DNA of 64,000 nt from an uncultured Porphyromonadaceae bacterium. Lineage in GTDB: Bacteria; Bacteroidota; Bacteroidia; Bacteroidales; Muribaculaceae. Where the stretch lies: contig CAMWXJ010000014.1 of NCBI GenBank assembly GCA_947178215.1, positions 1-64,000 on the forward strand, written 5' to 3'. The notes below the pieces were generated by a model. That model saw only the letters and a list, made by a program, of their open reading frames with translations, had not been told where the DNA came from and did no database searches. The translations under genes were made by a program, and so were the position numbers. Shown here one piece after another: positions 1 through 64,000 of the stretch (within the stretch, counting starts at the first letter, position 1; every line of letters begins with the position of its first letter).

Positions 1-2
1 CC

Positions 3-572
3 TATCATCTTCAGGAGGCGAAAAAGAACGGCATAACCCGCACCGAAATTGCCGAAATACTGACGCACGTTTCGTTCTATGCCGGGTGGCCGAAGGCGTG
101 GGCTGCATTCCGTCTTGCAAAGGAGGTATGGAGCGACGACATCAATGGCGATGATGCAAAGGCCGCGTTCGCGCGTTCGATGATATTCCCGATAGGGGAG
201 CCCAATATGGCCTACGCGCAGTATTTCATCGGCAACAGCTATCTTGCGCAGATTACCGACTCTCAGATTCCGTTTGCCAATGTGACATTTGAGCCGGGAT
301 GCCGCAACAACTGGCATATCCATAAAGCAGATAAGGGAGGCGGTCAGATGCTTGTCGGCGTTGCCGGACGTGGCTGGTATCAGGAGGAAGGAAAACCGGC
401 GGTCGAAATACTTCCCGGTACAGTAATCCATATCCCTGCCAACACAAAGCACTGGCACGGAGCGGCAAAAGACTCATGGTTCGCGCATCTCGCATTCAGC
501 GTCCCCGGCGAAAACACCGAAAACATCTGGCTTGAACCTGTAACCGACGAGGAATACGAAATCCTTGAATAA
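3..572 (+). CDS. Carboxymuconolactone decarboxylase-cupin fusion protein (5' end cut by window edge)
   Basis: The reading frame is open from base 3, so the gene starts before the window; about 189 residues are visible. The first 50 or so residues match the end of a carboxymuconolactone decarboxylase (AhpD-like) domain, with the run EIAEILTHVSFYAGWPKAW. From about residue 75 a cupin domain follows, with a metal-binding HxH in NWHIHKADKGGGQ and a second motif in KHWHGAAKDSWFAHL. In this family a cupin fused to a CMD domain is common in Bacteroidota; the substrate is usually unknown and it may act in oxidative stress or small-molecule metabolism. An aldo/keto reductase remnant follows directly, which fits the usual clustering of these two families in oxidoreductase loci (inference). 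The internal ATG at 180 is not the true start, because the frame and the domain continue upstream of it. Confidence 0.85.
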   Translation, partial: YHLQEAKKNGITRTEIAEILTHVSFYAGWPKAWAAFRLAKEVWSDDINGDDAKAAFARSMIFPIGEPNMAYAQYFIGNSYLAQITDSQIPFANVTFEPGCRNNWHIHKADKGGGQMLVGVAGRGWYQEEGKPAVEILPGTVIHIPANTKHWHGAAKDSWFAHLAFSVPGENTENIWLEPVTDEEYEILE

Positions 573-774
573 TAGAAATGCTTGTCCAATGTATAGTAAT
601 CCGGCTCGTTCATCAGATGTGATCATCATCCCGAAATCAACACATATAGAGCATATACGACAAAATATCGACATATTCGACTTCGAGTTGTCTGCCGATA
701 ATATGGCTGAGATTGCTGTACTTGACATTGCCACAAGCCTCTTCTTCGACCATCATGAGATCCCGAAGTCGTGA
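565..774 (+). pseudogene. 3' remnant of an aldo/keto reductase gene
   Basis: A 69-codon frame whose clear similarity starts near base 598. It holds the characteristic end of a 2,5-diketo-D-gluconate reductase-type aldo/keto reductase: VIIIPKSTH, then FDFELSADNMAEIAVLD, then TSLFFDHHEIP. This is the cofactor-binding C-terminal segment of a roughly 280-residue TIM-barrel enzyme. The catalytic Asp-Tyr-Lys-His part is absent, and the upstream sequence is the end of the CMD-cupin gene. It overlaps that gene's stop by a few bases. I read it as the leftover of a deletion that joined the end of the reductase to the preceding gene. A translated product would lack an active site. Confidence 0.75.
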
Positions 775-814
775 AAATGTTCATGAGCCGTAGATAATCA
801 TTCTCTCACATATG

Positions 815-856
815 AAAAGAGGCTGTGGCGCAAATTATCGTGACACAGCCTCTTTT
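815..856. terminator. Bidirectional terminator hairpin
   Basis: A perfect 13 bp inverted repeat: the left arm AAAAGAGGCTGTG (815-827) pairs with CACAGCCTCTTTT (844-856) around a 16-base loop. With A-run and T-run at its ends it can work in both directions. It sits between the plus-strand reductase remnant and the minus-strand tannase-like gene ending at 890, exactly where a shared terminator is expected. A related hairpin lies at 7923-7958. Confidence 0.85.
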
Positions 857-889
857 GGTCGGTAGGGTATTGTTTTAGTGTTGTGGCAT

Positions 890-2425
890 TTATCTGTCGG
901 AGATGCTTTCAATCCATCCGAAAAGGTCATCAAGATTATAATCACCACTATGAGGCCTGTTCCACGGAAGGAAGAAATTGACGTCAAATCCTGAATTTTT
1001 CAGTTTCGTGGCGAGATTAATCGGTACAAGGAACGATGTGTCGCGATCTTTTGCTCCATGACGGATAAACCAGTATTGAGCTACTGATGCAGAGTTTTCA
1101 GAAATAAAATTCATCGGATTCATGATGAACACACGATTAACCATATCCTTATCAAGTGTCGCGCTATTGTCGTGTAGACGGTGACGCAAACTGAAATCGG
1201 TAAAGTTTGCCGGTGTGCCTTCGGAGTTTCCGAATACGTTGTTTTCCGGTGTGGGAGTGTCGATCAATACTCCATACTGGTCAAATGCCGGAGGGGTTTT
1301 AAGGGGTGTCACGCTTGCCACATAGCTCAGATATTTATCAAGATCTATATCGGAGACAAAATCTGTATTGTTGTTGAAGCGAGGACGCATCCCGGCCGGA
1401 CCAAAAGATGGGGCGCCTCTGCCGTCACCGTTTCCACCTCGTGCCGGGAAAGCTCCGAAATTTGGTTTTTCGGCATATCTTACGATTCCTATTGTATCCG
1501 GAATCTCACATCCCTCTTCGAGTGCCTTGTGGGCAGATGCAATAAGAAATGTTTTAAGATATTCTTTATAATTGTCGGCGGTGATAAGATTGCCTGAATC
1601 ATCTTTGAGGCATAGCGAGTTGATATATGATGGGCACTCGGCCGACAGTTCGTTGGAGATTTTGATCTGCTCAGAATCGAGATGTCTTACACCGGTGTTG
1701 GTACAGCCATATAACCATTCGTATTCCATATCCGCATGATTCAAGTCTGTTATCGGGCAATAACATACTGAAGCGAACACCTTATCAGAGGTTCGGGCTG
1801 CTCCCATTTTAAGCAGATATTCATCATATTCAGGGCGGTCGCCTGTCGCACCAACCAATGCCGACATTGCTCCGCCGGCACTTGTGCCGTCAATAATAAT
1901 GCGTTCGGCACTTCCCGGAATCACATTGTCATTATAGCGCAGGTAACGGATTGCGGCTTTAAGGTCGAGTAGCCCATTTGGAGCTATGCCGGTGTATATA
2001 GTCTTACCATCTCGTGTTATTGTAGAGTTGGCACCTCTGGAGCCGGGGATGCAGACCACATAACCTTCTTTCAGCGCTCTGCCGGTTGCATCTGATGCGG
2101 ATGGCGATTTTGCCGTAGTTGCCATGTACCCTCCTATGTACGTACGTAGGAATATCGGAGTTGAGTCACCTCTGTTGAGAGTTTCAGGCACATAGATGTT
2201 GAGAGTCTGATACACTGAATCCTCTATGTTGGTCACATAAAAGATATTTTCGTAGGCGGTATATCTGACCTCTTCGCCTGATGGCATAGTCATGACCGCA
2301 GGTTTTGCTCCTGCCGGATCAAAAACAAGTTTGTCGACTTCTTTATCCTTAGCTTGGGCTGATGTGACACAGCCGGCAATAGAGGCGCCGAGGATTGTGG
2401 AGATGAATAATTTATAAAGCGTCAT
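890..2425 (-). CDS. Exported tannase/feruloyl-esterase-like alpha/beta hydrolase (subtype B tannase family)
   Basis: A 511-residue protein with an N-terminal export signal; Cys19 in the context SIAGC makes a lipoprotein likely. The nucleophile elbow GTSAGG places the catalytic Ser at 182. Near the C-terminus the segment FIRHGAKDRDTSF supplies the expected Asp, and PHSGDY supplies His492. The spacing matches subtype-B tannases and related carboxylesterases, which cleave gallate or similar aromatic esters. The GYVVCIPGSRGAN segment is the usual oxyanion-side strand. A second, unrelated-looking secreted hydrolase lies upstream on the same strand, separated by a hairpin at 2462-2491, so the two may form a small ester-degrading pair. 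The natural substrate cannot be told from the sequence; plant or dietary phenolic esters are an inference. Confidence 0.8.
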   Translation of the reverse strand: MTLYKLFISTILGASIAGCVTSAQAKDKEVDKLVFDPAGAKPAVMTMPSGEEVRYTAYENIFYVTNIEDSVYQTLNIYVPETLNRGDSTPIFLRTYIGGYMATTAKSPSASDATGRALKEGYVVCIPGSRGANSTITRDGKTIYTGIAPNGLLDLKAAIRYLRYNDNVIPGSAERIIIDGTSAGGAMSALVGATGDRPEYDEYLLKMGAARTSDKVFASVCYCPITDLNHADMEYEWLYGCTNTGVRHLDSEQIKISNELSAECPSYINSLCLKDDSGNLITADNYKEYLKTFLIASAHKALEEGCEIPDTIGIVRYAEKPNFGAFPARGGNGDGRGAPSFGPAGMRPRFNNNTDFVSDIDLDKYLSYVASVTPLKTPPAFDQYGVLIDTPTPENNVFGNSEGTPANFTDFSLRHRLHDNSATLDKDMVNRVFIMNPMNFISENSASVAQYWFIRHGAKDRDTSFLVPINLATKLKNSGFDVNFFLPWNRPHSGDYNLDDLFGWIESISDR

Positions 2426-2461
2426 ATCTTAGGTGTATAGTTGAGTTTACGGTCAAGAAGT

Positions 2462-2491
2462 AAAGGGAGACATATTTCTATTTCTCCCTTT
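2462..2491 (-). terminator. Hairpin between the two esterase genes
   Basis: A perfect 9 bp inverted repeat, AAAGGGAGA (2462-2470) with TCTCCCTTT (2483-2491), and a 12-base loop. It lies 26 bases after the end of the upstream lipoprotein hydrolase and 36 bases before the start of the tannase-like gene. It could terminate the first transcript or act as a processing or attenuation hairpin if both genes share one message. Confidence 0.6.
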
Positions 2492-2517
2492 CTATAAACA
2501 ATCATTTACCTAAAAAA

Positions 2518-3537
2518 TTATTTGCTCTGCTTAAAAAGCCATTCTCTGACAGGTGTCAGACGATAAGCATAGTCAAATGAATACATATGTTCGCTACCTT
2601 TGCCGTCGGCAGGAAGCACTGATTTTGATGTGAAGTTGATTATAGTTATCGGAGCGCCCTTGGCAAGTACGGCACTGGCAAGTGAGTCTTGCTCTGCCTG
2701 AGGTAATTTGGCGCTGAAATCGGTATATTCATATTTTATACCTGCATTGTCAGCTGCTTTTTCAAGCGCGTCAAAAGTTCCCGCTTTGCCAGCTGTGATG
2801 AACACGAATTTGTGTTTCACGAGTTCGGGGAAGGTAGCACTGTCCCAGTGGCAATCAACGAAAATCGAAGCGGCAAATAAGTCAGGATAAGCAGAATTAT
2901 AGTACATAGAAATCATGCCGCCCATAGACTGACCGGTTGTATAGAGTCTGTCAGTATCTACATTGTATTGTGATGCGACTTTCTGTACGAGCCGTGCCAC
3001 CATATCAACTTCATCAGTATGCTCGTAAGCGTCATTTACCGCTACTCCGGAATACTGTGGCACAAGGATATAGCACGGATGCTCGGTTTGCCACTGTTCG
3101 GTAGCCCACACCAGCGCCCCATATCCTTGAGTCAATGGGCGCGTTACATCTGTACCGGGTGTACTGGCGTCTGCCATAAACAAAACCAGCGGATAGGTCT
3201 TGCCTTCTTCAATATTCTGGGGTGAATAAAGATTATACTTCATCGACTTTCCTGACTCGGAATCCGTATACTCCAGTTGCTTGAAATATGGCAATTCACT
3301 CTGTATCATGGCCTGCAAGGTCGCATCCCCGGTCTTATCAATAACCGGGCCTCCGCCGGGAGTGCCTAACTGAGGGCCTCCCGGACGTCCTTCGCCACGC
3401 TTCTTGCCTGAGTCTACGCCTATGGCGGTTTCCGATGATTGCTTATCGGATTTCTGGGCGCAGCCGGTCAACGGAATATTTACCGCAACGAGGCATACCC
3501 CAATAGTAATACCACCTAATAAATTCTTGATTCTCAT
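2518..3537 (-). CDS. Secreted lipoprotein alpha/beta hydrolase (poly-hydroxybutyrate depolymerase/esterase type)
   Basis: The protein has 339 residues from the ATG at 3537. The frame extends six codons further to a TTG, but the ATG gives a standard lipoprotein signal ending in LTGC (Cys26). A Gly/Arg/Pro-rich linker follows the signal. The fold region begins near residue 85; GQSMGG holds the nucleophile Ser204, in the context DTDRLYTTGQSMGGMISMYY. A candidate catalytic His lies near the end in GSEHMYSFDYAY. This arrangement resembles the PHB-depolymerase/Est family of secreted esterases and prolyl-oligopeptidase-like hydrolases. It is the first of two exported hydrolases in a row on this strand. 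The substrate is unknown. Confidence 0.75.
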   Translation of the reverse strand: MRIKNLLGGITIGVCLVAVNIPLTGCAQKSDKQSSETAIGVDSGKKRGEGRPGGPQLGTPGGGPVIDKTGDATLQAMIQSELPYFKQLEYTDSESGKSMKYNLYSPQNIEEGKTYPLVLFMADASTPGTDVTRPLTQGYGALVWATEQWQTEHPCYILVPQYSGVAVNDAYEHTDEVDMVARLVQKVASQYNVDTDRLYTTGQSMGGMISMYYNSAYPDLFAASIFVDCHWDSATFPELVKHKFVFITAGKAGTFDALEKAADNAGIKYEYTDFSAKLPQAEQDSLASAVLAKGAPITIINFTSKSVLPADGKGSEHMYSFDYAYRLTPVREWLFKQSK

Positions 3538-3749
3538 TTTTGTTTCAGTTATCAATTTCTATAATTAAGACGCTTTAAGAAAGTGAAAGTTTAGTCCAAA
3601 CGGCAAACGACGTTTATCTGATGGCGAATGGCGGGTGACATGGTCAGCTAATGTTGAGAAATAAGAAGTAAAAAAACAGTATTGTATCTTCCGACTATAC
3701 GAAGTTGGCAACTGGTATGCTATTGCTTCCCTTTGACTGCGGCTAAGGT

Positions 3750-4595
3750 TTACTGGCAAGTTTTACCGTCAGGATGCCAGTAGTCTGCCAGGCGAGCCTT
3801 TTTGCGGTCGTTTCGGATTAATCTGAATGCGTAAGTTGTATTTTCAGTTTCGTATCGATCAAATATGATGTCTGAATAGCCAAAGTTGGTCAAGATACCT
3901 ATTTTATCTCCTCTGCGAGTCATAAAGAACGTGGTCGTCTCATCTTCGGCCATCAACTCATCCTCATATATCTCATCGGCAATCTGGGGCATAAGAGTCT
4001 CAAGCAAGGGTAAACAACCCTTATATGGCTTTATGCGTAGAAAGGGATAGCTGACCGACAACGCACCCCATTTCTTTGTGTCTGCGTCCTGCACGAAAAA
4101 TAGTTTCCTTTCCCATCGTTCTGGAATTATTGCACTGTAGACGAAATCTGTCATCAAAACGGGGGGATTGGTTAGTGAAACCAATGCCCATGCTTCACCA
4201 TTCGAGACCGGGATAAAAGAAGGCTTATTGTTTATCGCGTCAAATTGAGTAAAGATATCTGCAAACGAATCTGGTAATAAAGGCTCTCCGGACGGGGAGA
4301 TAAGTCCGACGAACGTATCATCCCCCGTCTTTTGAGGTCGCCAATCATATCGAGTATGATAAACCTCCAGTTGGCGTAATTTATTGCGGGATTCCTTATC
4401 TGTGCAACCATAGAGCTTATTTGCTATCTCTTGTAAACGCATATATTCCCGCGCATCATCTGTGGTCGGAATAATCAATGGATTATTATTGTGATAGCAC
4501 ACTCGCCAATAATTTAGGTGCTCGTAATAATCCTTCTGCCCGGTCTCTGACGTTATCGGATATACTTTTCGACCATATGGGTCTATACTGCTCAT
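3750..4595 (-). CDS. WG-repeat-like protein of unknown function
   Basis: A 281-residue protein without signal peptide or membrane segment. Residues from about 95 on show a loose repeat of about 40-50 residues typical of WG-repeat proteins: VGLISPSGEPLLPDSFADI, then WALVSL, then KKWGALSVSYPFLRIKPY, then DKIGILTNFGYSDIIFDRY. Each unit is a beta hairpin followed by a short polar turn. The N-terminal 90 residues are aromatic and charged and resemble nothing I recognise. WG-repeat proteins are common in Bacteroidota accessory regions, often as binding modules of unclear role. The gene is AT-rich and lies downstream of the orphan FtsZ-domain gene on the same strand, with a hairpin between them. Function unknown. 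Confidence 0.65.
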   Translation of the reverse strand: MSSIDPYGRKVYPITSETGQKDYYEHLNYWRVCYHNNNPLIIPTTDDAREYMRLQEIANKLYGCTDKESRNKLRQLEVYHTRYDWRPQKTGDDTFVGLISPSGEPLLPDSFADIFTQFDAINNKPSFIPVSNGEAWALVSLTNPPVLMTDFVYSAIIPERWERKLFFVQDADTKKWGALSVSYPFLRIKPYKGCLPLLETLMPQIADEIYEDELMAEDETTTFFMTRRGDKIGILTNFGYSDIIFDRYETENTTYAFRLIRNDRKKARLADYWHPDGKTCQ

Positions 4596-4659
4596 GTTGG
4601 AATTTCTAAGAATTGTAAAAGTGATTGCATCTTTCGAGAGTCCGTTTTTAGTGACAATA

Positions 4660-4686
4660 AACGTGAATCGCCGTTTAATTCACGTT
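4660..4686 (-). terminator. Hairpin downstream of the FtsZ-domain gene
   Basis: A perfect 9 bp inverted repeat, AACGTGAAT (4660-4668) and ATTCACGTT (4678-4686), with a 9-base loop. It lies about 90 bases after the stop of the minus-strand FtsZ-domain gene. The sequence after it on the minus strand has no long T-run, so it could also be an operator-type palindrome. Confidence 0.45.
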
Positions 4687-4775
4687 GTAATTCTTCCGGC
4701 AATCAATCACATTAATGCTGCTTCTGCTTGGTAAACTTATACGCAGAATCACCTGCGATAGCTCCCAATATAGGG

Positions 4776-5270
4776 CTATTTACTTGCTGCTATTAATGAA
4801 ACTTTTACTTGCTCTCCACTCAATGACTCATCGTAGGCGCACCCCCAGCATATATCTATGTTTGAGGGAATGCTTTCGATATAATCAATCATTAACTTAA
4901 TTTCAGCCATTGGCGATTGCGAATTCTTTGACATCCATATATTGAACAATAGTTTGGATGTGTTTTCAGTCTCAATCGGTAATTTGTCGATAGCTACCTT
5001 TAGTGCATTAGCAATGCATCCCTCACCATCTGCCGTGCCGACTACAACATAATTGACAGTCTCCTTTGAAAGTGTGCTCATTACATCATCAACGCTCAGA
5101 TTTAAAATTCCAAAAGTGTTAACTATTCTGTCAATCTCGGCAGTTTCACCGATTATTGTATAATTCTCATACGGTAATTTAACATATGGAACTTTAAAAG
5201 GCGTAAAGTCAGAGTCATCAAATAATTCTGTGGGTCTTTTATTGCCTATGCTATTATTATTTTCTTCCAT
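4776..5270 (-). CDS. Stand-alone FtsZ C-terminal-domain protein
   Basis: A 164-residue cytoplasmic protein. Residues from about 50 to the end align with the C-terminal half of Bacteroidota FtsZ as I know it: NTFGILNLSVDDVMSTL corresponds to the T7-loop region usually read as INLDFADV. VVVGTADGEGCIANALKVA corresponds to the strand-helix with GxGEGEDRV, and ICWGCAYDESLSGEQVKVSL to the final strands usually read as VIWGVAEDNSLEKKVKVTIL. The N-terminal GTP-binding domain and the tubulin signature GGGTGTG are absent, replaced by about 50 residues with acidic and aromatic character. In the T7 loop the first catalytic Asp is Ser while the second Asp is kept. Such a piece could dock on the exposed end of an FtsZ filament but could not bind or hydrolyse GTP. 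Its role as a filament cap or regulator is inference. The gene is AT-rich like its neighbours, which suggests acquisition. Confidence 0.7.
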   Translation of the reverse strand: MEENNNSIGNKRPTELFDDSDFTPFKVPYVKLPYENYTIIGETAEIDRIVNTFGILNLSVDDVMSTLSKETVNYVVVGTADGEGCIANALKVAIDKLPIETENTSKLLFNIWMSKNSQSPMAEIKLMIDYIESIPSNIDICWGCAYDESLSGEQVKVSLIAASK

Positions 5271-5405
5271 GTCTGTTTTGTTAGCGAGAGATTAAAATAA
5301 TCATCGTATAGTTATTATCATTGTGTGATTCAAGAAGATGGGCCGGATATTTGGAATCTATTATTTGGTAGTGTGCTCCACAGATTCAGTCAAGACATCT
5401 GAGCA

Positions 5406-5440
5406 GGTAGCGATTTTGCATAGTGACTATAATCGCTACC
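5406..5440 (-). terminator. Hairpin downstream of the 490-residue protein gene
   Basis: A perfect 10 bp inverted repeat, GGTAGCGATT (5406-5415) with AATCGCTACC (5431-5440), 15-base loop. It lies about 40 bases after the stop of the minus-strand gene ending at 5482 and would separate its transcript from the FtsZ-domain gene. No clear T-run follows. The rest of the gap 5271-5481 shows nothing else I can name. Confidence 0.55.
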
Positions 5441-5481
5441 ACACTCAATGACCTATAAGAGGTGCTCCTAAACAACAAGTC

Positions 5482-6954
5482 TTACTTCTTCTTAAGGTTA
5501 AGACTGGCTTGCATTAGTTTAAGCACACATTCTCCTCGGAGAATATCTAACTCATTCTTTAACTTAGGGATTAAAGGAAGCAATTGTTCATTTACAACCT
5601 CGGTATTTTTGAAAAGCTGTTTGCTTATCTTACCGAAATTAGATGGTTTGATATCAAGCTGTTTTTGTTTTGCATACTTCTTGATAATTTCGCTCATGAC
5701 ATTAAGAGCTGGCAGATTAGCAAGGTTTGTAGAGAGAACACTCGCCATTAACGGGGTATGGTCTATGTGGATATCTTGCAGGCGTTTAGCTTGCATAGGA
5801 ATAGATGCATCACCCTCATGCATAGTCTCTGTAAAGACTTTGTGCTCATCACAGCATCCCTCTAAAAGTAGGTTGACAGATCCTTCGTTAGGATTGATTA
5901 TAATCTCCTTAATCTTGGATAATGGATATTCTCCATCTGCTGTGATAACAAGAATGGAATCAACATAATCTTTAAACCATTCGTTAAGCCAGTCGGCATC
6001 ATTGTTGTAGATGTCTTTTCTCTTGGCTTCGCGTTGGCTGTAGTTGAAGAGTTTGCATATCATTCCGATAGGATAGAATATATCCTTTTGGTTGCTCATT
6101 CGATTCTGAGTCTTAAGTCGGAAGATAAAATTCTGCTTAATATCCGATATAGGATAAGTCAGAGTTCCTGATGTCTTATCATTGCTGTCACCATCAAATT
6201 GCGTCATCAAGTCTACGCCAAAGGCTTCCACATTGTTAAGCTCTTCCTCATCTGGCAATTCTTCCAGGTCATCTTGCAGGAAGAGTATATATTTTCTCAA
6301 GGCGGATCTATAGTTGTTAAAGTCTTTCTTCTCAGACTCATCTGTCTCGCTTGATAGCATATGCTCTGAAACTTTTTCTTCAACTTTATCAAGTAGTTTC
6401 AAGGCGACCGCAGTGTTTCCCTCTTTCAATAGGTCAGATATCAGATCCAGCGCATAGGCTCCATCAGATTTTCTCGTTACCTTGTGGCGCAGAGTTTTGA
6501 GATAGGAAACATATGAGTTGGCTGAACCTTGTGTCATTCCGCCACACCAGCGCATCCATTCGCGGAAATCAGCTGTTTTGTAGAGCATAACATCTCCGAT
6601 ATTCGGCGTCGTTTTATCCGATTCTGTCGTTTCTGCGTTATTGGGAACTACACCATCTGCCATCTCACTATGCATAAATTCGATGTATTGAGTGAGTGCA
6701 TTCTTCAGAGACTGAGTTCCTGTGTATGGATTACCATCAATCTCTATCTTATGAAGAGGGATACGTTTATTAGATTCATCACTCTTTGTATAGGTGAATA
6801 CATTCAAAAGCATCTGAATCGAGCCATCTTCAAATCTGGAATCCAGCTCAGGATAAGCTTCTTCAATTCTCTTTACCCTGGAGACTACCGTTCGGGCGGA
6901 ATTCTCCTGTTGGCCATTTCCTACCAACCAGTTAAAAAAATCTGTTTCTTTCAT
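5482..6954 (-). CDS. Unknown 490-residue protein with two integrase-SAM-like helical modules
   Basis: No family is recognised with certainty. The N-terminal half contains what looks like a duplicated helical module. Copy one (about residues 5-95) begins FFNWLVGNGQQENSARTVVS and ends with a helix reading LKNALTQYIEFM. Copy two (about 127-233) begins FREWMRWCGGMTQGSANSYV and ends NNYRSALRKYILFL. The pattern, an F-x-W-L helix followed by a T/S-A-x-x-Y/V-V-S helix and then an R-x-A-L-x-x-Y-I-x-F-L/M helix, recalls the SAM-like core-binding domain of tyrosine recombinases. No catalytic recombinase domain follows. The C-terminal half (about 270-490) has NFIFRLKTQNRMSNQKDIFY and a long charged helical tail. 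It is AT-rich and has its own promoter at 6987-7016. Possible roles as a DNA-binding or defence-associated protein are inference. Confidence 0.6.
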   Translation of the reverse strand: MKETDFFNWLVGNGQQENSARTVVSRVKRIEEAYPELDSRFEDGSIQMLLNVFTYTKSDESNKRIPLHKIEIDGNPYTGTQSLKNALTQYIEFMHSEMADGVVPNNAETTESDKTTPNIGDVMLYKTADFREWMRWCGGMTQGSANSYVSYLKTLRHKVTRKSDGAYALDLISDLLKEGNTAVALKLLDKVEEKVSEHMLSSETDESEKKDFNNYRSALRKYILFLQDDLEELPDEEELNNVEAFGVDLMTQFDGDSNDKTSGTLTYPISDIKQNFIFRLKTQNRMSNQKDIFYPIGMICKLFNYSQREAKRKDIYNNDADWLNEWFKDYVDSILVITADGEYPLSKIKEIIINPNEGSVNLLLEGCCDEHKVFTETMHEGDASIPMQAKRLQDIHIDHTPLMASVLSTNLANLPALNVMSEIIKKYAKQKQLDIKPSNFGKISKQLFKNTEVVNEQLLPLIPKLKNELDILRGECVLKLMQASLNLKKK

Positions 6955-6986
6955 GGGTATTGTATCAAATGTATGATGTCATATTG

Positions 6987-7016
6987 CAAAATTAACTAAA
7001 ATATCTGAAATCGCAA
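6987..7016 (-). promoter_or_regulatory. Bacteroidota-type promoter for the 490-residue protein
   Basis: On the minus strand the -7 element TAATTTTG (6994-6987) fits TAnnTTTG, with a -33 TTG (7016-7014) 19 bases upstream. Transcription would start near 6980, about 25 bases before the ATG at 6954. A second possible -7 element, TACATTTG, lies at 6973-6966 but has no -33 partner. Confidence 0.55.
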
Positions 7017-7140
7017 TGAGATATGCTAAAAGACATCAATTTTAGCTTTAAGCCGTTGCCATCGGCAACGGCATGAGCTGCCGATGGTAACTGATTAGGG
7101 CTACTGTCATATGTTATAGCCTCTGTTTTGGTGCTTGTTG

Positions 7141-7170
7141 CGCCAATATGCTCCAATATGCTCCAATATG
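7141..7170. repeat. Three tandem copies of a 10-base unit
   Basis: Bases 7141-7150 read CGCCAATATG and 7151-7160 and 7161-7170 each read CTCCAATATG. The copies are exactly adjacent. This may be an iteron-like binding site or simple replication slippage; no regulator can be assigned. Confidence 0.8.
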
Positions 7171-7435
7171 ACTGTATAAATGCCCTGACGGTCAGTGAGT
7201 GGGACTTAATTCTCACTCTATTTTGTGCTTATGTTGCTATCATCAATATGTCGTTTGAGTTTTGGTTGATGGTTTCGGCAAGTGCCTTGATGGGATCGGA
7301 AAGACGGCTTTCTTCATTAATATCAATCAGAAATCGTCTCCGATTGATTGAACCATTCTTTCTTGATATACAGTATCTTGGTTTTCATGGGTTGATTGAT
7401 TCTTCTGTCCGGTCTCTGATATGAAAAAGCGTGAC

Positions 7436-7855
7436 TTACTTTCGATTCTTTACTACCGGTAGATCTGCTTTTTCCCAGGCTATTATGCCGCCGGTCATGT
7501 CTATGACATTCAGTCCGGCTTTTTTCATCTTTTCAGCGGCCGACATGCTGCGGCGGCCGCTTCGGCAATAGACATAGTAGGTCTTATCCGAGGGCAACAG
7601 TGCAATCGTCATGTCAAAGTTTTCGGTATCTTTGACATCAATCAGTGTGGCGTTGTCAATGTGACCGGCAGCGTACTCCTCAGGAGTCCTGACATCAATA
7701 ATCACCGCCGTAGTGTCGGCGACGGTCTGTTGCGCGAACTCGACCGGAGGGATTGTAGGTATGCTGTCGGACGCTTCTAATAAAGTGCCGGCGTTGCAAG
7801 CCTGGCAGCAGCTTGCTACCGTCATCAAGGCTATAACTATTTGTTGCTTTATCAT
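7436..7855 (-). CDS. Exported rhodanese-domain lipoprotein
   Basis: A 139-residue protein with a signal segment ending VASC (Cys16), so probably a lipoprotein. Residues 38-139 form one rhodanese domain: VIIDVRTPEEYAAGHIDNAT, then YVYCRSGRRS, which carries the active-site Cys97 in a CRSGRR loop, then MTGGIIAWEKADLPV. Single-domain exported rhodaneses of this length are common in Bacteroidota and are thought to move sulfur or handle sulfane-sulfur species in the envelope; the substrate is not known. The gene stands alone: the next minus-strand gene upstream is ribBA, cut off by a terminator at 7923-7958. Confidence 0.88.
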   Translation of the reverse strand: MIKQQIVIALMTVASCCQACNAGTLLEASDSIPTIPPVEFAQQTVADTTAVIIDVRTPEEYAAGHIDNATLIDVKDTENFDMTIALLPSDKTYYVYCRSGRRSMSAAEKMKKAGLNVIDMTGGIIAWEKADLPVVKNRK

Positions 7856-7922
7856 AGAAATAAATGTGGTTATAGATAAGAGTGGTGGTCTGTATCTGTC
7901 GGGTGTTGCGGTAAAAACAAAG

Positions 7923-7958
7923 GAGGCTGCACCGTAAGCATCATTACGACACAGCCTC
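7923..7958 (-). terminator. Terminator of the ribBA transcript
   Basis: Inverted repeat GAGGCTG (7923-7929) with CAGCCTC (7952-7958). On the minus strand it is followed by a T-rich run (complement of AAAAACAAAG at 7913-7922). It lies about 70 bases after the ribBA stop. Its arms and part of its loop (ACGACACAGCCTC) resemble the hairpin at 815-856. Confidence 0.75.
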
Positions 7959-8030
7959 GCTTCATAATGTGGTATGTGCGATGTTTATACGCCAACTGTT
8001 GGAGCGCGCAGGCTCAGGCGTTCAACGTTG

Positions 8031-9236
8031 TCATGAGAGGTGGTCGAGGTGGTGGCCCATGCGTGAGCGCTTGGTTTGGAGATAGCGGAAGTTGTAGGGG
8101 GTGGGAGTGGTTTCGATAGGAACGTTCTCCACCACTTTGAGGCCAAAAGCTTCGAGGCCGGTTCGCTTCACGGGGTTGTTGGTGATAAGACGCATCTCCT
8201 CGACGCCGAGGCGCGAGAGAATCTGTGCACCTACGCCGTAGTCGCGCTCGTCGACTCGGTGGCCGAGGTGAAGATTTGCGTCGACGGTGTCGAGACCCTC
8301 CTCTTGAAGTTTGTAGGCCTTAATCTTGTCCATGAGGCCGATGCCACGTCCTTCCTGGCTGAGATAGAGGATGATGCCGCGTCCCTCTTTGTCGACCATC
8401 TGCATGGCTTTATGGAGTTGCTCGCCGCAGTCGCAGCGCTGGGAAGCGAAGATGTCGCCGGTGGCGCACGACGAGTGAACGCGCAGAAGCACCGGGCCGA
8501 GCGTTTTGTCGGCCACGTCGCCTTTGATGAGAGCGATGTGTTCGAGGCCGTTGGCTATCTGGCGGAACGGGATGAGTCGGAAGTGGCCGTAGGCCGTGGG
8601 CATGTCAACCTCCTCGCCCTGTTCAACGAGGCTCTCGTGACGGAGGCGGTAAGCTATGAGGTCGGCGATTGAGATTATTTTGAGGCCCCACTGACGGGCG
8701 CGTTCTTCAAGCTGTGGCAGGCGTGCCATAGTGCCGTCGGGATTGAGTATCTCGATGAGCGCGGCGGCGGGATGCAGACCGGCAAGACGTGCCAGATCGA
8801 CACCCGCTTCGGTGTGGCCGGGGCGGCGGAGCACACCCTCGTCCTGAGCGTAGAGAGGATGTATGTGACCCGGGCGTCCGAATGTCTCGGGGGTCGACGA
8901 GGGGTCGGCGAGGGCGCGTATCGTGGCTGCACGGTCGGCCACGCTTACGCCGGTGGTGCATCCTTCGAGTTTGTCGACAGTGATGGTGAAGGGGGTGCCG
9001 AGCATCGACGTGTTCTCGCTCACCTGATGGTCGAGGCCGAGTTCGCGGCATCGTGAGATGGTGAGGGGAGCGCAGAGCTCGCCGCGGGCGTTGGTCACCA
9101 TGAAGTTGACATGCTCAGGGGTGACGAGTTCGGCGGCCATGATGAGGTCACCCTCGTTCTCGCGGTTCTCGTCGTCGACTACTATGACGAACTTGCCCTG
9201 ACGGAAGTCCTCGATAGCTTCTTCAATCGTGTTCAT
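8031..9236 (-). CDS. ribBA: Bifunctional 3,4-dihydroxy-2-butanone-4-phosphate synthase / GTP cyclohydrolase II
   Basis: A 401-residue protein from the ATG at 9236 ([16 protein letters not shown]); the frame runs 39 codons further, but that part lies inside the upstream gene. The RibB domain (about 1-200) shows the substrate loop [13 protein letters not shown] and [19 protein letters not shown]. The RibA domain (about 205-401) shows the zinc site [17 protein letters not shown] and the GTP-binding [17 protein letters not shown]. It supplies both entry substrates of riboflavin synthesis, from ribulose-5-phosphate and from GTP. Its start overlaps the end of the upstream permease gene by 14 bases, so the two are probably translated from one message. 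No FMN riboswitch is visible ahead of it, which fits its place inside an operon. Confidence 0.96.
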
Positions 9237-11286
9237 ATATGGTTGAGGTTTTATCGGTATTTTGTGTTGATGTGGTTGAGTTAGTAAGGTCGATGAGGCT
9301 GTGCGACACCTCGGCCACGACGGCGAGCTCGCGGCGCAGACGTCGGTAGTCAAAGAGCGCTATTAGATAAAGCGGCAGACCAATGGGGAAGAGCAGCATG
9401 CCGGCTATGGAGAGCGGGCGTCGTCCGTCAGACGGATCGTAAATCCATCGCCATGATATGACGGGGTAGCGGTTGAGCAACACGAACACTTCGCGCCGAG
9501 GCGAGTCAGTGAGATATTCCATCGTGCCGTCAAGCGTCGTGCGCAAGGCGTTGAGCTCGGCGTGGGGCATCACTCGTCCCTCCCAATATGTTCGATAGGA
9601 GCAGTTGAGGGTACGTGATGCGAGGCTTTCAGCTGTAGCGGCAAGCGAGGTCAGACGCTCGCGGGCCACATCGCGGTCTATGTCGTGGATGCGCACCTCC
9701 TTGAAGTCGACGCGGCGTTTCTCGCGCAGGCCGAGCAGCGAGCGGAAGAATGAGCGGTAGGCGTCCATATTGAACACCGCCGAGTCTTTCATCGCCTTGT
9801 AGGTAAGAAACACGCCGAGCGGCAGAAGCACGGCAGCCGAGAGCCACATGCCCTCCCACACTTCAAGCTTGCCGTCGCGGGCCATCTTGTAGCCTGTGTT
9901 GTCGACTATGTAGTAGAAGATGAATAGAAACACGCTTATTACAAGCGGCATGCCAAGACCCCCTTTGCGGATGATGGCTCCGAGCGGCGCGCCTATGAAG
10001 AAGAAGATGATGCACGCAAACGAGAGCGTGAACTTCTTCTGAAGCTCTATCGCGTGGCGGCGTATGACATATCGCTCATTGTCCATCATCATGCCCTTGA
10101 ACTGGTAGTCGCTGCTATGGCGCCTGGCCTTGCTGAGCGCCTGGTTGAGGTAGGCTATGTAGCGTCCGGAGGTCGACGAGCGGAACAACGAGTCGATGTT
10201 TATAGGCCTGTCCATAGGTACAGTTCTGAGTTCGCGTTGCTGTTGCTGCTCCGGAGCGTCAGCAACGATGCCGTCGGGCGTGCCGGTCGCTATACGGCTG
10301 TCGGCAGCAGCGGCATCCGCGCCATTGTGTTCGGGCCGCGGCCCAACCTTGGGCGACTGCACATGCGACATTGCCACCGGACTTACTCCGAAGAAAGACG
10401 AATTGCGCAGTTCGCGACCATAGCCATCGCCGATAGAGTCGATACGATGTGTCACGGAATCGATTGTTGCCTGCAACTCGCGGATGTTCTTGCCTACATA
10501 TTGGTTGCGCATACCCTCTTCGTCCATACGGTTGAAGTTTGCGTCAAACGATAGCAGTATCTCTTTGAAGTCGAATGACTCGCGGCGGTAGGGCACGCTT
10601 CCGGCACCTTTTACCGCCTGCTGGTCGCTGAGATTCTCAAACTGCTCGCCTTTCCACAGAGTGAGGTAGAGGTGCACTTTGTCGGCGGCCGACATTAGCT
10701 TGCCCGAGTCAGCCAGAATCACACGAGCATTGTCAAAGCCGGAGCTCATGTCGTAAATCATCACGTCGTAGAGAGTGCCGGTGTCGCGGTTTTTGCTCTC
10801 TACATAGAGGTTAAATCCGGGTATCTGATCGTAAAATACGCCCTCGGGAATCTCAACTTCGGGGCTTTTCTGACGCACGGAGAAAAGCAGCGTCCACATT
10901 TTGGTCTGCGCTATCGGCAGCACGTCGTTCTGAAAGAAAAAGGCACCTATGGATATGGCTATGATAAGTGCGATGAGCGGACGCATGGCTTTTAAAAGCG
11001 ACACACCCGACGCCTTGATAGCTGTAAGCTCGAAGTTTTCGCCGAGGTTGCCGAATGTCATAAGCGATGCAAGCAGTATGGAGAGCGGCAGGGCCATAGG
11101 TATCATTGACAATGCAGCATAGAAGAAAAGCTCCGCTATGACGTCAAATGTCAAGCCTTTACCTACCAAATCATCGATTGACTTCCACAAGAACTGCATC
11201 AACACTATGAAGAGGCAGATGAAAAAAGTCATCACGAAGAGGGGCACGAAGCTCCTCATCATAAACAGATATAATCGCTTTATCAT
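9223..11286 (-). CDS. LptF/LptG-family LPS export permease
   Basis: A 687-residue inner-membrane protein starting at the ATG at 11286 ([21 protein letters not shown]). This ATG overlaps the TGA of the glycosyltransferase gene by four bases. The N-terminal third has three membrane spans, a long periplasmic region follows (jellyroll part, about 160-400 with a Ser/Ala/Pro-rich stretch), and more spans come after it ([19 protein letters not shown] and [16 protein letters not shown]). This is the YjgP/YjgQ topology. Beyond the usual family length there is a C-terminal tail of about 180 residues with another hydrophobic hairpin near [17 protein letters not shown]. Such long versions occur in Bacteroidota. 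It would move lipopolysaccharide out of the inner membrane with LptB; the partner permease is not in this window. Confidence 0.9.
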
Positions 11287-12101
11287 GATTGGCTGAGAGT
11301 GTGGCAGTTGAGGCGGCGACGAACAGGATCGTGCATCCAGCCCCATTTGTTGAAATAACGCACCGTGTTGGTGATGTGGACGCCGAGCATTCGGCCGAAG
11401 CGCCGCGATGCTGCCGCATGGGCGTGTACAGCCTCGAACTGAGGTGCATAGAGCACCTTCCATTTACCCGTAGCGGCTATGCGGCGACTCAGGTCAATAT
11501 CCTCGGGATACATGAAGAAGAGTTCGTCGAAGAGACCTGTGTCGCGCAGGGTGGCTGTGCGAAGTAGCATGAAGCTCCCTTGAACGTAAGCACATTCCAA
11601 CTCTCGTCCGCGGTCGTGGGCGCGCAACTCATAGCGGTCCATGCGGCGTCTTACCAGTCGGCGGGGGAGAAATCTGTGCGCGATAAGGTCGAAAGGGGAG
11701 GGAACGAGCCGCACGGTGTACTGGTCGAGGCCAGAGGGATAACGGAGCCGTGGATGGAGTAGCCCCACGTTGCAGTGGGTCTCCATGTAGTCGACGGCCC
11801 GGCGCAACATGGAGGGACTGAATGACACGTCGGCATTGACTACCAGGTGATAGCCGGCCCCCTCGGCAATGGCACTGCGCAGAGCGATGTTGTGAGCCGA
11901 GCCGTAGCCGATGTTTGCCGATTCGCGGTAAACTACCCGCTGCCCTGCAGCGCAATATCCGGCGCAACGGGCAGCAGTGGCGCTGTCGGCCGAGTTGTCG
12001 ATGACCCAGACGGTCGAGGCTTCGGCGAGCGAAGCCACACAACTGTCAAGGTCGGAGACCGGCGTATGATAGGTTACTATTGATGCTGTGATAGTGGCCA
12101 T
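11283..12101 (-). CDS. Family 2 glycosyltransferase (rhamnosyltransferase type)
   Basis: A 272-residue GT-A protein. It opens ITASIVTYHTPVSDLDSCV, the nucleotide-binding start of GT2 enzymes. ESANIGYGSAHNIAL and VVNADVSFSPSML follow, the latter with the DxD-equivalent NAD. FDELFFMYPEDIDLSRRI is the catalytic ED motif region. There is no membrane span. The layout is that of WbbL-type enzymes that add a deoxy sugar to a lipid-linked or LPS acceptor; the exact sugar is not predictable. The stop codon overlaps the ATG of the LPS permease, which suggests a shared role in surface-glycan production. A promoter sits at 12129-12160. Confidence 0.88.
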   Translation of the reverse strand: MATITASIVTYHTPVSDLDSCVASLAEASTVWVIDNSADSATAARCAGYCAAGQRVVYRESANIGYGSAHNIALRSAIAEGAGYHLVVNADVSFSPSMLRRAVDYMETHCNVGLLHPRLRYPSGLDQYTVRLVPSPFDLIAHRFLPRRLVRRRMDRYELRAHDRGRELECAYVQGSFMLLRTATLRDTGLFDELFFMYPEDIDLSRRIAATGKWKVLYAPQFEAVHAHAAASRRFGRMLGVHITNTVRYFNKWGWMHDPVRRRLNCHTLSQS

Positions 12102-12128
12102 CGGCTTAAAGGGGTGTCGATTTCAGTG

Positions 12129-12160
12129 CAAAAATACAACTATTTGCCGACCCCCGCAAA
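12129..12160 (-). promoter_or_regulatory. Promoter of the glycosyltransferase-permease-ribBA operon
   Basis: On the minus strand TTTG (12160-12157), then 20 bases, then TATTTTTG (12136-12129). This matches the Bacteroidota -33/-7 consensus. The predicted start is about 20 bases before the ATG at 12101. Confidence 0.75.
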
Positions 12161-12193
12161 CCAATGCCTTATGAAAAGCATCCGCAGGGAGCG

Positions 12194-12883
12194 TCAGTCA
12201 ACGTCGGAGTTGAGCAATAGCCCCGTCAGCGCTCTTCGGCTCACGGGTCGAATCTCTGTGGGAGTATAGGTGATGATGCCGCGTTCGCGCAACGAATCGA
12301 GCACCGCGTAGAAAGCCGAGCGCTGTACACCGAACATGGAATACAGGTCGCGCTGTCGGCACGACAGCACTATGTCGGTGCCCGAGCGCTGTGTCAGCGC
12401 CACAATCCAGTAGGCTATTCGCTCTTCGAGGGAGCCATCGGTGAGTGCAATGATGCCGTCGATTTTGGCCTGTGCTCCGGCCGACAGAAGATTGAGGTAA
12501 TTGAAGAGTATAACTTCGTCGCTTCGCAGCAACGACACATAGTCGGACTTTGAAATCTGGAGTATGCCGGTGGCTTCAAGAGCGACAGCGCTGCACGGAT
12601 ACTCGGTCACGCGACCGAAGAGATACTCGGGCGCTATCACATCGGGACCGGTGAGTGTCTGCGACACCTTGAAACGCCCATTGGAATTGGTGATTGTAAC
12701 ACGCGCTTTACCATTGATGATAAAGCGCAGATGAGTTGAGGGGTCACCCTCGTTGATAATTGTGTCACCTTCCAGATATTTGAGGAAGTGAAGCGGAGTC
12801 GACGACACGACAAGCTTAAGGCGCTCTTCTGATACGCCTTTCAGCAGTGGCAACGACATCAGGGTCTCATATATGCTGTCCAT
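12194..12883 (-). CDS. Crp/Fnr-family transcription regulator
   Basis: A 229-residue protein. Residues about 20-130 form a cyclic-nucleotide-binding-type beta barrel (YLEGDTIINEGDPSTHLRFI, then GKARVTI). A dimer helix and a winged helix follow, with the recognition part RQRDLYSMFGVQRSAFYAVL and wing GIITYTPTEIRPVSRRALTG. There is no cysteine cluster of the Fnr [4Fe-4S] type. The Arg/Glu pair typical of cAMP binding is not obvious, so the effector is unknown. Related Bacteroidota proteins act as global stress or carbon regulators. It is preceded closely by the BASS transporter and folC on the same strand and followed by the promoter of the glycosyltransferase. Confidence 0.88.
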   Translation of the reverse strand: MDSIYETLMSLPLLKGVSEERLKLVVSSTPLHFLKYLEGDTIINEGDPSTHLRFIINGKARVTITNSNGRFKVSQTLTGPDVIAPEYLFGRVTEYPCSAVALEATGILQISKSDYVSLLRSDEVILFNYLNLLSAGAQAKIDGIIALTDGSLEERIAYWIVALTQRSGTDIVLSCRQRDLYSMFGVQRSAFYAVLDSLRERGIITYTPTEIRPVSRRALTGLLLNSDVD

Positions 12884-12918
12884 AGTACCGGATTGTCATT
12901 CAGAGAAGGTATAAATAA

Positions 12919-13839
12919 TTAACGTTTGCCGTCGGCATATGGTTTTGCTTCGACGCGCAATCTTCGGGCATGGTGGTAGAGCTGTATCGAGTTGATGGTG
13001 TTCTGCCATGCGATATAGGCCGCCGGCGCTATTGACGCCACCGGATTTAAGTAGGTGAGCGCCATCCACACGGCGAGTACGGTGTTCTTCTGGCCCAGAC
13101 CCTGGGCACCCGCGATGCGGTCACCGCAACGGCATCCAATGCGGCGACCGATGACAAACTGAAATACACAGGCCACTCCCGCTCCGACAGCGAGGGCTAT
13201 CATCTCGGGAATCATCGAGGCCGGCTCCTGAATGACGAAGCTTACAGCGCGCCCCACCACGATGATGAGCGACACAGCCCACACATAAAACGAGATGCTC
13301 TGATGCTCTGAAAGAGCTCGGTGCACCGGCCTGAACCATTGCCGGAGGATAAGCGCCGTTAGGAGCGGCGCTATAATCATGGGCACTACCTTGCTTGCGA
13401 TAGTAAACGTGGTTGTGGCAAAATCTATGTCGGAGCCGCCTGTGAGAGTAAATACAGGCGGCGCGAGAAGCGCCACGGCTATGTTGCTTGCGAGTGAGTA
13501 GGTGGCTACGCGCTCCACGCTGCCCCCGAGCATGCCTGTTATGACAGGCGCGGCGGTGGCGGTAGGACAAAGGAAGCATATCATCAAGCCTTGCGCGAGG
13601 TCGGCGCTGACGCCGACGAAAGCGATATACACAGCGGCCGCTCCAATTAGTTGGGCGGAGAGGCAGAATATGGTAAGGCGTGTGAAGCGGAGGTGGGCCG
13701 GATTGATGCGGCAAAAGGTAATCAGGAGCATCACGAAAATGAGCCACGGCGCCGCCCACGCCACATATTCCATCCAGTTGTGCAGTAGCAAGCCGATTAC
13801 CATTGCAATCGGGAGCATGAATGGTTTGAGTTTTTGCAT
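12919..13839 (-). CDS. Bile acid:sodium symporter (BASS)-family transporter
   Basis: A 306-residue inner-membrane protein with about nine to ten hydrophobic segments. The segment QGLMICFLCPTATAAPVITG matches the crossing helix of BASS proteins with its conserved Pro-Thr-Ala core, and LGQKNTVLAVWMALTYLNP matches the second crossing region. Bacterial members carry organic anions such as bile acids, pantoate or sulfonates with Na+; the substrate here is unknown. It lies between folC (6-base gap upstream) and the Crp/Fnr regulator (35-base gap downstream), apparently in one transcript. Confidence 0.82.
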   Translation of the reverse strand: MQKLKPFMLPIAMVIGLLLHNWMEYVAWAAPWLIFVMLLITFCRINPAHLRFTRLTIFCLSAQLIGAAAVYIAFVGVSADLAQGLMICFLCPTATAAPVITGMLGGSVERVATYSLASNIAVALLAPPVFTLTGGSDIDFATTTFTIASKVVPMIIAPLLTALILRQWFRPVHRALSEHQSISFYVWAVSLIIVVGRAVSFVIQEPASMIPEMIALAVGAGVACVFQFVIGRRIGCRCGDRIAGAQGLGQKNTVLAVWMALTYLNPVASIAPAAYIAWQNTINSIQLYHHARRLRVEAKPYADGKR

Positions 13840-13845
13840 CTTGAA

Positions 13846-15156
13846 TTATTCTGGTCTGTCAATTGATTGGAGAAACGCAAGCAGGTCGGCCACTATGAAT
13901 GTGGAGCCGCCGACAAAGATTGTGTCGTCGGCTCGAGCGGCCTCGCATGCGGCGGCATATGCTTGCGCCATGGAGGGATAGGCTGTCCCGTCGATGCCGC
14001 ACTCGCGGGCACGGGAAGCGAGTTCCGATGCCGCAAGCGCACGGTTGACCGATGCCTGCGTGAAGCGGAAGGTGGCGTCGGGTATAGTGGCCGCAAGCCT
14101 GAGCACGGGCGCTATCTCCTTGTCGTTGACGAAACCGAGTACAATCTCCTTATGCCCCGGTATCGCAGCAAGGCGCGGTGCCAGATACTCCCAGCCGCCG
14201 ATATTGTGTCCGGTGTCGCACACGGTGAGCGGGTTGTGCCCTACGGTCATCCAGCGGCCCATTAGTCCGGTCGAGCCGGTTACGTCGGCGAGGCCGCTTT
14301 TAACTGCGTCGTCGGATATAAAGAGCAGGTTGCGGTCGCGCAGTGTGGCGAGCGCGGTGAGCACGGTAGCCATGTTGGCGGCCTGATAGGAGCCGGTGAG
14401 GTCGCAGCACAACGTGCCGAAAGGGGTATCGGTGTACTCTACTCTGTCATCATGGAAAATCGCCTCGCCGTATGGCAGGCAATCGGTGGCAAAAGTTATA
14501 GGGGCGTTCTCGCCGGCGGCCTTTCGCTCGAACACGTTGCGCACCTTGCCGCTCGCTTCGCCCACAATGGCCGGTATTCCGGGTTTGATGATTCCGGCTT
14601 TTTCCGAAGCTATTTCTTCGAGGGTGTTGCCGAGCAGGGCCGTGTGGTCGAGAGAGATGTTGGTGATGACGCAGAGCAGCGGCGTGAGGATGTTGGTTGA
14701 GTCGAGGCGACCGCCGAGGCCTGTCTCTATTACAGCTATGTCGACTTCCTCGCGCACAAACCAGTCGAAAGCCATGATTGTGGTGAGCTCGAAAAACGAG
14801 GGCCTGATGTCGCCGAGACCAAGCTGCATATATCGCTCTACGAAGCCCGTGACCTCCTCTTCCCGTATCATTGCGCCGTTGATACGGATACGCTCGCGGA
14901 AATCGAGCAGGTGAGGCGACGTGAAGAGTCCGGTTTTATATCCTGCTGCCTGCAATGCGGCAGCTATTGAGTGCGAGGTAGAGCCTTTGCCGTTGGTGCC
15001 GGCTATGTGTATGGCTTTGAGCTGACGCGACGGCGAGCCGAAAGCGTTGTCGAGCGCGATTGTGTTGCCAAGTCCCGGTTTGTAGGCCGACGGGCCTTGC
15101 GACTGGTACATTGCAAGCTGGGAGAAGAGAAAATCTATCGTCTCTTTGTAGGTCAT
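13846..15156 (-). CDS. folC: Bifunctional dihydrofolate synthase / folylpolyglutamate synthase
   Basis: A 436-residue Mur-ligase-type enzyme. The P-loop AGTNGKGST is at 52-60, followed by GLFTSPHLLDFRERI (omega-loop region) and IAVIETGLGGRLDSTN, a family signature. SLDHTALLGNTLEEIASEKAGI holds the metal-binding His and carboxylated-Lys region. The C-terminal domain has DTGHNIGGWEYL. It adds glutamate to dihydropteroate and later to folates. It is in a minus-strand run with the chromate-type transporter pair upstream (9-base gap). Confidence 0.95.
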   Translation of the reverse strand: MTYKETIDFLFSQLAMYQSQGPSAYKPGLGNTIALDNAFGSPSRQLKAIHIAGTNGKGSTSHSIAAALQAAGYKTGLFTSPHLLDFRERIRINGAMIREEEVTGFVERYMQLGLGDIRPSFFELTTIMAFDWFVREEVDIAVIETGLGGRLDSTNILTPLLCVITNISLDHTALLGNTLEEIASEKAGIIKPGIPAIVGEASGKVRNVFERKAAGENAPITFATDCLPYGEAIFHDDRVEYTDTPFGTLCCDLTGSYQAANMATVLTALATLRDRNLLFISDDAVKSGLADVTGSTGLMGRWMTVGHNPLTVCDTGHNIGGWEYLAPRLAAIPGHKEIVLGFVNDKEIAPVLRLAATIPDATFRFTQASVNRALAASELASRARECGIDGTAYPSMAQAYAAACEAARADDTIFVGGSTFIVADLLAFLQSIDRPE

Positions 15157-15165
15157 GACGTGAGG

Positions 15166-15735
15166 TCAGAATATTATTAGTCCGGCAATGCCGGCGGCTA
15201 TTATTACAATTATTGGATGAATTTTTACGAAGTAGACGGCGACAAACGCCGCGACACATATAGCTATCGACCAGGCGACCTGATAGGTGTCGCTGCCGAA
15301 GTTGGCCGAGTTCATAAGCAACAGGGCCGCCGACGCTATAAGGCCCACTACTACGGGGCGCAGGCCGGAAAGTACGCCCTGGATTATGGCGCTTTCGCGG
15401 TGACGCCTGATAAAGTGTTCGGTGTTGAGCACAAGAAAATAGGCCGGGATTACAACCACAAGCGTGCATATTATGGAGCCGAGGATGCCGAACGCCGGAT
15501 TGGCAAGAGCCGGATTGGATATGCCAGGAGCCACGTAGCCTATGTATGTGGCCGAGTTGATGCCGATAGGGCCCGGAGTCATTTGCGAAATTGCCACAAT
15601 GTCGGTAAATGTCTGTTCGCTTATCCAGCCGGGTGCCACGATTTCGCGCTCAATGAGGGCGAGCATGGCATATCCTCCGCCGAAGCCAAACAGTCCTATT
15701 TTGAGATAACTCCAGATGAGCCTGAGATATATCAT
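15166..15735 (-). CDS. Chromate transporter family protein, second half
   Basis: A 189-residue membrane protein of the CHR superfamily short type. Near the start it has the signature FGFGGGYAMLALIE, then SQMTPGPIGINSATYIGY, and several spans after that. Its start overlaps the stop of the preceding half-gene by four bases (ATGA). Short CHR proteins work as pairs with opposite topology to make one transporter. Many family members export chromate or take up sulfate-like anions; the true substrate in gut Bacteroidales is unknown. Confidence 0.85.
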   Translation of the reverse strand: MIYLRLIWSYLKIGLFGFGGGYAMLALIEREIVAPGWISEQTFTDIVAISQMTPGPIGINSATYIGYVAPGISNPALANPAFGILGSIICTLVVVIPAYFLVLNTEHFIRRHRESAIIQGVLSGLRPVVVGLIASAALLLMNSANFGSDTYQVAWSIAICVAAFVAVYFVKIHPIIVIIAAGIAGLIIF

Positions 15736-16370
15736 GATTTACGCCCCTCCTCGGGCTGATTGCTGCCGTTTTTGTGTGATGTGGTGAGTATGCGGGCGTT
15801 GCGAGTGTGGATTATATAGCCGCCGATGCCGCCGAGCAGGATATACAGTATCGGGCTCGATATTACGGGGAGGCCGCTCCATATCAGCAGCGCCACCGCA
15901 ATCGGGATCCACACTGTGCGCAGTGTGAGCTTGGCCGACTTGCCGGTAGTGAGCACCGGAGCGATGATGAGGGCCACAACAGCCGGACGTATACCCATAA
16001 ATATATGGTTGATTGTGGGATTGCTCTTGATGAGTTCGGGAGTGAGGAAAATCGCTATGGCGAGAATCATCAGAAACGACGGCATTATTGTGCCTATGGC
16101 CGAGGTTATGCTGCCGCGTGTGCCTTTTATTTTGTCACCTACCGCGACCGATATGTTGACGGCGAGAATACCGGGAAGAGCCTGTACTACGGCCAGCAGG
16201 TCGATAAAATCTTCACGGCTGAGCCAGTGGTTTTTATCTACTATTTCACGCTCTATGACGGGAATCATGGCCCATCCTCCGCCGAAAGTAAACGCGCCGA
16301 TTTTGAAAAATGTTAAAAATAAGCGTAATAGCATATTTTTTGTGTTGAATAATTGGTTAAAAGGAGACAT
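15732..16370 (-). CDS. Chromate transporter family protein, first half
   Basis: A CHR-family protein of 212 residues if the ATG at 16370 is used. An ATG at 16334 (MLLRLFLTFFKIGAFTFGGG) would give 200 residues, remove an atypical polar leader, and avoid overlap with the upstream gene. Signature motifs are FGGGWAMIPVIE and VQALPGILAVNISVAVG. It is translated with the following half-gene through an ATGA overlap and the pair presumably forms a heterodimer. A polar C-terminal tail (SHKNGSNQPEEGRKS) follows the last span. Confidence 0.84.
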   Translation of the reverse strand: MSPFNQLFNTKNMLLRLFLTFFKIGAFTFGGGWAMIPVIEREIVDKNHWLSREDFIDLLAVVQALPGILAVNISVAVGDKIKGTRGSITSAIGTIMPSFLMILAIAIFLTPELIKSNPTINHIFMGIRPAVVALIIAPVLTTGKSAKLTLRTVWIPIAVALLIWSGLPVISSPILYILLGGIGGYIIHTRNARILTTSHKNGSNQPEEGRKS

Positions 16371-17688
16371 TCATTCCTAAAGCTATGCCCGAGCGCCGCG
16401 ATGGCGGTCCGTCGCGGTAAGAAAGCCGCCACACATATTCTATCAGCATGATTCCGAGGATGCGGTTGATTCCTATGCCCGCTTCGGCATAAGGCTTTCC
16501 CCATTCCAGGCTGCGACACGACGCAAGCGGCAACGCGGGCAGTATATGGTTAATCTCAGGATTGTTGCGGTGTGAGAGCGAGCCTGCTGCTGCGTCTACC
16601 GAGGCTGAGATCGACATTTCCAGAAGGCGTACTCCCGGTATAAGACTGAAAAGTGCGCCGCCGTCATCAAAACGCATGTGTATGTCAGCGTAATTGTCGG
16701 CCGCAAGTTCCATGGGTGTGAGCATGGCGAAGTGTCCGAACGAACGCAGGATATACGGCGAGCAGGGGATAGAAGGTATAAACGGGTATGCCCCGTGTCC
16801 GGCGGTTACCGTTGTGTGGGCAAGCAACTCAACGCACATTCCGTTGCGAGCGAGTGGTATCAACTTGGAGGCGGCGCCCTCAATTGTCAGCAAATCAGTG
16901 GCGTCGGACGATGAAGCGCCTTTTACACACCCTATCCGTGCTTTCAGTCGCAATGCGGATGGATTGATTTCGTGGCGCCTGACCCATGTCTGGATGAAAT
17001 CTCCGCCGGGACTGTACGCCGCTTCGGCATACAGTCGCCATGCGTCGAGGGTGTGGAGGGGCGTCGGCGCCACCGCCGTGATGAAACTGATGTAGCGCGT
17101 GGGATAGATTCGTTCGCGTGCGCCCGACAATGTCAGCGAAGTCTGCCGTGTCGGCTCGACCTGATAGCTCATAGTCGCCTCACGCCGGTAGAGCATCATC
17201 TCGTTGTGGCGGCGTATGATGCGGAAACGCTGACGCTGCGGAATCGTTGTCAGGGCTTCGGTGCCGAGGGTCTGCGTGTCGAAACTCATGCGCGCTTTCA
17301 GAGAGTTGACCGGCCATGAGCCGAAATAACTGTCGACCGGGCGCAACGACCATTCGGCTTCTGCCATATATTTCCAGCGACGGTCACGAAAGCCGTAAGC
17401 GCCGTATCCGCGCAAAGCGATATAGGGCGACAGCCGCGCGGTGGTAGCAACGCCCGCCCCAAGCCTGAATCCTTCGAGGGTATTGTAGCCGAAAAGCGTT
17501 GACAGTGGCCCGAAAGCGACCTTGCCGTCGCGCGGTATATATCCGGTGGACGACGCCATGATATGCCGGTTCATCGCGCTCCATTCTCGGTAGAAGCGAA
17601 TGGAGAGGGGAATGCTGTCGTTTGTCGCGCCACACAAAGGCGCGGCAGCGACATGCGCTGCGATAATTATGGCGGCAAAATATCTCAA
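16357..17688 (-). CDS. DUF5686-type outer-membrane beta-barrel protein, short form
   Basis: A 443-residue protein with an export signal (RYFAAIIIAAHVAAAPLCGA). The segment LFGYNTLEGFRLGAGVATTA followed by LSPYIALRGYGAYGFRDRRW is the signature of the DUF5686 barrel. Alternating aromatic strands continue to a terminal Phe (GIALGMNVSF), as expected for outer-membrane barrels. Full-length DUF5686 proteins are about 800 residues and carry an N-terminal carboxypeptidase-regulatory-like domain; this one keeps only the barrel. The start appears to be TTG at 17688: an in-frame stop lies shortly upstream and no ATG precedes the signal peptide. The function of the family is unknown. Confidence 0.7.
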   Translation of the reverse strand: MRYFAAIIIAAHVAAAPLCGATNDSIPLSIRFYREWSAMNRHIMASSTGYIPRDGKVAFGPLSTLFGYNTLEGFRLGAGVATTARLSPYIALRGYGAYGFRDRRWKYMAEAEWSLRPVDSYFGSWPVNSLKARMSFDTQTLGTEALTTIPQRQRFRIIRRHNEMMLYRREATMSYQVEPTRQTSLTLSGARERIYPTRYISFITAVAPTPLHTLDAWRLYAEAAYSPGGDFIQTWVRRHEINPSALRLKARIGCVKGASSSDATDLLTIEGAASKLIPLARNGMCVELLAHTTVTAGHGAYPFIPSIPCSPYILRSFGHFAMLTPMELAADNYADIHMRFDDGGALFSLIPGVRLLEMSISASVDAAAGSLSHRNNPEINHILPALPLASCRSLEWGKPYAEAGIGINRILGIMLIEYVWRLSYRDGPPSRRSGIALGMNVSF

Positions 17689-17704
17689 TTCCGTCTGTTC
17701 GTTA

Positions 17705-17860
17705 TCAATTCACGGTGATTCGTTCGATATCGCTCATAGTCAGGCTTAAATCGACCGCGACACTGGCAAGGCCACTCATGCCGGTGGTCTTGTCGACATG
17801 CTGCGGGGCGTTTTCGCTGATTGCACGGAAGCTCCGGTTACCGATAGGATATTTCTGCAT
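17705..17860 (-). pseudogene. N-terminal remnant of an AAA-ATPase-like/PD-(D/E)XK (DUF1703-type) gene
   Basis: A 51-codon frame opening MQKYPIGNRSFRAISENA and then HVDKTTGM. This matches the start of the large Bacteroidales family with an AAA-ATPase-like domain and a DUF1703 nuclease-like domain, which typically begins KYPIGIQSFEKIRE and then YVDKT. After the VDKT motif the similarity ends and the frame stops 17 bases before the DUF5686 gene. The ATP-binding P-loop and everything after it are missing. It sits directly behind a good promoter (17899-17929), so it may now serve only as a leader peptide; that is inference. It could also be a small functional protein. Confidence 0.55.
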
Positions 17861-17898
17861 ATGCGATGATAATTCCTGCCTTGTGTCGCTTTAAAGTA

Positions 17899-17929
17899 CA
17901 AAGGTAGCGGTTTTCTGTAAAATCGACAA
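17899..17929 (-). promoter_or_regulatory. Promoter for the DUF5686-folC direction
   Basis: On the minus strand TTG (17929-17927), 20 bases, then TACCTTTG (17906-17899). It fires toward the AAA-ATPase remnant and the genes beyond. It is back to back with the galM promoter, with about 27 bases between the two. Confidence 0.65.
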
Positions 17930-17955
17930 GAGGGCGCCCGGTAATGTGATATTTT

Positions 17956-17987
17956 TTTGTCGGGTCACGAAAATCTTATTACCTTTG
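17956..17987 (+). promoter_or_regulatory. Promoter of galM and the nucleotidyltransferase gene
   Basis: TTTG (17956-17959), 20 bases, then TACCTTTG (17980-17987). This is a full match to the Bacteroidota consensus. The position shows that the galM start must lie downstream, which supports the ATG at 18038 rather than an earlier one at 17957. Confidence 0.8.
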
Positions 17988-18037
17988 CGGATAAGGAGTG
18001 CCATCAGGCTCCGACTACTCAATTTCACCTCACAACC

Positions 18038-19087
18038 ATGAAAATTGATAAAAAGACTGTAAATATGGAAGGCAAGGGTGACATAACCCTTGTGACCCTG
18101 ACAAACGCCTCGGGAGCCGAAGTGACACTTTCGTCGGTCGGCGCCGGTATCGTGCGTGTCGTGGTTCCCGACTCAAAGGGCGAAATGGCCGATGTGGTTC
18201 TCGGCTACGCCGACCCGCGTGATTATTTCTACGATGGCCCCTGCGCCGGCAAATGTCCCGGTCGCTATGCCAACCGTATTGCCCGTGGACATTTCAGTAT
18301 CGACGGCCAGGAGTATACGCTTGCTGTCAACAACGGCCCCAATGCGTTGCACGGCGGTCCCGAAGGCTTCCAGAACCGTATATGGGACTGTGACGTCAAT
18401 GCTGATGGCATGGTAACTTTCACTTACCGTTCGGCTGACGGCGAGGAAGGCTATCCCGGCAACCTTACCGCACGCGCCATTTACACATGGAGCGATGACT
18501 GCCGCCTGACACTCCATCTTGAAGCCGAGACTGACAAGGCTACTGTTGTCAACCTCACCAACCACGCTTACTGGAATCTTGACGGCGAGGGCGCCGGCAG
18601 TGTGCTTGACCAGATACTCTGGCTTGGCTGCTCGCATTTCCTCCCCACCGACGAGACCCTTATCCCTACCGGAGAAGTTGCTGCTGTTACAGGCACTCCC
18701 ATGGACTTCACCGCTTCCAAGCCTATCGGCAAGGGAATGGACCTCGAATATACTCCGCTCAAATACGGCAAAGGCTACGACCACTGCTTTATGGTAGATG
18801 ACTGGAAGCCCGGCGTGATGAAGACTGTGGCACGCCTTGAATCGCCGGCATCGGGCCGTGTGCTCGAAGTAGCTACCACCCAGCCCGCGGCGCAGATATA
18901 TGCCGGATGCTGGCTCGCCGGCTCGCCGATAAACAAGAGCGGACGTCCGATGAACGACTACGACGGCGTGGCTATCGAATGTCAACACCCTGCTGACGCG
19001 CCCAATCAGTCCTGGATGCCCTCGACACTCCTTCGTCCTGATGAGAAGTTCAGCGAGACAATCGAATTTAAATTCAGTACAAAATAA
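18038..19087 (+). CDS. galM: Aldose 1-epimerase (galactose mutarotase)
   Basis: A 349-residue enzyme from the ATG at 18038; earlier in-frame codons lie inside the promoter. It interconverts alpha and beta anomers of galactose and glucose. Family motifs include GRYANRIARGHFSIDG (substrate Arg), NNGPNALHGGPEGF with the catalytic His, VVNLTNHAYWNLDGEG with the second active-site His, and GVAIECQHPADAPN with the catalytic Glu. There is no signal peptide. A nucleotidyltransferase follows after 25 bases, so the two are probably cotranscribed for hexose activation. Confidence 0.95.
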   Translation: MKIDKKTVNMEGKGDITLVTLTNASGAEVTLSSVGAGIVRVVVPDSKGEMADVVLGYADPRDYFYDGPCAGKCPGRYANRIARGHFSIDGQEYTLAVNNGPNALHGGPEGFQNRIWDCDVNADGMVTFTYRSADGEEGYPGNLTARAIYTWSDDCRLTLHLEAETDKATVVNLTNHAYWNLDGEGAGSVLDQILWLGCSHFLPTDETLIPTGEVAAVTGTPMDFTASKPIGKGMDLEYTPLKYGKGYDHCFMVDDWKPGVMKTVARLESPASGRVLEVATTQPAAQIYAGCWLAGSPINKSGRPMNDYDGVAIECQHPADAPNQSWMPSTLLRPDEKFSETIEFKFSTK

Positions 19088-19112
19088 AACCATTCAACAT
19101 CACTAAGCAAAG

Positions 19113-20018
19113 ATGAAACCTACACTCTTTGTACTTGCTGCCGGCATGGGTTCGCGTTATGGCGGCTTAAAGCAGCTCGACGGTCTTGGCCCTCACGGCG
19201 AGACTATCATGGACTACTCCATCTACGATGCCCTCAAAGCCGGCTTCGGCAAGGTTGTATTCGTAATCCGCAAAGACTTTGAGGATGATTTCCGCAGTAA
19301 GGTCCTCAGCAAATATGAAGGTCACATCTCTGTGGATGTCGTGTTCCAGAGCATCAACGATCTTCCCGAAGGCTACACCTGCCCCGCCGACCGCACAAAG
19401 CCCTGGGGTACTAACCACGCCGTTCTCATGGGCAAGGACGCAATCAAAGAGCCCTTTGCTGTAATCAATGCCGACGACTTCTACGGCCGCAACGCTTTTG
19501 AGGTAATCGCCAAGGAGCTTTCACGTCCGCGCGACCGCAAGGGCGACTACTGCATGGTAGGTTTCCGCGTAGGCAATACCATGACCGAAAACGGTTCCGT
19601 GAGCCGTGGTGTGTGCACCACCGGCGCCGACGGTAACCTCACCGGCGTGGTAGAACGCACATCGATCGCTTATGACCAGGACGGCCGCATCGTGTTTACC
19701 GATGAGAACGGTAAGGAGCAGACTCTTGAACCCAACACCCCTGTGTCAATGAACCTCTGGGGCTTCACCCCCGACTACTTCGATTACTCGGAGCGCGAGT
19801 TTAAGAAGTTCCTCGACGAGAAGATCGATACCCCAAAGAGTGAATTTTTCATCCCTCTCTGCATCGACACTCTTATCAAGGATGGCGAAGCTACCGTAAA
19901 GGTTCTCGACACAGATTCCAAGTGGTTTGGCGTTACTTATTCGGCCGACCGTCCCGGTGTAGTCGAGAAGTTTGCCGAACTCCACGCAAGCGGTGAATAT
20001 CCTGAGAAACTATTCTGA
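19113..20018 (+). CDS. Sugar-phosphate nucleotidyltransferase-like protein
   Basis: A 301-residue protein of the NTP-transferase fold. The nucleotide-binding loop is LFVLAAGMGSRYGGLKQLD, and VINADDFYGRNAF carries the metal-binding Asp. WGTNHAVLMGKDAI is the base/sugar-binding part. The family resembles hexose-1-phosphate uridylyl- or thymidylyltransferases but is a distinct group common in Bacteroidota, often beside galactose or hexose genes. It lies 25 bases after galM and ends at a strong terminator. The exact sugar substrate is unknown. Confidence 0.85.
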   Translation: MKPTLFVLAAGMGSRYGGLKQLDGLGPHGETIMDYSIYDALKAGFGKVVFVIRKDFEDDFRSKVLSKYEGHISVDVVFQSINDLPEGYTCPADRTKPWGTNHAVLMGKDAIKEPFAVINADDFYGRNAFEVIAKELSRPRDRKGDYCMVGFRVGNTMTENGSVSRGVCTTGADGNLTGVVERTSIAYDQDGRIVFTDENGKEQTLEPNTPVSMNLWGFTPDYFDYSEREFKKFLDEKIDTPKSEFFIPLCIDTLIKDGEATVKVLDTDSKWFGVTYSADRPGVVEKFAELHASGEYPEKLF

Positions 20019-20044
20019 CAGCTAATCCGCGACAATATATAATC

Positions 20045-20097
20045 AGCTCCCCGGCGTGTGTGACTCTCTAACAACGCCGGGGAGCTGAATCTTTTTT
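20045..20097. terminator. Strong terminator, probably bidirectional
   Basis: A perfect 13 bp GC-rich stem: AGCTCCCCGGCGT (20045-20057) with ACGCCGGGGAGCT (20074-20086). GAATCTTTTTT follows on the plus strand. It ends the galM transcript and lies 15 bases beyond the end of the convergent DUF6377 gene. Confidence 0.92.
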
Positions 20098-20111
20098 GAG
20101 GGTGATAGGGT

Positions 20112-21686
20112 TCAGAGCGATGTTATAGCGGCCTCGAAGTTGTCGCGGTCCTTGGCCCGGTTGCGTATCTTGTTACGATAGGCATAGATTGTGTTGACGC
20201 TGTAATTGAGGATGCGTCCCACCTTGGCCGTGTCGTCGATTCCGAGGCGCATGAACGCGAGTATGCGTAGGTCTGTGTTGAGCTTCTCGCCGTCTTTCAG
20301 CACTATCTGTGAGTCTTCGCGCAGCAGCGCATTGACTTTTGCCACGAAGTCGGGATACATGTGCAGAAAAGCGTCGTCGAATATGGCGTAGAAGTCAGTG
20401 GAGTTGTGCTCCACAAATTTTCCCGAACGCGTGAGGCGATACAGCTCGTCGGTCTGGCCGGTGGAAATTTTGTTGGCGGCTATCTTGCAGAACTGGTTGA
20501 GCTTGTCCATGTAGATGGCGCTGAGATCGAGGAAGCGGCTTATGTATGTTTCTTTGGCAAGATTTGACTCTTCGAGATGACGTTGCAGACGCAGGCGGTA
20601 GGTGTTGCGCCTGTGGGCATAGGCGAGTGCCACCGCAAGCATTACAATCAGCACACCCATGATAATGATTAGGATGCGTACTCGTTTCTGTGACTGGGCG
20701 AGCTCGCGGTTATGGATGCGCTCGATAATCGGTAGCTGTGCTGCGGTCTGTATCATTCGTGTGGCGGCGTGTGCCTCTATCGCGTTCTGCATTGCTTCTG
20801 AAAAATAGAGGTGAGCGCGGTTTATGTCGTCGCGGTCGAGCATATATTTGCCGAGCCGTTGGAGCGACGTGATTTCGCGTGTGGCAGCTCTCGTATCGGC
20901 GAGTGCCGACAGCCCGAGATAATACATCTGTTCGTTTTCGTTGTCGAGGTCATCGCCTATGGCTGCCAGCAGGTAGGCGGCAATGGCAAAATTGTTGTCG
21001 GTCATTGTTGACACGTCGAGTGCTTTGAAGAGTTCCTGGCGGGCGCGACGGTGATTGCCGGTCAGGTAGAGGTATTCTCCGAGATTGACAAGGCGTGTGG
21101 CTTCCGAAGCTTTCGGCTCCATGTCGTTGAGAATAATCAGCTTCTCCATCATTTGCAGCGACAACGAGTCGTAGTGGGCGTGAAGAGCCGGATAATCGGT
21201 GAAGAGATTGCCGATATAGTCGTACATGCGTCGGCCGCAATTGAAATAGTGGCGCTGCATGTTGAGGTCAAAGCCCGTGGTGTCGACCGACGTGAAGCGT
21301 TGTATAGCTTCCGTAGTGAGGCCTCCCAGCGGCATTAGTGATGCCGCGTCAAGCGAAAACTCCGCCGCGCTTCTGCGGTCGCCGATGCTGTCGGCGTAGG
21401 CCGCTGCCCTTATGTAGTTGGTTACGGCGAGGTCGTTGTCAAATCCTGTTGCCGCCGCGCCTATTTTGCGGAAGTCGATTATTGACAGGCGTCCTGAGTT
21501 GACGCGCGCCGACAAGGAATCGAGATGGTGCTGGCGCCGCCCGATATTAACATCGCGCAGTTTGAGTTCGGCGTCAAGAGCGCGGATTATGCCATTGACA
21601 TCGTCGGTCTGGATTACGGCCGGATACGCCCCGCATATAAGCGGTAGCGCAAAAAGCGACAGAAGAGAAAGAATAAGCGGTCTCAT
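20112..21686 (-). CDS. Membrane-anchored TPR-HTH regulator of the DUF6377 family
   Basis: A 524-residue protein: export signal (1-20), a helical TPR-like sensor region outside the cytoplasmic membrane (about 25-330), and one membrane span (RVRILIIIMGVLIVMLAVAL, about 345-365). A coiled helix follows, and then a C-terminal LuxR-type helix-turn-helix. The HTH part is LRILAFMRLGIDDTAKVGRI followed by LNYSVNTIYAYRNKIRNRA. This is the layout of Bacteroidota one-component regulators that sense in the periplasm and bind DNA from the membrane. Its start overlaps the stop of the upstream TPR gene by four bases, so the two products may work together. The target genes are unknown. Confidence 0.82.
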   Translation of the reverse strand: MRPLILSLLSLFALPLICGAYPAVIQTDDVNGIIRALDAELKLRDVNIGRRQHHLDSLSARVNSGRLSIIDFRKIGAAATGFDNDLAVTNYIRAAAYADSIGDRRSAAEFSLDAASLMPLGGLTTEAIQRFTSVDTTGFDLNMQRHYFNCGRRMYDYIGNLFTDYPALHAHYDSLSLQMMEKLIILNDMEPKASEATRLVNLGEYLYLTGNHRRARQELFKALDVSTMTDNNFAIAAYLLAAIGDDLDNENEQMYYLGLSALADTRAATREITSLQRLGKYMLDRDDINRAHLYFSEAMQNAIEAHAATRMIQTAAQLPIIERIHNRELAQSQKRVRILIIIMGVLIVMLAVALAYAHRRNTYRLRLQRHLEESNLAKETYISRFLDLSAIYMDKLNQFCKIAANKISTGQTDELYRLTRSGKFVEHNSTDFYAIFDDAFLHMYPDFVAKVNALLREDSQIVLKDGEKLNTDLRILAFMRLGIDDTAKVGRILNYSVNTIYAYRNKIRNRAKDRDNFEAAITSL

Positions 21687-23254
21687 TGTGTCTTGACTGA
21701 CTTTTGCAGCGGAGCTGTAACGGACGTGAAGCGCTTGTGACTGCGCAAAGGCTCAAGTGATATGAGTGGCGTGGTATCCGACAGCACGGCGTGACGGTTG
21801 TCGTAGCCTGCCGCGATAGCAGCTTCAAGCATATTCAGTGCCTCCTCGGGCTTATCGGCGCGCGCGAGCACACAAGCCGCGGTAAACATGGCTACTCCGT
21901 CGCCTGCTGTCGATAGTCGGGTGAGACTGTTGGCCCACACTGTCGCTTCGTCTGTTTTGCCGAGTGCCAGTAGGGCGAATCCTCGCAGTGACGCGGGGTC
22001 GTCAGGGTCAAACACAAGATCGGCGGCTCCCTCGATAAGGTTGTCGCACAGAGACTCCGGTGCCACGGTAGAGCGTAACAGATAGAGCAAAGGACGGTGC
22101 GACGGCTCGGTCATTATCGCGGCCGCGAGCTGTGTCGAAGCTTCCGCCGCGCGGTTGAGGGCAATGAGTATGCGGGCACGTTGCTCCATAGCGTCTACAT
22201 TGTCGGCGTCGAGTGCAAGTGCGGAGTCTATTTCAGTAAGCGCGTCCTCGTTGCGGCCAAGCCTGTGAAGAGCGACGGCTCGGAGTGTGTGCCATTCCGA
22301 ATCATGCATTACTGCGGGCGCTTTGCGGAGGACTTGAAGTGCCTCGTCGTTGAGGTCGAGGGCAAGGAGCGACTCGGCGATTGACGACGCAAGGGCGCCT
22401 CCGGCAAACGGACCGGAACCGTCGATAACATCATAGTCGGCGAGTGCGCTCGCATGGTGCTCGTGGTCCTGAGCAATCGCGGCTCGGATGTAGTAGAGAA
22501 TACCTGCGGAGGGGTTGTCGTTGATAGCCTTGTCAAGACCTCCCGTCACACCCGGGAACGACCGCCGGCTCATGTCGACGAGTTTTTGAAGCGCGTCGCC
22601 CGAAGCGTCATCGTTGCAGCCAATGGCGCGGATGCATGCGGTAATGGCCTCGTCGGAGCGACCGAGCAGGATATACAGGTCGGCCAGTGATAGGTATGAT
22701 TTTCCCGCGCGTGGAGCTATCTCTACGGCGTCGTTGGCGTAGGCCAAGGCGGCATCGGTATCGCCGTCGAGAGCCGATACTTTCGCCAGTCCGAACAGTG
22801 TAGACGCATCTCGGGGATTGACGCGACGATAGCGGTTGTATTCGTCGCGTGCCTCACGGTAGCGGCCGAGTCCGGTAAAGATTCTGGCGCGTGCCACTGT
22901 AAGCGACGGCACGTCGGGCTTTAACGCCGCCGCGGCTTCAAGGTCGGCCAATGCGGCGGTATAGTCCATCTGTATCTCATACACTGATGCACGCTGCGAC
23001 AGAATCTCGAAGCGCAGGTCCTTGTCGCCTTTCGGACATAGACGCAACGCGTCGTTGAGGTCTGATAGGGCCGGTGAGGTGAGTCCTTGTGACAGATACT
23101 CCAAGGCGCGCGACAGATAGAGGTCGCAATTATCGGGCTTGGAAGCAATCAGCGACGTATAGGTGTCGATGATGTCGGTCGACAGACGCGTCTGCTGCTG
23201 CGCGGCGCCTGCCAGCGAAGCGGCTATAAATACCGCAACAACGAACGGGCGCAT
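21683..23254 (-). CDS. Exported tetratricopeptide-repeat protein
   Basis: A 523-residue protein with a signal peptide (MRPFVVAVFIAASLAGAAQ). A row of about a dozen TPR units runs through the rest, for example ALEYLSQGLTSPALSDLNDA, then ASVYEIQMDYTAALADLEAA, then FGLAKVSALDGDTDAALAYA. There is no enzymatic domain or second membrane segment. It presumably sits in the periplasm as a protein-binding scaffold. It is coupled by overlap to the DUF6377 regulator and starts 3 bases after kdsA, so it is cotranscribed with LPS-core synthesis. Confidence 0.8.
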   Translation of the reverse strand: MRPFVVAVFIAASLAGAAQQQTRLSTDIIDTYTSLIASKPDNCDLYLSRALEYLSQGLTSPALSDLNDALRLCPKGDKDLRFEILSQRASVYEIQMDYTAALADLEAAAALKPDVPSLTVARARIFTGLGRYREARDEYNRYRRVNPRDASTLFGLAKVSALDGDTDAALAYANDAVEIAPRAGKSYLSLADLYILLGRSDEAITACIRAIGCNDDASGDALQKLVDMSRRSFPGVTGGLDKAINDNPSAGILYYIRAAIAQDHEHHASALADYDVIDGSGPFAGGALASSIAESLLALDLNDEALQVLRKAPAVMHDSEWHTLRAVALHRLGRNEDALTEIDSALALDADNVDAMEQRARILIALNRAAEASTQLAAAIMTEPSHRPLLYLLRSTVAPESLCDNLIEGAADLVFDPDDPASLRGFALLALGKTDEATVWANSLTRLSTAGDGVAMFTAACVLARADKPEEALNMLEAAIAAGYDNRHAVLSDTTPLISLEPLRSHKRFTSVTAPLQKSVKTQ

Positions 23255-23257
23255 CGG

Positions 23258-24079
23258 TCAGTCGGCAAATTGGTCGATGCAGTGGCGCAGTGCTGTAAGG
23301 CGTCTCAGCAGCCGTGGGAGTTCGGCGAGCGGGAGCATATTGGCTCCGTCGCTCTTGGCTACGGCCGGTTCGGGATGTGTCTCAATGAAGAGGCCGTCAA
23401 CACCCACGGCGATACCGGCTCGGGCAATGGTCTCTATCAGGTCGGGGCGTCCTCCGGTAACACCCTTGGGTTGATTGGGCTGTTGCAGCGAGTGGGTGGC
23501 GTCGAGCACTACCGGTACGCCGAATTGCTGCATTGTGGGGATGCCGCGGTAATCGACAATAAGGTCTTGATAGCCAAACGTGGTGCCACGCTCGGTTATA
23601 GCTATGTCGGTCGCGCCCGATTCACGTAGCTTATCGACTGCAAATATCATTGCCTCAGGAGACAAGAACTGACCTTTCTTGATGTTGACGGCTCGGCCGG
23701 TGCGCGCGGCAGCAACGAGGAGGTCGGTCTGACGGCACAGGAAAGCCGGAATTTGGAGCACGTCTACGTCAAAATCGCTTGCCATACGCGCTTCATCGGC
23801 CGAGTGGATGTCGGTCACGACGGGGATATTGAATGTGCGGTGTACTTTCTGTAACACAGCGAGGGCCTCGCGGTCGCCGATGCCGGTAAACGAATCGAGG
23901 CGCGAGCGGTTGGCCTTGCGATATGAGCCCTTGAAGACGTAGGGTATGCCGAGTTCGGTGGCAAGGGGAGCTATCGTTGCAGCGATGTCGAGGGCCATGC
24001 GTTCGCCTTCGATGACGCAGGGACCGGCGAGCAGAAAAAAGTTGTCGGTGCCGGGAGCGAGTATGCGGTTGTTAATCAT
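23258..24079 (-). CDS. kdsA: 3-deoxy-8-phosphooctulonate synthase (KDO-8-phosphate synthase)
   Basis: A 273-residue TIM-barrel enzyme joining phosphoenolpyruvate and arabinose-5-phosphate for KDO in LPS. Motifs: FLLAGPCVIEGERMALDIA, FKGSYRKANRSRLDSFTG, VVTDIHSADEARMASDFDVD, LQIPAFLCRQTDLLVAAART, NIKKGQFLSPEAM, and a late VDGLFIETHPEPAVAKSDGA. The start overlaps the rsmE stop by four bases. Confidence 0.96.
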   Translation of the reverse strand: MINNRILAPGTDNFFLLAGPCVIEGERMALDIAATIAPLATELGIPYVFKGSYRKANRSRLDSFTGIGDREALAVLQKVHRTFNIPVVTDIHSADEARMASDFDVDVLQIPAFLCRQTDLLVAAARTGRAVNIKKGQFLSPEAMIFAVDKLRESGATDIAITERGTTFGYQDLIVDYRGIPTMQQFGVPVVLDATHSLQQPNQPKGVTGGRPDLIETIARAGIAVGVDGLFIETHPEPAVAKSDGANMLPLAELPRLLRRLTALRHCIDQFAD

Positions 24080-24795
24080 TGTATGCAGGTTGATGCTTGG
24101 TCAAGTATATGGAAAGTCTCAATTGCGGTCAGTGCGGCCGTTTCGGTGCGCAGGCGGCACGGGCCGAGGCTTACCGGGAGCCAGCCGGTGTCGAGCGCGG
24201 TACGTATCTCTTCAGGTGAGAAGTCGCCCTCCGGGCCTATCATTATTACAGCGGATGTCGAAGCTCGGTATTCGCAGGCAAGGAGGCGTCGCGGTATGGT
24301 GCGGTCGCAGTAAGCGATGAAACGCTGGTGTGAGGCGAAGTCGGATATTATTCTGTCGACCGGGGTCATCGGGTCGATGACCGGCGCGACTGCTTTCAGC
24401 GACTGTTTCATCGCGGCGACGGCAATCTTTTCGAGGCGCTCGGTCTTTATCTCTTTGCGCTCGGAGTGGCGACACAGAATGGGAATGATACGGTTGACAC
24501 CGACTTCCACCGCTTTTTCTACGAGCCATTCCATGCGGTCGATATGTTTTGTGGGGGCGACGGCGAGTACAAGCTCCTGCTTCCACGGCAGGGGCATGGA
24601 TTCCGACGCGATAATCTCGACAGCAGTATGACGTTGGTGCGGAGCCACGATGCGGCAGGTATAGGCAGTGCCGCGGCCGTCAATCACCTGAATTTCGTCG
24701 TCTTCTCGCAATCTCAGCACACGCGTGGCGTGGGCCGAGTCACTTTCGGGCAGCGTAAGGGTAGAAGTTATGTCCGGTGAATAAAACTGTATCAT
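24076..24795 (-). CDS. rsmE: 16S rRNA m3U1498 methyltransferase
   Basis: A 239-residue SPOUT-fold enzyme with an N-terminal PUA-like domain (ATRVLRLREDDEIQVIDGRG). The C-terminal knot carries VIMIGPEGDFSPEEI and LPVSLGPCRLRTETAALTAI, the SAM-binding trefoil motifs. It methylates U1498 of 16S rRNA. It is translationally coupled to kdsA downstream and follows an MFS gene by 25 bases. Confidence 0.95.
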   Translation of the reverse strand: MIQFYSPDITSTLTLPESDSAHATRVLRLREDDEIQVIDGRGTAYTCRIVAPHQRHTAVEIIASESMPLPWKQELVLAVAPTKHIDRMEWLVEKAVEVGVNRIIPILCRHSERKEIKTERLEKIAVAAMKQSLKAVAPVIDPMTPVDRIISDFASHQRFIAYCDRTIPRRLLACEYRASTSAVIMIGPEGDFSPEEIRTALDTGWLPVSLGPCRLRTETAALTAIETFHILDQASTCIQ

Positions 24796-24820
24796 AGTGG
24801 TGTAAGGTGGGTGAGAGGTG

Positions 24821-26164
24821 TCAGATTTCAGTCTGGCCGGCAGGCGCGCCTATGGTTGCTGCTTCGTCGGACTTTATCTCGCGTTCGTCGAAGCTTTGCT
24901 TGCGGTCGTCGCGGAAGAAAATGGCGAATAGTACGGCCACAACTGCCGCGTATGCGGCGAAGATATACCAGCAGGTGCGCCACCCTTCGAGCTGCATTTC
25001 GGGGCTGTCGGCCGGGTTGACGAAATGGTTGACAATGGCCATGGCTGATATGGTGCCTACTGTAGCACCGAGGCCGTTGGTCATTATCATGAACAGTCCC
25101 TGAGCCGAAGAACGTATCTCTGAGCCGGTCATCTTGTCGACATAAAGACCTCCGGACACATTGAAGAAGTCAAAGGCTATGCCATAGACAATACATGAGA
25201 GGATGAACATCCACACACCGCCGGCGGGGTCGCCGAGGCCGAAAAAGCCGAAACGTCCGAACCATGCAATCATAGATATGAGCATGACGCCCTTGATGCC
25301 GAAACGTTTCAGGAAGAAGGGAATGAACAGGATGCATACCGTTTCCGACATCTGCGAGAGCGAGATGAGGGCGTTAGCGTTGCGGGCAGCCCATGCCGAG
25401 GCATATTCAGGTATATCCTTGAAGCCTGTGATATAGGGATTAGCGTAGCCGTTGGTGATTTGGAGCGACACGCCGAGCAGCATCGAGAAGATAAAGAAGA
25501 GCGCCATTTTACGCTGCTTGAATAGTGCGAAAGCACGCAGCCCGAGCGCGTCGGTCATGCCGCCGGCCGCCGAGGCTTTCGACACCGGGCAGGCCGGCAT
25601 GGTGGGTGCGTAGAGAAACATCACAATGCTCAGTGCCGCCGATACGAACATCTGCATGTATGTCGACTGGAAAGAGGCGTTCTCAGGTCCTGCAAAATTT
25701 ACGAAAAGCATTGCGACGATGAAACCTATGGTGCCGAACACGCGGATAGGGGGAAACGCGGTCACGGTGTCGAGTCCGTGCTTGGTGAGCGCGTTGAATG
25801 CCACCGAGTTGCATAGCCCTATCGTGGGCATGAAAAACGCCACCGAGAGTGAGTAGAGCGTAAAGAGTGGTGTAAAGGCTATGGTGTCGGTCGTCATGCA
25901 GTAGAAGCCGGCGGCTCCCATGAATATTGCAGCGAGTAGATGACAGATTGCAAGCATGCGCTGGGCAGGTATCCAGCGGTCGGCTATGATGCCTATAATC
26001 GAGGGCATGAACAGCGATACGATGCCCTGCACGGCGTAAAACCATCCTATTTCGGCTACGAGACCATTGCCGGCAAGGAAGTTGCCAAGCGACGTGAGGT
26101 AGGCGCCCCACACGGCAAATTCGATGAAACTGAGTAGTGACAGACGGAATTTGAGAGTTCCCAC
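24821..26164 (-). CDS. MFS transporter of the nucleoside:H+ symporter (NupG-like) group
   Basis: A 447-residue protein with 12 hydrophobic segments. The N-terminus KFRLSLLSFIEFAVWGAYLT and FYAVQGIVSLFMPSIIGIIA match the Nuc_H_symport family, as does the mid-protein AFPPIRVFGTIGFI. The start codon at 26164 is GTG. The tail after the last span is charged and cytoplasmic. Members of this group import nucleosides; some bacterial members use other substrates. It sits between the bifunctional-nuclease gene (upstream) and rsmE. Confidence 0.85.
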   Translation of the reverse strand: MGTLKFRLSLLSFIEFAVWGAYLTSLGNFLAGNGLVAEIGWFYAVQGIVSLFMPSIIGIIADRWIPAQRMLAICHLLAAIFMGAAGFYCMTTDTIAFTPLFTLYSLSVAFFMPTIGLCNSVAFNALTKHGLDTVTAFPPIRVFGTIGFIVAMLFVNFAGPENASFQSTYMQMFVSAALSIVMFLYAPTMPACPVSKASAAGGMTDALGLRAFALFKQRKMALFFIFSMLLGVSLQITNGYANPYITGFKDIPEYASAWAARNANALISLSQMSETVCILFIPFFLKRFGIKGVMLISMIAWFGRFGFFGLGDPAGGVWMFILSCIVYGIAFDFFNVSGGLYVDKMTGSEIRSSAQGLFMIMTNGLGATVGTISAMAIVNHFVNPADSPEMQLEGWRTCWYIFAAYAAVVAVLFAIFFRDDRKQSFDEREIKSDEAATIGAPAGQTEI

Positions 26165-26206
26165 GGTAGTGATGAAATGACAGGTTATATTGTTTTGTGT
26201 ATTTGC

Positions 26207-26836
26207 TTACTTGTGGCTCTTGCGTTTGAGGGCTTCGCTCACACGGGCGGCTTCCTCATACCGCTCTTCGGCTATGAGGTCGGCGAGCATGGATTGAAGC
26301 TGCTCTGTCGAGAGGTCGTCGAGCGGAGCTTCGTCCGACAACTCATCGGTAGGTGCTATACTCTCAATGTCGATGTCGTCTTCTCGGGCGGAAGCGGGCT
26401 GCGGTTCCTGCTCCATGACGAAGCCGGTCTCTTCGACAATCTCACGGGTAGTGTATATCGGCGAGCGGGTGCGCAGCGCAATGGCAATGGCGTCGGAGGT
26501 ACGGGCATCGAGCACCACCTCACAGCCCTCCTGGTTGACAAACACCAGCTCCGACCAGAAAGCTCCGTCCTCGAACTTATGAATGAACACCTCTTTTAGT
26601 CGTATGCCGAAAGCGTGGGCAAACGAAGCAAATATATCGTGAGTTATGGGGCGTGGAGGAGTGAAATTTTCAAGCCTCATGGCTATTGACTGCGCTTCAT
26701 TGGTGCCTATAACAATAGGGATGTAATGTGGCCCGTCGGTCTCGGCGAGTATGAGCGCATAGGCGCCTTTCTGGATTTCCTTGTAGGAGAGTCCGAGTAT
26801 GCGCAGGCTGATGCGTGAAGAGTCGTTGGCGTCCAT
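26207..26836 (-). CDS. Bifunctional nuclease (BFN)-family protein with C-terminal UVR motif
   Basis: A 209-residue protein. Residues about 8-140 form the BFN domain: GAYALILAETDGPHYIPIVI, then TNEAQSIAMRLENFTPPRP, then TSDAIAIALRTRSPIYTT. A Glu/Asp-rich linker follows. The last 40 residues, with LSTEQLQSMLADLIAEERYE and EAARVSEALKR, are a UVR (UvrB/UvrC-interaction-type) helical hairpin. Known BFN proteins in plants and bacteria have DNase and RNase activity; the fusion to a UVR motif is common in Bacteroidota. It is part of the long minus-strand operon after mnmA. Confidence 0.86.
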   Translation of the reverse strand: MDANDSSRISLRILGLSYKEIQKGAYALILAETDGPHYIPIVIGTNEAQSIAMRLENFTPPRPITHDIFASFAHAFGIRLKEVFIHKFEDGAFWSELVFVNQEGCEVVLDARTSDAIAIALRTRSPIYTTREIVEETGFVMEQEPQPASAREDDIDIESIAPTDELSDEAPLDDLSTEQLQSMLADLIAEERYEEAARVSEALKRKSHK

Positions 26837-26866
26837 GTGTCTTTTGTCGGTTGGAGATGAGAGAGA

Positions 26867-27961
26867 TTAGTGTGAGGCGATAACTCCCGAGCCGAGACAG
26901 ATGGCGCGGTCGGTAGTATAGATGACGGCAAACTGTCCGGGAGCTATTCCCTGTACCGGGGTGGAACTGCGCAGAGTCCATATTTCGGTGTCGGGATTGC
27001 GAGTAAGCGTACCTGACAGAAACTCGGGAGAGTGACGGTTCTTGAACGCTACCGGCGCCTCGATGCAGTCGGTTACCTGCCACGGATTGCGTGTAATCCA
27101 GTGCATTTCCGACAGGGTGATGGTCGTGCCATACTGCAATGGGGTATCATAGCCCCGCGACACATAGAGAGTGTTGGTGGCGACCTCTTTCTTTATCACG
27201 AACCATGGGCCGCCCGAAAGGCCAAGCCCCTTGCGCTGGCCTATGGTGTGGAACCAGAAGCCGCGGTGAGTTCCGAGCTCGCGGCCGGTCTCGATCTCCA
27301 CTATCGGGCCCGGGTTGTCGCCGAGATGACGGCGTATGAAGTCGTTGTAGTTGATGTTGCCCAGGAAGCAGATACCCTGGCTGTCGCGTCGGTAGGCATT
27401 GGGCAGGTGCTGCTCGATAGCTATCTCGCGGACGCGGCTTTTGGGTATGTCGCCAAGCGGGAACACAAGCTTGCGGAGTTGAGGGTAGGTTATGCGTGCC
27501 AGGAAGTCGGTCTGGTCCTTGACGGGGTCTACGGCTGTGGCAAGATATTTGAGGCCGTCGTCGCCAATCAGTGTGGACGCATAATGACCGGTAGCCGTGA
27601 GGTCGAAGTCCTTGCCCCAGCGCTCCTCGAAGTACCCGAATTTGATAATTCGGTTGCACATGATGTCGGGATTGGGCGTGAGGCCGGCTCTGACGGTGTT
27701 GAGCGCGTATTCCATCACATTGTCCCAGTATTCCTTGTGCAGACTGACTATTTCGAGGGGCAGATTGAAACGTGAGGCTATAAGGCGGCACATCTCTATG
27801 TCCTCCTCGGCCGAGCAGTCGCCTTCGTCGGTGTCAAGGCCGATACGTATGTAGAACAATTGTATGTCTGGTCCATAGCCTTGTTCGATTAGGCGATACA
27901 AGGCGACTGCCGAGTCGACGCCGCCCGAGATGAGCATCGCAATGGATGGAGTCGCGCTCAT
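26867..27961 (-). CDS. mnmA: tRNA-specific 2-thiouridylase
   Basis: A 364-residue enzyme that thiolates U34 in Lys, Glu and Gln tRNAs. The ATP-pyrophosphatase loop SGGVDS is at 12-17. The two catalytic cysteines are Cys102 in DIMCNRIIKF and Cys198 in DSQGICFLG. The start overlaps the end of the DoxX gene by four bases. The sulfur donor genes are not in this window. Confidence 0.95.
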   Translation of the reverse strand: MSATPSIAMLISGGVDSAVALYRLIEQGYGPDIQLFYIRIGLDTDEGDCSAEEDIEMCRLIASRFNLPLEIVSLHKEYWDNVMEYALNTVRAGLTPNPDIMCNRIIKFGYFEERWGKDFDLTATGHYASTLIGDDGLKYLATAVDPVKDQTDFLARITYPQLRKLVFPLGDIPKSRVREIAIEQHLPNAYRRDSQGICFLGNINYNDFIRRHLGDNPGPIVEIETGRELGTHRGFWFHTIGQRKGLGLSGGPWFVIKKEVATNTLYVSRGYDTPLQYGTTITLSEMHWITRNPWQVTDCIEAPVAFKNRHSPEFLSGTLTRNPDTEIWTLRSSTPVQGIAPGQFAVIYTTDRAICLGSGVIASH

Positions 27962-28476
27962 GCTTCGGAAAGAATCTTTTCATCCTCATTGGCCTCGGCG
28001 CCGCGTTGGCCTATGAGGTAAAGCGTTATGCAATAGTCGACCGATATTTTCCCGGGACCTGAAATGAGGATGAAGAGGAAAATGCCGATGAACATGATAG
28101 GCAGATAGCCCGGCTGAGTGGAGTCTATGCCGTAGATTGAAGTCGACGGGATTAGGCTGTGGAGGATATACCATTCCGATGCTATCATCGACACTATCGA
28201 CGGGATTACCGCCAGGCGTGTCAGGAAGCCGACCATGATACAGAGCGAACATGTCAGCTCGATGATAATCATAAGGGTCAGACATGTGGTCGATGACCAT
28301 CCGAACACACTCGGAAAATCGACTGACATGGCATGGTAGTTGACGAGCTGACGGATGCCGAACTGCAAGAACATCACTCCGACGAAAAGACGCATGTAGA
28401 GGCGGCCGAGGTTGGAGTAGGAATAGCCTGTGAATTTAAGAAACAGGCGGGAGAGTAGGTCGGTGAACTTTCTCAT
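27958..28476 (-). CDS. DoxX-family membrane protein
   Basis: A 172-residue protein with four hydrophobic segments, among them YMRLFVGVMFLQFGIRQLVN and CLTLMIIIELTCSLCIMVGF, and a polar C-terminal tail. It fits the DoxX/SURF4-like group, whose members appear in redox or envelope-stress settings but with no settled function. It is coupled by a 4-base overlap to mnmA and follows a thioredoxin-fold gene by 14 bases, so a redox link is plausible. Confidence 0.8.
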   Translation of the reverse strand: MRKFTDLLSRLFLKFTGYSYSNLGRLYMRLFVGVMFLQFGIRQLVNYHAMSVDFPSVFGWSSTTCLTLMIIIELTCSLCIMVGFLTRLAVIPSIVSMIASEWYILHSLIPSTSIYGIDSTQPGYLPIMFIGIFLFILISGPGKISVDYCITLYLIGQRGAEANEDEKILSEA

Positions 28477-28490
28477 ATTGTGGACGGCTG

Positions 28491-29375
28491 TTACAGGCTG
28501 TTGAACAGATTTATCAGCTGATTTGTCGACGTGCCCTTATCAATAATGTTGAGATTTTTGTCAAGTACGTAGATAGTGGGGAAGTTGCGCAGGTCGTAGA
28601 TCGAGGCTGCGTCGGGAGCCGCGCCCACAATCCAGCCCTCAGGATAGCGCGAGGCGAGCGATTTCCACTCGTCGTCGGGCTTGCCGGGAGTAATGGCGGC
28701 AATGCGTATTAGCCCTTTTTTAACGAGCAGGTTCGCGGTAGGGTTAGCTGCGATGCGTCCGCGGGAAATCATGCTGTCGACGTCGCGCGGGTCGTTGAAA
28801 AACAGTATGACATATTGGGCCGTGTCGGCGTCGAGTGTGTGCGATACTCCAAGAGAGTCGGTGTATTGAAGCTTGGGTGCCTCCATACCTTTGGCGCTGC
28901 CCGAAAGGATGCGGGCGTGGGCGGCGTAGTGCTCCTTGGTATCGCGGTCGATCTTCTTGTTCTCGGCGATTGCACGCGCAAAGGGGATATACGCCTCGTC
29001 GGAACGGAAAGTGGCGGTGTCTGAGTACATTATTGCCTCGGCCTGCTGAACCACAAACAGCAGCTCTTTGGGCTGCTTTTCGAGAGAGCCGAGCAATTTG
29101 TAGATAGAGCGCATCACAGCGTGGCGGGAGCCTGCTTTCATAAGGTCGACATATGTGTCAAACGACTTGGCGAACTTGGCTTTCGACGAGAGCGCCTGCT
29201 TGAAGTTGCAGCGGTCCCAGTAATGTTCGAGCAGGTAGCCGGTACGGTCTTGGAGGCTGGTGAGTTCGTCGGGGACCTCAGGCAGTGGAAAGAGAGGATC
29301 AGTCGACGACTGGGCGGTAGCCGGGATTATGGTGGCGGCTACTGCTAAGAGTGCAAATAGTATGCGATGAATCAT
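28491..29375 (-). CDS. DUF5106-type exported thioredoxin-fold protein without CXXC
   Basis: A 294-residue protein with a signal peptide (MIHRILFALLAVAATIIPATA). Residues about 35-150 are helical and match the DUF5106 region (DRTGYLLEHYWDRCNFKQAL). Residues about 160-294 have the thioredoxin-like pattern: AQYVILFFNDPRDVDSM at the usual active-site position and YDLRNFPTIYVLDKNLNI with the cis-Pro. In related proteins the active-site loop reads DPDC or has CxxC; here no Cys is present, so redox chemistry is doubtful. It heads the long minus-strand operon. Confidence 0.78.
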   Translation of the reverse strand: MIHRILFALLAVAATIIPATAQSSTDPLFPLPEVPDELTSLQDRTGYLLEHYWDRCNFKQALSSKAKFAKSFDTYVDLMKAGSRHAVMRSIYKLLGSLEKQPKELLFVVQQAEAIMYSDTATFRSDEAYIPFARAIAENKKIDRDTKEHYAAHARILSGSAKGMEAPKLQYTDSLGVSHTLDADTAQYVILFFNDPRDVDSMISRGRIAANPTANLLVKKGLIRIAAITPGKPDDEWKSLASRYPEGWIVGAAPDAASIYDLRNFPTIYVLDKNLNIIDKGTSTNQLINLFNSL

Positions 29376-29440
29376 AGAGCTTTGCGATTAAAAATGAAGA
29401 GGATGAGAGTGGCTATGGCCTTGCGGCCCATAAAACCACA

Positions 29441-29470
29441 CAAAATTAATAAAAAATCATGAAACACAAA
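29441..29470 (-). promoter_or_regulatory. Probable promoter of the DUF5106-to-DUF6377 operon
   Basis: On the minus strand TTTG (29470-29467), 18 bases, then TAATTTTG (29448-29441). The spacing is slightly short of the usual 19-21. It lies 66 bases before the ATG at 29375. Confidence 0.55.
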
Positions 29471-29501
29471 CACCCGCCGCTGCAAATAGCAGTGGCGGGT
29501 G
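29471..29501 (-). terminator. Terminator of feoAB
   Basis: A 13 bp stem with one G-U pair: CACCCGCCGCTGC (29471-29483) with GCAGTGGCGGGTG (29489-29501) and a 5-base loop. The feoAB stop is 40 bases earlier on the minus strand, and a T-rich stretch follows. Confidence 0.8.
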
Positions 29502-29541
29502 CCGGTGATTTGATATGCGATTCGATATGTCGCGGGTCGGC

Positions 29542-31977
29542 TCAGAAGAGTAGTGCGACACGGTAGACGAGAAATGCCACAATCCAGGCGACAACTGTGC
29601 TGTAACCCGCCGAGAAGAGAGAATATCGCCATGAACCTGTCTCACGCGCGATAGCCGCGAGGGTAGCGATACAAGGGCAGAACAGCAGCACAAACACGAG
29701 GAAAGCGAGGGACGAGGCCGGAGTGAAGTCTGGCTTTCCGGTGGCCGGGTTTATCTGCTGGATGCGCTGCCCGAGCATCTGGTTGGTCGCCTCTTCATCT
29801 CCGGTGTATAGCACTCCAAGGCTCGACACTACAATCTCTTTGGCAGGGATACCGGCTACGGCCGCTACCGAGGCGCGCCATGACATGCCTATCGGCTCCA
29901 TGACGGGGTTAATGGCTTTGCCTATCATCTCAAGGAATGAGTCGGAAGCGGTGTTGATTTCCGAGTCATCGAGTGTGGATTCAGTGGCAGCCATGGCAGC
30001 TGCGTCGTCATCGTGGTGAGGGAAATAGTCGAGAGCCCACACTATTATGCTCGCGATGAGGATTATGCCGCCCATTTTGCGCAGATACTGCTCGCCTTTG
30101 CCCCACATGTGACGGAGCGACGCCTTGAATGTCGGGAGTCGGTAGGGGGGTAGCTCGATTACAAACGGCACAACATCGGTCTTGAACCAGAAACGGCGCA
30201 GCAACTTTGAGGTGCCTACCGCCACCAGTACGCCAAGCAGATAGAGCGCAGCTATCACGAGCGCGGCGTGTGTAGAAAAGAACGTGCCTACAAGAAGCAC
30301 ATAGATAGGCAGGCGGGCCGAGCACGACATGAATGGGGTAATGAGGATAGTGACGATGCGCGACGCACGACTCTCGATAGCCCTTGATGCCATAATCGCC
30401 GGCACGGAGCATCCGAAGCCCATAATCATGGGGATAAACGATTTGCCGTGCAGACCGATATGGTGCATGAGTCTGTCCATTATGAACGCTGCCCTTGACA
30501 TATATCCTGAATCTTCAAGAAACGAGATGCAGAAGTAGAGTATGAGGATGTTGGGGAGGAACACTATCACTGCGCCAACGCCTCCGATTATGCCGTCGCA
30601 CACGAGGTCTTTTACAGGGCCGTCGGGCAGGATGCTGCGCACCAAATCGCCGAGCGCGCTCACGCCCGACTCAATCCATTCCATGGGATAACCTCCTATG
30701 GCGAATGTGGCCCAGAAAATGAATATCATTATGGCAAGGAAGATAGGGAAGCCGAACAGCGGCGAGGTGACTATGCTGTCGATTATACGGGTGCGCTGGG
30801 TGGTGTCGACCTCTCCCTTGGAAAGTGTTTCAGCGAGCGCGCCCGCGATAAAGCCATATTTCTCGGCTGCTATCGACGATACAATATCTTCGCTTGTAGC
30901 GCTTTCTACCTGTTCGACAAGGCTGTCGCGCAATTCCAGATACTTGCGGTATTCGTCGGGTGATGTGGATGTACGTATGATGTCCTCGGCCTCAGAGTCG
31001 TGTTCGAGCGTCTTTATTGCGAGATATCGGGGCGAGAAACGGTGGTCGATATTCTTGGCGGCTTTCAGCGCGCGGTTGAGCGTTTTGACCGCCTCTTCCG
31101 TCGCGCTGCTGAGCTGCACGTGGACGTGTCGCACCGCTTCCGAGCGGTCCTCGTATACGTCGATTACGGTGTCGAAAAGGCAGTCGATGCCTCGGCCGTC
31201 GCGACTCACCGTTGGCACGATAGGCACGCCTATCATGCCTGCGAGCAATCCGAAGTCGAGATTGTCGCCCGAGGCTTCAAGCTCGTCGTACATGTTCAGC
31301 GCTATCACCATGGGGCGGTCCATGTCAATAAGCTCCGTGGTGAGGTAAAGATTGCGCTCGAGGTTAGAGGCCACTACGACGTTAATGATTACGTCGGGAG
31401 TGTTGTCGCGCAGATAGCGACGCACATAAAGCTCCTCCGGCGAATATGAGTCGAGAGAGTAGGTACCAGGCAGGTCGACGATGTTGAATGTGTAGCCTTT
31501 GTGGTGGAACACTCCCGCCTTGGCGTCGACGGTGACACCGGAATAGTTGCCCACATGCTCATGTGCGCCCGAGGCTATGTTGAATAACGAAGTCTTGCCA
31601 CAGTTAGGGTTGCCGATAAGGGCTACATTGATTGTGCGGTGTGACTTGTCGTAGGCGTTGGCCGGCGGAGCTTCGACAACGGGGCACTCGTCGTAGTTGA
31701 ACTCTCGGGTGGTGGGATGTGAGGAGTGCGCTCCGGCAGCGTCGGTTCCGTCGGAAAGGGGCACGACATCGATTAGATTGGCTTCGGAGCGTCGCAGGCT
31801 CACTTCGTAGCCCATAATCTGATACTTCACGGGGTCGTGAAGCGGGGCCTGAAGCATGACCTTTACGGTCTTGCCTCCCACGAATCCCATTTCAATCAGG
31901 CGTTTGCGGAAAGCGCCATGACCGAGTATCTTGACTATTTGGGCTTCCTGGCCCGGGCGGAGTTCAGATAATCGCAT
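29542..31977 (-). CDS. feoB: Ferrous iron transporter, FeoA-FeoB fusion
   Basis: An 811-residue protein. Residues 1-75 are a FeoA SH3-like domain (SELRPGQEAQIVKILGHG). After a linker the FeoB G domain follows: G1 GNPNCGKTS (122-130), G2 Thr149, G3 DLPG (168-171), G4 NMYD (228-231). The C-terminal membrane part has the two Gate motifs, around SPLFGFPIFLAIMIFIFWAT and FIPMIMGFGCSVPAIMASRA, and ends with several spans. It imports Fe2+ across the inner membrane. Having FeoA fused to the N-terminus of FeoB is usual in Bacteroidota and removes the need for a separate feoA. A glycosyltransferase ends 6 bases upstream. Confidence 0.96.
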   Translation of the reverse strand: MRLSELRPGQEAQIVKILGHGAFRKRLIEMGFVGGKTVKVMLQAPLHDPVKYQIMGYEVSLRRSEANLIDVVPLSDGTDAAGAHSSHPTTREFNYDECPVVEAPPANAYDKSHRTINVALIGNPNCGKTSLFNIASGAHEHVGNYSGVTVDAKAGVFHHKGYTFNIVDLPGTYSLDSYSPEELYVRRYLRDNTPDVIINVVVASNLERNLYLTTELIDMDRPMVIALNMYDELEASGDNLDFGLLAGMIGVPIVPTVSRDGRGIDCLFDTVIDVYEDRSEAVRHVHVQLSSATEEAVKTLNRALKAAKNIDHRFSPRYLAIKTLEHDSEAEDIIRTSTSPDEYRKYLELRDSLVEQVESATSEDIVSSIAAEKYGFIAGALAETLSKGEVDTTQRTRIIDSIVTSPLFGFPIFLAIMIFIFWATFAIGGYPMEWIESGVSALGDLVRSILPDGPVKDLVCDGIIGGVGAVIVFLPNILILYFCISFLEDSGYMSRAAFIMDRLMHHIGLHGKSFIPMIMGFGCSVPAIMASRAIESRASRIVTILITPFMSCSARLPIYVLLVGTFFSTHAALVIAALYLLGVLVAVGTSKLLRRFWFKTDVVPFVIELPPYRLPTFKASLRHMWGKGEQYLRKMGGIILIASIIVWALDYFPHHDDDAAAMAATESTLDDSEINTASDSFLEMIGKAINPVMEPIGMSWRASVAAVAGIPAKEIVVSSLGVLYTGDEEATNQMLGQRIQQINPATGKPDFTPASSLAFLVFVLLFCPCIATLAAIARETGSWRYSLFSAGYSTVVAWIVAFLVYRVALLF

Positions 31978-31983
31978 TTGTAA

Positions 31984-32757
31984 TCAGCTGTTTTTGTGTT
32001 CGTTTTGGTTGAAGTCGCGCTCCGCGAGCTTGCTCATCAGTGTCATCTGATAGATTGCCGACATATAGGAGCGCGCTATGCCGCGCCGTCCGCTACGCCA
32101 AGCGCCTCCAACTATCAGTGTGCGCAGGAAAAACCACAGCGGCCTGAACATCATCGACGCGGCGCCGAAATGGCGGTGTGCGCGTTTCGGCAGTTCGTTG
32201 TCGGTGTAGCGGTTGAGCTTGTCTATGCGCGACGTCATTGGGGAATTGTCGAGGTGTCGCAACCAGAGGTCACGTCGCCGTGACGGAATCTTCATTACCG
32301 GACCGTCGACGTGCGGCCGCGAATGGATTGTCGGGGGCCATGTCGTGCGGTCGTGCAAGAAAAAACGTAACTGGTAGTCGGGCGTGTCGTTGACCTGTCG
32401 GCCCATGAAAAGATTGAGGCGTGGAATTAACAAGGCGGTCTCATAACCCGGCTCATTCACACGAGAATAGAGATATTCTCGCAGCTGCGGAGTCACCACC
32501 TCATCGGCGTCGACCACCAGTACCCAGGGGTTTGACGCCTGGTGGATAGCGAAGTCACGCGCTACCTCGCAAATGTTGTTGTCGTTTCGTGGAAATGTCA
32601 CGATACGGCACCCATAGGCGCGAGCAATATCGAGCGTGGTATCGCTGCTTTCCATGTCGCACACCAGAATTTCGTCGAAGTCTTTGACTGAATCAAGGAC
32701 CTGAGCAAGATGCCCGGAGGCGTTGTAAGTATTGATTACTACCGAAATTTTCGACAT
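31984..32757 (-). CDS. Family 2 glycosyltransferase (LPS core, WaaE/KdtX-like)
   Basis: A 257-residue enzyme from the ATG at 32757 (MSKISVVINTYNASGHLAQV); a longer frame begins 15 codons earlier but the family starts here. Motifs: LVCDMESSDTTLDIARAYG, NPWVLVVDADEVVTPQLREY with the DAD metal site, and a C-terminal part with ARRGIARSYMSAIYQMTLMS-like basic helices. It resembles the short GT2 enzymes that add heptose or glucose to the LPS inner core. It is immediately upstream of feoAB with no obvious promoter between. Confidence 0.85.
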   Translation of the reverse strand: MSKISVVINTYNASGHLAQVLDSVKDFDEILVCDMESSDTTLDIARAYGCRIVTFPRNDNNICEVARDFAIHQASNPWVLVVDADEVVTPQLREYLYSRVNEPGYETALLIPRLNLFMGRQVNDTPDYQLRFFLHDRTTWPPTIHSRPHVDGPVMKIPSRRRDLWLRHLDNSPMTSRIDKLNRYTDNELPKRAHRHFGAASMMFRPLWFFLRTLIVGGAWRSGRRGIARSYMSAIYQMTLMSKLAERDFNQNEHKNS

Positions 32758-32808
32758 CTCTTTGACGTTGTAGTTATGACGTGGAATAGATGTGTGTGTC
32801 ACTCACTG

Positions 32809-32844
32809 CTCGCCCCGCCGGGCTGTGGAGCGGGGCGGGGCGAG
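32809..32844 (-). terminator. Very GC-rich hairpin after the small HTH gene
   Basis: A perfect 11 bp stem, CTCGCCCCGCC (32809-32819) with GGCGGGGCGAG (32834-32844), and a 14-base loop. It lies about 20 bases after the HTH stop and 50 bases before the glycosyltransferase start. No T-run follows it on the minus strand, so it may act as a partial terminator or an mRNA 3'-end stabiliser. Confidence 0.65.
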
Positions 32845-32863
32845 AAAGAGGTTGATGGAGATA

Positions 32864-33121
32864 TTATGCCTTTTCCTGATTTTTCAGGATCTCCACGGCC
32901 ATGTCGTAGATGGTCTCATCGTCGAGTACTACGATGCCGCCGTCAGGGCCCGGTTCAATGTGGACGCCGGCGTTTTTGCCAAATTCATAGTTAGCGCCGC
33001 CGAAATAGTTGCGGACTGTCTGAACGGTGACGTTGAGCTTGTCGGCGATTTGGTGGGTCGCTCCGTCGGGCAGGCTGTCTTTGAGGCGGCGCAGCTCGTT
33101 GAATGTGATGGTTTTAGCCAT
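32864..33121 (-). CDS. Small helix-turn-helix DNA-binding protein
   Basis: An 85-residue protein. The core has a Cro/LacI-like helix-turn-helix: ELRRLKDSLPDGATHQIADK then LNVTVQTVRNYFGGANY. A short beta segment (VHIEPGPDGGIVVLDDETIY) and a C-terminal helix follow. I know similar small proteins as conserved Bacteroidales hypotheticals; their targets are unknown. It stands alone between the Bat operon end (145-base gap with a TATAAAACATG-type AT-rich stretch and no gene) and a glycosyltransferase, with a strong hairpin behind it. Confidence 0.7.
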   Translation of the reverse strand: MAKTITFNELRRLKDSLPDGATHQIADKLNVTVQTVRNYFGGANYEFGKNAGVHIEPGPDGGIVVLDDETIYDMAVEILKNQEKA

Positions 33122-33266
33122 ATTAACGGGTGTTTATGATGGTTGAAGATTTACAGTAGGGGAGATTATTCGAGGGTGAATTTAGCAAGAATAATTGATA
33201 CCGTCGCTATTGCGGGTGTGATTTTTTTATATGTTATAAAACATGTTTTGCGTATTTCGCCCTTAG

Positions 33267-34046
33267 TCAGATGATTTCGATGTCGGTCGAACGAATCCAT
33301 GCGCGGTGATGGTTGTCGACGCTCACGTCGTACCATTTGAGTCCTGTGGTGTCGGCGGGAGCGGCTACGGAATCTATTATGGTGACACGAGTGCCCTCAT
33401 GGAGCAACATGGCCTCTTCGGTGCGGTCTTTGGGCTCGCGCGGCGATGTGGTCAGGATTGTCGAGGCAGCTGTCACGACGGCGCGGTTGGTAGCTGAGGA
33501 GTTGGAGGCTGCACGTATAGCTATGAACACTGAGGCGGCCGTCGCCACAAAGAGTACTATCGCCGCAAAGAAGCCTGTCTTGCGAATTATCACCGTAGAG
33601 CCGAAGATATAGACAGTGACGCAGACAATGCAGCAGACAAAGACGGCGAAGGCGATCCAGGCCCAGGCGTTGGGAGTCGTGGCCGAGGCTATGGCATCTG
33701 TTGTGTTGGAGATGAAAGAGCCGGTATCACCAGGGCGGTCGGCCGTACGCGACAGCACGAATTCGAGATTGGCGCGGGTGTCGTCGTTTGACGGGTCGAG
33801 CCTGAGCGAGCGCTCGTAGTCGGCCACAGCCAGACCTATGTTGCCGAGGCGGTAGTGGGTGTTGCCAATGTTGTACCATAATGCAGCCGACGGCCCGTCG
33901 GCTGCCATAGCCTCTTCATACAGACTGAGGGCTGTGGCAAAGTCGTCGGCCGAATAGGCCGAATCGGCACGCTCGACGAGCTGCGATGCCGAGACGCCCA
34001 GTGCGGCCGAGATTACCGCTATCAGTGTGAGGATATATTTTGTCAT
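33267..34046 (-). CDS. batE: BatE-like TPR and SH3-domain protein of the aerotolerance operon
   Basis: A 259-residue protein with a signal peptide (MTKYILTLIAVISAALGVSA). TPR units at about 25-105 include SAALWYNIGNTHYRLGNIGL and AVADYERSLRLDPSNDDTRA. A pair of membrane spans follows (WAWIAFAVFVCCIVCVTVYI and GFFAAIVLFVATAASVFIAI). The bacterial SH3-like domain at the end has HEGTRVTIIDSVAAPA and GLKWYDVSVDNHHRAWIRS. It is the last gene of the Bat run. Confidence 0.85.
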   Translation of the reverse strand: MTKYILTLIAVISAALGVSASQLVERADSAYSADDFATALSLYEEAMAADGPSAALWYNIGNTHYRLGNIGLAVADYERSLRLDPSNDDTRANLEFVLSRTADRPGDTGSFISNTTDAIASATTPNAWAWIAFAVFVCCIVCVTVYIFGSTVIIRKTGFFAAIVLFVATAASVFIAIRAASNSSATNRAVVTAASTILTTSPREPKDRTEEAMLLHEGTRVTIIDSVAAPADTTGLKWYDVSVDNHHRAWIRSTDIEII

Positions 34047-34067
34047 GACTTCTGAGACGGATTAATT

Positions 34068-35888
34068 TCAGGCTTTGAGACGTTCGAGTGCGTTGATAGC
34101 TTCGGTGGCGCGTTCGTAGAGCTGACGCGGGGCGTCGGCTTCCACGGGGGTGTAGCGTGCCATTTCGCAGGCGTCGATTACGGCGGTAAACTCGTCGGCC
34201 GCTTTCGCGCCCTGTTCGCCGAAGCTTTCTGTGAGATTTGCTGCCACTGAGGCGCGGGTGAGTTGTGAAGCGTTGAGTCGGAGTTTGTCGCCGAGATAGC
34301 CCCACAGTGCGCGGAGCAGTTCTTCGTGGAACTTTGCCGTGTCGCCCTTGTCAAGAAGTGTCTTGGCGGCGGCGAGGCGGCGGCGTGCAGTCTTGTTGGC
34401 GCGGGCGTTGCGACGGCCGGCGACATCGGCGGCGGCACGGGCGTGACGGCCATAGGCGGCAACGGCAGCAATTAGAGCCACCACAAGGAGGAGATAAAGG
34501 GCCCAGTACCACCATGCGTATGCTACAATGGTGTGATTGTGGCTCTGATCCAAATCACCCATCTTGATGTGGCGTATGTCGGTATTCTTGGTTTCGATAT
34601 CCTTGCGCTCGCGGTCGCTTACAGGCGTGGAGGTACCCTTTACGACATGGATCGGGTAGGATGGAGTGGTAAGCGTGTTGTAGCGTCCGGTGGCCGGGTC
34701 GAAGTATACGAACTTATCGGCTCCTATTGTGAAGTCGCCGGTTGTAGTAGGCACGAAAGTGTACTCGATAGTCATGGTGCCCGACACATTGGAGCCACTT
34801 ACGCGTGTGTCGGTCTCGGCCTTGGGGGTGTACTGCTCAAACTCGCTCGGGAAGTCGATAGCGGGCTCTTTGAGGTACTTGATGTTGCCGGTGCCGGTGA
34901 TAGTGTAGATGAGCGTAGCGGGGTCGTTGGTGCGGAAGCTGTTTCCCACTATGCGCGAGTCAATCTTAAAGTCGCCAACGGCGCCGTTGAACCCGTCGGG
35001 TGCTGGCGAGGGGAGTGGAGTAACGTTGAGCGTCGCCGAGTTGCTTGTGACCTGAATGTCGCGTTCAACCGGGTTGCGCATTGTCACAAAGCCCATATTG
35101 ACCTGCTCGTACTGGATGACCGACATGTCGTAGTTGCCTGAGTTGATAGTGATTTTGCCCGACTTCTGCGGGAAGAGGATACAACGCTTCAACACCGCGG
35201 TGTAGTAATCCTGACCTTTGTAGCGTTCGACCTCGTTGAGCGCCGGACGCACGTCGAGCTCCTCTATGAGGCATCCGTCAAATGACGGCTGAATCGTGGG
35301 ACGGAACGACGAGATGTTGTATTTGGTATAGAGCTTGATTGTACACTCTACGGGTTGCTGCTCATACACTTTGTCGCGGCCCAGAATGATGCGCACTATA
35401 ACGTCGTCGGCGTTGACGGGGCGCTGGGAGCTCTGGGTGGTTATGTCGTCGATGTCGACCTGTTGCCGGCCGTAGGTCTGCCCTTGTTGCTGACCGGCGT
35501 TGGGGTCGTCGACTACCGTAAATTGCACCGCTTTCGAGCGGTAGGTTTTTCCGCCCGACGATATGGACGCTTCGGGAATGGTGTAGGTGCCGGGGTCGCC
35601 TGCCGCATAGGTGTACGTGTAATCGATAGATGAGGATGACGACGACTTGCCGTTGACAATCTGGTAGCTCTGGCGGGTAGACTGCGCCGGTCCGAAGAGA
35701 AGTCGGCAGCCCTTGATTTCCGGAACGCGGAGAGCCGACGGGTCGTCACCGTTGGAGAGACGGTAGGTTACGGCAAATTTCTGTCCTTGACGCACGCGCT
35801 GGGGAGCCTGGACCGAAAACGAGGTCTGAGCCATTGCCGTGACGGCTATCAGGGTGATTAGCCAAAGTGAGGTTATGAGTCGCTTCAT
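34068..35888 (-). CDS. batD: BatD-family protein
   Basis: A 606-residue protein from the ATG at 35888 (MKRLITSLWLITLIAVTAMA, signal peptide); a longer frame upstream overlaps batC and is not used. The large extracytoplasmic part consists of immunoglobulin-like beta repeats, for example FSVQAPQRVRQGQKFAVTYR and VIVRIILGRDKVYEQQPVEC. Near residue 460 a span (WYWALYLLLVVALIAAVAAY) leads to a cytoplasmic helical domain of about 110 residues. It is part of the Bat membrane complex, linked in Bacteroides fragilis to oxygen tolerance. Confidence 0.9.
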   Translation of the reverse strand: MKRLITSLWLITLIAVTAMAQTSFSVQAPQRVRQGQKFAVTYRLSNGDDPSALRVPEIKGCRLLFGPAQSTRQSYQIVNGKSSSSSSIDYTYTYAAGDPGTYTIPEASISSGGKTYRSKAVQFTVVDDPNAGQQQGQTYGRQQVDIDDITTQSSQRPVNADDVIVRIILGRDKVYEQQPVECTIKLYTKYNISSFRPTIQPSFDGCLIEELDVRPALNEVERYKGQDYYTAVLKRCILFPQKSGKITINSGNYDMSVIQYEQVNMGFVTMRNPVERDIQVTSNSATLNVTPLPSPAPDGFNGAVGDFKIDSRIVGNSFRTNDPATLIYTITGTGNIKYLKEPAIDFPSEFEQYTPKAETDTRVSGSNVSGTMTIEYTFVPTTTGDFTIGADKFVYFDPATGRYNTLTTPSYPIHVVKGTSTPVSDRERKDIETKNTDIRHIKMGDLDQSHNHTIVAYAWWYWALYLLLVVALIAAVAAYGRHARAAADVAGRRNARANKTARRRLAAAKTLLDKGDTAKFHEELLRALWGYLGDKLRLNASQLTRASVAANLTESFGEQGAKAADEFTAVIDACEMARYTPVEADAPRQLYERATEAINALERLKA

Positions 35889-35950
35889 GTTTATGTGGTA
35901 TCGGGATTGTGGGCCCGTTGATGATGAGAGCGGTATGATATGGGTTGATA

Positions 35951-36838
35951 TTACCATGGATTGGTGACTCGGCGGCGCTTGGCTGCCTCCGACTTGCGGC
36001 GTTCGGCCTCGACTCGGCGGCGTGTGGCGGCCTCGGAGTTCTCCATGGCTTTAAGAATCTGTTCGGCGTTGGCGTCACTCATGCCTGAGCGTTGCTTTTC
36101 AGGATTCTGCTTATCCTGATTCTTGTCCTGACCCTGCTGCTGGTCCTTGTTCTGGTCCTGATTCTGCTGCTGGTCGTTATTCTTGTCCTGGTCCTGGTTT
36201 TGCTGCTGGTTCTGGTCTTGCTGATCCTTCTGATTGTTTTGGTCCTTGTTCTGATTTTGGTTCTGGTCTTGATTCTGCTGCTGTTCTTTCTGCTTAATCT
36301 GGGCCAGGCGGAGATTCTGACGGGCCTTGTCGTCGTCGGGGTTGATGCGGAGGGCGCGTTTGTAGGCCTCTATTGCACCGCCGAAGTCGTTGTTGTTAAA
36401 CGATATGTTGCCGAGGTTGTAGTTGGCGAGCTCGGCAATCATGCGTTCTTCGTCGCTCATCTGTTCGTTGACCTGAGCGAGCTGTGTCAGCAACTGACGT
36501 GCGTCATTGAGCGGATTACGGTCGGCGTTGGGGTCGGCCGAGCCGCTTTGGCGTATGTATGAGGCTGCGAGGTTGAATTTTGCCTGCGGCGAGTTGGGGT
36601 TCTGTTCAAGAGCCTTCTTATACATGGTCTCGGCTTCGGCAAACCGTTTCTGGCGGTAGAGCTTGTTGCCGTCGACAATAAAATTGCGCTCGAAGCGGTT
36701 TGATGCCGCCGGTGTGGCTGCCTGAGTCTCGCTGTTTTCGGCGGGTGCGTTGTCGGCATAGATGGCCGGCGCGCCTACGGCGAGTGTCAGTGCGGCGAGC
36801 GACGTGCGGAGGATATATGGAAAGCGTGTTGACATCAT
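35951..36838 (-). CDS. batC: BatC-like TPR protein with a long Gln/Asn/Asp/Lys-rich tract
   Basis: The protein is 295 residues from the ATG at 36838, which overlaps the batB stop (ATGATG). It has a signal peptide (FPYILRTSLAALTLAVGAPA) and three or four TPR units (NKLYRQKRFAEAETMYKKAL, then NYNLGNISFNNNDFGGAIEA, then YKRALRINPDDDKARQNLRL). A low-complexity stretch of about 70 residues follows, made almost only of Q, N, D and K (bases about 36085-36295). The C-terminal region is charged. The role in the Bat complex is protein-protein contact; the tract is much longer than ordinary linkers. Confidence 0.87.
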   Translation of the reverse strand: MMSTRFPYILRTSLAALTLAVGAPAIYADNAPAENSETQAATPAASNRFERNFIVDGNKLYRQKRFAEAETMYKKALEQNPNSPQAKFNLAASYIRQSGSADPNADRNPLNDARQLLTQLAQVNEQMSDEERMIAELANYNLGNISFNNNDFGGAIEAYKRALRINPDDDKARQNLRLAQIKQKEQQQNQDQNQNQNKDQNNQKDQQDQNQQQNQDQDKNNDQQQNQDQNKDQQQGQDKNQDKQNPEKQRSGMSDANAEQILKAMENSEAATRRRVEAERRKSEAAKRRRVTNPW

Positions 36839-37893
36839 TTTGCTTTGGTGAAGAAGTTGATGCCGCGGAGCCATGAAATCTTGCGGTAGGGGATGAGAGT
36901 GTCGATGAGGAGGATTACAAGTGCTGCAATCGCAAAGATTGGGAACAACTCGGCCGAGGGAGAGGAGGTGAGGCGCTGGTATTCGGCGGTGGAGAGAGTC
37001 GAGAGGTGGTCGTCAAGATCGGAGACTACGGCGGGGTCGCCACCGGCAAGATAGATGCCGTGTCCGGCCTTGGCTATCTCGCGTGCCTCGCTTTCGTTGA
37101 GGGCGGTCATAACGGTCTGGCCGTTCTGGTCGGCGAGATACTTGCCTGTTCCCATTCCTTTGGGAGTGGGGATGGGTGCGCCGCCGGCTGTGCCAAGACC
37201 TATTACGTTGACCTGGATGCCGGCTTCGGCGGCACGCGCGGCCTCAGCCTTGGCGTCATCCTCGAAGTTCTCGCCATCGGTGATGACCACGATAGCCTTG
37301 TCGCATTCACTGTCGGGGGTAAAGGCATTCATGGCCATGTCGATTGCAGCGCCTATTGCGGTGCCCTGTGTCGGTACCATCTCGGTCGAGAGGTCGTCGA
37401 TGAACATTTTGGCCGAGATGTAGTCGGAGGTTATCGGAAGCTGTGTGTAGCTCTCTCCGGCAAACACAATGAGGCCCACTTTATCGTCTTTGAGCTTGTC
37501 GATAAGCTTTTCAATGATAAACTTGGCACGGCGGAGACGGCTTACGCCACCGGGGTCGTCGGTCGACGAGGCGAGCATCGAGTTGCTGACGTCGAGACAA
37601 ATCATCAGCTCGATTCCACGGGTGGTGGTGGTCGATACGGTCTGTTCGGAGTCAGTCGGCGCAATGGGGCGCGCGATTGCTATAACGAGCAGGGCCACTG
37701 CCAGGAGCTCGAGCGCAATCTTAATCCATCCGGTGTAGTGTGACGCTTCCGGCATCAGCGAGGCTATGACGTTGGGCTGGCCGAAGCGACGAAGCTTGCG
37801 GCGGCGTGCGGCACGGGCGAGAAGCCACAGCCCGGCTATGACAGGCACTGCGAGCAGCAGCCATAGATATTGTGGATTGACAAATTTTATCAT
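36835..37893 (-). CDS. batB: BatB von Willebrand A-domain protein
   Basis: A 352-residue protein with two N-terminal spans (LWLLLAVPVIAGLWLLARAA and IKIALELLAVALLVIAIARP), then a VWA domain with the metal-binding site LDVSNSMLAS and later VVITDGENFEDDA. A single C-terminal span (LFPIFAIAALVILLIDTLIP) follows. The paralogue batA precedes it by 3 bases. In the Bat system the two VWA proteins form a complex in the membrane. Confidence 0.9.
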   Translation of the reverse strand: MIKFVNPQYLWLLLAVPVIAGLWLLARAARRRKLRRFGQPNVIASLMPEASHYTGWIKIALELLAVALLVIAIARPIAPTDSEQTVSTTTTRGIELMICLDVSNSMLASSTDDPGGVSRLRRAKFIIEKLIDKLKDDKVGLIVFAGESYTQLPITSDYISAKMFIDDLSTEMVPTQGTAIGAAIDMAMNAFTPDSECDKAIVVITDGENFEDDAKAEAARAAEAGIQVNVIGLGTAGGAPIPTPKGMGTGKYLADQNGQTVMTALNESEAREIAKAGHGIYLAGGDPAVVSDLDDHLSTLSTAEYQRLTSSPSAELFPIFAIAALVILLIDTLIPYRKISWLRGINFFTKAK

Positions 37894-37896
37894 AGC

Positions 37897-38883
37897 TTAT
37901 GGGATGGAGCGTAATACGGTGGAACGTAATATCAGTTCAAGGGCTATAAGCGCGAGGCACAGAAGTGCCCATGGCAGATAATTGTCTTCTGTGTGTGAGA
38001 AGTTGCGCACATCGATAGCGGTCTTTTCGAGCGAATCAATTTCCTTGAACACATCGGCGAGCACGTTGTTGTCGGTGGCGCGGAAGTAGCGTCCGCCTGT
38101 CGTGGCGGCAATCTGTTGGAGTGTTGCCTCGTCAATCACTACCGGCATATTGACATATTCGATTCGACCGAATGCGTTTTCTGCGGGATATGGAGCCATG
38201 CCGTTGCGGCCGATGCCTATGGTGTAGACCTTGATGCCATACTTGCGGGCAATTTCGGCGGCAGTGGCGGGCGCAACGATGCCGGTGTTGTTGGAGCCGT
38301 CGGTTAGCAGGATGATGCTCTTGCTCTTGGCCTTACCCTCCTTGATGCGGTTGATTGCGGTGGCGAGGCCGTCGCCGATAGCTGTATTGTCTTCAAGCAT
38401 ACCCATACGGATATCATTGATATAGTTTACGAGCAGCGCGCGGTCAGTGGTCATGGGGACGGCGGTGAAAGCTTCGCCGGCAAAGATTACAATGCCAATG
38501 TTGTCGCTCTCGCGCCCTGCCACAAACTGTGCTGCTACCTGTTTGGCTGCCTCGAAGCGGTCGGGCTTGAAGTCGCGGGCGAGCATGGATGTCGAGAGGT
38601 CAAGCGCAATCACAATGTCGGTGCCCTCGGTAGAAGTGGAGCTCCAACGGTCGCGTGTCTGAGGGCGTGCAAGTACCACTATAAGGGCGGCTATGGCGGC
38701 CAGACGCACAAAGAACAGTCCGTGAAGCAGCAGTGAGCGGAACGAGCGCCCGACTTTTGCAAACGGAGCGAGCGACGACACCGCTACCGGAGCGTGGAGG
38801 CGTCCGCGCTTCCACACATACCAGGCGATATAGGGGATGATTATGAGCAGTCCCCATAATATATCGGGATTCGCAAATGTCAT
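37897..38883 (-). CDS. batA: BatA von Willebrand A-domain protein
   Basis: A 328-residue protein similar to batB: an N-terminal span pair, the VWA metal site ALDLSTSMLARDF, and IILLTDGSNNTGIV. The VWA domain ends with GRYFRATDNNVLADVFKEID, and one C-terminal span follows (LPWALLCLALIALELILR). Its start overlaps the preceding gene's stop by four bases. Confidence 0.9.
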   Translation of the reverse strand: MTFANPDILWGLLIIIPYIAWYVWKRGRLHAPVAVSSLAPFAKVGRSFRSLLLHGLFFVRLAAIAALIVVLARPQTRDRWSSTSTEGTDIVIALDLSTSMLARDFKPDRFEAAKQVAAQFVAGRESDNIGIVIFAGEAFTAVPMTTDRALLVNYINDIRMGMLEDNTAIGDGLATAINRIKEGKAKSKSIILLTDGSNNTGIVAPATAAEIARKYGIKVYTIGIGRNGMAPYPAENAFGRIEYVNMPVVIDEATLQQIAATTGGRYFRATDNNVLADVFKEIDSLEKTAIDVRNFSHTEDNYLPWALLCLALIALELILRSTVLRSIP

Positions 38884-39926
38884 GACTTGGTCTGTTTAGT
38901 GGTTGATTCGTTGCTGTCGGGCGAAGCGTCCGTACTGTCAGGCGCCGGAGGTTCGGGTGCGGCCGCTGGACGGGTATCGTCGACAAATTTGACAGCTTCG
39001 TTCATAACGGCCACATTATCCTCAGGCAGCGGTCGCACTTTTGCAAACTTCACGAAGTCGGCCATTTCGAGTATGCGGCTCATGAGGTCGGTACTCATGC
39101 GTGTGGCGTTGTGGCTGCTCAATGCACGGCGTATCTGGGTCGAGGTCATCTCCATGGCATTGATGCCGAAACGGTCGTGTAGATAAATGCGCAGGATGTC
39201 GGTAAGGCGTGTGTAGTACGTCTTCTCCTCGCCACGTTGGCAGAGCTTCTCCTCGCGCAGCTCGCCGAGCTGACGCAGGGCAGCGTCGACGGGGTCCTCC
39301 TTCTTGACGGGCGCGGCGGGAATAATTGCGGCTCCCTTACGCTTGCGGATGTAGATGTAAATGGCGGCGGCGATGATTACAACGGCGAGAAGCGCCCACC
39401 ATCCCCATTTCACCATCCAGTCGGGGAGATAGTCGAGAAGCTGACGGTTGGGTGCCACGACATCGGAATAGTCGTTGATAGTAGTCAGCGAGTCGACCGC
39501 TACGGGGTAGACCTTGAGAATTGTTTCGTTGGACCGGTAGGCCGAGTCATCGGCAAAGTAAAGAACTGGCGGGATGGTATACATGCCCGAATCAAAACTC
39601 TGTATGATGATGTCGCGCAGAATACGGGCACGTCCATTGCCGAGATTTGTCACCTCCGGCTCCGTGATGCCCGCCACTTCAATCACCGACTTCAAGGAGT
39701 CGGGAATCTGGAGTGCGACGGCTGTGGCTGTAGAGTCGGTGGCATCGATAGTGCCGAACACCTCGACATGGAGAGCGGTGACGCGTCCCATTTCGAGCGT
39801 GGCCGAATCAAGCGTCGCCTTTACCGTGATGTCGGGGGCTGCTGCGCTTGCGGCAGGCGCGGAAACGACACCAAGCATGGCGACAGCCAGTGTAAGGAGC
39901 TTATTTCGTAGCGGCGATAATGTCAT
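38880..39926 (-). CDS. Bat-operon single-span protein with extracytoplasmic beta domain
   Basis: A 348-residue protein: signal peptide (LLTLAVAMLGVVSAPAASAA), a beta-rich outside domain (about 30-165, with KATLDSATLEMGRVTALHVE), and a span (WGWWALLAVVIIAAAIYIYI). A cytoplasmic helical domain follows, with EKTYYTRLTDILRIYLHDRF and a disordered Pro/Ser/Asp tail. This is the DUF4381-like protein often found between DUF58 and batA in Bacteroidota. Its role is not known, but its position argues for membership in the MoxR-Bat assembly. Confidence 0.75.
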   Translation of the reverse strand: MTLSPLRNKLLTLAVAMLGVVSAPAASAAAPDITVKATLDSATLEMGRVTALHVEVFGTIDATDSTATAVALQIPDSLKSVIEVAGITEPEVTNLGNGRARILRDIIIQSFDSGMYTIPPVLYFADDSAYRSNETILKVYPVAVDSLTTINDYSDVVAPNRQLLDYLPDWMVKWGWWALLAVVIIAAAIYIYIRKRKGAAIIPAAPVKKEDPVDAALRQLGELREEKLCQRGEEKTYYTRLTDILRIYLHDRFGINAMEMTSTQIRRALSSHNATRMSTDLMSRILEMADFVKFAKVRPLPEDNVAVMNEAVKFVDDTRPAAAPEPPAPDSTDASPDSNESTTKQTKS

Positions 39927-40001
39927 TATATTGAACTAATCAACGTGAGACGTAAGAGGAGTGAAGAGGTAAAGGATTGGAACAGACTGCGGGGGCGGGT
40001 A

Positions 40002-40877
40002 TCAGCGTTGGCCGCGGCGCCGGAAAAGAGCCATAAGCGCGGCGACATAATCTTCGTCGGTAGCTACGGATGCTATGTCGACGCGGGCTTTTCGCATACT
40101 CTCGTTCATAGTCTGCTGGCGTTCGTACCACCAGCGGTTGTAGGCCTTTCGGATTTTGCCAGATGATGTGTCGACCCACTGCTCGCGTCCTGTTTCGAGG
40201 TCGCTAAGGCGGATAAGTCCTATGTCGGGCATCTGGCTGTCGCGCTTGTCGTATATTTGTAGCGCAATCACGTCGTGGCGGTTGCCTGCCACCTGCAATG
40301 CCTTGGTATAGTCGTGCGAGTCGATGAAGTCGGAGATAAGGAAAGTGGTGGCGCGTTTTTTGAGTGCGTCGGTGAAGTAACGCAGGGCTGTCGCGATGTC
40401 GGTCTCAGAGCGTTCGGGGGTGAAATCGAGCAGCTCACGGATTATGAACAGGATATGCTTGCGACCCTTTTTGGGCGGAATAAACTTCTCGACGCGGTCG
40501 GAGAAGAAGATGACGCCAATTTTATCGTTGTTCTGGATGGCTGAGAAGGCTATCGTCGCGGCCACTTCTGCAATCATCTCTCTCTTGGGCTCGCCGACGG
40601 CTCCGAAAAGGCGCGAGCGGCTGACATCGACAAGCAACATCACCGTGAGCTCGCGTTCCTCCTCATAGACCTTGACGTAGGGGTGGTTGTGACGTGCTGT
40701 GACATTCCAGTCGATGTCGCGGATGTCGTCGCCATACTGATATTCGCGCACCTCGGAGAACATCATACCACGACCCTTGAAGGCCGTGTGATATTCGCCC
40801 GCGAAGATATTCTGACTCAGTCCGCGGGTTTTTATTTCGATTTTTCTTACCTTTTTGAGGAGGTCGGATGCTTCCAT
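40002..40877 (-). CDS. DUF58-domain protein of the MoxR-Bat system
   Basis: A 291-residue cytoplasmic protein. It contains the DUF58 core, FKGRGMMFSEVREYQYGDDI then RDIDWNVTARHNHPYVKVYE. A VWA-like part follows with ELTVMLLVDVSRSRLFGAVG and a degenerate metal site. Proteins of this type act next to MoxR ATPases. It follows moxR by about 60 bases and precedes the single-span protein. Confidence 0.88.
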   Translation of the reverse strand: MEASDLLKKVRKIEIKTRGLSQNIFAGEYHTAFKGRGMMFSEVREYQYGDDIRDIDWNVTARHNHPYVKVYEEERELTVMLLVDVSRSRLFGAVGEPKREMIAEVAATIAFSAIQNNDKIGVIFFSDRVEKFIPPKKGRKHILFIIRELLDFTPERSETDIATALRYFTDALKKRATTFLISDFIDSHDYTKALQVAGNRHDVIALQIYDKRDSQMPDIGLIRLSDLETGREQWVDTSSGKIRKAYNRWWYERQQTMNESMRKARVDIASVATDEDYVAALMALFRRRGQR

Positions 40878-40939
40878 TATGAGGTTTGATGATTAAGTAT
40901 GGTGTTGGATGTGGTGCTTCACAGGTGAAGGACACCTCA

Positions 40940-41935
40940 TCAGGGTACTTCGATTTTGTCGAGTATGCCGGAGATGATTTCGTCGGTGGTGATGTTCTGA
41001 GCCTCAGCCTCGTAGGAGAGACCGATACGGTGGCGGAGCACGTCGTGGGCAACGGCGCGTACATCTTCTGGCACCACATAGCCGCGTCCGTGGATAAAGG
41101 CGTAGGCGCGTGAGGCGCGTGCCAGCGAAATGGATGCGCGGGGCGAGGCACCGAACGAAATAATATCTTTGAGGTCGGGGAGCTGATAGTCGGCCGGGAA
41201 GCGGGTGGCAAACACAATGTCGACGATGTATCGCTCGATTTTCTCGTCGACATAAATCTTCTCTACAACTTTCTGCGCTTCAAGAATCTCTTCGGGGCGG
41301 AGAAGAGCGGCGACTTCCTGCTTGCCGGGGGCGATGTTCTGGCGGATGATGCGGCGTTCGTCGTCCTTGGAGGGATAGCCGATTACGACTTTGAGAAGGA
41401 AACGGTCGACCTGGGCCTCGGGGAGAGGATAGGTGCCCTCCTGCTCGATGGGATTCTGGGTAGCCATTACGAGGAAGGGATCGGGGAGGGCGAAGGTGTT
41501 GTCGCCGATAGTCACCTGACGCTCCTGCATGGCTTCGAGAAGTGCGCTCTGCACTTTGGCGGGAGCGCGGTTGATTTCGTCAGCGAGTACGAAATTGGCG
41601 AAAATAGGACCGCGTTTAATCTGGAACGACTCGTTCTTGACACTGTAAATCATGGTACCGGTGACGTCGGCCGGGAGCAGGTCGGGTGTAAACTGAATAC
41701 GCGAGTATTTGGCGTCGATTACACGGGCGAGTGTCTTGATGGCAAGTGTCTTGGCAAGGCCGGGAACGCCTTCGAGAAGCACGTGTCCGTTGGCCAGCAG
41801 GGCAATCAGTAGCGACTCTACAAGGTGCTGCTGACCCACGATGGTCTGGTCCATGCCCCGCATTACGAGGTCAACAAACCGGCTCTTGCCGGCGACGAGC
41901 TCATTGAGCTCGCGGATATTAACGTTTTCGCTCAT
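40940..41935 (-). CDS. MoxR-family AAA+ ATPase
   Basis: A 331-residue AAA+ protein with Walker A GVPGLAKT, Walker B region NFVLADEINRAPAKVQSAL, sensor 1 VMATQNPIEQEGTYPLPEAQ and the arginine-finger region VDRFLLKV. It heads the Bat operon and presumably acts as its chaperone, helping metal loading or assembly of the VWA proteins. Confidence 0.94.
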   Translation of the reverse strand: MSENVNIRELNELVAGKSRFVDLVMRGMDQTIVGQQHLVESLLIALLANGHVLLEGVPGLAKTLAIKTLARVIDAKYSRIQFTPDLLPADVTGTMIYSVKNESFQIKRGPIFANFVLADEINRAPAKVQSALLEAMQERQVTIGDNTFALPDPFLVMATQNPIEQEGTYPLPEAQVDRFLLKVVIGYPSKDDERRIIRQNIAPGKQEVAALLRPEEILEAQKVVEKIYVDEKIERYIVDIVFATRFPADYQLPDLKDIISFGASPRASISLARASRAYAFIHGRGYVVPEDVRAVAHDVLRHRIGLSYEAEAQNITTDEIISGILDKIEVP

Positions 41936-41981
41936 AAAGAGATGAAGTGAGGTGTGTCGTTATGGTCTGATATTTGGAAAA

Positions 41982-42016
41982 CAAAATTATACTTTATAAC
42001 AACGCCGAGCCACAAA
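41982..42016 (-). promoter_or_regulatory. Possible promoter of the moxR-bat operon
   Basis: On the minus strand TAATTTTG (41989-41982) fits the -7 element. A TTTG lies at 42016-42013, 23 bases upstream, wider than usual. It is 47 bases before the moxR ATG. Confidence 0.4.
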
Positions 42017-42059
42017 AGGAATGTTAAATTAAGCTATTTATGTTAAAAAGCCAACGATA

Positions 42060-42094
42060 TGTCTCGCCTCCGGCTCATAGCCAAAGGCGAGACA
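42060..42094 (-). terminator. Terminator after ftsE
   Basis: A perfect 10 bp stem, TGTCTCGCCT (42060-42069) with AGGCGAGACA (42085-42094), about 60 bases after the ftsE stop. On the minus strand a T-run (complement of AAAAAG near 42046) follows. Confidence 0.75.
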
Positions 42095-42151
42095 ATTGAT
42101 GTTGTTTCGTTTTGAAATGGCAGGCGGGGCGCGAGGGCCACACGGCCGGCG

Positions 42152-42838
42152 TCACTCTTCGAGGCGGTGATTGCGGCAGTAGACCATGCGTCCGGGGAAG
42201 CGGTCGACAAGCTGGAGATTGTGTGTGGCCATGACCACGGTTGTACCCCGCGACGAGATGTCGCGGAGTCGGGCTACAATCTGTTCGCCTGTCTCCGGGT
42301 CGAGGTTGCCGGTAGGCTCGTCGGCCAGAATCAGCGGCGGCTTGTTGAGAAGTGCGCGGGCTATGACTATGCGTTGTTGCTCGCCTCCCGACAGCTCGTG
42401 GGGCATCTTGTAGTCTTTGCCCTGCATGCCTACTTCGGATAGCACCTCGGCTATTCGCTCGTCCATCTCATGGCGGTCGGTCCATCCGGTGGCTTTGAGC
42501 ACAAATGATAGATTGGAGCGGACGTCGCGGTCGTTGAGCAGCTGGAAGTCCTGAAATACGATGCCTATGCGGCGGCGTAGATACGGTATGTCGTGGCGGC
42601 GGATGTTGTTGAGATCAAAGTCGAATATGCGGGCTCTGCCGCCGCTGACGGGTACCTCGGCATACATCGACTTCATCAGGCTCGACTTGCCGCTGCCTAC
42701 CTTACCGATAAGGTAGACAAATTCGCCGGGGTCGAGCGAGAAATCGACTTTATTCAACACCGCTACTTCCTGGCGGTAGATGTCGACGTCGGTGTAACTT
42801 ACTATCTTGCCGGTGGTCATGGAGGCGGAGACGCTCAT
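42152..42838 (-). CDS. ftsE: FtsE-type ABC ATPase (cell division)
   Basis: A 228-residue ABC ATPase. Walker A is GKVGSGKSS, the Q-loop is in IVFQDFQLLNDRDV, the signature is LSGGEQQR, and Walker B is LILADEPTGNLD. The match is to FtsE, the partner of the membrane protein FtsX that activates peptidoglycan hydrolases at the septum. No ftsX lies nearby, which is common in Bacteroidota. It starts 2 bases after the recQ stop. Confidence 0.88.
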   Translation of the reverse strand: MSVSASMTTGKIVSYTDVDIYRQEVAVLNKVDFSLDPGEFVYLIGKVGSGKSSLMKSMYAEVPVSGGRARIFDFDLNNIRRHDIPYLRRRIGIVFQDFQLLNDRDVRSNLSFVLKATGWTDRHEMDERIAEVLSEVGMQGKDYKMPHELSGGEQQRIVIARALLNKPPLILADEPTGNLDPETGEQIVARLRDISSRGTTVVMATHNLQLVDRFPGRMVYCRNHRLEE

Positions 42839-42840
42839 AA

Positions 42841-45042
42841 TCAGTTGCCCATTTCAGAAAGGAAGCGGATGCGCATGAGGCGTATCTCCTCCTCGGTGTA
42901 AACATCGCCGTACTCTTCGTAAGCCTCTTCGAGGTCGCCGCTTTCGCTCTCCTTGAAATACTCGAAGAGCTCTTCCTGGTCCTCGCGGTCGAGGCGTTCG
43001 TCGATGTCGTAGTTTATGTTTATGCGTGTGCCCGAGTACACAATCGCTTCAAGTTTATATAGCAGTTCTTCAAATTCCAGACCTTTTGACTCCGCTATGG
43101 CTTCAAGAGGTACCTTGCGGTCGACAGCCTGAATAATTGCTATCTTGACGTTGCTCTTACTGGGTACCGAGCGCACAACCATGTCTTCGGGACGCTCAAT
43201 GTCGTTGTCTTCGACATGACGGCGTATGACGTCGACAAATTCTTTGCCGTAGCGCTTGGCTTTGCCGGCACCGACGCCCGAGATGTTGGCGAGTTCCTCG
43301 ACTGTAATCGGGTAGGTGGTGGCCATGGCTTCCAGAGAGGGGTCCTGGAAAATCACATAAGGAGGGAGTGAGTGTTGCGACGCAATCTTTTTGCGTAGGT
43401 CCTTGAGGATTGAATACAACTCTGGGTCGGCAGCGCAGCCAGCGCCGCCTTTGACGGCGTAGGATTCGTCGTCGTCGGTGCTGTAATCTATATCTTCCAC
43501 AATCTTAAACTGTTTTGGGTGAGTGATAAAACGATGACCTTCGGGCGTTACGCTCAGCAGGCCGTAGTTTTCGATGTCACGGGTGAGATACCCGGCAATG
43601 ATGGCCTGTCGGATGACGGCCGAGAGTCGACGCTCCTCCACATCGGCACAGGTGCCGAAAATTTCGTGAGTGTCGTGGCGGTATAGGCGGATGTCAGATG
43701 AGATATGTCCGCGTAGCACGTCAATGATATGGCGTGCCTTGAACTTTTCTTTCAGTGTAATAACGGCGTCGATAACGGCGACGAGGTCGTCGGTCGCGTC
43801 GACGTGTTTGTGAGGATGGAGGCAGTTGTCGCAGTTGCCGCAGTTTTCCACCGTGTATTCCTCTCCGAAATAGTGGAGGAGAACTTTGCGACGGCACACG
43901 CTGCTTTCGGCATACGACGCTGTCTCTTCGAGCAGTTGCTTGCCTATCTCTTGCTCGGCCACGGGCTTGCCCTGCATGAATTTCTCCATTTTGCGCAAGT
44001 CTTTGGGCGAGTAGAATGTGATGCAGTGTCCTTCTCCACCATCGCGTCCGGCACGTCCGGTCTCCTGGTAATAGCCTTCAAGGCTTTTGGGCATGTCGTA
44101 GTGAATGACAAACCTCACATCGGGCTTGTCGATTCCCATGCCGAAAGCGATTGTCGCCACTATCACGTCGACCTTTTCGAGCAGGAACTGATCCTGATTA
44201 TCTGAGCGCGTGGCAGAATCCATGCCGGCGTGATACGGAAGGGCCTTGATGCCGTTGACGCAGAGTAGCTCGGCAAGTTCCTCTACCTTACGGCGGCTCA
44301 GACAGTAGATGATGCCGCTCTTGCCTTCGTTTTGCTTGATGAAGCGGATGATGTCGCGGTCAATGTTCTGATTCTTTGGCCGTACTTCGTAGTAAAGGTT
44401 CTTTCGGTTGAACGATGACTTGAACACTTCGGCGTCAAGCATACCTAGGTTCTTCTGTATGTCGTGCTGCACTTTCGGGGTGGCGGTGGCCGTGAGCGCT
44501 ATTACAGGGCGCTTGCCTATCTCGTTGATGATAGGTCGTATGCGGCGGTATTCGGGCCGGAAATCGTGACCCCACTCCGATATGCAGTGTGCTTCGTCGA
44601 CAGCATAGAACGAAATCCGTATCGTACGCAGAAACTCCACGTTATCTTCTTTGGTGAGGCTCTCCGGAGCCACATACAGCAGTTTGGTGCGGCCCGACGA
44701 CACGTCGTCTTTTACTCGGTCGATAGCTGCCCGGTTGAGCGACGAGTTGAGGAAGTGGGCCACGGTGTCAGCCTCCGAGAAGTTGCGCATCGCATCCACC
44801 TGGTTTTTCATCAGGGCGATGAGCGGCGATATTACTATCGCGGTGCCATCCATCAGCATTGCGGGCAATTGATAGCAAAGGCTTTTGCCCCCGCCTGTCG
44901 GCATGAGCACAAATACGTCGCGCTCTTCAAGAAGAGTGCGTATTATGGCTTCCTGATTGCCTTTGAATGTGTCAAAGCCGAAATGGCGTTTGAGGGCGGC
45001 GGTGAGATTGGCTGATGATGTGATAGATGAAGAGGCTGGCAT
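42841..45042 (-). CDS. recQ: ATP-dependent DNA helicase RecQ
   Basis: A 733-residue helicase. Walker A PTGGGKS is at 48-54, the DEAH box is at 149-152 (AVDEAHCISEWGHDFRPEY), and motif VI is QETGRAGRDG. The zinc site uses Cys in SVCRRKVLLHYFGE and CGNCDNC. RQC and HRDC domains follow (HRDC around LEAMATTYPITVEELANISG), and an acidic C-terminal tail of about 100 residues ends the protein. It acts in recombination and replication-fork repair. A gap of about 110 bases without a gene separates it from clpX. Confidence 0.95.
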   Translation of the reverse strand: MPASSSITSSANLTAALKRHFGFDTFKGNQEAIIRTLLEERDVFVLMPTGGGKSLCYQLPAMLMDGTAIVISPLIALMKNQVDAMRNFSEADTVAHFLNSSLNRAAIDRVKDDVSSGRTKLLYVAPESLTKEDNVEFLRTIRISFYAVDEAHCISEWGHDFRPEYRRIRPIINEIGKRPVIALTATATPKVQHDIQKNLGMLDAEVFKSSFNRKNLYYEVRPKNQNIDRDIIRFIKQNEGKSGIIYCLSRRKVEELAELLCVNGIKALPYHAGMDSATRSDNQDQFLLEKVDVIVATIAFGMGIDKPDVRFVIHYDMPKSLEGYYQETGRAGRDGGEGHCITFYSPKDLRKMEKFMQGKPVAEQEIGKQLLEETASYAESSVCRRKVLLHYFGEEYTVENCGNCDNCLHPHKHVDATDDLVAVIDAVITLKEKFKARHIIDVLRGHISSDIRLYRHDTHEIFGTCADVEERRLSAVIRQAIIAGYLTRDIENYGLLSVTPEGHRFITHPKQFKIVEDIDYSTDDDESYAVKGGAGCAADPELYSILKDLRKKIASQHSLPPYVIFQDPSLEAMATTYPITVEELANISGVGAGKAKRYGKEFVDVIRRHVEDNDIERPEDMVVRSVPSKSNVKIAIIQAVDRKVPLEAIAESKGLEFEELLYKLEAIVYSGTRININYDIDERLDREDQEELFEYFKESESGDLEEAYEEYGDVYTEEEIRLMRIRFLSEMGN

Positions 45043-45155
45043 AAGCAGAGGGGAGGTGAGAACGTTTGGTTTACTGTGATTCTTTTATCGTTGCGACAGT
45101 GGATTGGTTGGACTTGAAGCGTGCCGGACGGACAGGCTCGCCCGGCGTGCGGGGA

Positions 45156-46457
45156 TTATGAGTGGGTCGTGTCGAAGTTGGCTTTGCGAAGCTGCGAGAG
45201 AGCGAAGTCGGCAGTCACAGTAAAACTCTTTTTGTCTGACGACGGCAGTTCGTACATCGGGTCGATTACGATTGACTCGACAATGGCGCGCAGGCCGCGG
45301 GCTCCGAGCTTGTATTCGATGGCTTTGTCGACAATGAGGTCGAGGGCTTCGGGGGTGAATGTCAGTTCAACGCCATCCATCCTGAACAGTTTTTGATACT
45401 GGCGTACGATGGCGTTCTTGGGCTCGGTGAGGATGCGCCGCAACGCATTCCTGTCGAGCGGCTCGAGATTTGTGAGGATAGGCAGGCGACCTATTATTTC
45501 AGGAATGAGGCCGAAGCTTTTGAGATCCTGGGGAGCGACGTGGTGGAGCAGATTTTCGCGGTCTATCTGTTCGCGCGCCTTGTCGGTGCCATAGCCTACC
45601 ACATGAGTGTTGAGGCGCTGGGCGATCTTACGTTCAATGCCGTCGAAAGCACCGCCGCATATAAACAGAATATTCTTTGTGTCGACGGCTATCATCTTCT
45701 GCTCGGGATGCTTGCGGCCTCCCTGAGGCGGAACGTTGACAATCGAGCCTTCGAGCAGTTTGAGCAGGCCTTGCTGCACTCCCTCGCCCGAGACGTCGCG
45801 GGTTATGGAGGGGTTGTCGCTCTTGCGGGCTATCTTGTCGATTTCGTCAATGAACACTATGCCACGCTGAGCAGCCTCGACGTCGTAGTCGGCGGCTTGA
45901 AGCAGTCGTGTAAGCAAGCTTTCGACATCCTCGCCCACATAACCCGCCTCGGTGAGTACCGTGGCGTCGACAATGGTGAAAGGCACATTGAGCAGACGTG
46001 CGATTGTTCGCGCGAGCAGGGTCTTGCCGGTACCGGTTGGGCCGACAAGGATGATGTTGCTCTTCTCGATGTCCACTTCGTCGTTGTCATCGGTCTGAGC
46101 CAGCCGCTTGTAGTGGTTGTAGACCGCAACGCTGAGATACTTCTTGGCGGCATCCTGGCCTATAACGTACTGGTCAAGGAAGGCCGATATTTCGGCGGGC
46201 TTTGGGATAGAGTCCGTAGTTTTGTCGCTTCCGGTCTCCGGTTTGCTTTTGCGACCCGCTTTTGACGACATGTTGCCGCGTCCGCCGATGTTGTATTGCT
46301 CCATATACTCTTTGAGCATCTCGCCGAGGCGTTCGACGCAATCGGAGCATATAAAGACCTTCTCATCGGCGCTTGGCACCATGACGATGCTGTTGTTTGC
46401 GGTCTGACCGCAGAACGAACAACGGTATTGGTCGTTGGAAGTCGTTTTTTTTGCCAT
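45156..46457 (-). CDS. clpX: ATP-dependent Clp protease ATP-binding subunit ClpX
   Basis: A 433-residue AAA+ unfoldase. The N-terminal zinc-binding domain uses Cys13, Cys16, Cys37 and Cys40. Walker A GPTGTGKT is at 139-146, the pore loop GYVGED is near 172, and Walker B VFIDEIDK is at 201-208. The ClpP-docking loop reads VGYG in place of the enterobacterial IGF, which is the usual Bacteroidota form. A Lys/Ser/Thr-rich linker joins the zinc domain and the ATPase. It follows clpP by 3 bases. Confidence 0.97.
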
Positions 46458-46460
46458 GAA

Positions 46461-47156
46461 TCAGTGTTTGGCTCTGATAAGAACGTCGTCAATCATTCCG
46501 TATTCCTTGGCTTCGTCGGCGGTCATCCAGTAGTCGCGGTCGCTGTCGCGCTCCACTTTGTCGAAAGGCTGGCCGGAGTGGTCGGCAATGATTGTGTAGA
46601 GTTCTTTTTTAAGTTTCTGAATCTCTCTGGCGGTGATTTCGATGTCGGATGCCTGGCCCTGGGCGCCGCCCATGGGCTGGTGAATCATGACACGCGAGTG
46701 TCGTAGGGCAAAGCGCTTTCCTTTGGCTCCGGAAACGAGGAGCACCGCAGCCATGGAAGCGGCCATGCCTGTGCATATCGTGGCAACATCGCTCGAAATA
46801 TACTGCATTGTGTCGTAAATGCCGAGTCCGGCATATACCGAACCGCCCGGCGAATTTATGTAGATGCTGACATCTTTTCCGGGGTCGGCAGAGTCGAGGT
46901 ATAGGAGTTGTGCCTGGATTACGTTGGCCGTGTAGTCGTTGACGTCTGTGCCGAGGAATATGATGCGGTCCATCATCAGACGCGAGAACACGTCCATCTG
47001 GGCTACATTGAGCTGACGCTCCTCGATAATGGTGGGGGATATATAACTTGCGCTGACGGCATTTACGGCGTTAAAGCGGCTCGTGTAGTCGTCAAGAAGA
47101 TGGCCGTTGAGACCTGCATGCTTTACTGCAAAATTTCTAAAATCGGTATTGGTCAT
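46461..47156 (-). CDS. clpP: ATP-dependent Clp protease proteolytic subunit
   Basis: A 231-residue serine protease with catalytic Ser134 (GMAASMA), His159 (MIHQP) and Asp208 (ERDSDRD). The spacing equals that of the E. coli enzyme. The N-terminal 35 residues are longer than the processed mature form and probably are removed. The trigger-factor gene that often precedes clpP is not here. It has its own promoter and heads clpP-clpX. Confidence 0.97.
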
Positions 47157-47202
47157 ATATTTTAGCGTATGTCGCCCTGGGAGAGTGGGGCGATTTGATA
47201 TT

Positions 47203-47233
47203 CAAAGTTACTAATTATTTCGCAAACGACAAA
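47203..47233 (-). promoter_or_regulatory. clpP promoter
   Basis: On the minus strand TTTG (47233-47230), 19 bases, then TAACTTTG (47210-47203). It is a full consensus match and lies about 47 bases before the clpP ATG. The -33 element overlaps the region just after the patatin gene's stop at 47264. Confidence 0.75.
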
Positions 47234-47263
47234 AATATTTTTTTGATGTCGCCTCAAAGTAAA

Positions 47264-49609
47264 TCAGCGGAGGAACTTTGGAGCGAGTACGAAGATGCCA
47301 AGCGAGAGGCCGAAGTTCCATTTCTGGCCCGGCGTATTGGAGTAGTTGGCGTAGGCTGTGACAGCGGCAAACGGAAGATTCACCACAGCTGCCACTTCGC
47401 CGAAAAAGCGCGGATCGGAGAACCATGACCCCCATTGCGCCGAGTGGTCGGCTTCCTCTTTGATTCTGCGAAAGGGAAGGAAACAGTGGAATGTGCCGCG
47501 TGCTTGTAACATGTCGCTGAAAGTCCACACCGGGATGATGCCGCCGGTGATATAAGAATCGGCGCGGAATCCGGAGTTGAAGGCGTTGTAGCTCGATGGG
47601 GTAGGGTTGAACGAATTGGATGTCACGAGGGCGGTGGAGTAGTTTTCGGGGAGCTTGCGTGTCGACGCCACGACGTTTGATTCAAGTCCGAGCGCGAAAT
47701 GCTTGCAGGGATTGAGGAAGCCAATGGCGTGGATGTCGGCTTGGAGCCACGATGGCTTGGAGGTGGTCTCCTCCATGTCGGCGCCGGTGTGTGTCATGCG
47801 GCCTGTCAGCCCCATTGTGGTAATGGTGAAGCGTGAGCCGGCGGTGGGATATGAGTAGTCGTTGAGTGTGTTGTGGTCGTAGCTTATCCGCAGCTGTCCG
47901 AGGGTGCGTGTGGCTTTGTCGCGCCCCCGTCCGGCACTACCCGGTTTCGAGTCAGTGACGAATGAGCGAAAGTAGCGGTCAATCAAGTGGCCGCCACCTA
48001 TGGCGACGTCGAAGATGCCGCGACGCCCCGCCGCTACGCAATAGGTGAGACGGCCAAACGCTTCGTAATCGGTGACGAAATTGGGAGTGGACATGTCGAA
48101 AAACATATTGTCGTCCTCATGATACTTCTGTCGCGACCACACGCCGCGAAGCATCAGATATGAGGGGGTGGCGGTGAAGAGAGCAATTTTGGCGGTGGCG
48201 TCGGCTGCCAGATAACTCTGGCCGGCCCAGGCGTTGATTGCGCAATCGAACGAGTTTTTGCTGAGCTTGTTGTAGCCGCCCGAGAAAAACAGCATGCTTG
48301 ATGTCGATGTGCTGATATAGCCACCGAATCCGGCACGATAGTTGTTTTTAATAGTGGCGGCAACGTCGAGAGTGAACAGTGAGTCTTCGGGGTTGAACCT
48401 CGCCGTAGGCAGAAGATTCTGTATCTGCCCCGAGGATATGGCTCTATAATATGAATCGCGCACGCGCGATATGCCGAATGTGTCGGGCGAATTGTGGGTG
48501 AAAAGGTAGCTGAGATACTCGTTCTGCCCCTTTGTGCCACCGCGGACTTTCACTGAATCGAATAGCAAGTAGGGCGTGCGGTCCTTGAATACGTCGCGCT
48601 TAACTTCGCGAGTCAAGGCCGGTATACGTGAAGTGACACGGGTGCAGATTGAATCCATCATCTCCATAGCCTTGGCGTAGCCCTTGGCTGATATGGCCTT
48701 CGCGGCGCCGAAGTCGAGCAGGCTGTATTCGCTTACGTCTACTTTGATGCGTATACCTTCGTCGGCCGGAAGCGAGTAGTCGTTGTTCTGGATAACCATA
48801 TCTTCCAGCTGCTGGATTATGTCGTTGGCCTTGGGCTTTGTGTCCGGATTTGAAACATCCACACCTATCATGATATCGGGAGCGAAGTCGGTGCGCATCA
48901 CATCAACGGGGAAATTATCGTAGATGCCGCCGTCGTAGACAAGCGTTCCATCCATTTCGATTGGATGGAACACGAGCGGGAAACTCATCGACGCCCTGAT
49001 TGCGTCGCCGAACGAACCAGAGCGGCATACAATCTTATGCTTGGCGTAGACATCCGACGTAACACATCGGAATGGAATGAAAAGCTTGTTGAAATCGCTG
49101 CCGCACTGGGCGGTATAAGCGCTGAACAGTTCAAGCACGCCGAAATTCATAGGAAGAGGTGATATGAGGCTTGTGGGTAGCAGCGACGGAGACGGCCCGC
49201 TGTTGTCGCCATTGCCTCCGAGATTGAGGGTCACGAGCGCGGGGGTGGTCGGTGCTTTGGCGAAATAGTAAGTTAGATTCGGGTCGATGCGTCCGGTGGA
49301 CCAGTAAGTGAAAGTTGGTGACATTATGAGTTCAAGCATCTGATCGGTTGTGTACCCCGCAGCATACAGTCCGCCGATGATGGCTCCCATGGAGGTGCCC
49401 GCCACATAGTCGATAGGGATATTATGCTCTTCGAGCGCTTTGATGACGCCTATATGGGCGATGCCTTTGGCACCTCCTCCACTAAGTACCAGTCCTACGG
49501 ACTGTCGTCCGGCAAAGGAGGTGGAATCAGGCGCGGCGGTGCGCGCTACAGCTGTCAGATATAACAGAGTAGTTGCAACGAGTGTGGCTATGCGATGAAT
49601 TGAAATCAT
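47264..49609 (-). CDS. Patatin-like phospholipase fused to an outer-membrane beta-barrel
   Basis: A 781-residue protein with a signal peptide (IATLVATTLLYLTAVARTAA). The patatin domain (about 35-320) has the oxyanion loop GGGAKG (44-49), nucleophile GTSMG (Ser73) and the DG motif in LVYDGGIYDNFPVDV. A POTRA-like stretch follows (about 330-410), and the C-terminal half has the alternating aromatic strands of a BamA/TpsB-like barrel, ending in LGIFVLAPKF. This is the RssA-like/PlpD type common in Bacteroidota (type Vd-like autotransporter layout). It may hydrolyse phospholipids at the outer membrane or export the lipase; which is unknown. Confidence 0.9.
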   Translation of the reverse strand: MISIHRIATLVATTLLYLTAVARTAAPDSTSFAGRQSVGLVLSGGGAKGIAHIGVIKALEEHNIPIDYVAGTSMGAIIGGLYAAGYTTDQMLELIMSPTFTYWSTGRIDPNLTYYFAKAPTTPALVTLNLGGNGDNSGPSPSLLPTSLISPLPMNFGVLELFSAYTAQCGSDFNKLFIPFRCVTSDVYAKHKIVCRSGSFGDAIRASMSFPLVFHPIEMDGTLVYDGGIYDNFPVDVMRTDFAPDIMIGVDVSNPDTKPKANDIIQQLEDMVIQNNDYSLPADEGIRIKVDVSEYSLLDFGAAKAISAKGYAKAMEMMDSICTRVTSRIPALTREVKRDVFKDRTPYLLFDSVKVRGGTKGQNEYLSYLFTHNSPDTFGISRVRDSYYRAISSGQIQNLLPTARFNPEDSLFTLDVAATIKNNYRAGFGGYISTSTSSMLFFSGGYNKLSKNSFDCAINAWAGQSYLAADATAKIALFTATPSYLMLRGVWSRQKYHEDDNMFFDMSTPNFVTDYEAFGRLTYCVAAGRRGIFDVAIGGGHLIDRYFRSFVTDSKPGSAGRGRDKATRTLGQLRISYDHNTLNDYSYPTAGSRFTITTMGLTGRMTHTGADMEETTSKPSWLQADIHAIGFLNPCKHFALGLESNVVASTRKLPENYSTALVTSNSFNPTPSSYNAFNSGFRADSYITGGIIPVWTFSDMLQARGTFHCFLPFRRIKEEADHSAQWGSWFSDPRFFGEVAAVVNLPFAAVTAYANYSNTPGQKWNFGLSLGIFVLAPKFLR

Positions 49610-49667
49610 AATTATGCAAATCTACTAAAAAATGGAGATGAAAGGGTATAAATTGGAATAAAAACGC

Positions 49668-49675
49668 TAAATTTG
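49668..49675 (+). promoter_or_regulatory. -7 element ahead of the Lrp-type regulator
   Basis: TAAATTTG fits TAnnTTTG. No good -33 partner is seen 19-21 bases upstream. It lies 39 bases before the ATG at 49715. Confidence 0.45.
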
Positions 49676-49714
49676 CAGTATTGATACTCGGATGAACTAT
49701 TAATTTAAGCTAAA

Positions 49715-50188
49715 ATGTCACGTCAACAGCTTGATAAGCTCGATTGCCGCATATTGGAGATGCTTACCGAAAACGCACGCGTTCCTTTCCTTGAAATAGC
49801 GCGTGAGTGTGGGGTCAGCGGAGCTTCGATACACCAGCGTATACAGAAGCTGACCGGTATGGGCGTCATCCGAGGGTTCGAGACCCTCGTAAACCCTTCT
49901 GCGCTGGGCTATGATACCTGCGCTTACGTCGGCTTATGCCTTAATAACCCGTTAGACCTTGATTTGGTTGCGGAAAAACTTCTTGCAATCCCTGAGGTCG
50001 TGGATTGTAATTTTACGACCGGGCGCCACGATATTCTGGTGAAGATATATGCCCGCAACAATTCACATCTTCTCGACATCATTCACGACCGTATCTCTCC
50101 GATAGGAGGAGGGCGTACGGAAACGCTCATCTGCTTCCGTGAATCGATGAGAAGGCAGGTGCCGATTAATCTCGTAAACGGTGACTGA
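49715..50188 (+). CDS. Lrp/AsnC-family transcription regulator
   Basis: A 157-residue protein. The N-terminal HTH has KLDCRILEMLTENARVPFLE and GVSGASIHQRIQKL. The C-terminal RAM (ligand) domain has NPSALGYDTCAYVGLCLNN and VVDCNFTTGRHDILVKIYAR. Members sense amino acids and form octamers. It stands ahead of a sugar-kinase gene in the same direction; whether it controls that gene or the leuAC/serB genes further on is unknown. Confidence 0.92.
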   Translation: MSRQQLDKLDCRILEMLTENARVPFLEIARECGVSGASIHQRIQKLTGMGVIRGFETLVNPSALGYDTCAYVGLCLNNPLDLDLVAEKLLAIPEVVDCNFTTGRHDILVKIYARNNSHLLDIIHDRISPIGGGRTETLICFRESMRRQVPINLVNGD

Positions 50189-50271
50189 CGGCCGGTGCCT
50201 CTTGTGAGGCGCCGGTGGTCCGGACACCGTATATTGTCGCAACCCTTTCGTCCCTTCATTCATTAACTACT

Positions 50272-51141
50272 ATGCCGACAAAGCTGCTCGTCGCCGATTG
50301 CGGTGCCACCTCCGGAAAGTGGGCCTACATAGACCGCACATCAGGGAGTGTGGTCAGGTTCCGCACAGGACCGGTCAATGCCTCGCTCCACGACATCGGG
50401 CGCATTGCTGAAGAGATGGCTCGGGCGATAGAGCAGTGTCCCGCTCCCCCGTCGGCTATATGTATATATGCCGCGGGGGCAGTCGGGGAGGGTAAATCGT
50501 TGCTTGTAGAAACGGCCACGGCGGTATCGGGACTTGATCCAGGTCATATTACAGTAGATGACGACCTCACCGGCGCGGCCCGCGCTCTTCTGGGCGACAG
50601 GCCGGGCATAGTGTGCATACTTGGCACCGGAAGTAACTCGTGTCTTTGGGATGGCCGCGGAATCACGCGCCACATACGCCCTATGGGTTATATATTGGGC
50701 GACGAGGGGTCAGGGGCGGCGCTTGGCGCCGCTTTGCTGCGGGCTGCCTTGCGCGATCTCTTGCCCGACGACTTGAAAGCGGATTGGGAGGCCGACTATC
50801 CGGGTTTGGACTATGCCTCTGTTGTGGGAGCCGTGTATCGCCATCACAAGGGGAGCGGCTACATAGCCTCGTTTGTGCCTTTTATTAAGAAACATATCGG
50901 ACATCCCGCCATACAGCGGATAGTGACGGATGAGCTGGGGCGTTTTATCGTCAATGTATTGTCGGCCTATCCCGAGGCGCGTGAGGTCAATCCGTGCTAT
51001 ACCGGTGGCATCGCGTCGACATTCGAGGCGCAACTGCGTGTGGCCTCGAATGAGCGCGGTATAGGAGTGGGACTCGTCGCAGCCAATCCGCTTGACATGC
51101 TGATAGAGCGTATTATGGAGGAGGGGACTGAAAAAGCGTGA
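50272..51141 (+). CDS. BadF/BcrA-type ATPase; N-acetylglucosamine-kinase-like
   Basis: A 289-residue protein of the ASKHA fold. The start is the ATG at 50272 (MPTKLLVADCGATSGKWAYI); the frame continues upstream but the phosphate-1 motif is right at this start. Further motifs: VDDDLTGAARALLGDRPGIV, CILGTGSNSCLWDGRG with phosphate-2, and YILGDEGSGAALGAALLRAA. The pattern matches bacterial N-acetylglucosamine or N-acetylmuramate kinase-like proteins. It would phosphorylate an amino sugar, perhaps from cell-wall recycling; this is inference. Confidence 0.85.
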   Translation: MPTKLLVADCGATSGKWAYIDRTSGSVVRFRTGPVNASLHDIGRIAEEMARAIEQCPAPPSAICIYAAGAVGEGKSLLVETATAVSGLDPGHITVDDDLTGAARALLGDRPGIVCILGTGSNSCLWDGRGITRHIRPMGYILGDEGSGAALGAALLRAALRDLLPDDLKADWEADYPGLDYASVVGAVYRHHKGSGYIASFVPFIKKHIGHPAIQRIVTDELGRFIVNVLSAYPEAREVNPCYTGGIASTFEAQLRVASNERGIGVGLVAANPLDMLIERIMEEGTEKA

Positions 51142-51158
51142 AAAAGGGTAGCGGATGC

Positions 51159-51189
51159 TTGGCGGCAGTCATAAAAATGGTTATTTTTG
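51159..51189 (+). promoter_or_regulatory. serB promoter
   Basis: TTG (51159-51161), 20 bases, then TATTTTTG (51182-51189). It lies about 45 bases before the serB ATG at 51234. Confidence 0.65.
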
Positions 51190-51233
51190 CGGTTGACAAC
51201 CATGTCATCCTACATCACACTTCATAAAATACC

Positions 51234-52454
51234 ATGACTGAACTGATACTGATTAATATATCAGGCAAAGACCATTCCGGCGTCACGGCGGCTCTGACCG
51301 CTATCCTGGCCAAATACAATGCCGAGATTCTTGATATCGGCCAGAGCAACATCCATCACATACTGTCGCTCGGCTTCCTCATCAAGACCGACAACACGCA
51401 GAGTGGCGACATAATGAAGGAGATACTCTTCAAGAGCTACGACCTTAATGTCAACGTCGGCTTCCAGCCTGTAAGCATAGATTCGTACGATGACTGGGTG
51501 GGACGTCAGGGACGCACAAGGTGGATTATCACCGTACTCGGGCGCAAGCTTGACGCGAGCCATATTGCCGAGGTGAGTCGTGTAGTGGCCGAGCAGAAGC
51601 TTAACATTGACGCTATACGCCGTCTTACAGGCCGACTTCCGCTTGATGCGACTGAGGCTACGGACACCTCTAAGCAGTGCGTCGAATTTTCGGTGCGCGG
51701 CAATCCTATCGACAAATCGGCGATGCAGGACGCTTTTATGCGGCTTGCGAAAAAAGGTGAGGTCGATGTGTCGCTTCAAGAAGACAACATGTTCCGTCGC
51801 TGTCGACGCCTCATCTGCTTTGACATGGACTCGACGCTGATAGGTACCGAAGTTATTGACGAGCTGGCCGAACGCGCCGGAGTGGGCGACCGGGTGCGTG
51901 CTATCACAGAACGCGCCATGCGCGGCGAGATTGACTTCTGCGAGAGTTTCCGTGAGCGCTGCGCCTTGCTCAAGGGGCTTGACGTGAGTGTGATGCAGGA
52001 TATTGCCGAGAATCTGCCAATAACGGAGGGCCTCGACCGCCTTATGACGGTGCTCAAACGCACAGGCTACAAGACCGCGATTCTCTCAGGTGGCTTCACC
52101 TATTTCGGCAACTACCTCAAACGCCGATTCGGTTTCGACTATGTGTATGCCAACGAGCTTGAAATCGACGATACCGGGCATCTGACAGGCCGCTCGCTCG
52201 GCGAGGTAGTCGACGGCAAGCGCAAAGCCGAGTTGCTGAAAGTAATGGCTCAGGTGGAGCAGGTAGATATACAGCAGACAGTTGCCGTGGGAGACGGAGC
52301 TAACGACCTGCCCATGCTTTCTACCGCCGGCCTCGGCATCGCGTTCCATGCCAAGCCGAAAGTCAAGGCTGCCGCCGACCAGAATCTGTCGACTATCGGA
52401 CTCGACGGTATTCTCTATTTCCTCGGCTTTAAAGACAGTCTTATACAGGCGTGA
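51234..52454 (+). CDS. serB: Phosphoserine phosphatase with N-terminal ACT domains
   Basis: A 406-residue enzyme. Residues about 1-75 and 95-180 are two ACT domains (LILINISGKDHSGVTAALTA and RWIITVLGRKLDASHIAEVS). The HAD phosphatase domain begins with FDMDSTLIGTEVIDE, nucleophile Asp197 and acid Asp199. It continues with KTAILSGGFTYFGNYL and VAVGDGANDLPML. It makes serine from phosphoserine; the ACT domains probably sense serine or another amino acid. glyA, which uses serine, lies 2.8 kb downstream on the same strand. Confidence 0.95.
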   Translation: MTELILINISGKDHSGVTAALTAILAKYNAEILDIGQSNIHHILSLGFLIKTDNTQSGDIMKEILFKSYDLNVNVGFQPVSIDSYDDWVGRQGRTRWIITVLGRKLDASHIAEVSRVVAEQKLNIDAIRRLTGRLPLDATEATDTSKQCVEFSVRGNPIDKSAMQDAFMRLAKKGEVDVSLQEDNMFRRCRRLICFDMDSTLIGTEVIDELAERAGVGDRVRAITERAMRGEIDFCESFRERCALLKGLDVSVMQDIAENLPITEGLDRLMTVLKRTGYKTAILSGGFTYFGNYLKRRFGFDYVYANELEIDDTGHLTGRSLGEVVDGKRKAELLKVMAQVEQVDIQQTVAVGDGANDLPMLSTAGLGIAFHAKPKVKAAADQNLSTIGLDGILYFLGFKDSLIQA

Positions 52455-52509
52455 CGCCTATTTGCCAACATTTACGTCGGTCGAAGCATTCATTTCCGAT
52501 TAAATTTAG

Positions 52510-52546
52510 TAATTTTGCGGTGTCACCTCCGTGGAGGCGACACCGC
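52510..52546 (+). promoter_or_regulatory. -7 element overlapped with a hairpin between serB and the barrel gene
   Basis: TAATTTTG (52510-52517) fits the -7 element; no clear -33 is present. Immediately after it a hairpin runs GCGGTGTC (52517-52524) to GACACCGC (52539-52546). The loop contains a further CTCC/GGAG pairing and AATTTTG follows. It may be the serB terminator, or a 5'-end stem-loop of the barrel transcript, or both. Confidence 0.55.
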
Positions 52547-52579
52547 AATTTTGTTTCATCACTACAACAAATTATTACT

Positions 52580-53194
52580 TTGAAACGCATTACAATCCTT
52601 CTGTTCGCTGCCATTATGGCGGTGGCCGGAGCTATTCAGTCTTCAGCACAGTTCCGTATCGGTCCCAAAGTAGGTGTGGCGGTCAATTCGCTCCATTTCA
52701 ACCGAAGCACATTCGATTCCGAGAATCGCGCAGGTTTTACCGGCGGCCTTATGGTGGAATTTACTGTGCCCCTGATAGGTGTAGGCCTTGATGCGTCGGC
52801 GCTGTATGTGCGTCGCAACGGTAATGCTTATTACGACGGCACACAGAACGTAGGCTTCAACGGCGAGATGAACGTGAACCGCGATTATATCGCCATCCCG
52901 GTCAACTTCAAGTGGAAGCTCAAACTTCCGCTCGTGCGCCCGTTCATCACTACCGGTCCCGAATTCGCTTTCCTTACCTCACGTAAGTCGGTCAACAATG
53001 CATTCCGCAACAAGTCGGTAGACTACTCGTGGAATTTCGGCGCCGGCCTTGAAATTCTCAGTCATATTCAGGTAGCAGCTTCCTACGGTATAGGCATTAA
53101 CAAGGCCCTGCGCGACATAGGTGCGGCAGAGAACGCCTACGACGTGAGCGCCAATGACCGTACCTGGGTAATCACCCTCGCCTATCTCTTCTGA
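52580..53194 (+). CDS. Outer-membrane beta-barrel protein (porin family)
   Basis: The 204-residue form starts at TTG 52580: no ATG gives a signal peptide, and codons from the TTG read KRITILLFAAIMAVAGAIQS then SAQFRIGPKVGVAVNSLHF. Eight or so amphipathic strands follow, with aromatic ends (LGVGLDASALYVRRNG-like turns and VNFKWKLKLPLVRPFITTG) and a terminal Phe. It fits the OmpA-like/PorT small barrels of Bacteroidota. The cargo or role is unknown. A 5' hairpin and -7 element lie ahead at 52510-52546. Confidence 0.78.
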   Translation: MKRITILLFAAIMAVAGAIQSSAQFRIGPKVGVAVNSLHFNRSTFDSENRAGFTGGLMVEFTVPLIGVGLDASALYVRRNGNAYYDGTQNVGFNGEMNVNRDYIAIPVNFKWKLKLPLVRPFITTGPEFAFLTSRKSVNNAFRNKSVDYSWNFGAGLEILSHIQVAASYGIGINKALRDIGAAENAYDVSANDRTWVITLAYLF

Positions 53195-53251
53195 CGAATC
53201 AGCGACATCAATCGTTTCACCGCATATTTCAGCCCCTCAAACCATTCAGAT

Positions 53252-54190
53252 ATGAGCAACCGTTCGCTTGTAAGCATCGACGACATATCGCGCGACGAGC
53301 TACTCGATTTGCTGGAGCATGCCCGCTACTTTGAAGAGCACCCCAATCACAAAGTGCTCGACGGCAAGGTGGTGGCGACGCTCTTTTTCGAACCCTCGAC
53401 CCGCACGCGCCTCAGTTTCGAGACCGCAGTCAACCGTCTTGGCGGCCGTGTAATAGGTTTTTCAGACCCCGCTGCGACATCGACATCAAAAGGCGAGACC
53501 CTGAAAGATACCATAAAAATGGTATCCAACTATGTCGACCTCATCATAATGCGCCACTATCTCGAAGGTGCGGCACGCTATGCTACCGAGGTGTCGGATA
53601 CTCCGGTAATCAACGCCGGTGACGGCGCCAACCAGCATCCGTCGCAGACAATGCTTGACCTCTATTCCATATATAAGACGCAGGGGCGCCTCAACGACCT
53701 AAATATCACGATGGTCGGTGATCTGAAATATGGCCGCACAGTACACTCGCTTCTCATGGCGATGCGATACTTCAACCCCACATTCCATTTTGTAGCGTGC
53801 CCCGAGCTCGCCATGCCTCAGGAGTATAAGGACTTCTGCGACGCCAATGGCATAAAGTATGTGGAACACACCGATTTCTCCCCCGAGGTCATAAATGCCG
53901 CCGACATCCTTTACATGACTCGCGTGCAGCGCGAACGCTTTCAGGACCTTATGGAGTATGAGCGTGTGAAGAACCTTTACACGCTTCACAACGATATGCT
54001 CGTCGACTCCAAGCCCAACTTGCGCGTGCTTCATCCGCTGCCCCGTGTCAACGAGATTGACCGCGATGTCGACGACAACCCCAAAGCATACTATTTCGAG
54101 CAGGCGCGCAACGGCCTCTTCGCCCGTCAGGCCATTATATGTCGCGCCCTCGGCATCGACATTCTCAAACAAGAGTCAGAGAAGAAATGA
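53252..54190 (+). CDS. pyrB: Aspartate carbamoyltransferase catalytic subunit
   Basis: A 312-residue enzyme with the carbamoyl-phosphate site [11 protein letters not shown] (46-56) and the aspartate-side segments [20 protein letters not shown] and [12 protein letters not shown]. It makes N-carbamoyl-aspartate in pyrimidine synthesis. Its stop overlaps the pyrI ATG by four bases (ATGA), so subunits are made together. No leader-peptide attenuator of the enterobacterial type is seen ahead of it. Confidence 0.97.
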
Positions 54191-54642
54191 GTAAGAAAGA
54201 ACTCGCCGTTGCCGCTCTTGCCGACGGCACCGTCATCGACCACATTCCCTCGTCAGCCCTCTTCAAGGCCGTGAAGATTCTCGGCATCGAAAGCCTTGGC
54301 ACGAGTGTCACCATAGGCAATAACCTGGAAAGTCACCGCCTCGGCAAAAAAGGCATTATCAAGGTGGCCGGCACTTACTTCCCCGAAGCCACACTCAACC
54401 GTATAGCGCTCATAGCTCCTACGGCTAATGTCAACATCATACGCGATTTCGAGGTCAAGGAGAAGCATCATGTGACGCTACCCGATACTATCACCGGCAT
54501 AGTGCGTTGCTCCAATCCAAAGTGCATCACCAATAATGAGCCTATGGATACGCGCTTTGAAGTCATAGACCGTGAAGACGTGACGATACGCTGCCATTAT
54601 TGTGGCCGCATAGTCAAGGCTGCCGACGCCATCATCGACTGA
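54187..54642 (+). CDS. pyrI: Aspartate carbamoyltransferase regulatory subunit
   Basis: A 151-residue protein starting at the ATG at 54187; a longer frame starts inside pyrB and is not used. The nucleotide-binding part begins [20 protein letters not shown]. The zinc domain uses four Cys: CSNPKC and, later, CHYC. It binds ATP/CTP and links the catalytic trimers. Confidence 0.96.
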
Positions 54643-54652
54643 ATCGACAGAT

Positions 54653-55213
54653 ATGAAGGAAGACTGGCGTCCGGGTACAATGCTTTATCCGCTTCCCGCA
54701 GTGCTTGTGAGCTGCGGTGATGATGCACATTCCAATCTTATAACGGTGGCATGGACCGGCACGATATGCTCGGACCCGGCCATGCTCTATATCTCGGTAC
54801 GCCCCGAGCGGTATTCTTACGGGCTAATAAAGGAGCGCATGGAGTTTACTGTCAATGTCACCACCGCCGACATGGCTCGCGCCACCGACTGGTGTGGTGT
54901 GCGTTCGGGCCGCGACTACGACAAATGGGCCGAAACAGGCCTCACTCCCGAGCCGGGCAGGGCAGTAGCGTGCCCGTCGGTAAAGGAATCGCCGCTCAGT
55001 ATCGAGTGTCGCGTCAAGGAGATTATTCCTCTGGGCACCCACCATATGTTTGTGGCCGAAGTGGTGAACGTGCGTGCCGACTCGGCGCTTATCAATCCTG
55101 AAACCGGGGCGTTTGACCTTGCCCGCGCTGTGCCGCTGGTCTATTCCCACGGCGGTTATTACAAGCAGGGCGATCACATAGGCCGCTTTGGTTTCTCAGT
55201 AAAGAAAAAATAA
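54653..55213 (+). CDS. Flavin reductase-family protein
   Basis: A 186-residue split-barrel flavoprotein with NLITVAWTGTICSDPAMLYI, ISVRPERYSYGLIKERMEFT and WCGVRSGRDYDKWAETGLTP. These match the FMN-binding flavin-reductase/hrb family found in gut Bacteroidota and clostridia. The electron partner is unknown. It is 10 bases after pyrI and 25 bases before glyA, apparently in the same transcript. Confidence 0.88.
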   Translation: MKEDWRPGTMLYPLPAVLVSCGDDAHSNLITVAWTGTICSDPAMLYISVRPERYSYGLIKERMEFTVNVTTADMARATDWCGVRSGRDYDKWAETGLTPEPGRAVACPSVKESPLSIECRVKEIIPLGTHHMFVAEVVNVRADSALINPETGAFDLARAVPLVYSHGGYYKQGDHIGRFGFSVKKK

Positions 55214-55237
55214 GAAAAATCTATTAATCAACTCAAG

Positions 55238-56518
55238 ATGAATACAGATACAAAGATTTTTGACCTCATCGAACAGGAGCATCTCCGCCAGCGTCGCGGT
55301 ATAGAGCTTATCGCTTCCGAAAACTTCGTGTCCGACCAGGTAATGCGCGCCATGGGCTCGTGTCTTACCAACAAATATGCCGAAGGCTATCCCGGCCACC
55401 GCTACTATGGCGGCTGTCAGGTAGTTGACGAAGTGGAGCAGCTCGCCATTGACCGCGTTAAAGAGATTTTCGGTGCTGCTTATGCCAATGTTCAGCCTCA
55501 TTCCGGCGCACAGGCCAATATGGCCGTATTCCTCAGCGTGTTGAAGCCCGGAGACAAGTTCCTCGGCCTCAACCTCTCGCACGGCGGCCACCTCTCACAC
55601 GGCAGCCCTGTCAATTTCTCGGGTCTCATGTATCAGGCTCTTGAGTACAACGTGAAGGCCGAAGACGGTCTTGTGGACTACGACCAGATGGAGGAGGTGG
55701 CTCTCCGCGAGCGCCCCAGCCTCATTATAGGTGGCGCGTCGGCCTACTCGCGCGAATGGGACTACGCCCGCATGCGCAAGATTGCTGACGAAATCGGCGC
55801 TATCTTCATGGTCGACATGGCTCATCCCGCCGGTCTCATCGCGGCCGGTCTGCTCGACAATCCTCTGAAATATGCCCATATTGTGACTTCCACGACCCAC
55901 AAGACCCTCCGCGGTCCGCGCGGAGGCATTATCCTCATGGGGGAGGACTTCGAGAACCCGTTCGGCAAGAAGACCCCCAAGGGCGTTACTCGCATGATGT
56001 CGAGCCTCATCGACTCCGCCGTCTTCCCTGGCGCTCAGGGCGGCCCGCTTGAACATGTTATCGCAGCCAAGGCTGTGGCTTTTGGCGAGGCTCTCACTCC
56101 CGAATACAAGGAGTACCAGAAGCAGGTCAAGAAAAACGCAGCCGTGCTTGCACAGAACCTCATCGACCGCGGTTACAAGATAATCTCGGGTGGCACCGAC
56201 AACCACTGTATGCTTGTTGACCTCCGCACCAAGTTCCCCGATCTCACCGGCAAGGTGGCCGAAAAGGCACTTGTGGCCGCCGACATTACTGCCAACAAGA
56301 ATATGGTGCCGTTTGACAGCCGCTCGCCTTTCCAGACCTCCGGTCTCCGTTTCGGCACTGCCGCCATTACCACCCGCGGTGTGAAAGAAGACACCATGCC
56401 CGTCATCGCCGACATGATCGACCGAGTGCTTGAAGCTCCCGAGTCGGAAGAGGTTATCGCTTCCGTTCGAAAAGAGGTCAACGCCCTCATGGAGGAGCGT
56501 CCGATTTTAGCCGACTGA
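55238..56518 (+). CDS. glyA: Serine hydroxymethyltransferase
   Basis: A 426-residue PLP enzyme. The PLP lysine is Lys222 in [13 protein letters not shown]; the family segments [26 protein letters not shown] and [13 protein letters not shown] are present. It turns serine into glycine plus methylene-tetrahydrofolate, so it connects serB and folC products. The next gene starts 145 bases downstream. Confidence 0.97.
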
Positions 56519-56663
56519 GCAGCGTCACATACGGTGATTTGACAAAAAAAATCCCTTAGGCAAAATCTTTTTCGGGTAAAAATGCGTTATTAAAGCGTAG
56601 TCATGCTTCAAGCGATATGACCCAACGATAAAAACTAACACATCAACCCCATACTTTAACGAT

Positions 56664-56897
56664 ATGAAACCCCTTCACATCATCCTTTCTGTAATCGGTG
56701 GCGCCATCGCCGGCGCAGCAGTAGGCATCCTCCTTGCTCCCGACAAGGGCGAAAAGACCCGCGACGAACTTGCCGCTTTCCTCAAAGAAAAAGGCATCAA
56801 ACTCAAAGAGTCGACCATCGACAAGCTTGCCAAGCACATCGCTGCGGAAGAGGCTATCGTAGACATCCTGGAAAACAAGGAAGGCTCCGAGGCCTGA
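56664..56897 (+). CDS. Small YtxH-like envelope protein, first copy
   Basis: A 77-residue protein: one Gly/Ala-rich membrane segment (HIILSVIGGAIAGAAVGILL) followed by APDKGEKTRDELAAFLKEKG and a charged helix. This is the YtxH pattern (GxxAGxxxGxLxAPxxGxxxR). The 145-base region ahead of it contains GGTAAAAATGCGTTATTAAA but no TAnnTTTG element, so another sigma factor may drive it. YtxH proteins are often stress-induced; function unknown. Confidence 0.75.
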   Translation: MKPLHIILSVIGGAIAGAAVGILLAPDKGEKTRDELAAFLKEKGIKLKESTIDKLAKHIAAEEAIVDILENKEGSEA

Positions 56898-56943
56898 ACT
56901 GTAAGATAATCAAACAAGTCCACAACACCTCATCAACTACGAC

Positions 56944-57141
56944 ATGAACAATATCGCCGCTATCTCCGCCTTTTTGGGCGGCGCAATCGTGGGCGCAGCA
57001 GTTGCCCTCCTTGTAGCTCCCGAAAAAGGCAGCGACACACGTCGCCGCATCAAGGATCTTCTTCGCAAGAAGGGAATCATCGCCACCGACAGCGAGATTG
57101 ACGCTCTTGTGGAGCAGCTCACAACCGAAATCGACGACTGA
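56944..57141 (+). CDS. Small YtxH-like envelope protein, second copy
   Basis: A 65-residue paralogue of the preceding protein with the same plan: ISAFLGGAIVGAAVALLVAP, then EKGSDTRRRIKDLLRKKG and a short acidic tail. It lies 46 bases after the first copy, a likely tandem duplication followed by divergence. A terminator-like hairpin follows at 57189-57225. Confidence 0.75.
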   Translation: MNNIAAISAFLGGAIVGAAVALLVAPEKGSDTRRRIKDLLRKKGIIATDSEIDALVEQLTTEIDD

Positions 57142-57188
57142 TTGGCTCGCTCCATATCAACCGTTTACCCCCCTCGCAAGGGAGTAGA

Positions 57189-57225
57189 GGCATAGCTGCC
57201 GACATCTCCTGTCGGTGGCTATGCC
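57189..57225 (+). terminator. Hairpin between the YtxH pair and the holin-family gene
   Basis: GGCATAGC (57189-57196) pairs with GCTATGCC (57218-57225), and inside it CCGACA pairs with TGTCGG, giving a nearly continuous stem. A CTTAACTCTTTATT stretch follows. It may attenuate rather than fully stop transcription into the next gene. Confidence 0.7.
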
Positions 57226-57271
57226 CTTAACTCTTTATTGTCGTCACATACAGTAAACAATTATCTTGCCA

Positions 57272-57616
57272 ATGGCTGAACTTGAAAACAACGGAGCGCA
57301 GACGCGCCTCTTTGACCGCATCAAAGCCTATCTTACGCTCAACGTCGAAAATATCCGTCTAACAGTGGCTGAGAAGCTCGTCGTTCTCCTCGCGGCCCTG
57401 CTAACTACCGCAATCTGCCTTATCCTTGGCGGAATAGCGATTCTGTTCATTACCGTAGCGATAGCGCATGTGCTTTCGTTCTGGCTCCCTTTGTGGCTTG
57501 CCTACTGCATTATGGCAGGAGTTAACCTACTGTTGTTGATGCTCCTCTTTATCTTCCGACGTGTGCTCATACTCAATCCTATCTCACGTGCTGTGACCCG
57601 TATCATCCTATCATAA
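57272..57616 (+). CDS. Phage-holin-family (superfamily III type) membrane protein
   Basis: A 114-residue protein from the ATG at 57272; two more codons upstream read TTG. A soluble, charged N-terminal helix (FDRIKAYLTLNVENIRLTVA) is followed by two membrane spans (LVVLLAALLTTAICLILGGI and LWLAYCIMAGVNLLLLMLLF). This is the Phage_holin_3_6 pattern often found beside YtxH proteins in bacterial chromosomes, where it is not phage-derived. Role in the envelope unknown. Confidence 0.72.
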   Translation: MAELENNGAQTRLFDRIKAYLTLNVENIRLTVAEKLVVLLAALLTTAICLILGGIAILFITVAIAHVLSFWLPLWLAYCIMAGVNLLLLMLLFIFRRVLILNPISRAVTRIILS

Positions 57617-57634
57617 CCCGACATCTGAAACATT

Positions 57635-57919
57635 ATGAAACAGTTACCGGCATTCAAACAGGCTGTTCCTCCCCACAAGGTGGAGGACTGGCACGGATAT
57701 ACGCTCGACCAACTCCGATACCGGCGCGCATACGTGACGGCTCGTATTGAGCTTGAAAAGGAGCAGATTCTTAACGACATACGCCAACAACGTTCAAGCC
57801 TCTCACCTATGATGCTCCTCTCACACGCCGGCTCGGCGCTCCGCTATGCCAACTGGGGCATCCTCGCTTACCAGGCATTCAAGACTATCGGGCGCCTGTT
57901 CGGCCGCAAAAAGAGTTAA
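57635..57919 (+). CDS. Conserved small protein following the holin-family gene
   Basis: A 94-residue protein with no recognised domain: a charged central helix (YRRAYVTARIELEKEQILND) then a hydrophobic patch (ANWGILAYQAFKTIGRLFGR) and a basic end. It follows the holin-family gene by 18 bases in the same direction, and genes in this order recur in Bacteroidales as I know them. It is probably membrane-associated; function unknown. Confidence 0.6.
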   Translation: MKQLPAFKQAVPPHKVEDWHGYTLDQLRYRRAYVTARIELEKEQILNDIRQQRSSLSPMMLLSHAGSALRYANWGILAYQAFKTIGRLFGRKKS

Positions 57920-57964
57920 GCTATCCCCCCATTCATCCTTACCAGTCAAATATCCATTTCAGCC

Positions 57965-58813
57965 ATGAACGATTATATAAAGGTGCGTGTCGACTTCCAG
58001 CCGGCCCCAACGGCCGACGTGACCGACCTGCTTGCGGCTTTTCTTGCCGATGAAGGATTCGAGAGTTTCGAGCCTGATGCCTCGGGCCTCAACGCCTATG
58101 TAAAGGCCGAACTTTTTGACGCTGAATCACCGTCGCGAGCCATATCCATGCTCCCCTTTGACGGCTACACTGCCAGTGTAGCCACCGAACATATAGAGGG
58201 ACGCGACTGGAACGCGGAATGGGAACGCAACTACTTCAAGCCTATCGTGATTGCCGACAAGGCCGTGATTCATGCATCGTTTCACACTGATGTGCCGACA
58301 GCTCCCTACGATATTGTGATAGACCCGAAAATGGCTTTCGGCACAGGTCATCACTCTACCACTTCGCTTATTGTCAGTCGGCTGCTTGATATGAATCTCG
58401 AAGGTCGCTCGGTTATCGACATGGGCACCGGTACAGGTATTCTCGCTATTTTGGCCGCCATGCGTGGTGCATCGCGCGTCGACGCCATAGAGATTGACGA
58501 GGCCGCCTGGCTCAATGCCTGCGATAACGTGCGCCTCAACGGTCACGACGAGATAAACGTAATCCTCGGCGACGCTTCGGCCCTCGACGGGGTATGTCCC
58601 GCCGATTTGCTTCTCGCCAACATCAACCGCAATATAATTACCGGTGATATGGCCGAGTATGTAAAGGCTGTTAAAAAGGGCGGACAACTTATATTCTCCG
58701 GCTTTTATGTGCAGGATATTCCCGTAGTCAGGGCATGTGCCGAACGCCTCGGTCTTACATTCGTCGATTATAACGAGAATCTCAACTGGGTCTCGCTGCT
58801 GTTCAATGCCTGA
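57965..58813 (+). CDS. prmA: Ribosomal protein L11 methyltransferase
   Basis: A 282-residue SAM-dependent enzyme. The N-terminal domain has DYIKVRVDFQPAPTADVTDL; the methyltransferase core has MAFGTGHHSTTSLIVSRLLD, VIDMGTGTGILAILAAMRGA and DLLLANINRNII. It trimethylates ribosomal protein L11. It follows the small-envelope-protein cluster after 45 bases. Confidence 0.94.
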   Translation: MNDYIKVRVDFQPAPTADVTDLLAAFLADEGFESFEPDASGLNAYVKAELFDAESPSRAISMLPFDGYTASVATEHIEGRDWNAEWERNYFKPIVIADKAVIHASFHTDVPTAPYDIVIDPKMAFGTGHHSTTSLIVSRLLDMNLEGRSVIDMGTGTGILAILAAMRGASRVDAIEIDEAAWLNACDNVRLNGHDEINVILGDASALDGVCPADLLLANINRNIITGDMAEYVKAVKKGGQLIFSGFYVQDIPVVRACAERLGLTFVDYNENLNWVSLLFNA

Positions 58814-58824
58814 CATCCCCGCTC

Positions 58825-59388
58825 ATGAAACTTAGACATTTCATAGTCGCGGCAGCTGTCTGCGTCATGTCTGCGGGAGCCAACGCCCAGACGGGAAATT
58901 TTGCCTGGGGTGCCGACGCAGGAGGCGCGATTGACCTTTCGGGCCACGACATGTCAACGCTTAATCTCGATGCTTATTTCGGCTATCGTGGAGGCGTGAT
59001 AGAAATGGCCGGCTTAGGCGCGGGCCTCAATATCCCCGTGAGCAACTCGCGCCGCGAATTTCCTGTCTACGGATTAGTGCGCAGTTCATTTTCGAGCAGC
59101 CCTCAGCCAATGTTCCTTGAAGTGCGCTCGGGTGTGGTGTTTAACAGTCATCCCGACAGCGACACCGACACGCGCGCCGACTTCTACATTTCACCCGGTG
59201 TAGGATTCAGGCTCGCTTTCAGCCGCATATTCACATCATATATCGTGGTTGGATATATCTACAACGGACTACATACCGAAGCCGGCCTCGTCAATCCCGA
59301 CAATCCGGCTTCAGGACCGGGCGATGGCCTGTCGCGAGCTATCAACGGGCTTCACAGCGCCGTTATCCGCCTCGGAATCACTTTCTAA
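58825..59388 (+). CDS. Small outer-membrane beta-barrel protein
   Basis: A 187-residue protein with a signal peptide (FIVAAAVCVMSAGANAQ) and about eight strands (FGYRGGVIEMAGLGAGLNIP, FYISPGVGFRLAFSRIFTSY), ending AVIRLGITF. The terminal Phe and the strand pattern indicate a small outer-membrane barrel. It lies 11 bases after prmA and 31 bases before GH97, perhaps in the same transcript. Function unknown. Confidence 0.75.
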   Translation: MKLRHFIVAAAVCVMSAGANAQTGNFAWGADAGGAIDLSGHDMSTLNLDAYFGYRGGVIEMAGLGAGLNIPVSNSRREFPVYGLVRSSFSSSPQPMFLEVRSGVVFNSHPDSDTDTRADFYISPGVGFRLAFSRIFTSYIVVGYIYNGLHTEAGLVNPDNPASGPGDGLSRAINGLHSAVIRLGITF

Positions 59389-59419
59389 CCTCCATTTCTA
59401 TCAATCTACAATCAATACC

Positions 59420-61420
59420 ATGCGTTTAATTTACTGTCTGCTTGCTTCGTGTGTAGTGGCCATGCCGGCCTACGCACGCACTTACGAACTGTTGTCGCCT
59501 GACAAGAACATAACCGCAAATATCGATATAGATGCGTCAACACTTGATATATCAGCGGCCTGCAATGGCTCAATGGTTATCTTTCCTTCGCCCATATCGC
59601 TCACTCTCGGCGACGGCAAAGTGATAGGCCCGACCAAAAGCCCCAAAGTGGTGTCGCGTACAAGTGTCGACACTATGATACCCTCACCGTTTTACCGCGC
59701 TTCGGAGATACGCGACAATTACAATCAGATAACGCTTAATGTCGCCAAGGGCTGGAACGTGGTGTTTCGCGTATATAACGACGGCATCGCATACCGTTTC
59801 GTGACGTCTGACAAAAAGACGACAGTCATAACCAACGAGACAGCACGTTTCCGCTTCCCCGGCGAAGCTACCGTAATCACTCCCTACAATAATTCGTCAG
59901 GAAATAACCCCGACACACAGTGGCGCACATCATTTGAGAATACTTATACTACCGTGGCTCTCAGCGATATGAACCGCAATCGCCTGTCGTTTCTCCCACT
60001 GATTGTAACCGTGCCATCGGGTACCCGTGTCCTTATGTCGGAAAGTGCGCTCGAAAGCTATCCGGGTATGTTTCTACTCGCCGACTCCGAAGAGCCCTAT
60101 ACACTGAACGCCCGCTTTGCTCCTGTGCCTAAACGTCGTGAGCAGGGCGGCCACAACAATCTGCAGATGCTTACAATGGAGCGCGAAGACTACATAGCCC
60201 GCGTAGACGGTCCGCGTGCTTTCCCGTGGCGCATGGCGGTGATTGCCGACAACGACGCCGCATTAGCATCCAGCAACATGACCTATCTGCTTGGCGAGCC
60301 TTCGCGTCTCGACGACATATCATGGATTAAGCCGGGAAAGGTAGCTTGGGACTGGTGGAACGATTGGAACATAATCGGCGTGCCTTTCAAATCGGGCATC
60401 AACAACGACACCTATAAAGCATATATTGATTTCGCCTCGCGAAACGGCATCGAATATGTGATTCTTGACGAAGGGTGGGCCGTGAACCGTAAAGCCGACC
60501 TCATGCAGGTAGTGCCCGAGATAAATCTGCCCGAACTTGTCGCTTATGCCGACGGCAAAGGCGTGGGCCTTATTCTCTGGGCCGGTTACTATGCTTTTGA
60601 CCGCGATATGGAAGCTGTGTGCAAGCATTACGCCGACATGGGCATCAAGGGCTTCAAGGTCGACTTTATGGACCATGACGACCAGCTTATCACTGATTTC
60701 AACTATCGTGCCGCGGAAACGGCGGCGCGTCATCACCTTATCCTCGACCTCCACGGAACATCAAAGCCTGCTGGTCTCAACCGTACATGGCCTAATGTGC
60801 TCAACTTCGAAGGCGTTTATGGCCTCGAACAGATGAAGTGGGCCACCGATACCGATATGCCGGTCAATGATGCCTCGATTCCATTCCTCCGCCAGGTAGC
60901 AGGGCCGCTCGATTATACACAGGGGGCGATGCGCAACGCTACGAAAAAGGACTATCAGCCGGTGTACGACGACCCAATGAGCCAGGGCACACGCGCTCAT
61001 CAACTCGCACTCTATATGGTATTTGACTCGCCGCTCACAATGCTCTGCGACACTCCGTCGAACTATGAGAGCGAGCAGGAATCTACCGATTTCATCACCG
61101 CAATCCCTACCGTGTGGGACGAAACAAGAGTAATCGACGGTAAGATAGGGGAGTATATCATAACGGCGCGCCGCAAAGGAAATGAGTGGTGGATAGGTGG
61201 CATTACCGACTGGACTCCGCGCGACGTCACCGTCGACTTCTCTTTCATACCCGGCATCGGCAACGCGCGCATCGATGCCATGACCGACGGCCCCAATGCA
61301 CACCGCAACGGTCGCGACGTGACACATCTCCGCACTACGAGTGCGGCTTTTGATTCGCCAGTTCAAAAAATACACATGGCTCCCGGCGGCGGCTTTGCAG
61401 TGCGCGTCACTCCCCAGTGA
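59420..61420 (+). CDS. Glycoside hydrolase family 97 enzyme
   Basis: A 666-residue exported enzyme starting at the ATG at 59420 with signal MRLIYCLLASCVVAMPAYAR. The N-terminal beta-sandwich domain, the catalytic TIM barrel (WIKPGKVAWDWWNDWNIIGV, then GIKGFKVDFMDHDDQLITDF, then NVLNFEGVYGLEQMKW) and a C-terminal beta domain are present, typical of GH97. The barrel residue Asp in KVDFMD is the position of the nucleophile in retaining alpha-galactosidase-type members, while inverting alpha-glucosidases of this family lack it. This points to the retaining group, by inference from family knowledge. No SusC/SusD genes lie beside it. Its transcript probably ends in or reads into the palindrome at 61456-61500. 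Confidence 0.9.
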   Translation: MRLIYCLLASCVVAMPAYARTYELLSPDKNITANIDIDASTLDISAACNGSMVIFPSPISLTLGDGKVIGPTKSPKVVSRTSVDTMIPSPFYRASEIRDNYNQITLNVAKGWNVVFRVYNDGIAYRFVTSDKKTTVITNETARFRFPGEATVITPYNNSSGNNPDTQWRTSFENTYTTVALSDMNRNRLSFLPLIVTVPSGTRVLMSESALESYPGMFLLADSEEPYTLNARFAPVPKRREQGGHNNLQMLTMEREDYIARVDGPRAFPWRMAVIADNDAALASSNMTYLLGEPSRLDDISWIKPGKVAWDWWNDWNIIGVPFKSGINNDTYKAYIDFASRNGIEYVILDEGWAVNRKADLMQVVPEINLPELVAYADGKGVGLILWAGYYAFDRDMEAVCKHYADMGIKGFKVDFMDHDDQLITDFNYRAAETAARHHLILDLHGTSKPAGLNRTWPNVLNFEGVYGLEQMKWATDTDMPVNDASIPFLRQVAGPLDYTQGAMRNATKKDYQPVYDDPMSQGTRAHQLALYMVFDSPLTMLCDTPSNYESEQESTDFITAIPTVWDETRVIDGKIGEYIITARRKGNEWWIGGITDWTPRDVTVDFSFIPGIGNARIDAMTDGPNAHRNGRDVTHLRTTSAAFDSPVQKIHMAPGGGFAVRVTPQ

Positions 61421-61455
61421 CGCTATAATGACAATATCACATCTTTTTAGGCTTA

Positions 61456-61501
61456 AAAGTTACGCATTATTTGTCTTGTTTGGCAATAATGCGTAACTTT
61501 G
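61456..61501 (+). promoter_or_regulatory. leuA promoter overlapped by a perfect 15 bp inverted repeat
   Basis: AAAGTTACGCATTAT (61456-61470) and ATAATGCGTAACTTT (61486-61500) are perfect inverted copies around a 15-base spacer. A consensus promoter lies across it: TTTG (61470-61473), 20 bases, TAACTTTG (61494-61501). The left arm ends at the -33 and the right arm contains most of the -7. This suits binding of a dimeric regulator that blocks or positions RNA polymerase. A second reading is a terminator of the GH97 gene, but the stem is AT-rich and the following bases have only a short T-run. The leuA ATG is 62 bases after the -7 element. Confidence 0.72.
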
Positions 61502-61562
61502 TCGTCTCAATAGATATTAATTGATAAAGAAGTTCCAATAGTTTTTCAGTCATCATTGCATT

Positions 61563-63056
61563 ATGAGCGACCGCTTATATATATTTGACACCACGCTACG
61601 CGACGGCGAGCAGGTGCCCGGATGCCAGCTAAACACCGTTGAGAAAATCGAGGTAGCGAAAGCACTTGAAGAGCTCGGCGTCGATGTAATTGAAGCAGGT
61701 TTTCCAGTGAGTTCTCCCGGCGATTTCAATTCGGTGGTGGAGATTTCAAGAGCCGTGACATGGCCAACGATATGCGCGCTGACCCGTGCCGTTGAAAACG
61801 ACATCCGCGTGGCTGCCGAGGCCTTGCAATATGCAAAGCACAAGCGCATTCACACAGGCATAGGCACCTCCGATTCTCATATTCGCTATAAGTTCAACTC
61901 CACCCGTGAAGAGATAATTGAGCGCGCTGTGGCGGCTGTGTCGTATGCCAAGAAATTTGTAGAGGATGTGCAGTTTTATGCCGAGGACGCCGGTCGTACC
62001 GACAACGAGTATCTCGCCCGCGTCATCGAGGCTGTAATCAAGGCCGGTGCGACAGTGGTCAATATTCCCGATACCACCGGATATTGCCTGCCCGAGCAAT
62101 TCCAGGCCAAGATAAAATATCTGTGCGAACATGTTGACAATATCCATAAGGCTACGATTGCCACCCACTGTCACAATGACCTCGGCATGGCGACAGCCAA
62201 TACCGTGAGCGGCATCATAGGCGGCGCGCGTCAGGCCGAGGTAACAATCAACGGTATCGGCGAACGTGCCGGCAACACATCGTTGGAAGAGGTGGTGATG
62301 ACATTCCGCTCGCACAAGGAGCTCGGCATTGACACCAATATCAACGCCACAAAGATTACCGGCATCTCGCGCCTCGTATCAAGCCTAATGAATATGCCCG
62401 TGCAGCCCAACAAGGCTATCGTGGGCCGCAATGCCTTCGCACACTCCTCAGGCATTCATCAGGACGGCGTGCTCAAAAATCGCGAGAGCTATGAGATTAT
62501 CGATCCGAAAGATGTTGGCCTCGACGAAAACTCTATCGTGCTTACCGCCCGCTCAGGCCGCGCAGCACTCAAACACCGGCTGCATGTGCTTGGCGTCAAT
62601 CTCGAAAAGGAGGCGCTCGACAAGGCTTACGAGTCGTTCCTGCGCCTGGCCGACAGGAAGAAAGAGATTAACGACGACGACATACTTATGCTTGCCGGCG
62701 AACACCGCGCAAACCACCGCATAAAGCTCGAATGGCTTCAAGTCACTTCGGGCGTAGGCATCCGTTCAGTGGCCTCAATTGGCCTCAATATAGCCGGCGA
62801 GCACTTCGAGGCCTGCGCTTCGGGCAATGGCCCAGTCGACGCCGCTATCTCGGCAATCAAGCTGATAATCCACCGCACCATGCTCGTTAAGGAATTCCTT
62901 ATCCAGGCTATCAACAAGGGCAGCAACGACATAGGCAAGGTACACATGACCGTTGAGCATGAGGGTGTATCATACTACGGTTTCTCGGCCAATACCGATA
63001 TCATCGCCGCATCGGCCGAGGCATTTATCGACGCAATAAACAAGTTTCCCCACTAA
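61563..63056 (+). CDS. leuA: 2-isopropylmalate synthase
   Basis: A 497-residue enzyme for the first step of leucine synthesis. The metal and substrate motif [15 protein letters not shown] opens the TIM barrel; the metal-binding HxH is in [20 protein letters not shown]; the family signature [15 protein letters not shown] follows. The C-terminal regulatory domain is present ([20 protein letters not shown], then [13 protein letters not shown]), so leucine feedback is likely. leuC follows after 14 bases. Confidence 0.96.
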
Positions 63057-63070
63057 TACGTGATTGAATA

Positions 63071-64000
63071 ATGGGAAAAACACTCTTTGATAAAGTATGG
63101 GACGCCCATGTAGTGTCGGCCATAGCCGATGGTCCCCAGCAGCTTTACATAGATCGCCATTACTGCCATGAGGTTACCACCCCCCAGGCATTCGAAGGGC
63201 TTCGGCGCCGCGGCTTAAAGGTGTTCCGACCTGAGCGCACCGTGTGTTCGCCAGACCACAATATCCCGACTGAACACCAGGACCAGCCAATCGAGGACCC
63301 CGTGAGCCGTAACCAGATAGAGACGCTTGTCGCTAACGCGAAGGAGTTCGGCCTTACACTCTATGGCCTGATGAACCCTCTCAACGGCATCATCCATGTC
63401 ATGGGTCCGGAAAACGGACTTACTCTCCCCGGCGCAACCTTAGTGTGCGGAGACTCCCACACTTCGACGCATGGAGCATTCGGCGCTGTGGCGTTCGGCA
63501 TCGGCACATCGGAGGTGGAGATGGTGCTCGCTACACAGTGTATTCTCCAACCCAAGCCCAAGACGATGCGTATCAATGTCGAGGGCGAGCTTCGCCCCGG
63601 AGTGACAGCCAAAGATATAGCGCTGTATATCATAGCCAAGATGACAACCGGCGGAGCTACGGGCTATTTTGTAGAGTATGCCGGTTCGGCAATCCGTGCT
63701 CTTAATATGGAGGAGCGCATGACCGTGTGCAACCTCTCTATCGAGATGGGCGCACGCGGCGGCATGATAGCGCCCGACGATACAACATTCGATTATCTCC
63801 GTGGCCGCAGGTTCGCTCCGCAGGGAGCCGAGTTTGACAAGGCCGTCGAGGAGTGGCGCAAGCTGGCTTCGGATGCTGACGCCGAGTTTGACGCGGAGGT
63901 GACATTTGACGCCGCAGACATAGAGCCGCGTGTCACTTTCGGTACCAATCCAGGAATGGGTATCGGCATCAGCGAGCCGGTGCCCGACGCACCATCCGAC
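63071..64000 (+). CDS. leuC: 3-isopropylmalate dehydratase large subunit (3' end beyond the window)
   Basis: The frame opens at ATG 63071 with [20 protein letters not shown] and stays open to the last base (310 codons). Motifs of the aconitase family: [33 protein letters not shown], and [20 protein letters not shown] with the first Fe-S-region Cys. The remaining cluster cysteines and the end of the protein (usually about 465 residues) are past the window edge. It is the second gene of the leuA operon; leuD and leuB are expected further on. Confidence 0.95.

Follow-up and report, generated by a model that had tools for sequence, protein, structure and literature searches.

A stand-alone FtsZ activation domain and its mobile relatives in Muribaculaceae, with a possible role in the control of cell division

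The window, which is the whole stretch of 64,000 nucleotides analysed here, was found to encode a 164-residue protein that, judged by alignment and predicted fold, is an FtsZ activation domain freed of the GTPase domain and the C-terminal tail. The family to which this orphan belongs is unnamed, and its domain identity is clear: it falls in the FtsZ superfamily and consists of the activation domain only. FtsZ is essential and nearly always intact, and a mobile family that keeps only the activation domain stands out against this background. Where it was measurable (subgroup B, see below), the family was shown to be under mostly purifying selection and to move between genera. Its action may lie in the control of division during conflicts, a reading that we put forward tentatively.

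Domain identity of the orphan protein

The preliminary description of this DNA had read the gene as an orphan FtsZ C-terminal domain of 164 residues whose GTPase half is missing. The alignment with the FtsZ of the same genome, the host-family profile, the profile matches in the PDB and the predicted fold all agreed with this assignment. The product contains WGCAYDESLSGEQVKVSL and NLSVDD, as quoted there, and its homology spans the end of FtsZ helix H7 through the C-terminal domain (CTD). The FtsZ of the same genome aligned with the protein over 161 columns at 27% identity (E 5e-20), and a profile of host-family FtsZ (n = 20) matched it at model positions 199-327 with 70.2 bits (E 2.8e-21); this profile was built from 20 of the 31 loci retained by an exact motif filter, among which L029 is an orphan locus. 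Additionally, TIGR00065 gave 17.5 bits (E 0.002), residues 193-310 of M. tuberculosis FtsZ aligned with the protein (E 0.0011), and an orphan-family profile of 16 members matched residues 196-313 of B. subtilis FtsZ (E 1e-11). When the orphan-family profile was searched against the PDB, only FtsZ chains scored below 1e-5 among the 60 of 65 matches listed.

The lack of a significant match to PF12327 had been named beforehand as grounds against the assignment. Taken alone, Pfam PF12327 indeed gave 14.8 bits (E 0.037), which is below its gathering cut-off of 27, and the FtsZ of the same genome reached just 53 bits against this model; the Pfam score was overruled by the sensitive profiles, the genome's own FtsZ and the fold search. 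A predicted fold unlike the tubulin C-terminal domain had been named as the other such ground; the predicted model resembled the FtsZ C-terminal domain, with pLDDT below 50 in the T7 region.

A GTPase domain with the GGGTGTG motif was absent from the reading frame, as had been claimed: PF00091 gave no match, and the FtsZ alignment begins after the GTPase core, residues 8-22 of the window protein aligning tentatively with the FtsZ stretch directly after that core. A C-terminal linker and a conserved tail peptide were also absent, as the protein stops at the last strand of the domain, whereas host FtsZ proteins run on. Upon comparison with the FtsZ C-terminal domain (PF12327 and TIGR00065), the orphan was thus similar throughout the segment between the end of H7 and the last strand, in predicted fold and in the second Asp of the T7 loop, but it differed in lacking the GTPase domain and the tail, in carrying its own N-terminal motif where half of H7 would be, in having mostly lost the SPLL stretch and the Arg of GExxR, and in scoring under the Pfam cut-off. 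The FtsZl1 family (Makarova and Koonin 2010) likewise belongs to the FtsZ superfamily while departing from the standard arrangement of two domains. The preliminary description knew of no named family for the protein, and we also found none among the Pfam, NCBIfam, PHROGs and PADLOC matches; the literature searched, which reached few subscription papers, contained no stand-alone FtsZ C-terminal domain family.

T7 loop and family-specific motif

In the host FtsZ proteins, the Asn, Asp, Phe and Asp of the T7 loop were invariant (20/20 each). The window copy departs from NxDxxD in that the first Asp is replaced by Ser, while the second is kept, as the preliminary description had noted in calling the loop altered. 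Counted over all 24 orphans, Asn was retained in 10 copies, the first Asp in 19, Phe in none and the second Asp in 23, and the position of Phe was occupied by Lys or Arg in 14 of the 24. The first Asp was lost in the window copy and four others, and both were lost in L048. Because 19 of the 24 copies keep the first Asp, the alteration is not a family trait, and we rejected it as a hallmark; it is confined to a few copies. Among the host-invariant T7 residues, both catalytic Asp were shown by the alignment to be selectively retained in the orphan family. A conserved S9-H10 'bottom' surface across the orphans was also considered and rejected, as no other region varies more within group A (mean entropy 2.12; entropy values were calculated for 23 orphans).

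The orphan family has a motif of its own, approximately YxIxGDxxEIDxI, at the place of the first half of FtsZ helix H7. Within this motif, Gly41 and Glu45 were present in all 24 copies, and Tyr37 was present in all nine copies of group A.

Distribution, phylogeny and horizontal transfer

At E 1e-25 or better, the orphan profile found 24 orphan copies in 22 of the 397 genomes sampled from the host family, distributed over 9 of 30 genera. In samples of the order (393 genomes) and of the phylum (395), it found nothing beyond the window's own copy. When 18 orphan genomes were searched together, the orphans scored 110-194 bits, host FtsZ 63-86 bits and a few degenerate copies lower. Nine copies around that of the window form subgroup A, and the other 15 form subgroup B. 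Named relatives are found in Paramuribaculum sp. (JAIDJW010000148.1), Muribaculaceae bacterium Isolate-036 (Harlan) (RIAY01000009.1) and a Bacteroidales MAG (WFMA01000091.1). The preliminary description had suggested a search for orphan domains with conserved neighbours in other Bacteroidales, and relatives with shared neighbours do occur in other genomes.

A tree built from 58 domains placed the orphans on one side of a 99/99 branch, apart from FtsZ, with bootstrap values that were not fully settled; the orphan side also included the long-branched degenerate copy L089. The tree took in 23 of the 24 orphans (without the truncated L035), four of the five degenerate copies (without the truncated L090) and 11 of the 21 order FtsZ loci found by motif. 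As judged from this tree, the orphan family is essentially of single origin.

Synonymous divergence was compared in four genomes of three genera, which gave six pairs, all of subgroup B, as G173, whose FtsZ was not recovered, was left out. The orphans showed a dS of 0.06-0.31, in comparison with 1.2-2.0 for host FtsZ. The orphan dS is far below that of host FtsZ across genera, and subgroup B has therefore undergone recent horizontal transfer. The dN/dS ratio was 0.19-0.85 in the 11 closest pairs, again all of subgroup B, and was below 0.5 in nine of them, the two highest values occurring at very low dS. The closest pair of subgroup A (L037 and L038) had a dN/dS of 0.19 at a dS of 1.7, and the window copy was saturated for dS in pairwise comparison, so the dN/dS evidence covers its relatives only.

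These values bear on whether the orphan is a functionless, dying fragment of an FtsZ duplicate. Such decay would agree with an internal stop in one relative (L035, genome G159), with a decayed second copy in L033, with the degenerate FtsZ paralogues in L038, L088 and L091, and with the saturated dS of the window copy. The frame is nevertheless intact, most close pairs of subgroup B have a dN/dS well under 1, and the members form one old clade that has its own conserved motif and has recently spread horizontally; we consider this explanation the most improbable of those weighed here.

A phage or plasmid origin was not favoured by the searches. A tblastn search found five phage-collection and three plasmid records, all below 30% identity and within the range of a host FtsZ match; the two annotated plasmid matches were ftsZ, and the other six had no annotation. 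An alignment-based scan revealed no orphan relatives in viral contigs.

Genomic context of the window copy

The features discussed are listed in Table 1.

Table 1. Coordinates of the orphan gene, its neighbours in the window and related FtsZ-derived genes in other loci.
Feature	Position	Strand	Length	Remarks
Orphan FtsZ C-terminal (activation) domain protein	4776..5270	-	164 aa	ATG start; T7 loop NLSVDD at residues 57-62
SAM-like protein	5482..6954	-	490 aa	First ~270 residues of SAM-like family, with a distant resemblance to tyrosine recombinase core-binding domains
Putative degraded 5' remnant of ADP-ribosylglycohydrolase gene	4596..4775	-		Site of the ADP-ribosylglycohydrolase-type gene in L032 and L048
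281-aa protein	3750..4595	-	281 aa	WG repeat look by eye; relatives downstream of orphan in L032, L033 and L048
FtsZ GTPase-domain-only protein	L044:8603-9154		183 aa	
FtsZ GTPase-domain-only protein	L085:5210-5761		183 aa	
FtsZ GTPase-domain-only protein	L086:8583-9104		173 aa	
FtsZ GTPase-domain-only protein	L087:8712-9233		173 aa	
Degenerate FtsZ paralogue	L038:8946-9785			GTPase half broken or unrecognisable; tree branch separate from orphans
Degenerate FtsZ paralogue	L088:7533-8270			As above
Degenerate FtsZ paralogue	L091:1016-1738			As above
FtsK (alpha, motor, gamma) fused to FtsZ C-terminal-like domain	L036:14882-16897		671 aa	Followed by ADP-ribosylglycohydrolase gene
HAD-type domain fused to FtsZ C-terminal-like domain	L041:1071-1937			Swiss-army-knife RNA-repair family via relative in L040

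The window genes for the 281-, 164- and 490-residue proteins are co-oriented. The orphan gene has a GC content of 36%, compared with 47% for the esterase gene to the left and 50% and 60% for the rhodanese and RibBA genes to the right, which agrees with the AT-rich accessory region described earlier. No catalytic recombinase domain was recognised in the 490-residue protein; Phage_int_SAM_5 matched its relative in L037 with 26.2 bits, over the cut-off, and the window protein with 13.9 bits, under it. A SAM-like family gene was located within 4 kb upstream of the orphan in seven of the nine group A loci, as counted with a profile built from the same loci.

The remnant between the orphan and the 281-residue gene aligned with the ADP-ribosylglycohydrolase of L032 with a score of 46, whereas 200 shuffles gave a mean of 18.4 and a maximum of 25; its scores against four other relatives (27, 25, 19 and 25) were not clearly above the shuffles. 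The gene order in L032 and L048 is orphan, ADP-ribosylglycohydrolase type and 281-residue type. The 281-residue protein had no Pfam match over the cut-off, and its predicted model was poor (mean pLDDT 36.8). Searches of both window neighbours with PADLOC, PHROGs, NCBIfam and the PDB revealed nothing useful, and PADLOC had no matches for the orphan either. Within the AT-rich patch of the window, no intact repair or defence gene was recognised with Pfam, NCBIfam, PADLOC or PHROGs. With regard to the tie to a defence or phage function that had been raised at the outset, many relatives have conflict-type genes beside them, but the window copy has none intact beside it.

No second FtsZ_C remnant was detected at the protein level in the intergenic DNA of the window, where only a 27-nt repeat at 74% was found. 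Three regions chosen as flanks by the neighbouring rhodanese gene (L119-L121), for a comparison with an empty site, showed no synteny. At ~51000-54000 of the window, a positive GC skew becomes negative, a change of sign like that at a replication terminus.

Gene neighbourhoods of the relatives

Neighbours were counted within 4 kb of the orphan by similarity to single reference proteins, most of them tested with Pfam (those for the recombinase, 281-residue and MTFEEFK types were not). Each family name was assigned by testing one or two representatives with Pfam and PADLOC, and the references were taken from the same orphan loci in which they were counted, so that only the background count is independent. 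In this background (274 kb, 281 ORFs), the cluster profiles had 50 matches to FtsZ, taken as host FtsZ, one to a recombinase and no others.

In the nine subgroup A loci, we found ADP-ribosylglycohydrolase genes in five, in each case downstream of the orphan (six by the cluster profile, including a divergent gene in L048), the 281-residue type in four (window included), the MTFEEFK type in two, recombinase-like genes in two and a DprA/ShosA-like gene in one; WYL, HAD, metallophosphoesterase and RtcB genes were found within 4 kb in none of the nine. The 15 subgroup B loci contained the DUF6557 type (nine loci), a HAD protein of the Swiss-army-knife RNA-repair family (six, plus one fusion), a WYL regulator (five), a metallophosphoesterase matching PADLOC PDC-S10 (five) and a DprA/ShosA-like gene (two), while ADP-ribosylglycohydrolase, RtcB, DEDDh exonuclease, recombinase-like and MTFEEFK-type genes were each present in one locus. 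PrfH was not found within 4 kb of any of the 24 CTD orphans. When PADLOC was run on 10 proteins of the relatives' loci, five matched (PDC-S10, DEDDh, WYL, ShosA and the FtsK fusion). These family assignments show that repair- or defence-type genes recur beside orphan members, in different sets in the two subgroups. Together with the transfer between genera, the neighbours suggest that bacteria may reuse a piece of the division machine in conflicts, and FtsZ fragments would then join the housekeeping parts known to be reused in this manner.

The Bacteroidales orphan-immunity islands known as rAID are similar in their accessory, co-oriented gene arrays, and a tyrosine-recombinase-like gene was nearby in a few of our loci: recombinase-like genes occurred within 4 kb in three of 24 orphan loci, one being a 75-aa fragment, and in four of 24 by the cluster profile. 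In contrast to rAID, the window locus had no recognised recombinase, and SUKH-type immunity proteins were absent from the matches obtained. A repeat search within four loci revealed no evident intergenic family.

The upstream SAM-like genes of group A and the fusions to FtsK and to a HAD domain raise the question of whether the domain was exapted, keeping its fold but having exchanged FtsZ for partners from its own operon (SAM-like protein, HAD, FtsK fusion). The new conserved N-terminal motif, which stands where FtsZ has half of H7, is consistent with such a change, as is the window copy, in which 14 of the 27 CTD positions invariant in host FtsZ are retained. Exaptation leaves unexplained why the Asp pair is the part of T7 that survived, and we regard it as unlikely.

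Possible mode of action

SulA binds the T7, or bottom, side of FtsZ, and isolated FtsZ domains made in the laboratory interfere with FtsZ assembly. We suggest, as a possible reading, that the orphan is a GTPase-free FtsZ mimic that acts through its T7 side, perhaps as a division brake in a conflict response. Homology and fold, the retention of the T7 Asp pair, the dN/dS ratios, the transfer, the single clade and the neighbours all argue for it to some degree. In this scheme, the orphan would be produced under conflict or damage, its T7 side would dock where the GTP face ('top') is exposed, on FtsZ monomers or at the ends of filaments, and Z-ring assembly would pause while the damage is handled. 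Nothing could add behind a docked orphan because the orphan has no GTP face of its own. In one report, the T7 residues N208, D210 and D213 of S. aureus FtsZ are described as important for assembly, which is impaired by D210N, and incoming monomers are proposed to join the filament through their own GTP-bound top face (PMC8936486). If T7 is needed for assembly and joining proceeds through that face, a partner that consists of the T7 side only could occupy it. That the Asp pair has been kept in transferred copies agrees with a partner that is itself conserved, for example the GTP face of FtsZ. In the window copy, where Ser replaces the first Asp, the cap may be catalytically muted or weaker.

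The orphan would block FtsZ assembly in a manner similar to SulA, MciZ and Gp0.4 of phage T7. MciZ (PMC8936486) and Gp0.4 (PMC13423816) are reported to bind the T7/bottom side of FtsZ, whereas the orphan corresponds to that side and would bind the GTP face. Some neighbours of the relatives appear to point to the repair of toxin damage: ADP-ribosyl hydrolases are described as immunity proteins to ADP-ribosylating toxins (PMC11699363), and RtcB2-PrfH is described as guarding against colicin E3 (PMC9223846), with RtcB adjoining just one of the 24 CTD orphans. Several observations speak against a division brake. At the window locus, nothing of the repair or defence genes was recognised except a remnant, and it is subgroup B that has RNA-repair and WYL neighbours, whereas the window copy is of subgroup A. 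The saturated dS of the window copy and the low pLDDT of its predicted T7 region are further points against the brake; the losses of one or both T7 Asp residues and the Lys or Arg at the Phe position, counted above, count against it as well. The copies fused to FtsK or HAD would suit a simple cap less well.

In place of a brake, the domain might act as a decoy, offering the T7 side of FtsZ to toxins or phage proteins directed at FtsZ and titrating them or, together with its neighbours, sensing them. Gp0.4 is predicted to bind the C-terminal region of FtsZ at the synergy (T7) loop, and the Gp0.4-FtsZ complex is reported to trigger CapRel immunity (PMC13423816); Tri1 is reported to protect from the FtsZ-modifying toxin Tre1, which targets Arg174, by sequestration and ADP-ribose cleavage (PMC7827354). 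The conflict between Tri1 and Tre1 has a parallel in the ADP-ribosylglycohydrolase gene that adjoins the FtsZ-derived gene in group A relatives, with a remnant in the window. Arg174, however, presumably sits in the half of FtsZ that the orphan lacks, which weakens the case for a sponge for Tre1-type arginine ADP-ribosylation, and the host-invariant Arg of the CTD was retained in only two of 23 orphans. A decoy for varied attackers should also diversify at its docking site, whereas the T7 Asp pair was kept across genera. We consider a decoy or sensor doubtful but a close rival of the division brake, which we prefer narrowly; exaptation comes third.

Should such a function be borne out, nature would have supplied a dominant-negative or a decoy for the bacterial division machine. 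The family would then offer an evolution-tested tool for finding out at which face FtsZ is open to blocking, and whether division is controlled by conflicts among bacteria or with phages.

Other FtsZ-derived genes in these genomes

FtsZ GTPase-domain-only proteins were found in four of the 18 orphan genomes searched (L044, L085, L086 and L087; Table 1), and that of L044 matched PF00091 with 58 bits. Their islands carry WYL, RtcB, PrfH or a PDC-S10-type metallophosphoesterase, with RtcB in three of the four loci and PrfH in two. Across the host family, a profile of these proteins found GTPase-only halves in 18 of 397 genomes, a list that consists of 19 matches minus G257 (a full-length FtsZ) and still includes a 66-aa fragment (G215). 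Four of these genomes also had a CTD orphan, compared with 1.0 expected (Fisher p 0.013), both 397-genome family samples being assumed to be identical genomes. In six of eight further loci (L097, L099, L103, L104, L106 and L107), the next gene, for a metallophosphoesterase of similar appearance, overlaps the GTPase-only gene; L102 and L105 had no such overlapping gene after it.

The excess in shared genomes, and a GTPase-only ORF that lies 240 bp from the CTD ORF in G102 (L044), would agree with the orphan being one half of a natural split FtsZ that is partnered by a separate GTPase-only half. At the threshold used, however, 18 of the 22 CTD-orphan genomes, including that of the window, had no GTPase-only half, which weakens an obligate split FtsZ, and we consider this arrangement highly improbable. 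As few CTD-orphan genomes (4/22) share the GTPase-only half, and the islands are similar, both pieces appear to travel alike without forming an obligate pair. More broadly, and with somewhat more reserve than for the division brake, we entertain the view that Muribaculaceae, a gut family, turned FtsZ into a mobile parts kit of free activation domains, GTPase domains and degenerate copies in accessory islands with conflict-type and RNA/ADP-ribose repair genes, sometimes fused to FtsK or HAD. The activation domain might dock through its T7 Asp pair on the GTP face of FtsZ or stand in for FtsZ before attackers, controlling division in the response to toxins or phages.

Several minor observations were made on these genes. 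L103 and L104 (G255:C328 and G200:C68), which carry the GTPase-only half and belong to different genera, were identical over 3111 compared bases, which reflects either very recent transfer or contamination. In L033, a DNA repeat (11874-11947; two 33-nt blocks at 88-91%) that matches the 3' end region of the orphan gene is located upstream of the gene of the 281-residue type; judged by these blocks it is a decayed second orphan copy, with nothing recognisable at the protein level. A large-operon protein in G102 (L092:8336-9406) gave a weak Tubulin GTPase match (24.5 bits, below the cut-off) and was unlike FtsZ. Finally, tandem FtsZ genes were observed in two order genomes, G318 (L133/L148) and G311 (L139/L149), each with two FtsZ_C matches in separate long frames 1.3-1.4 kb apart.
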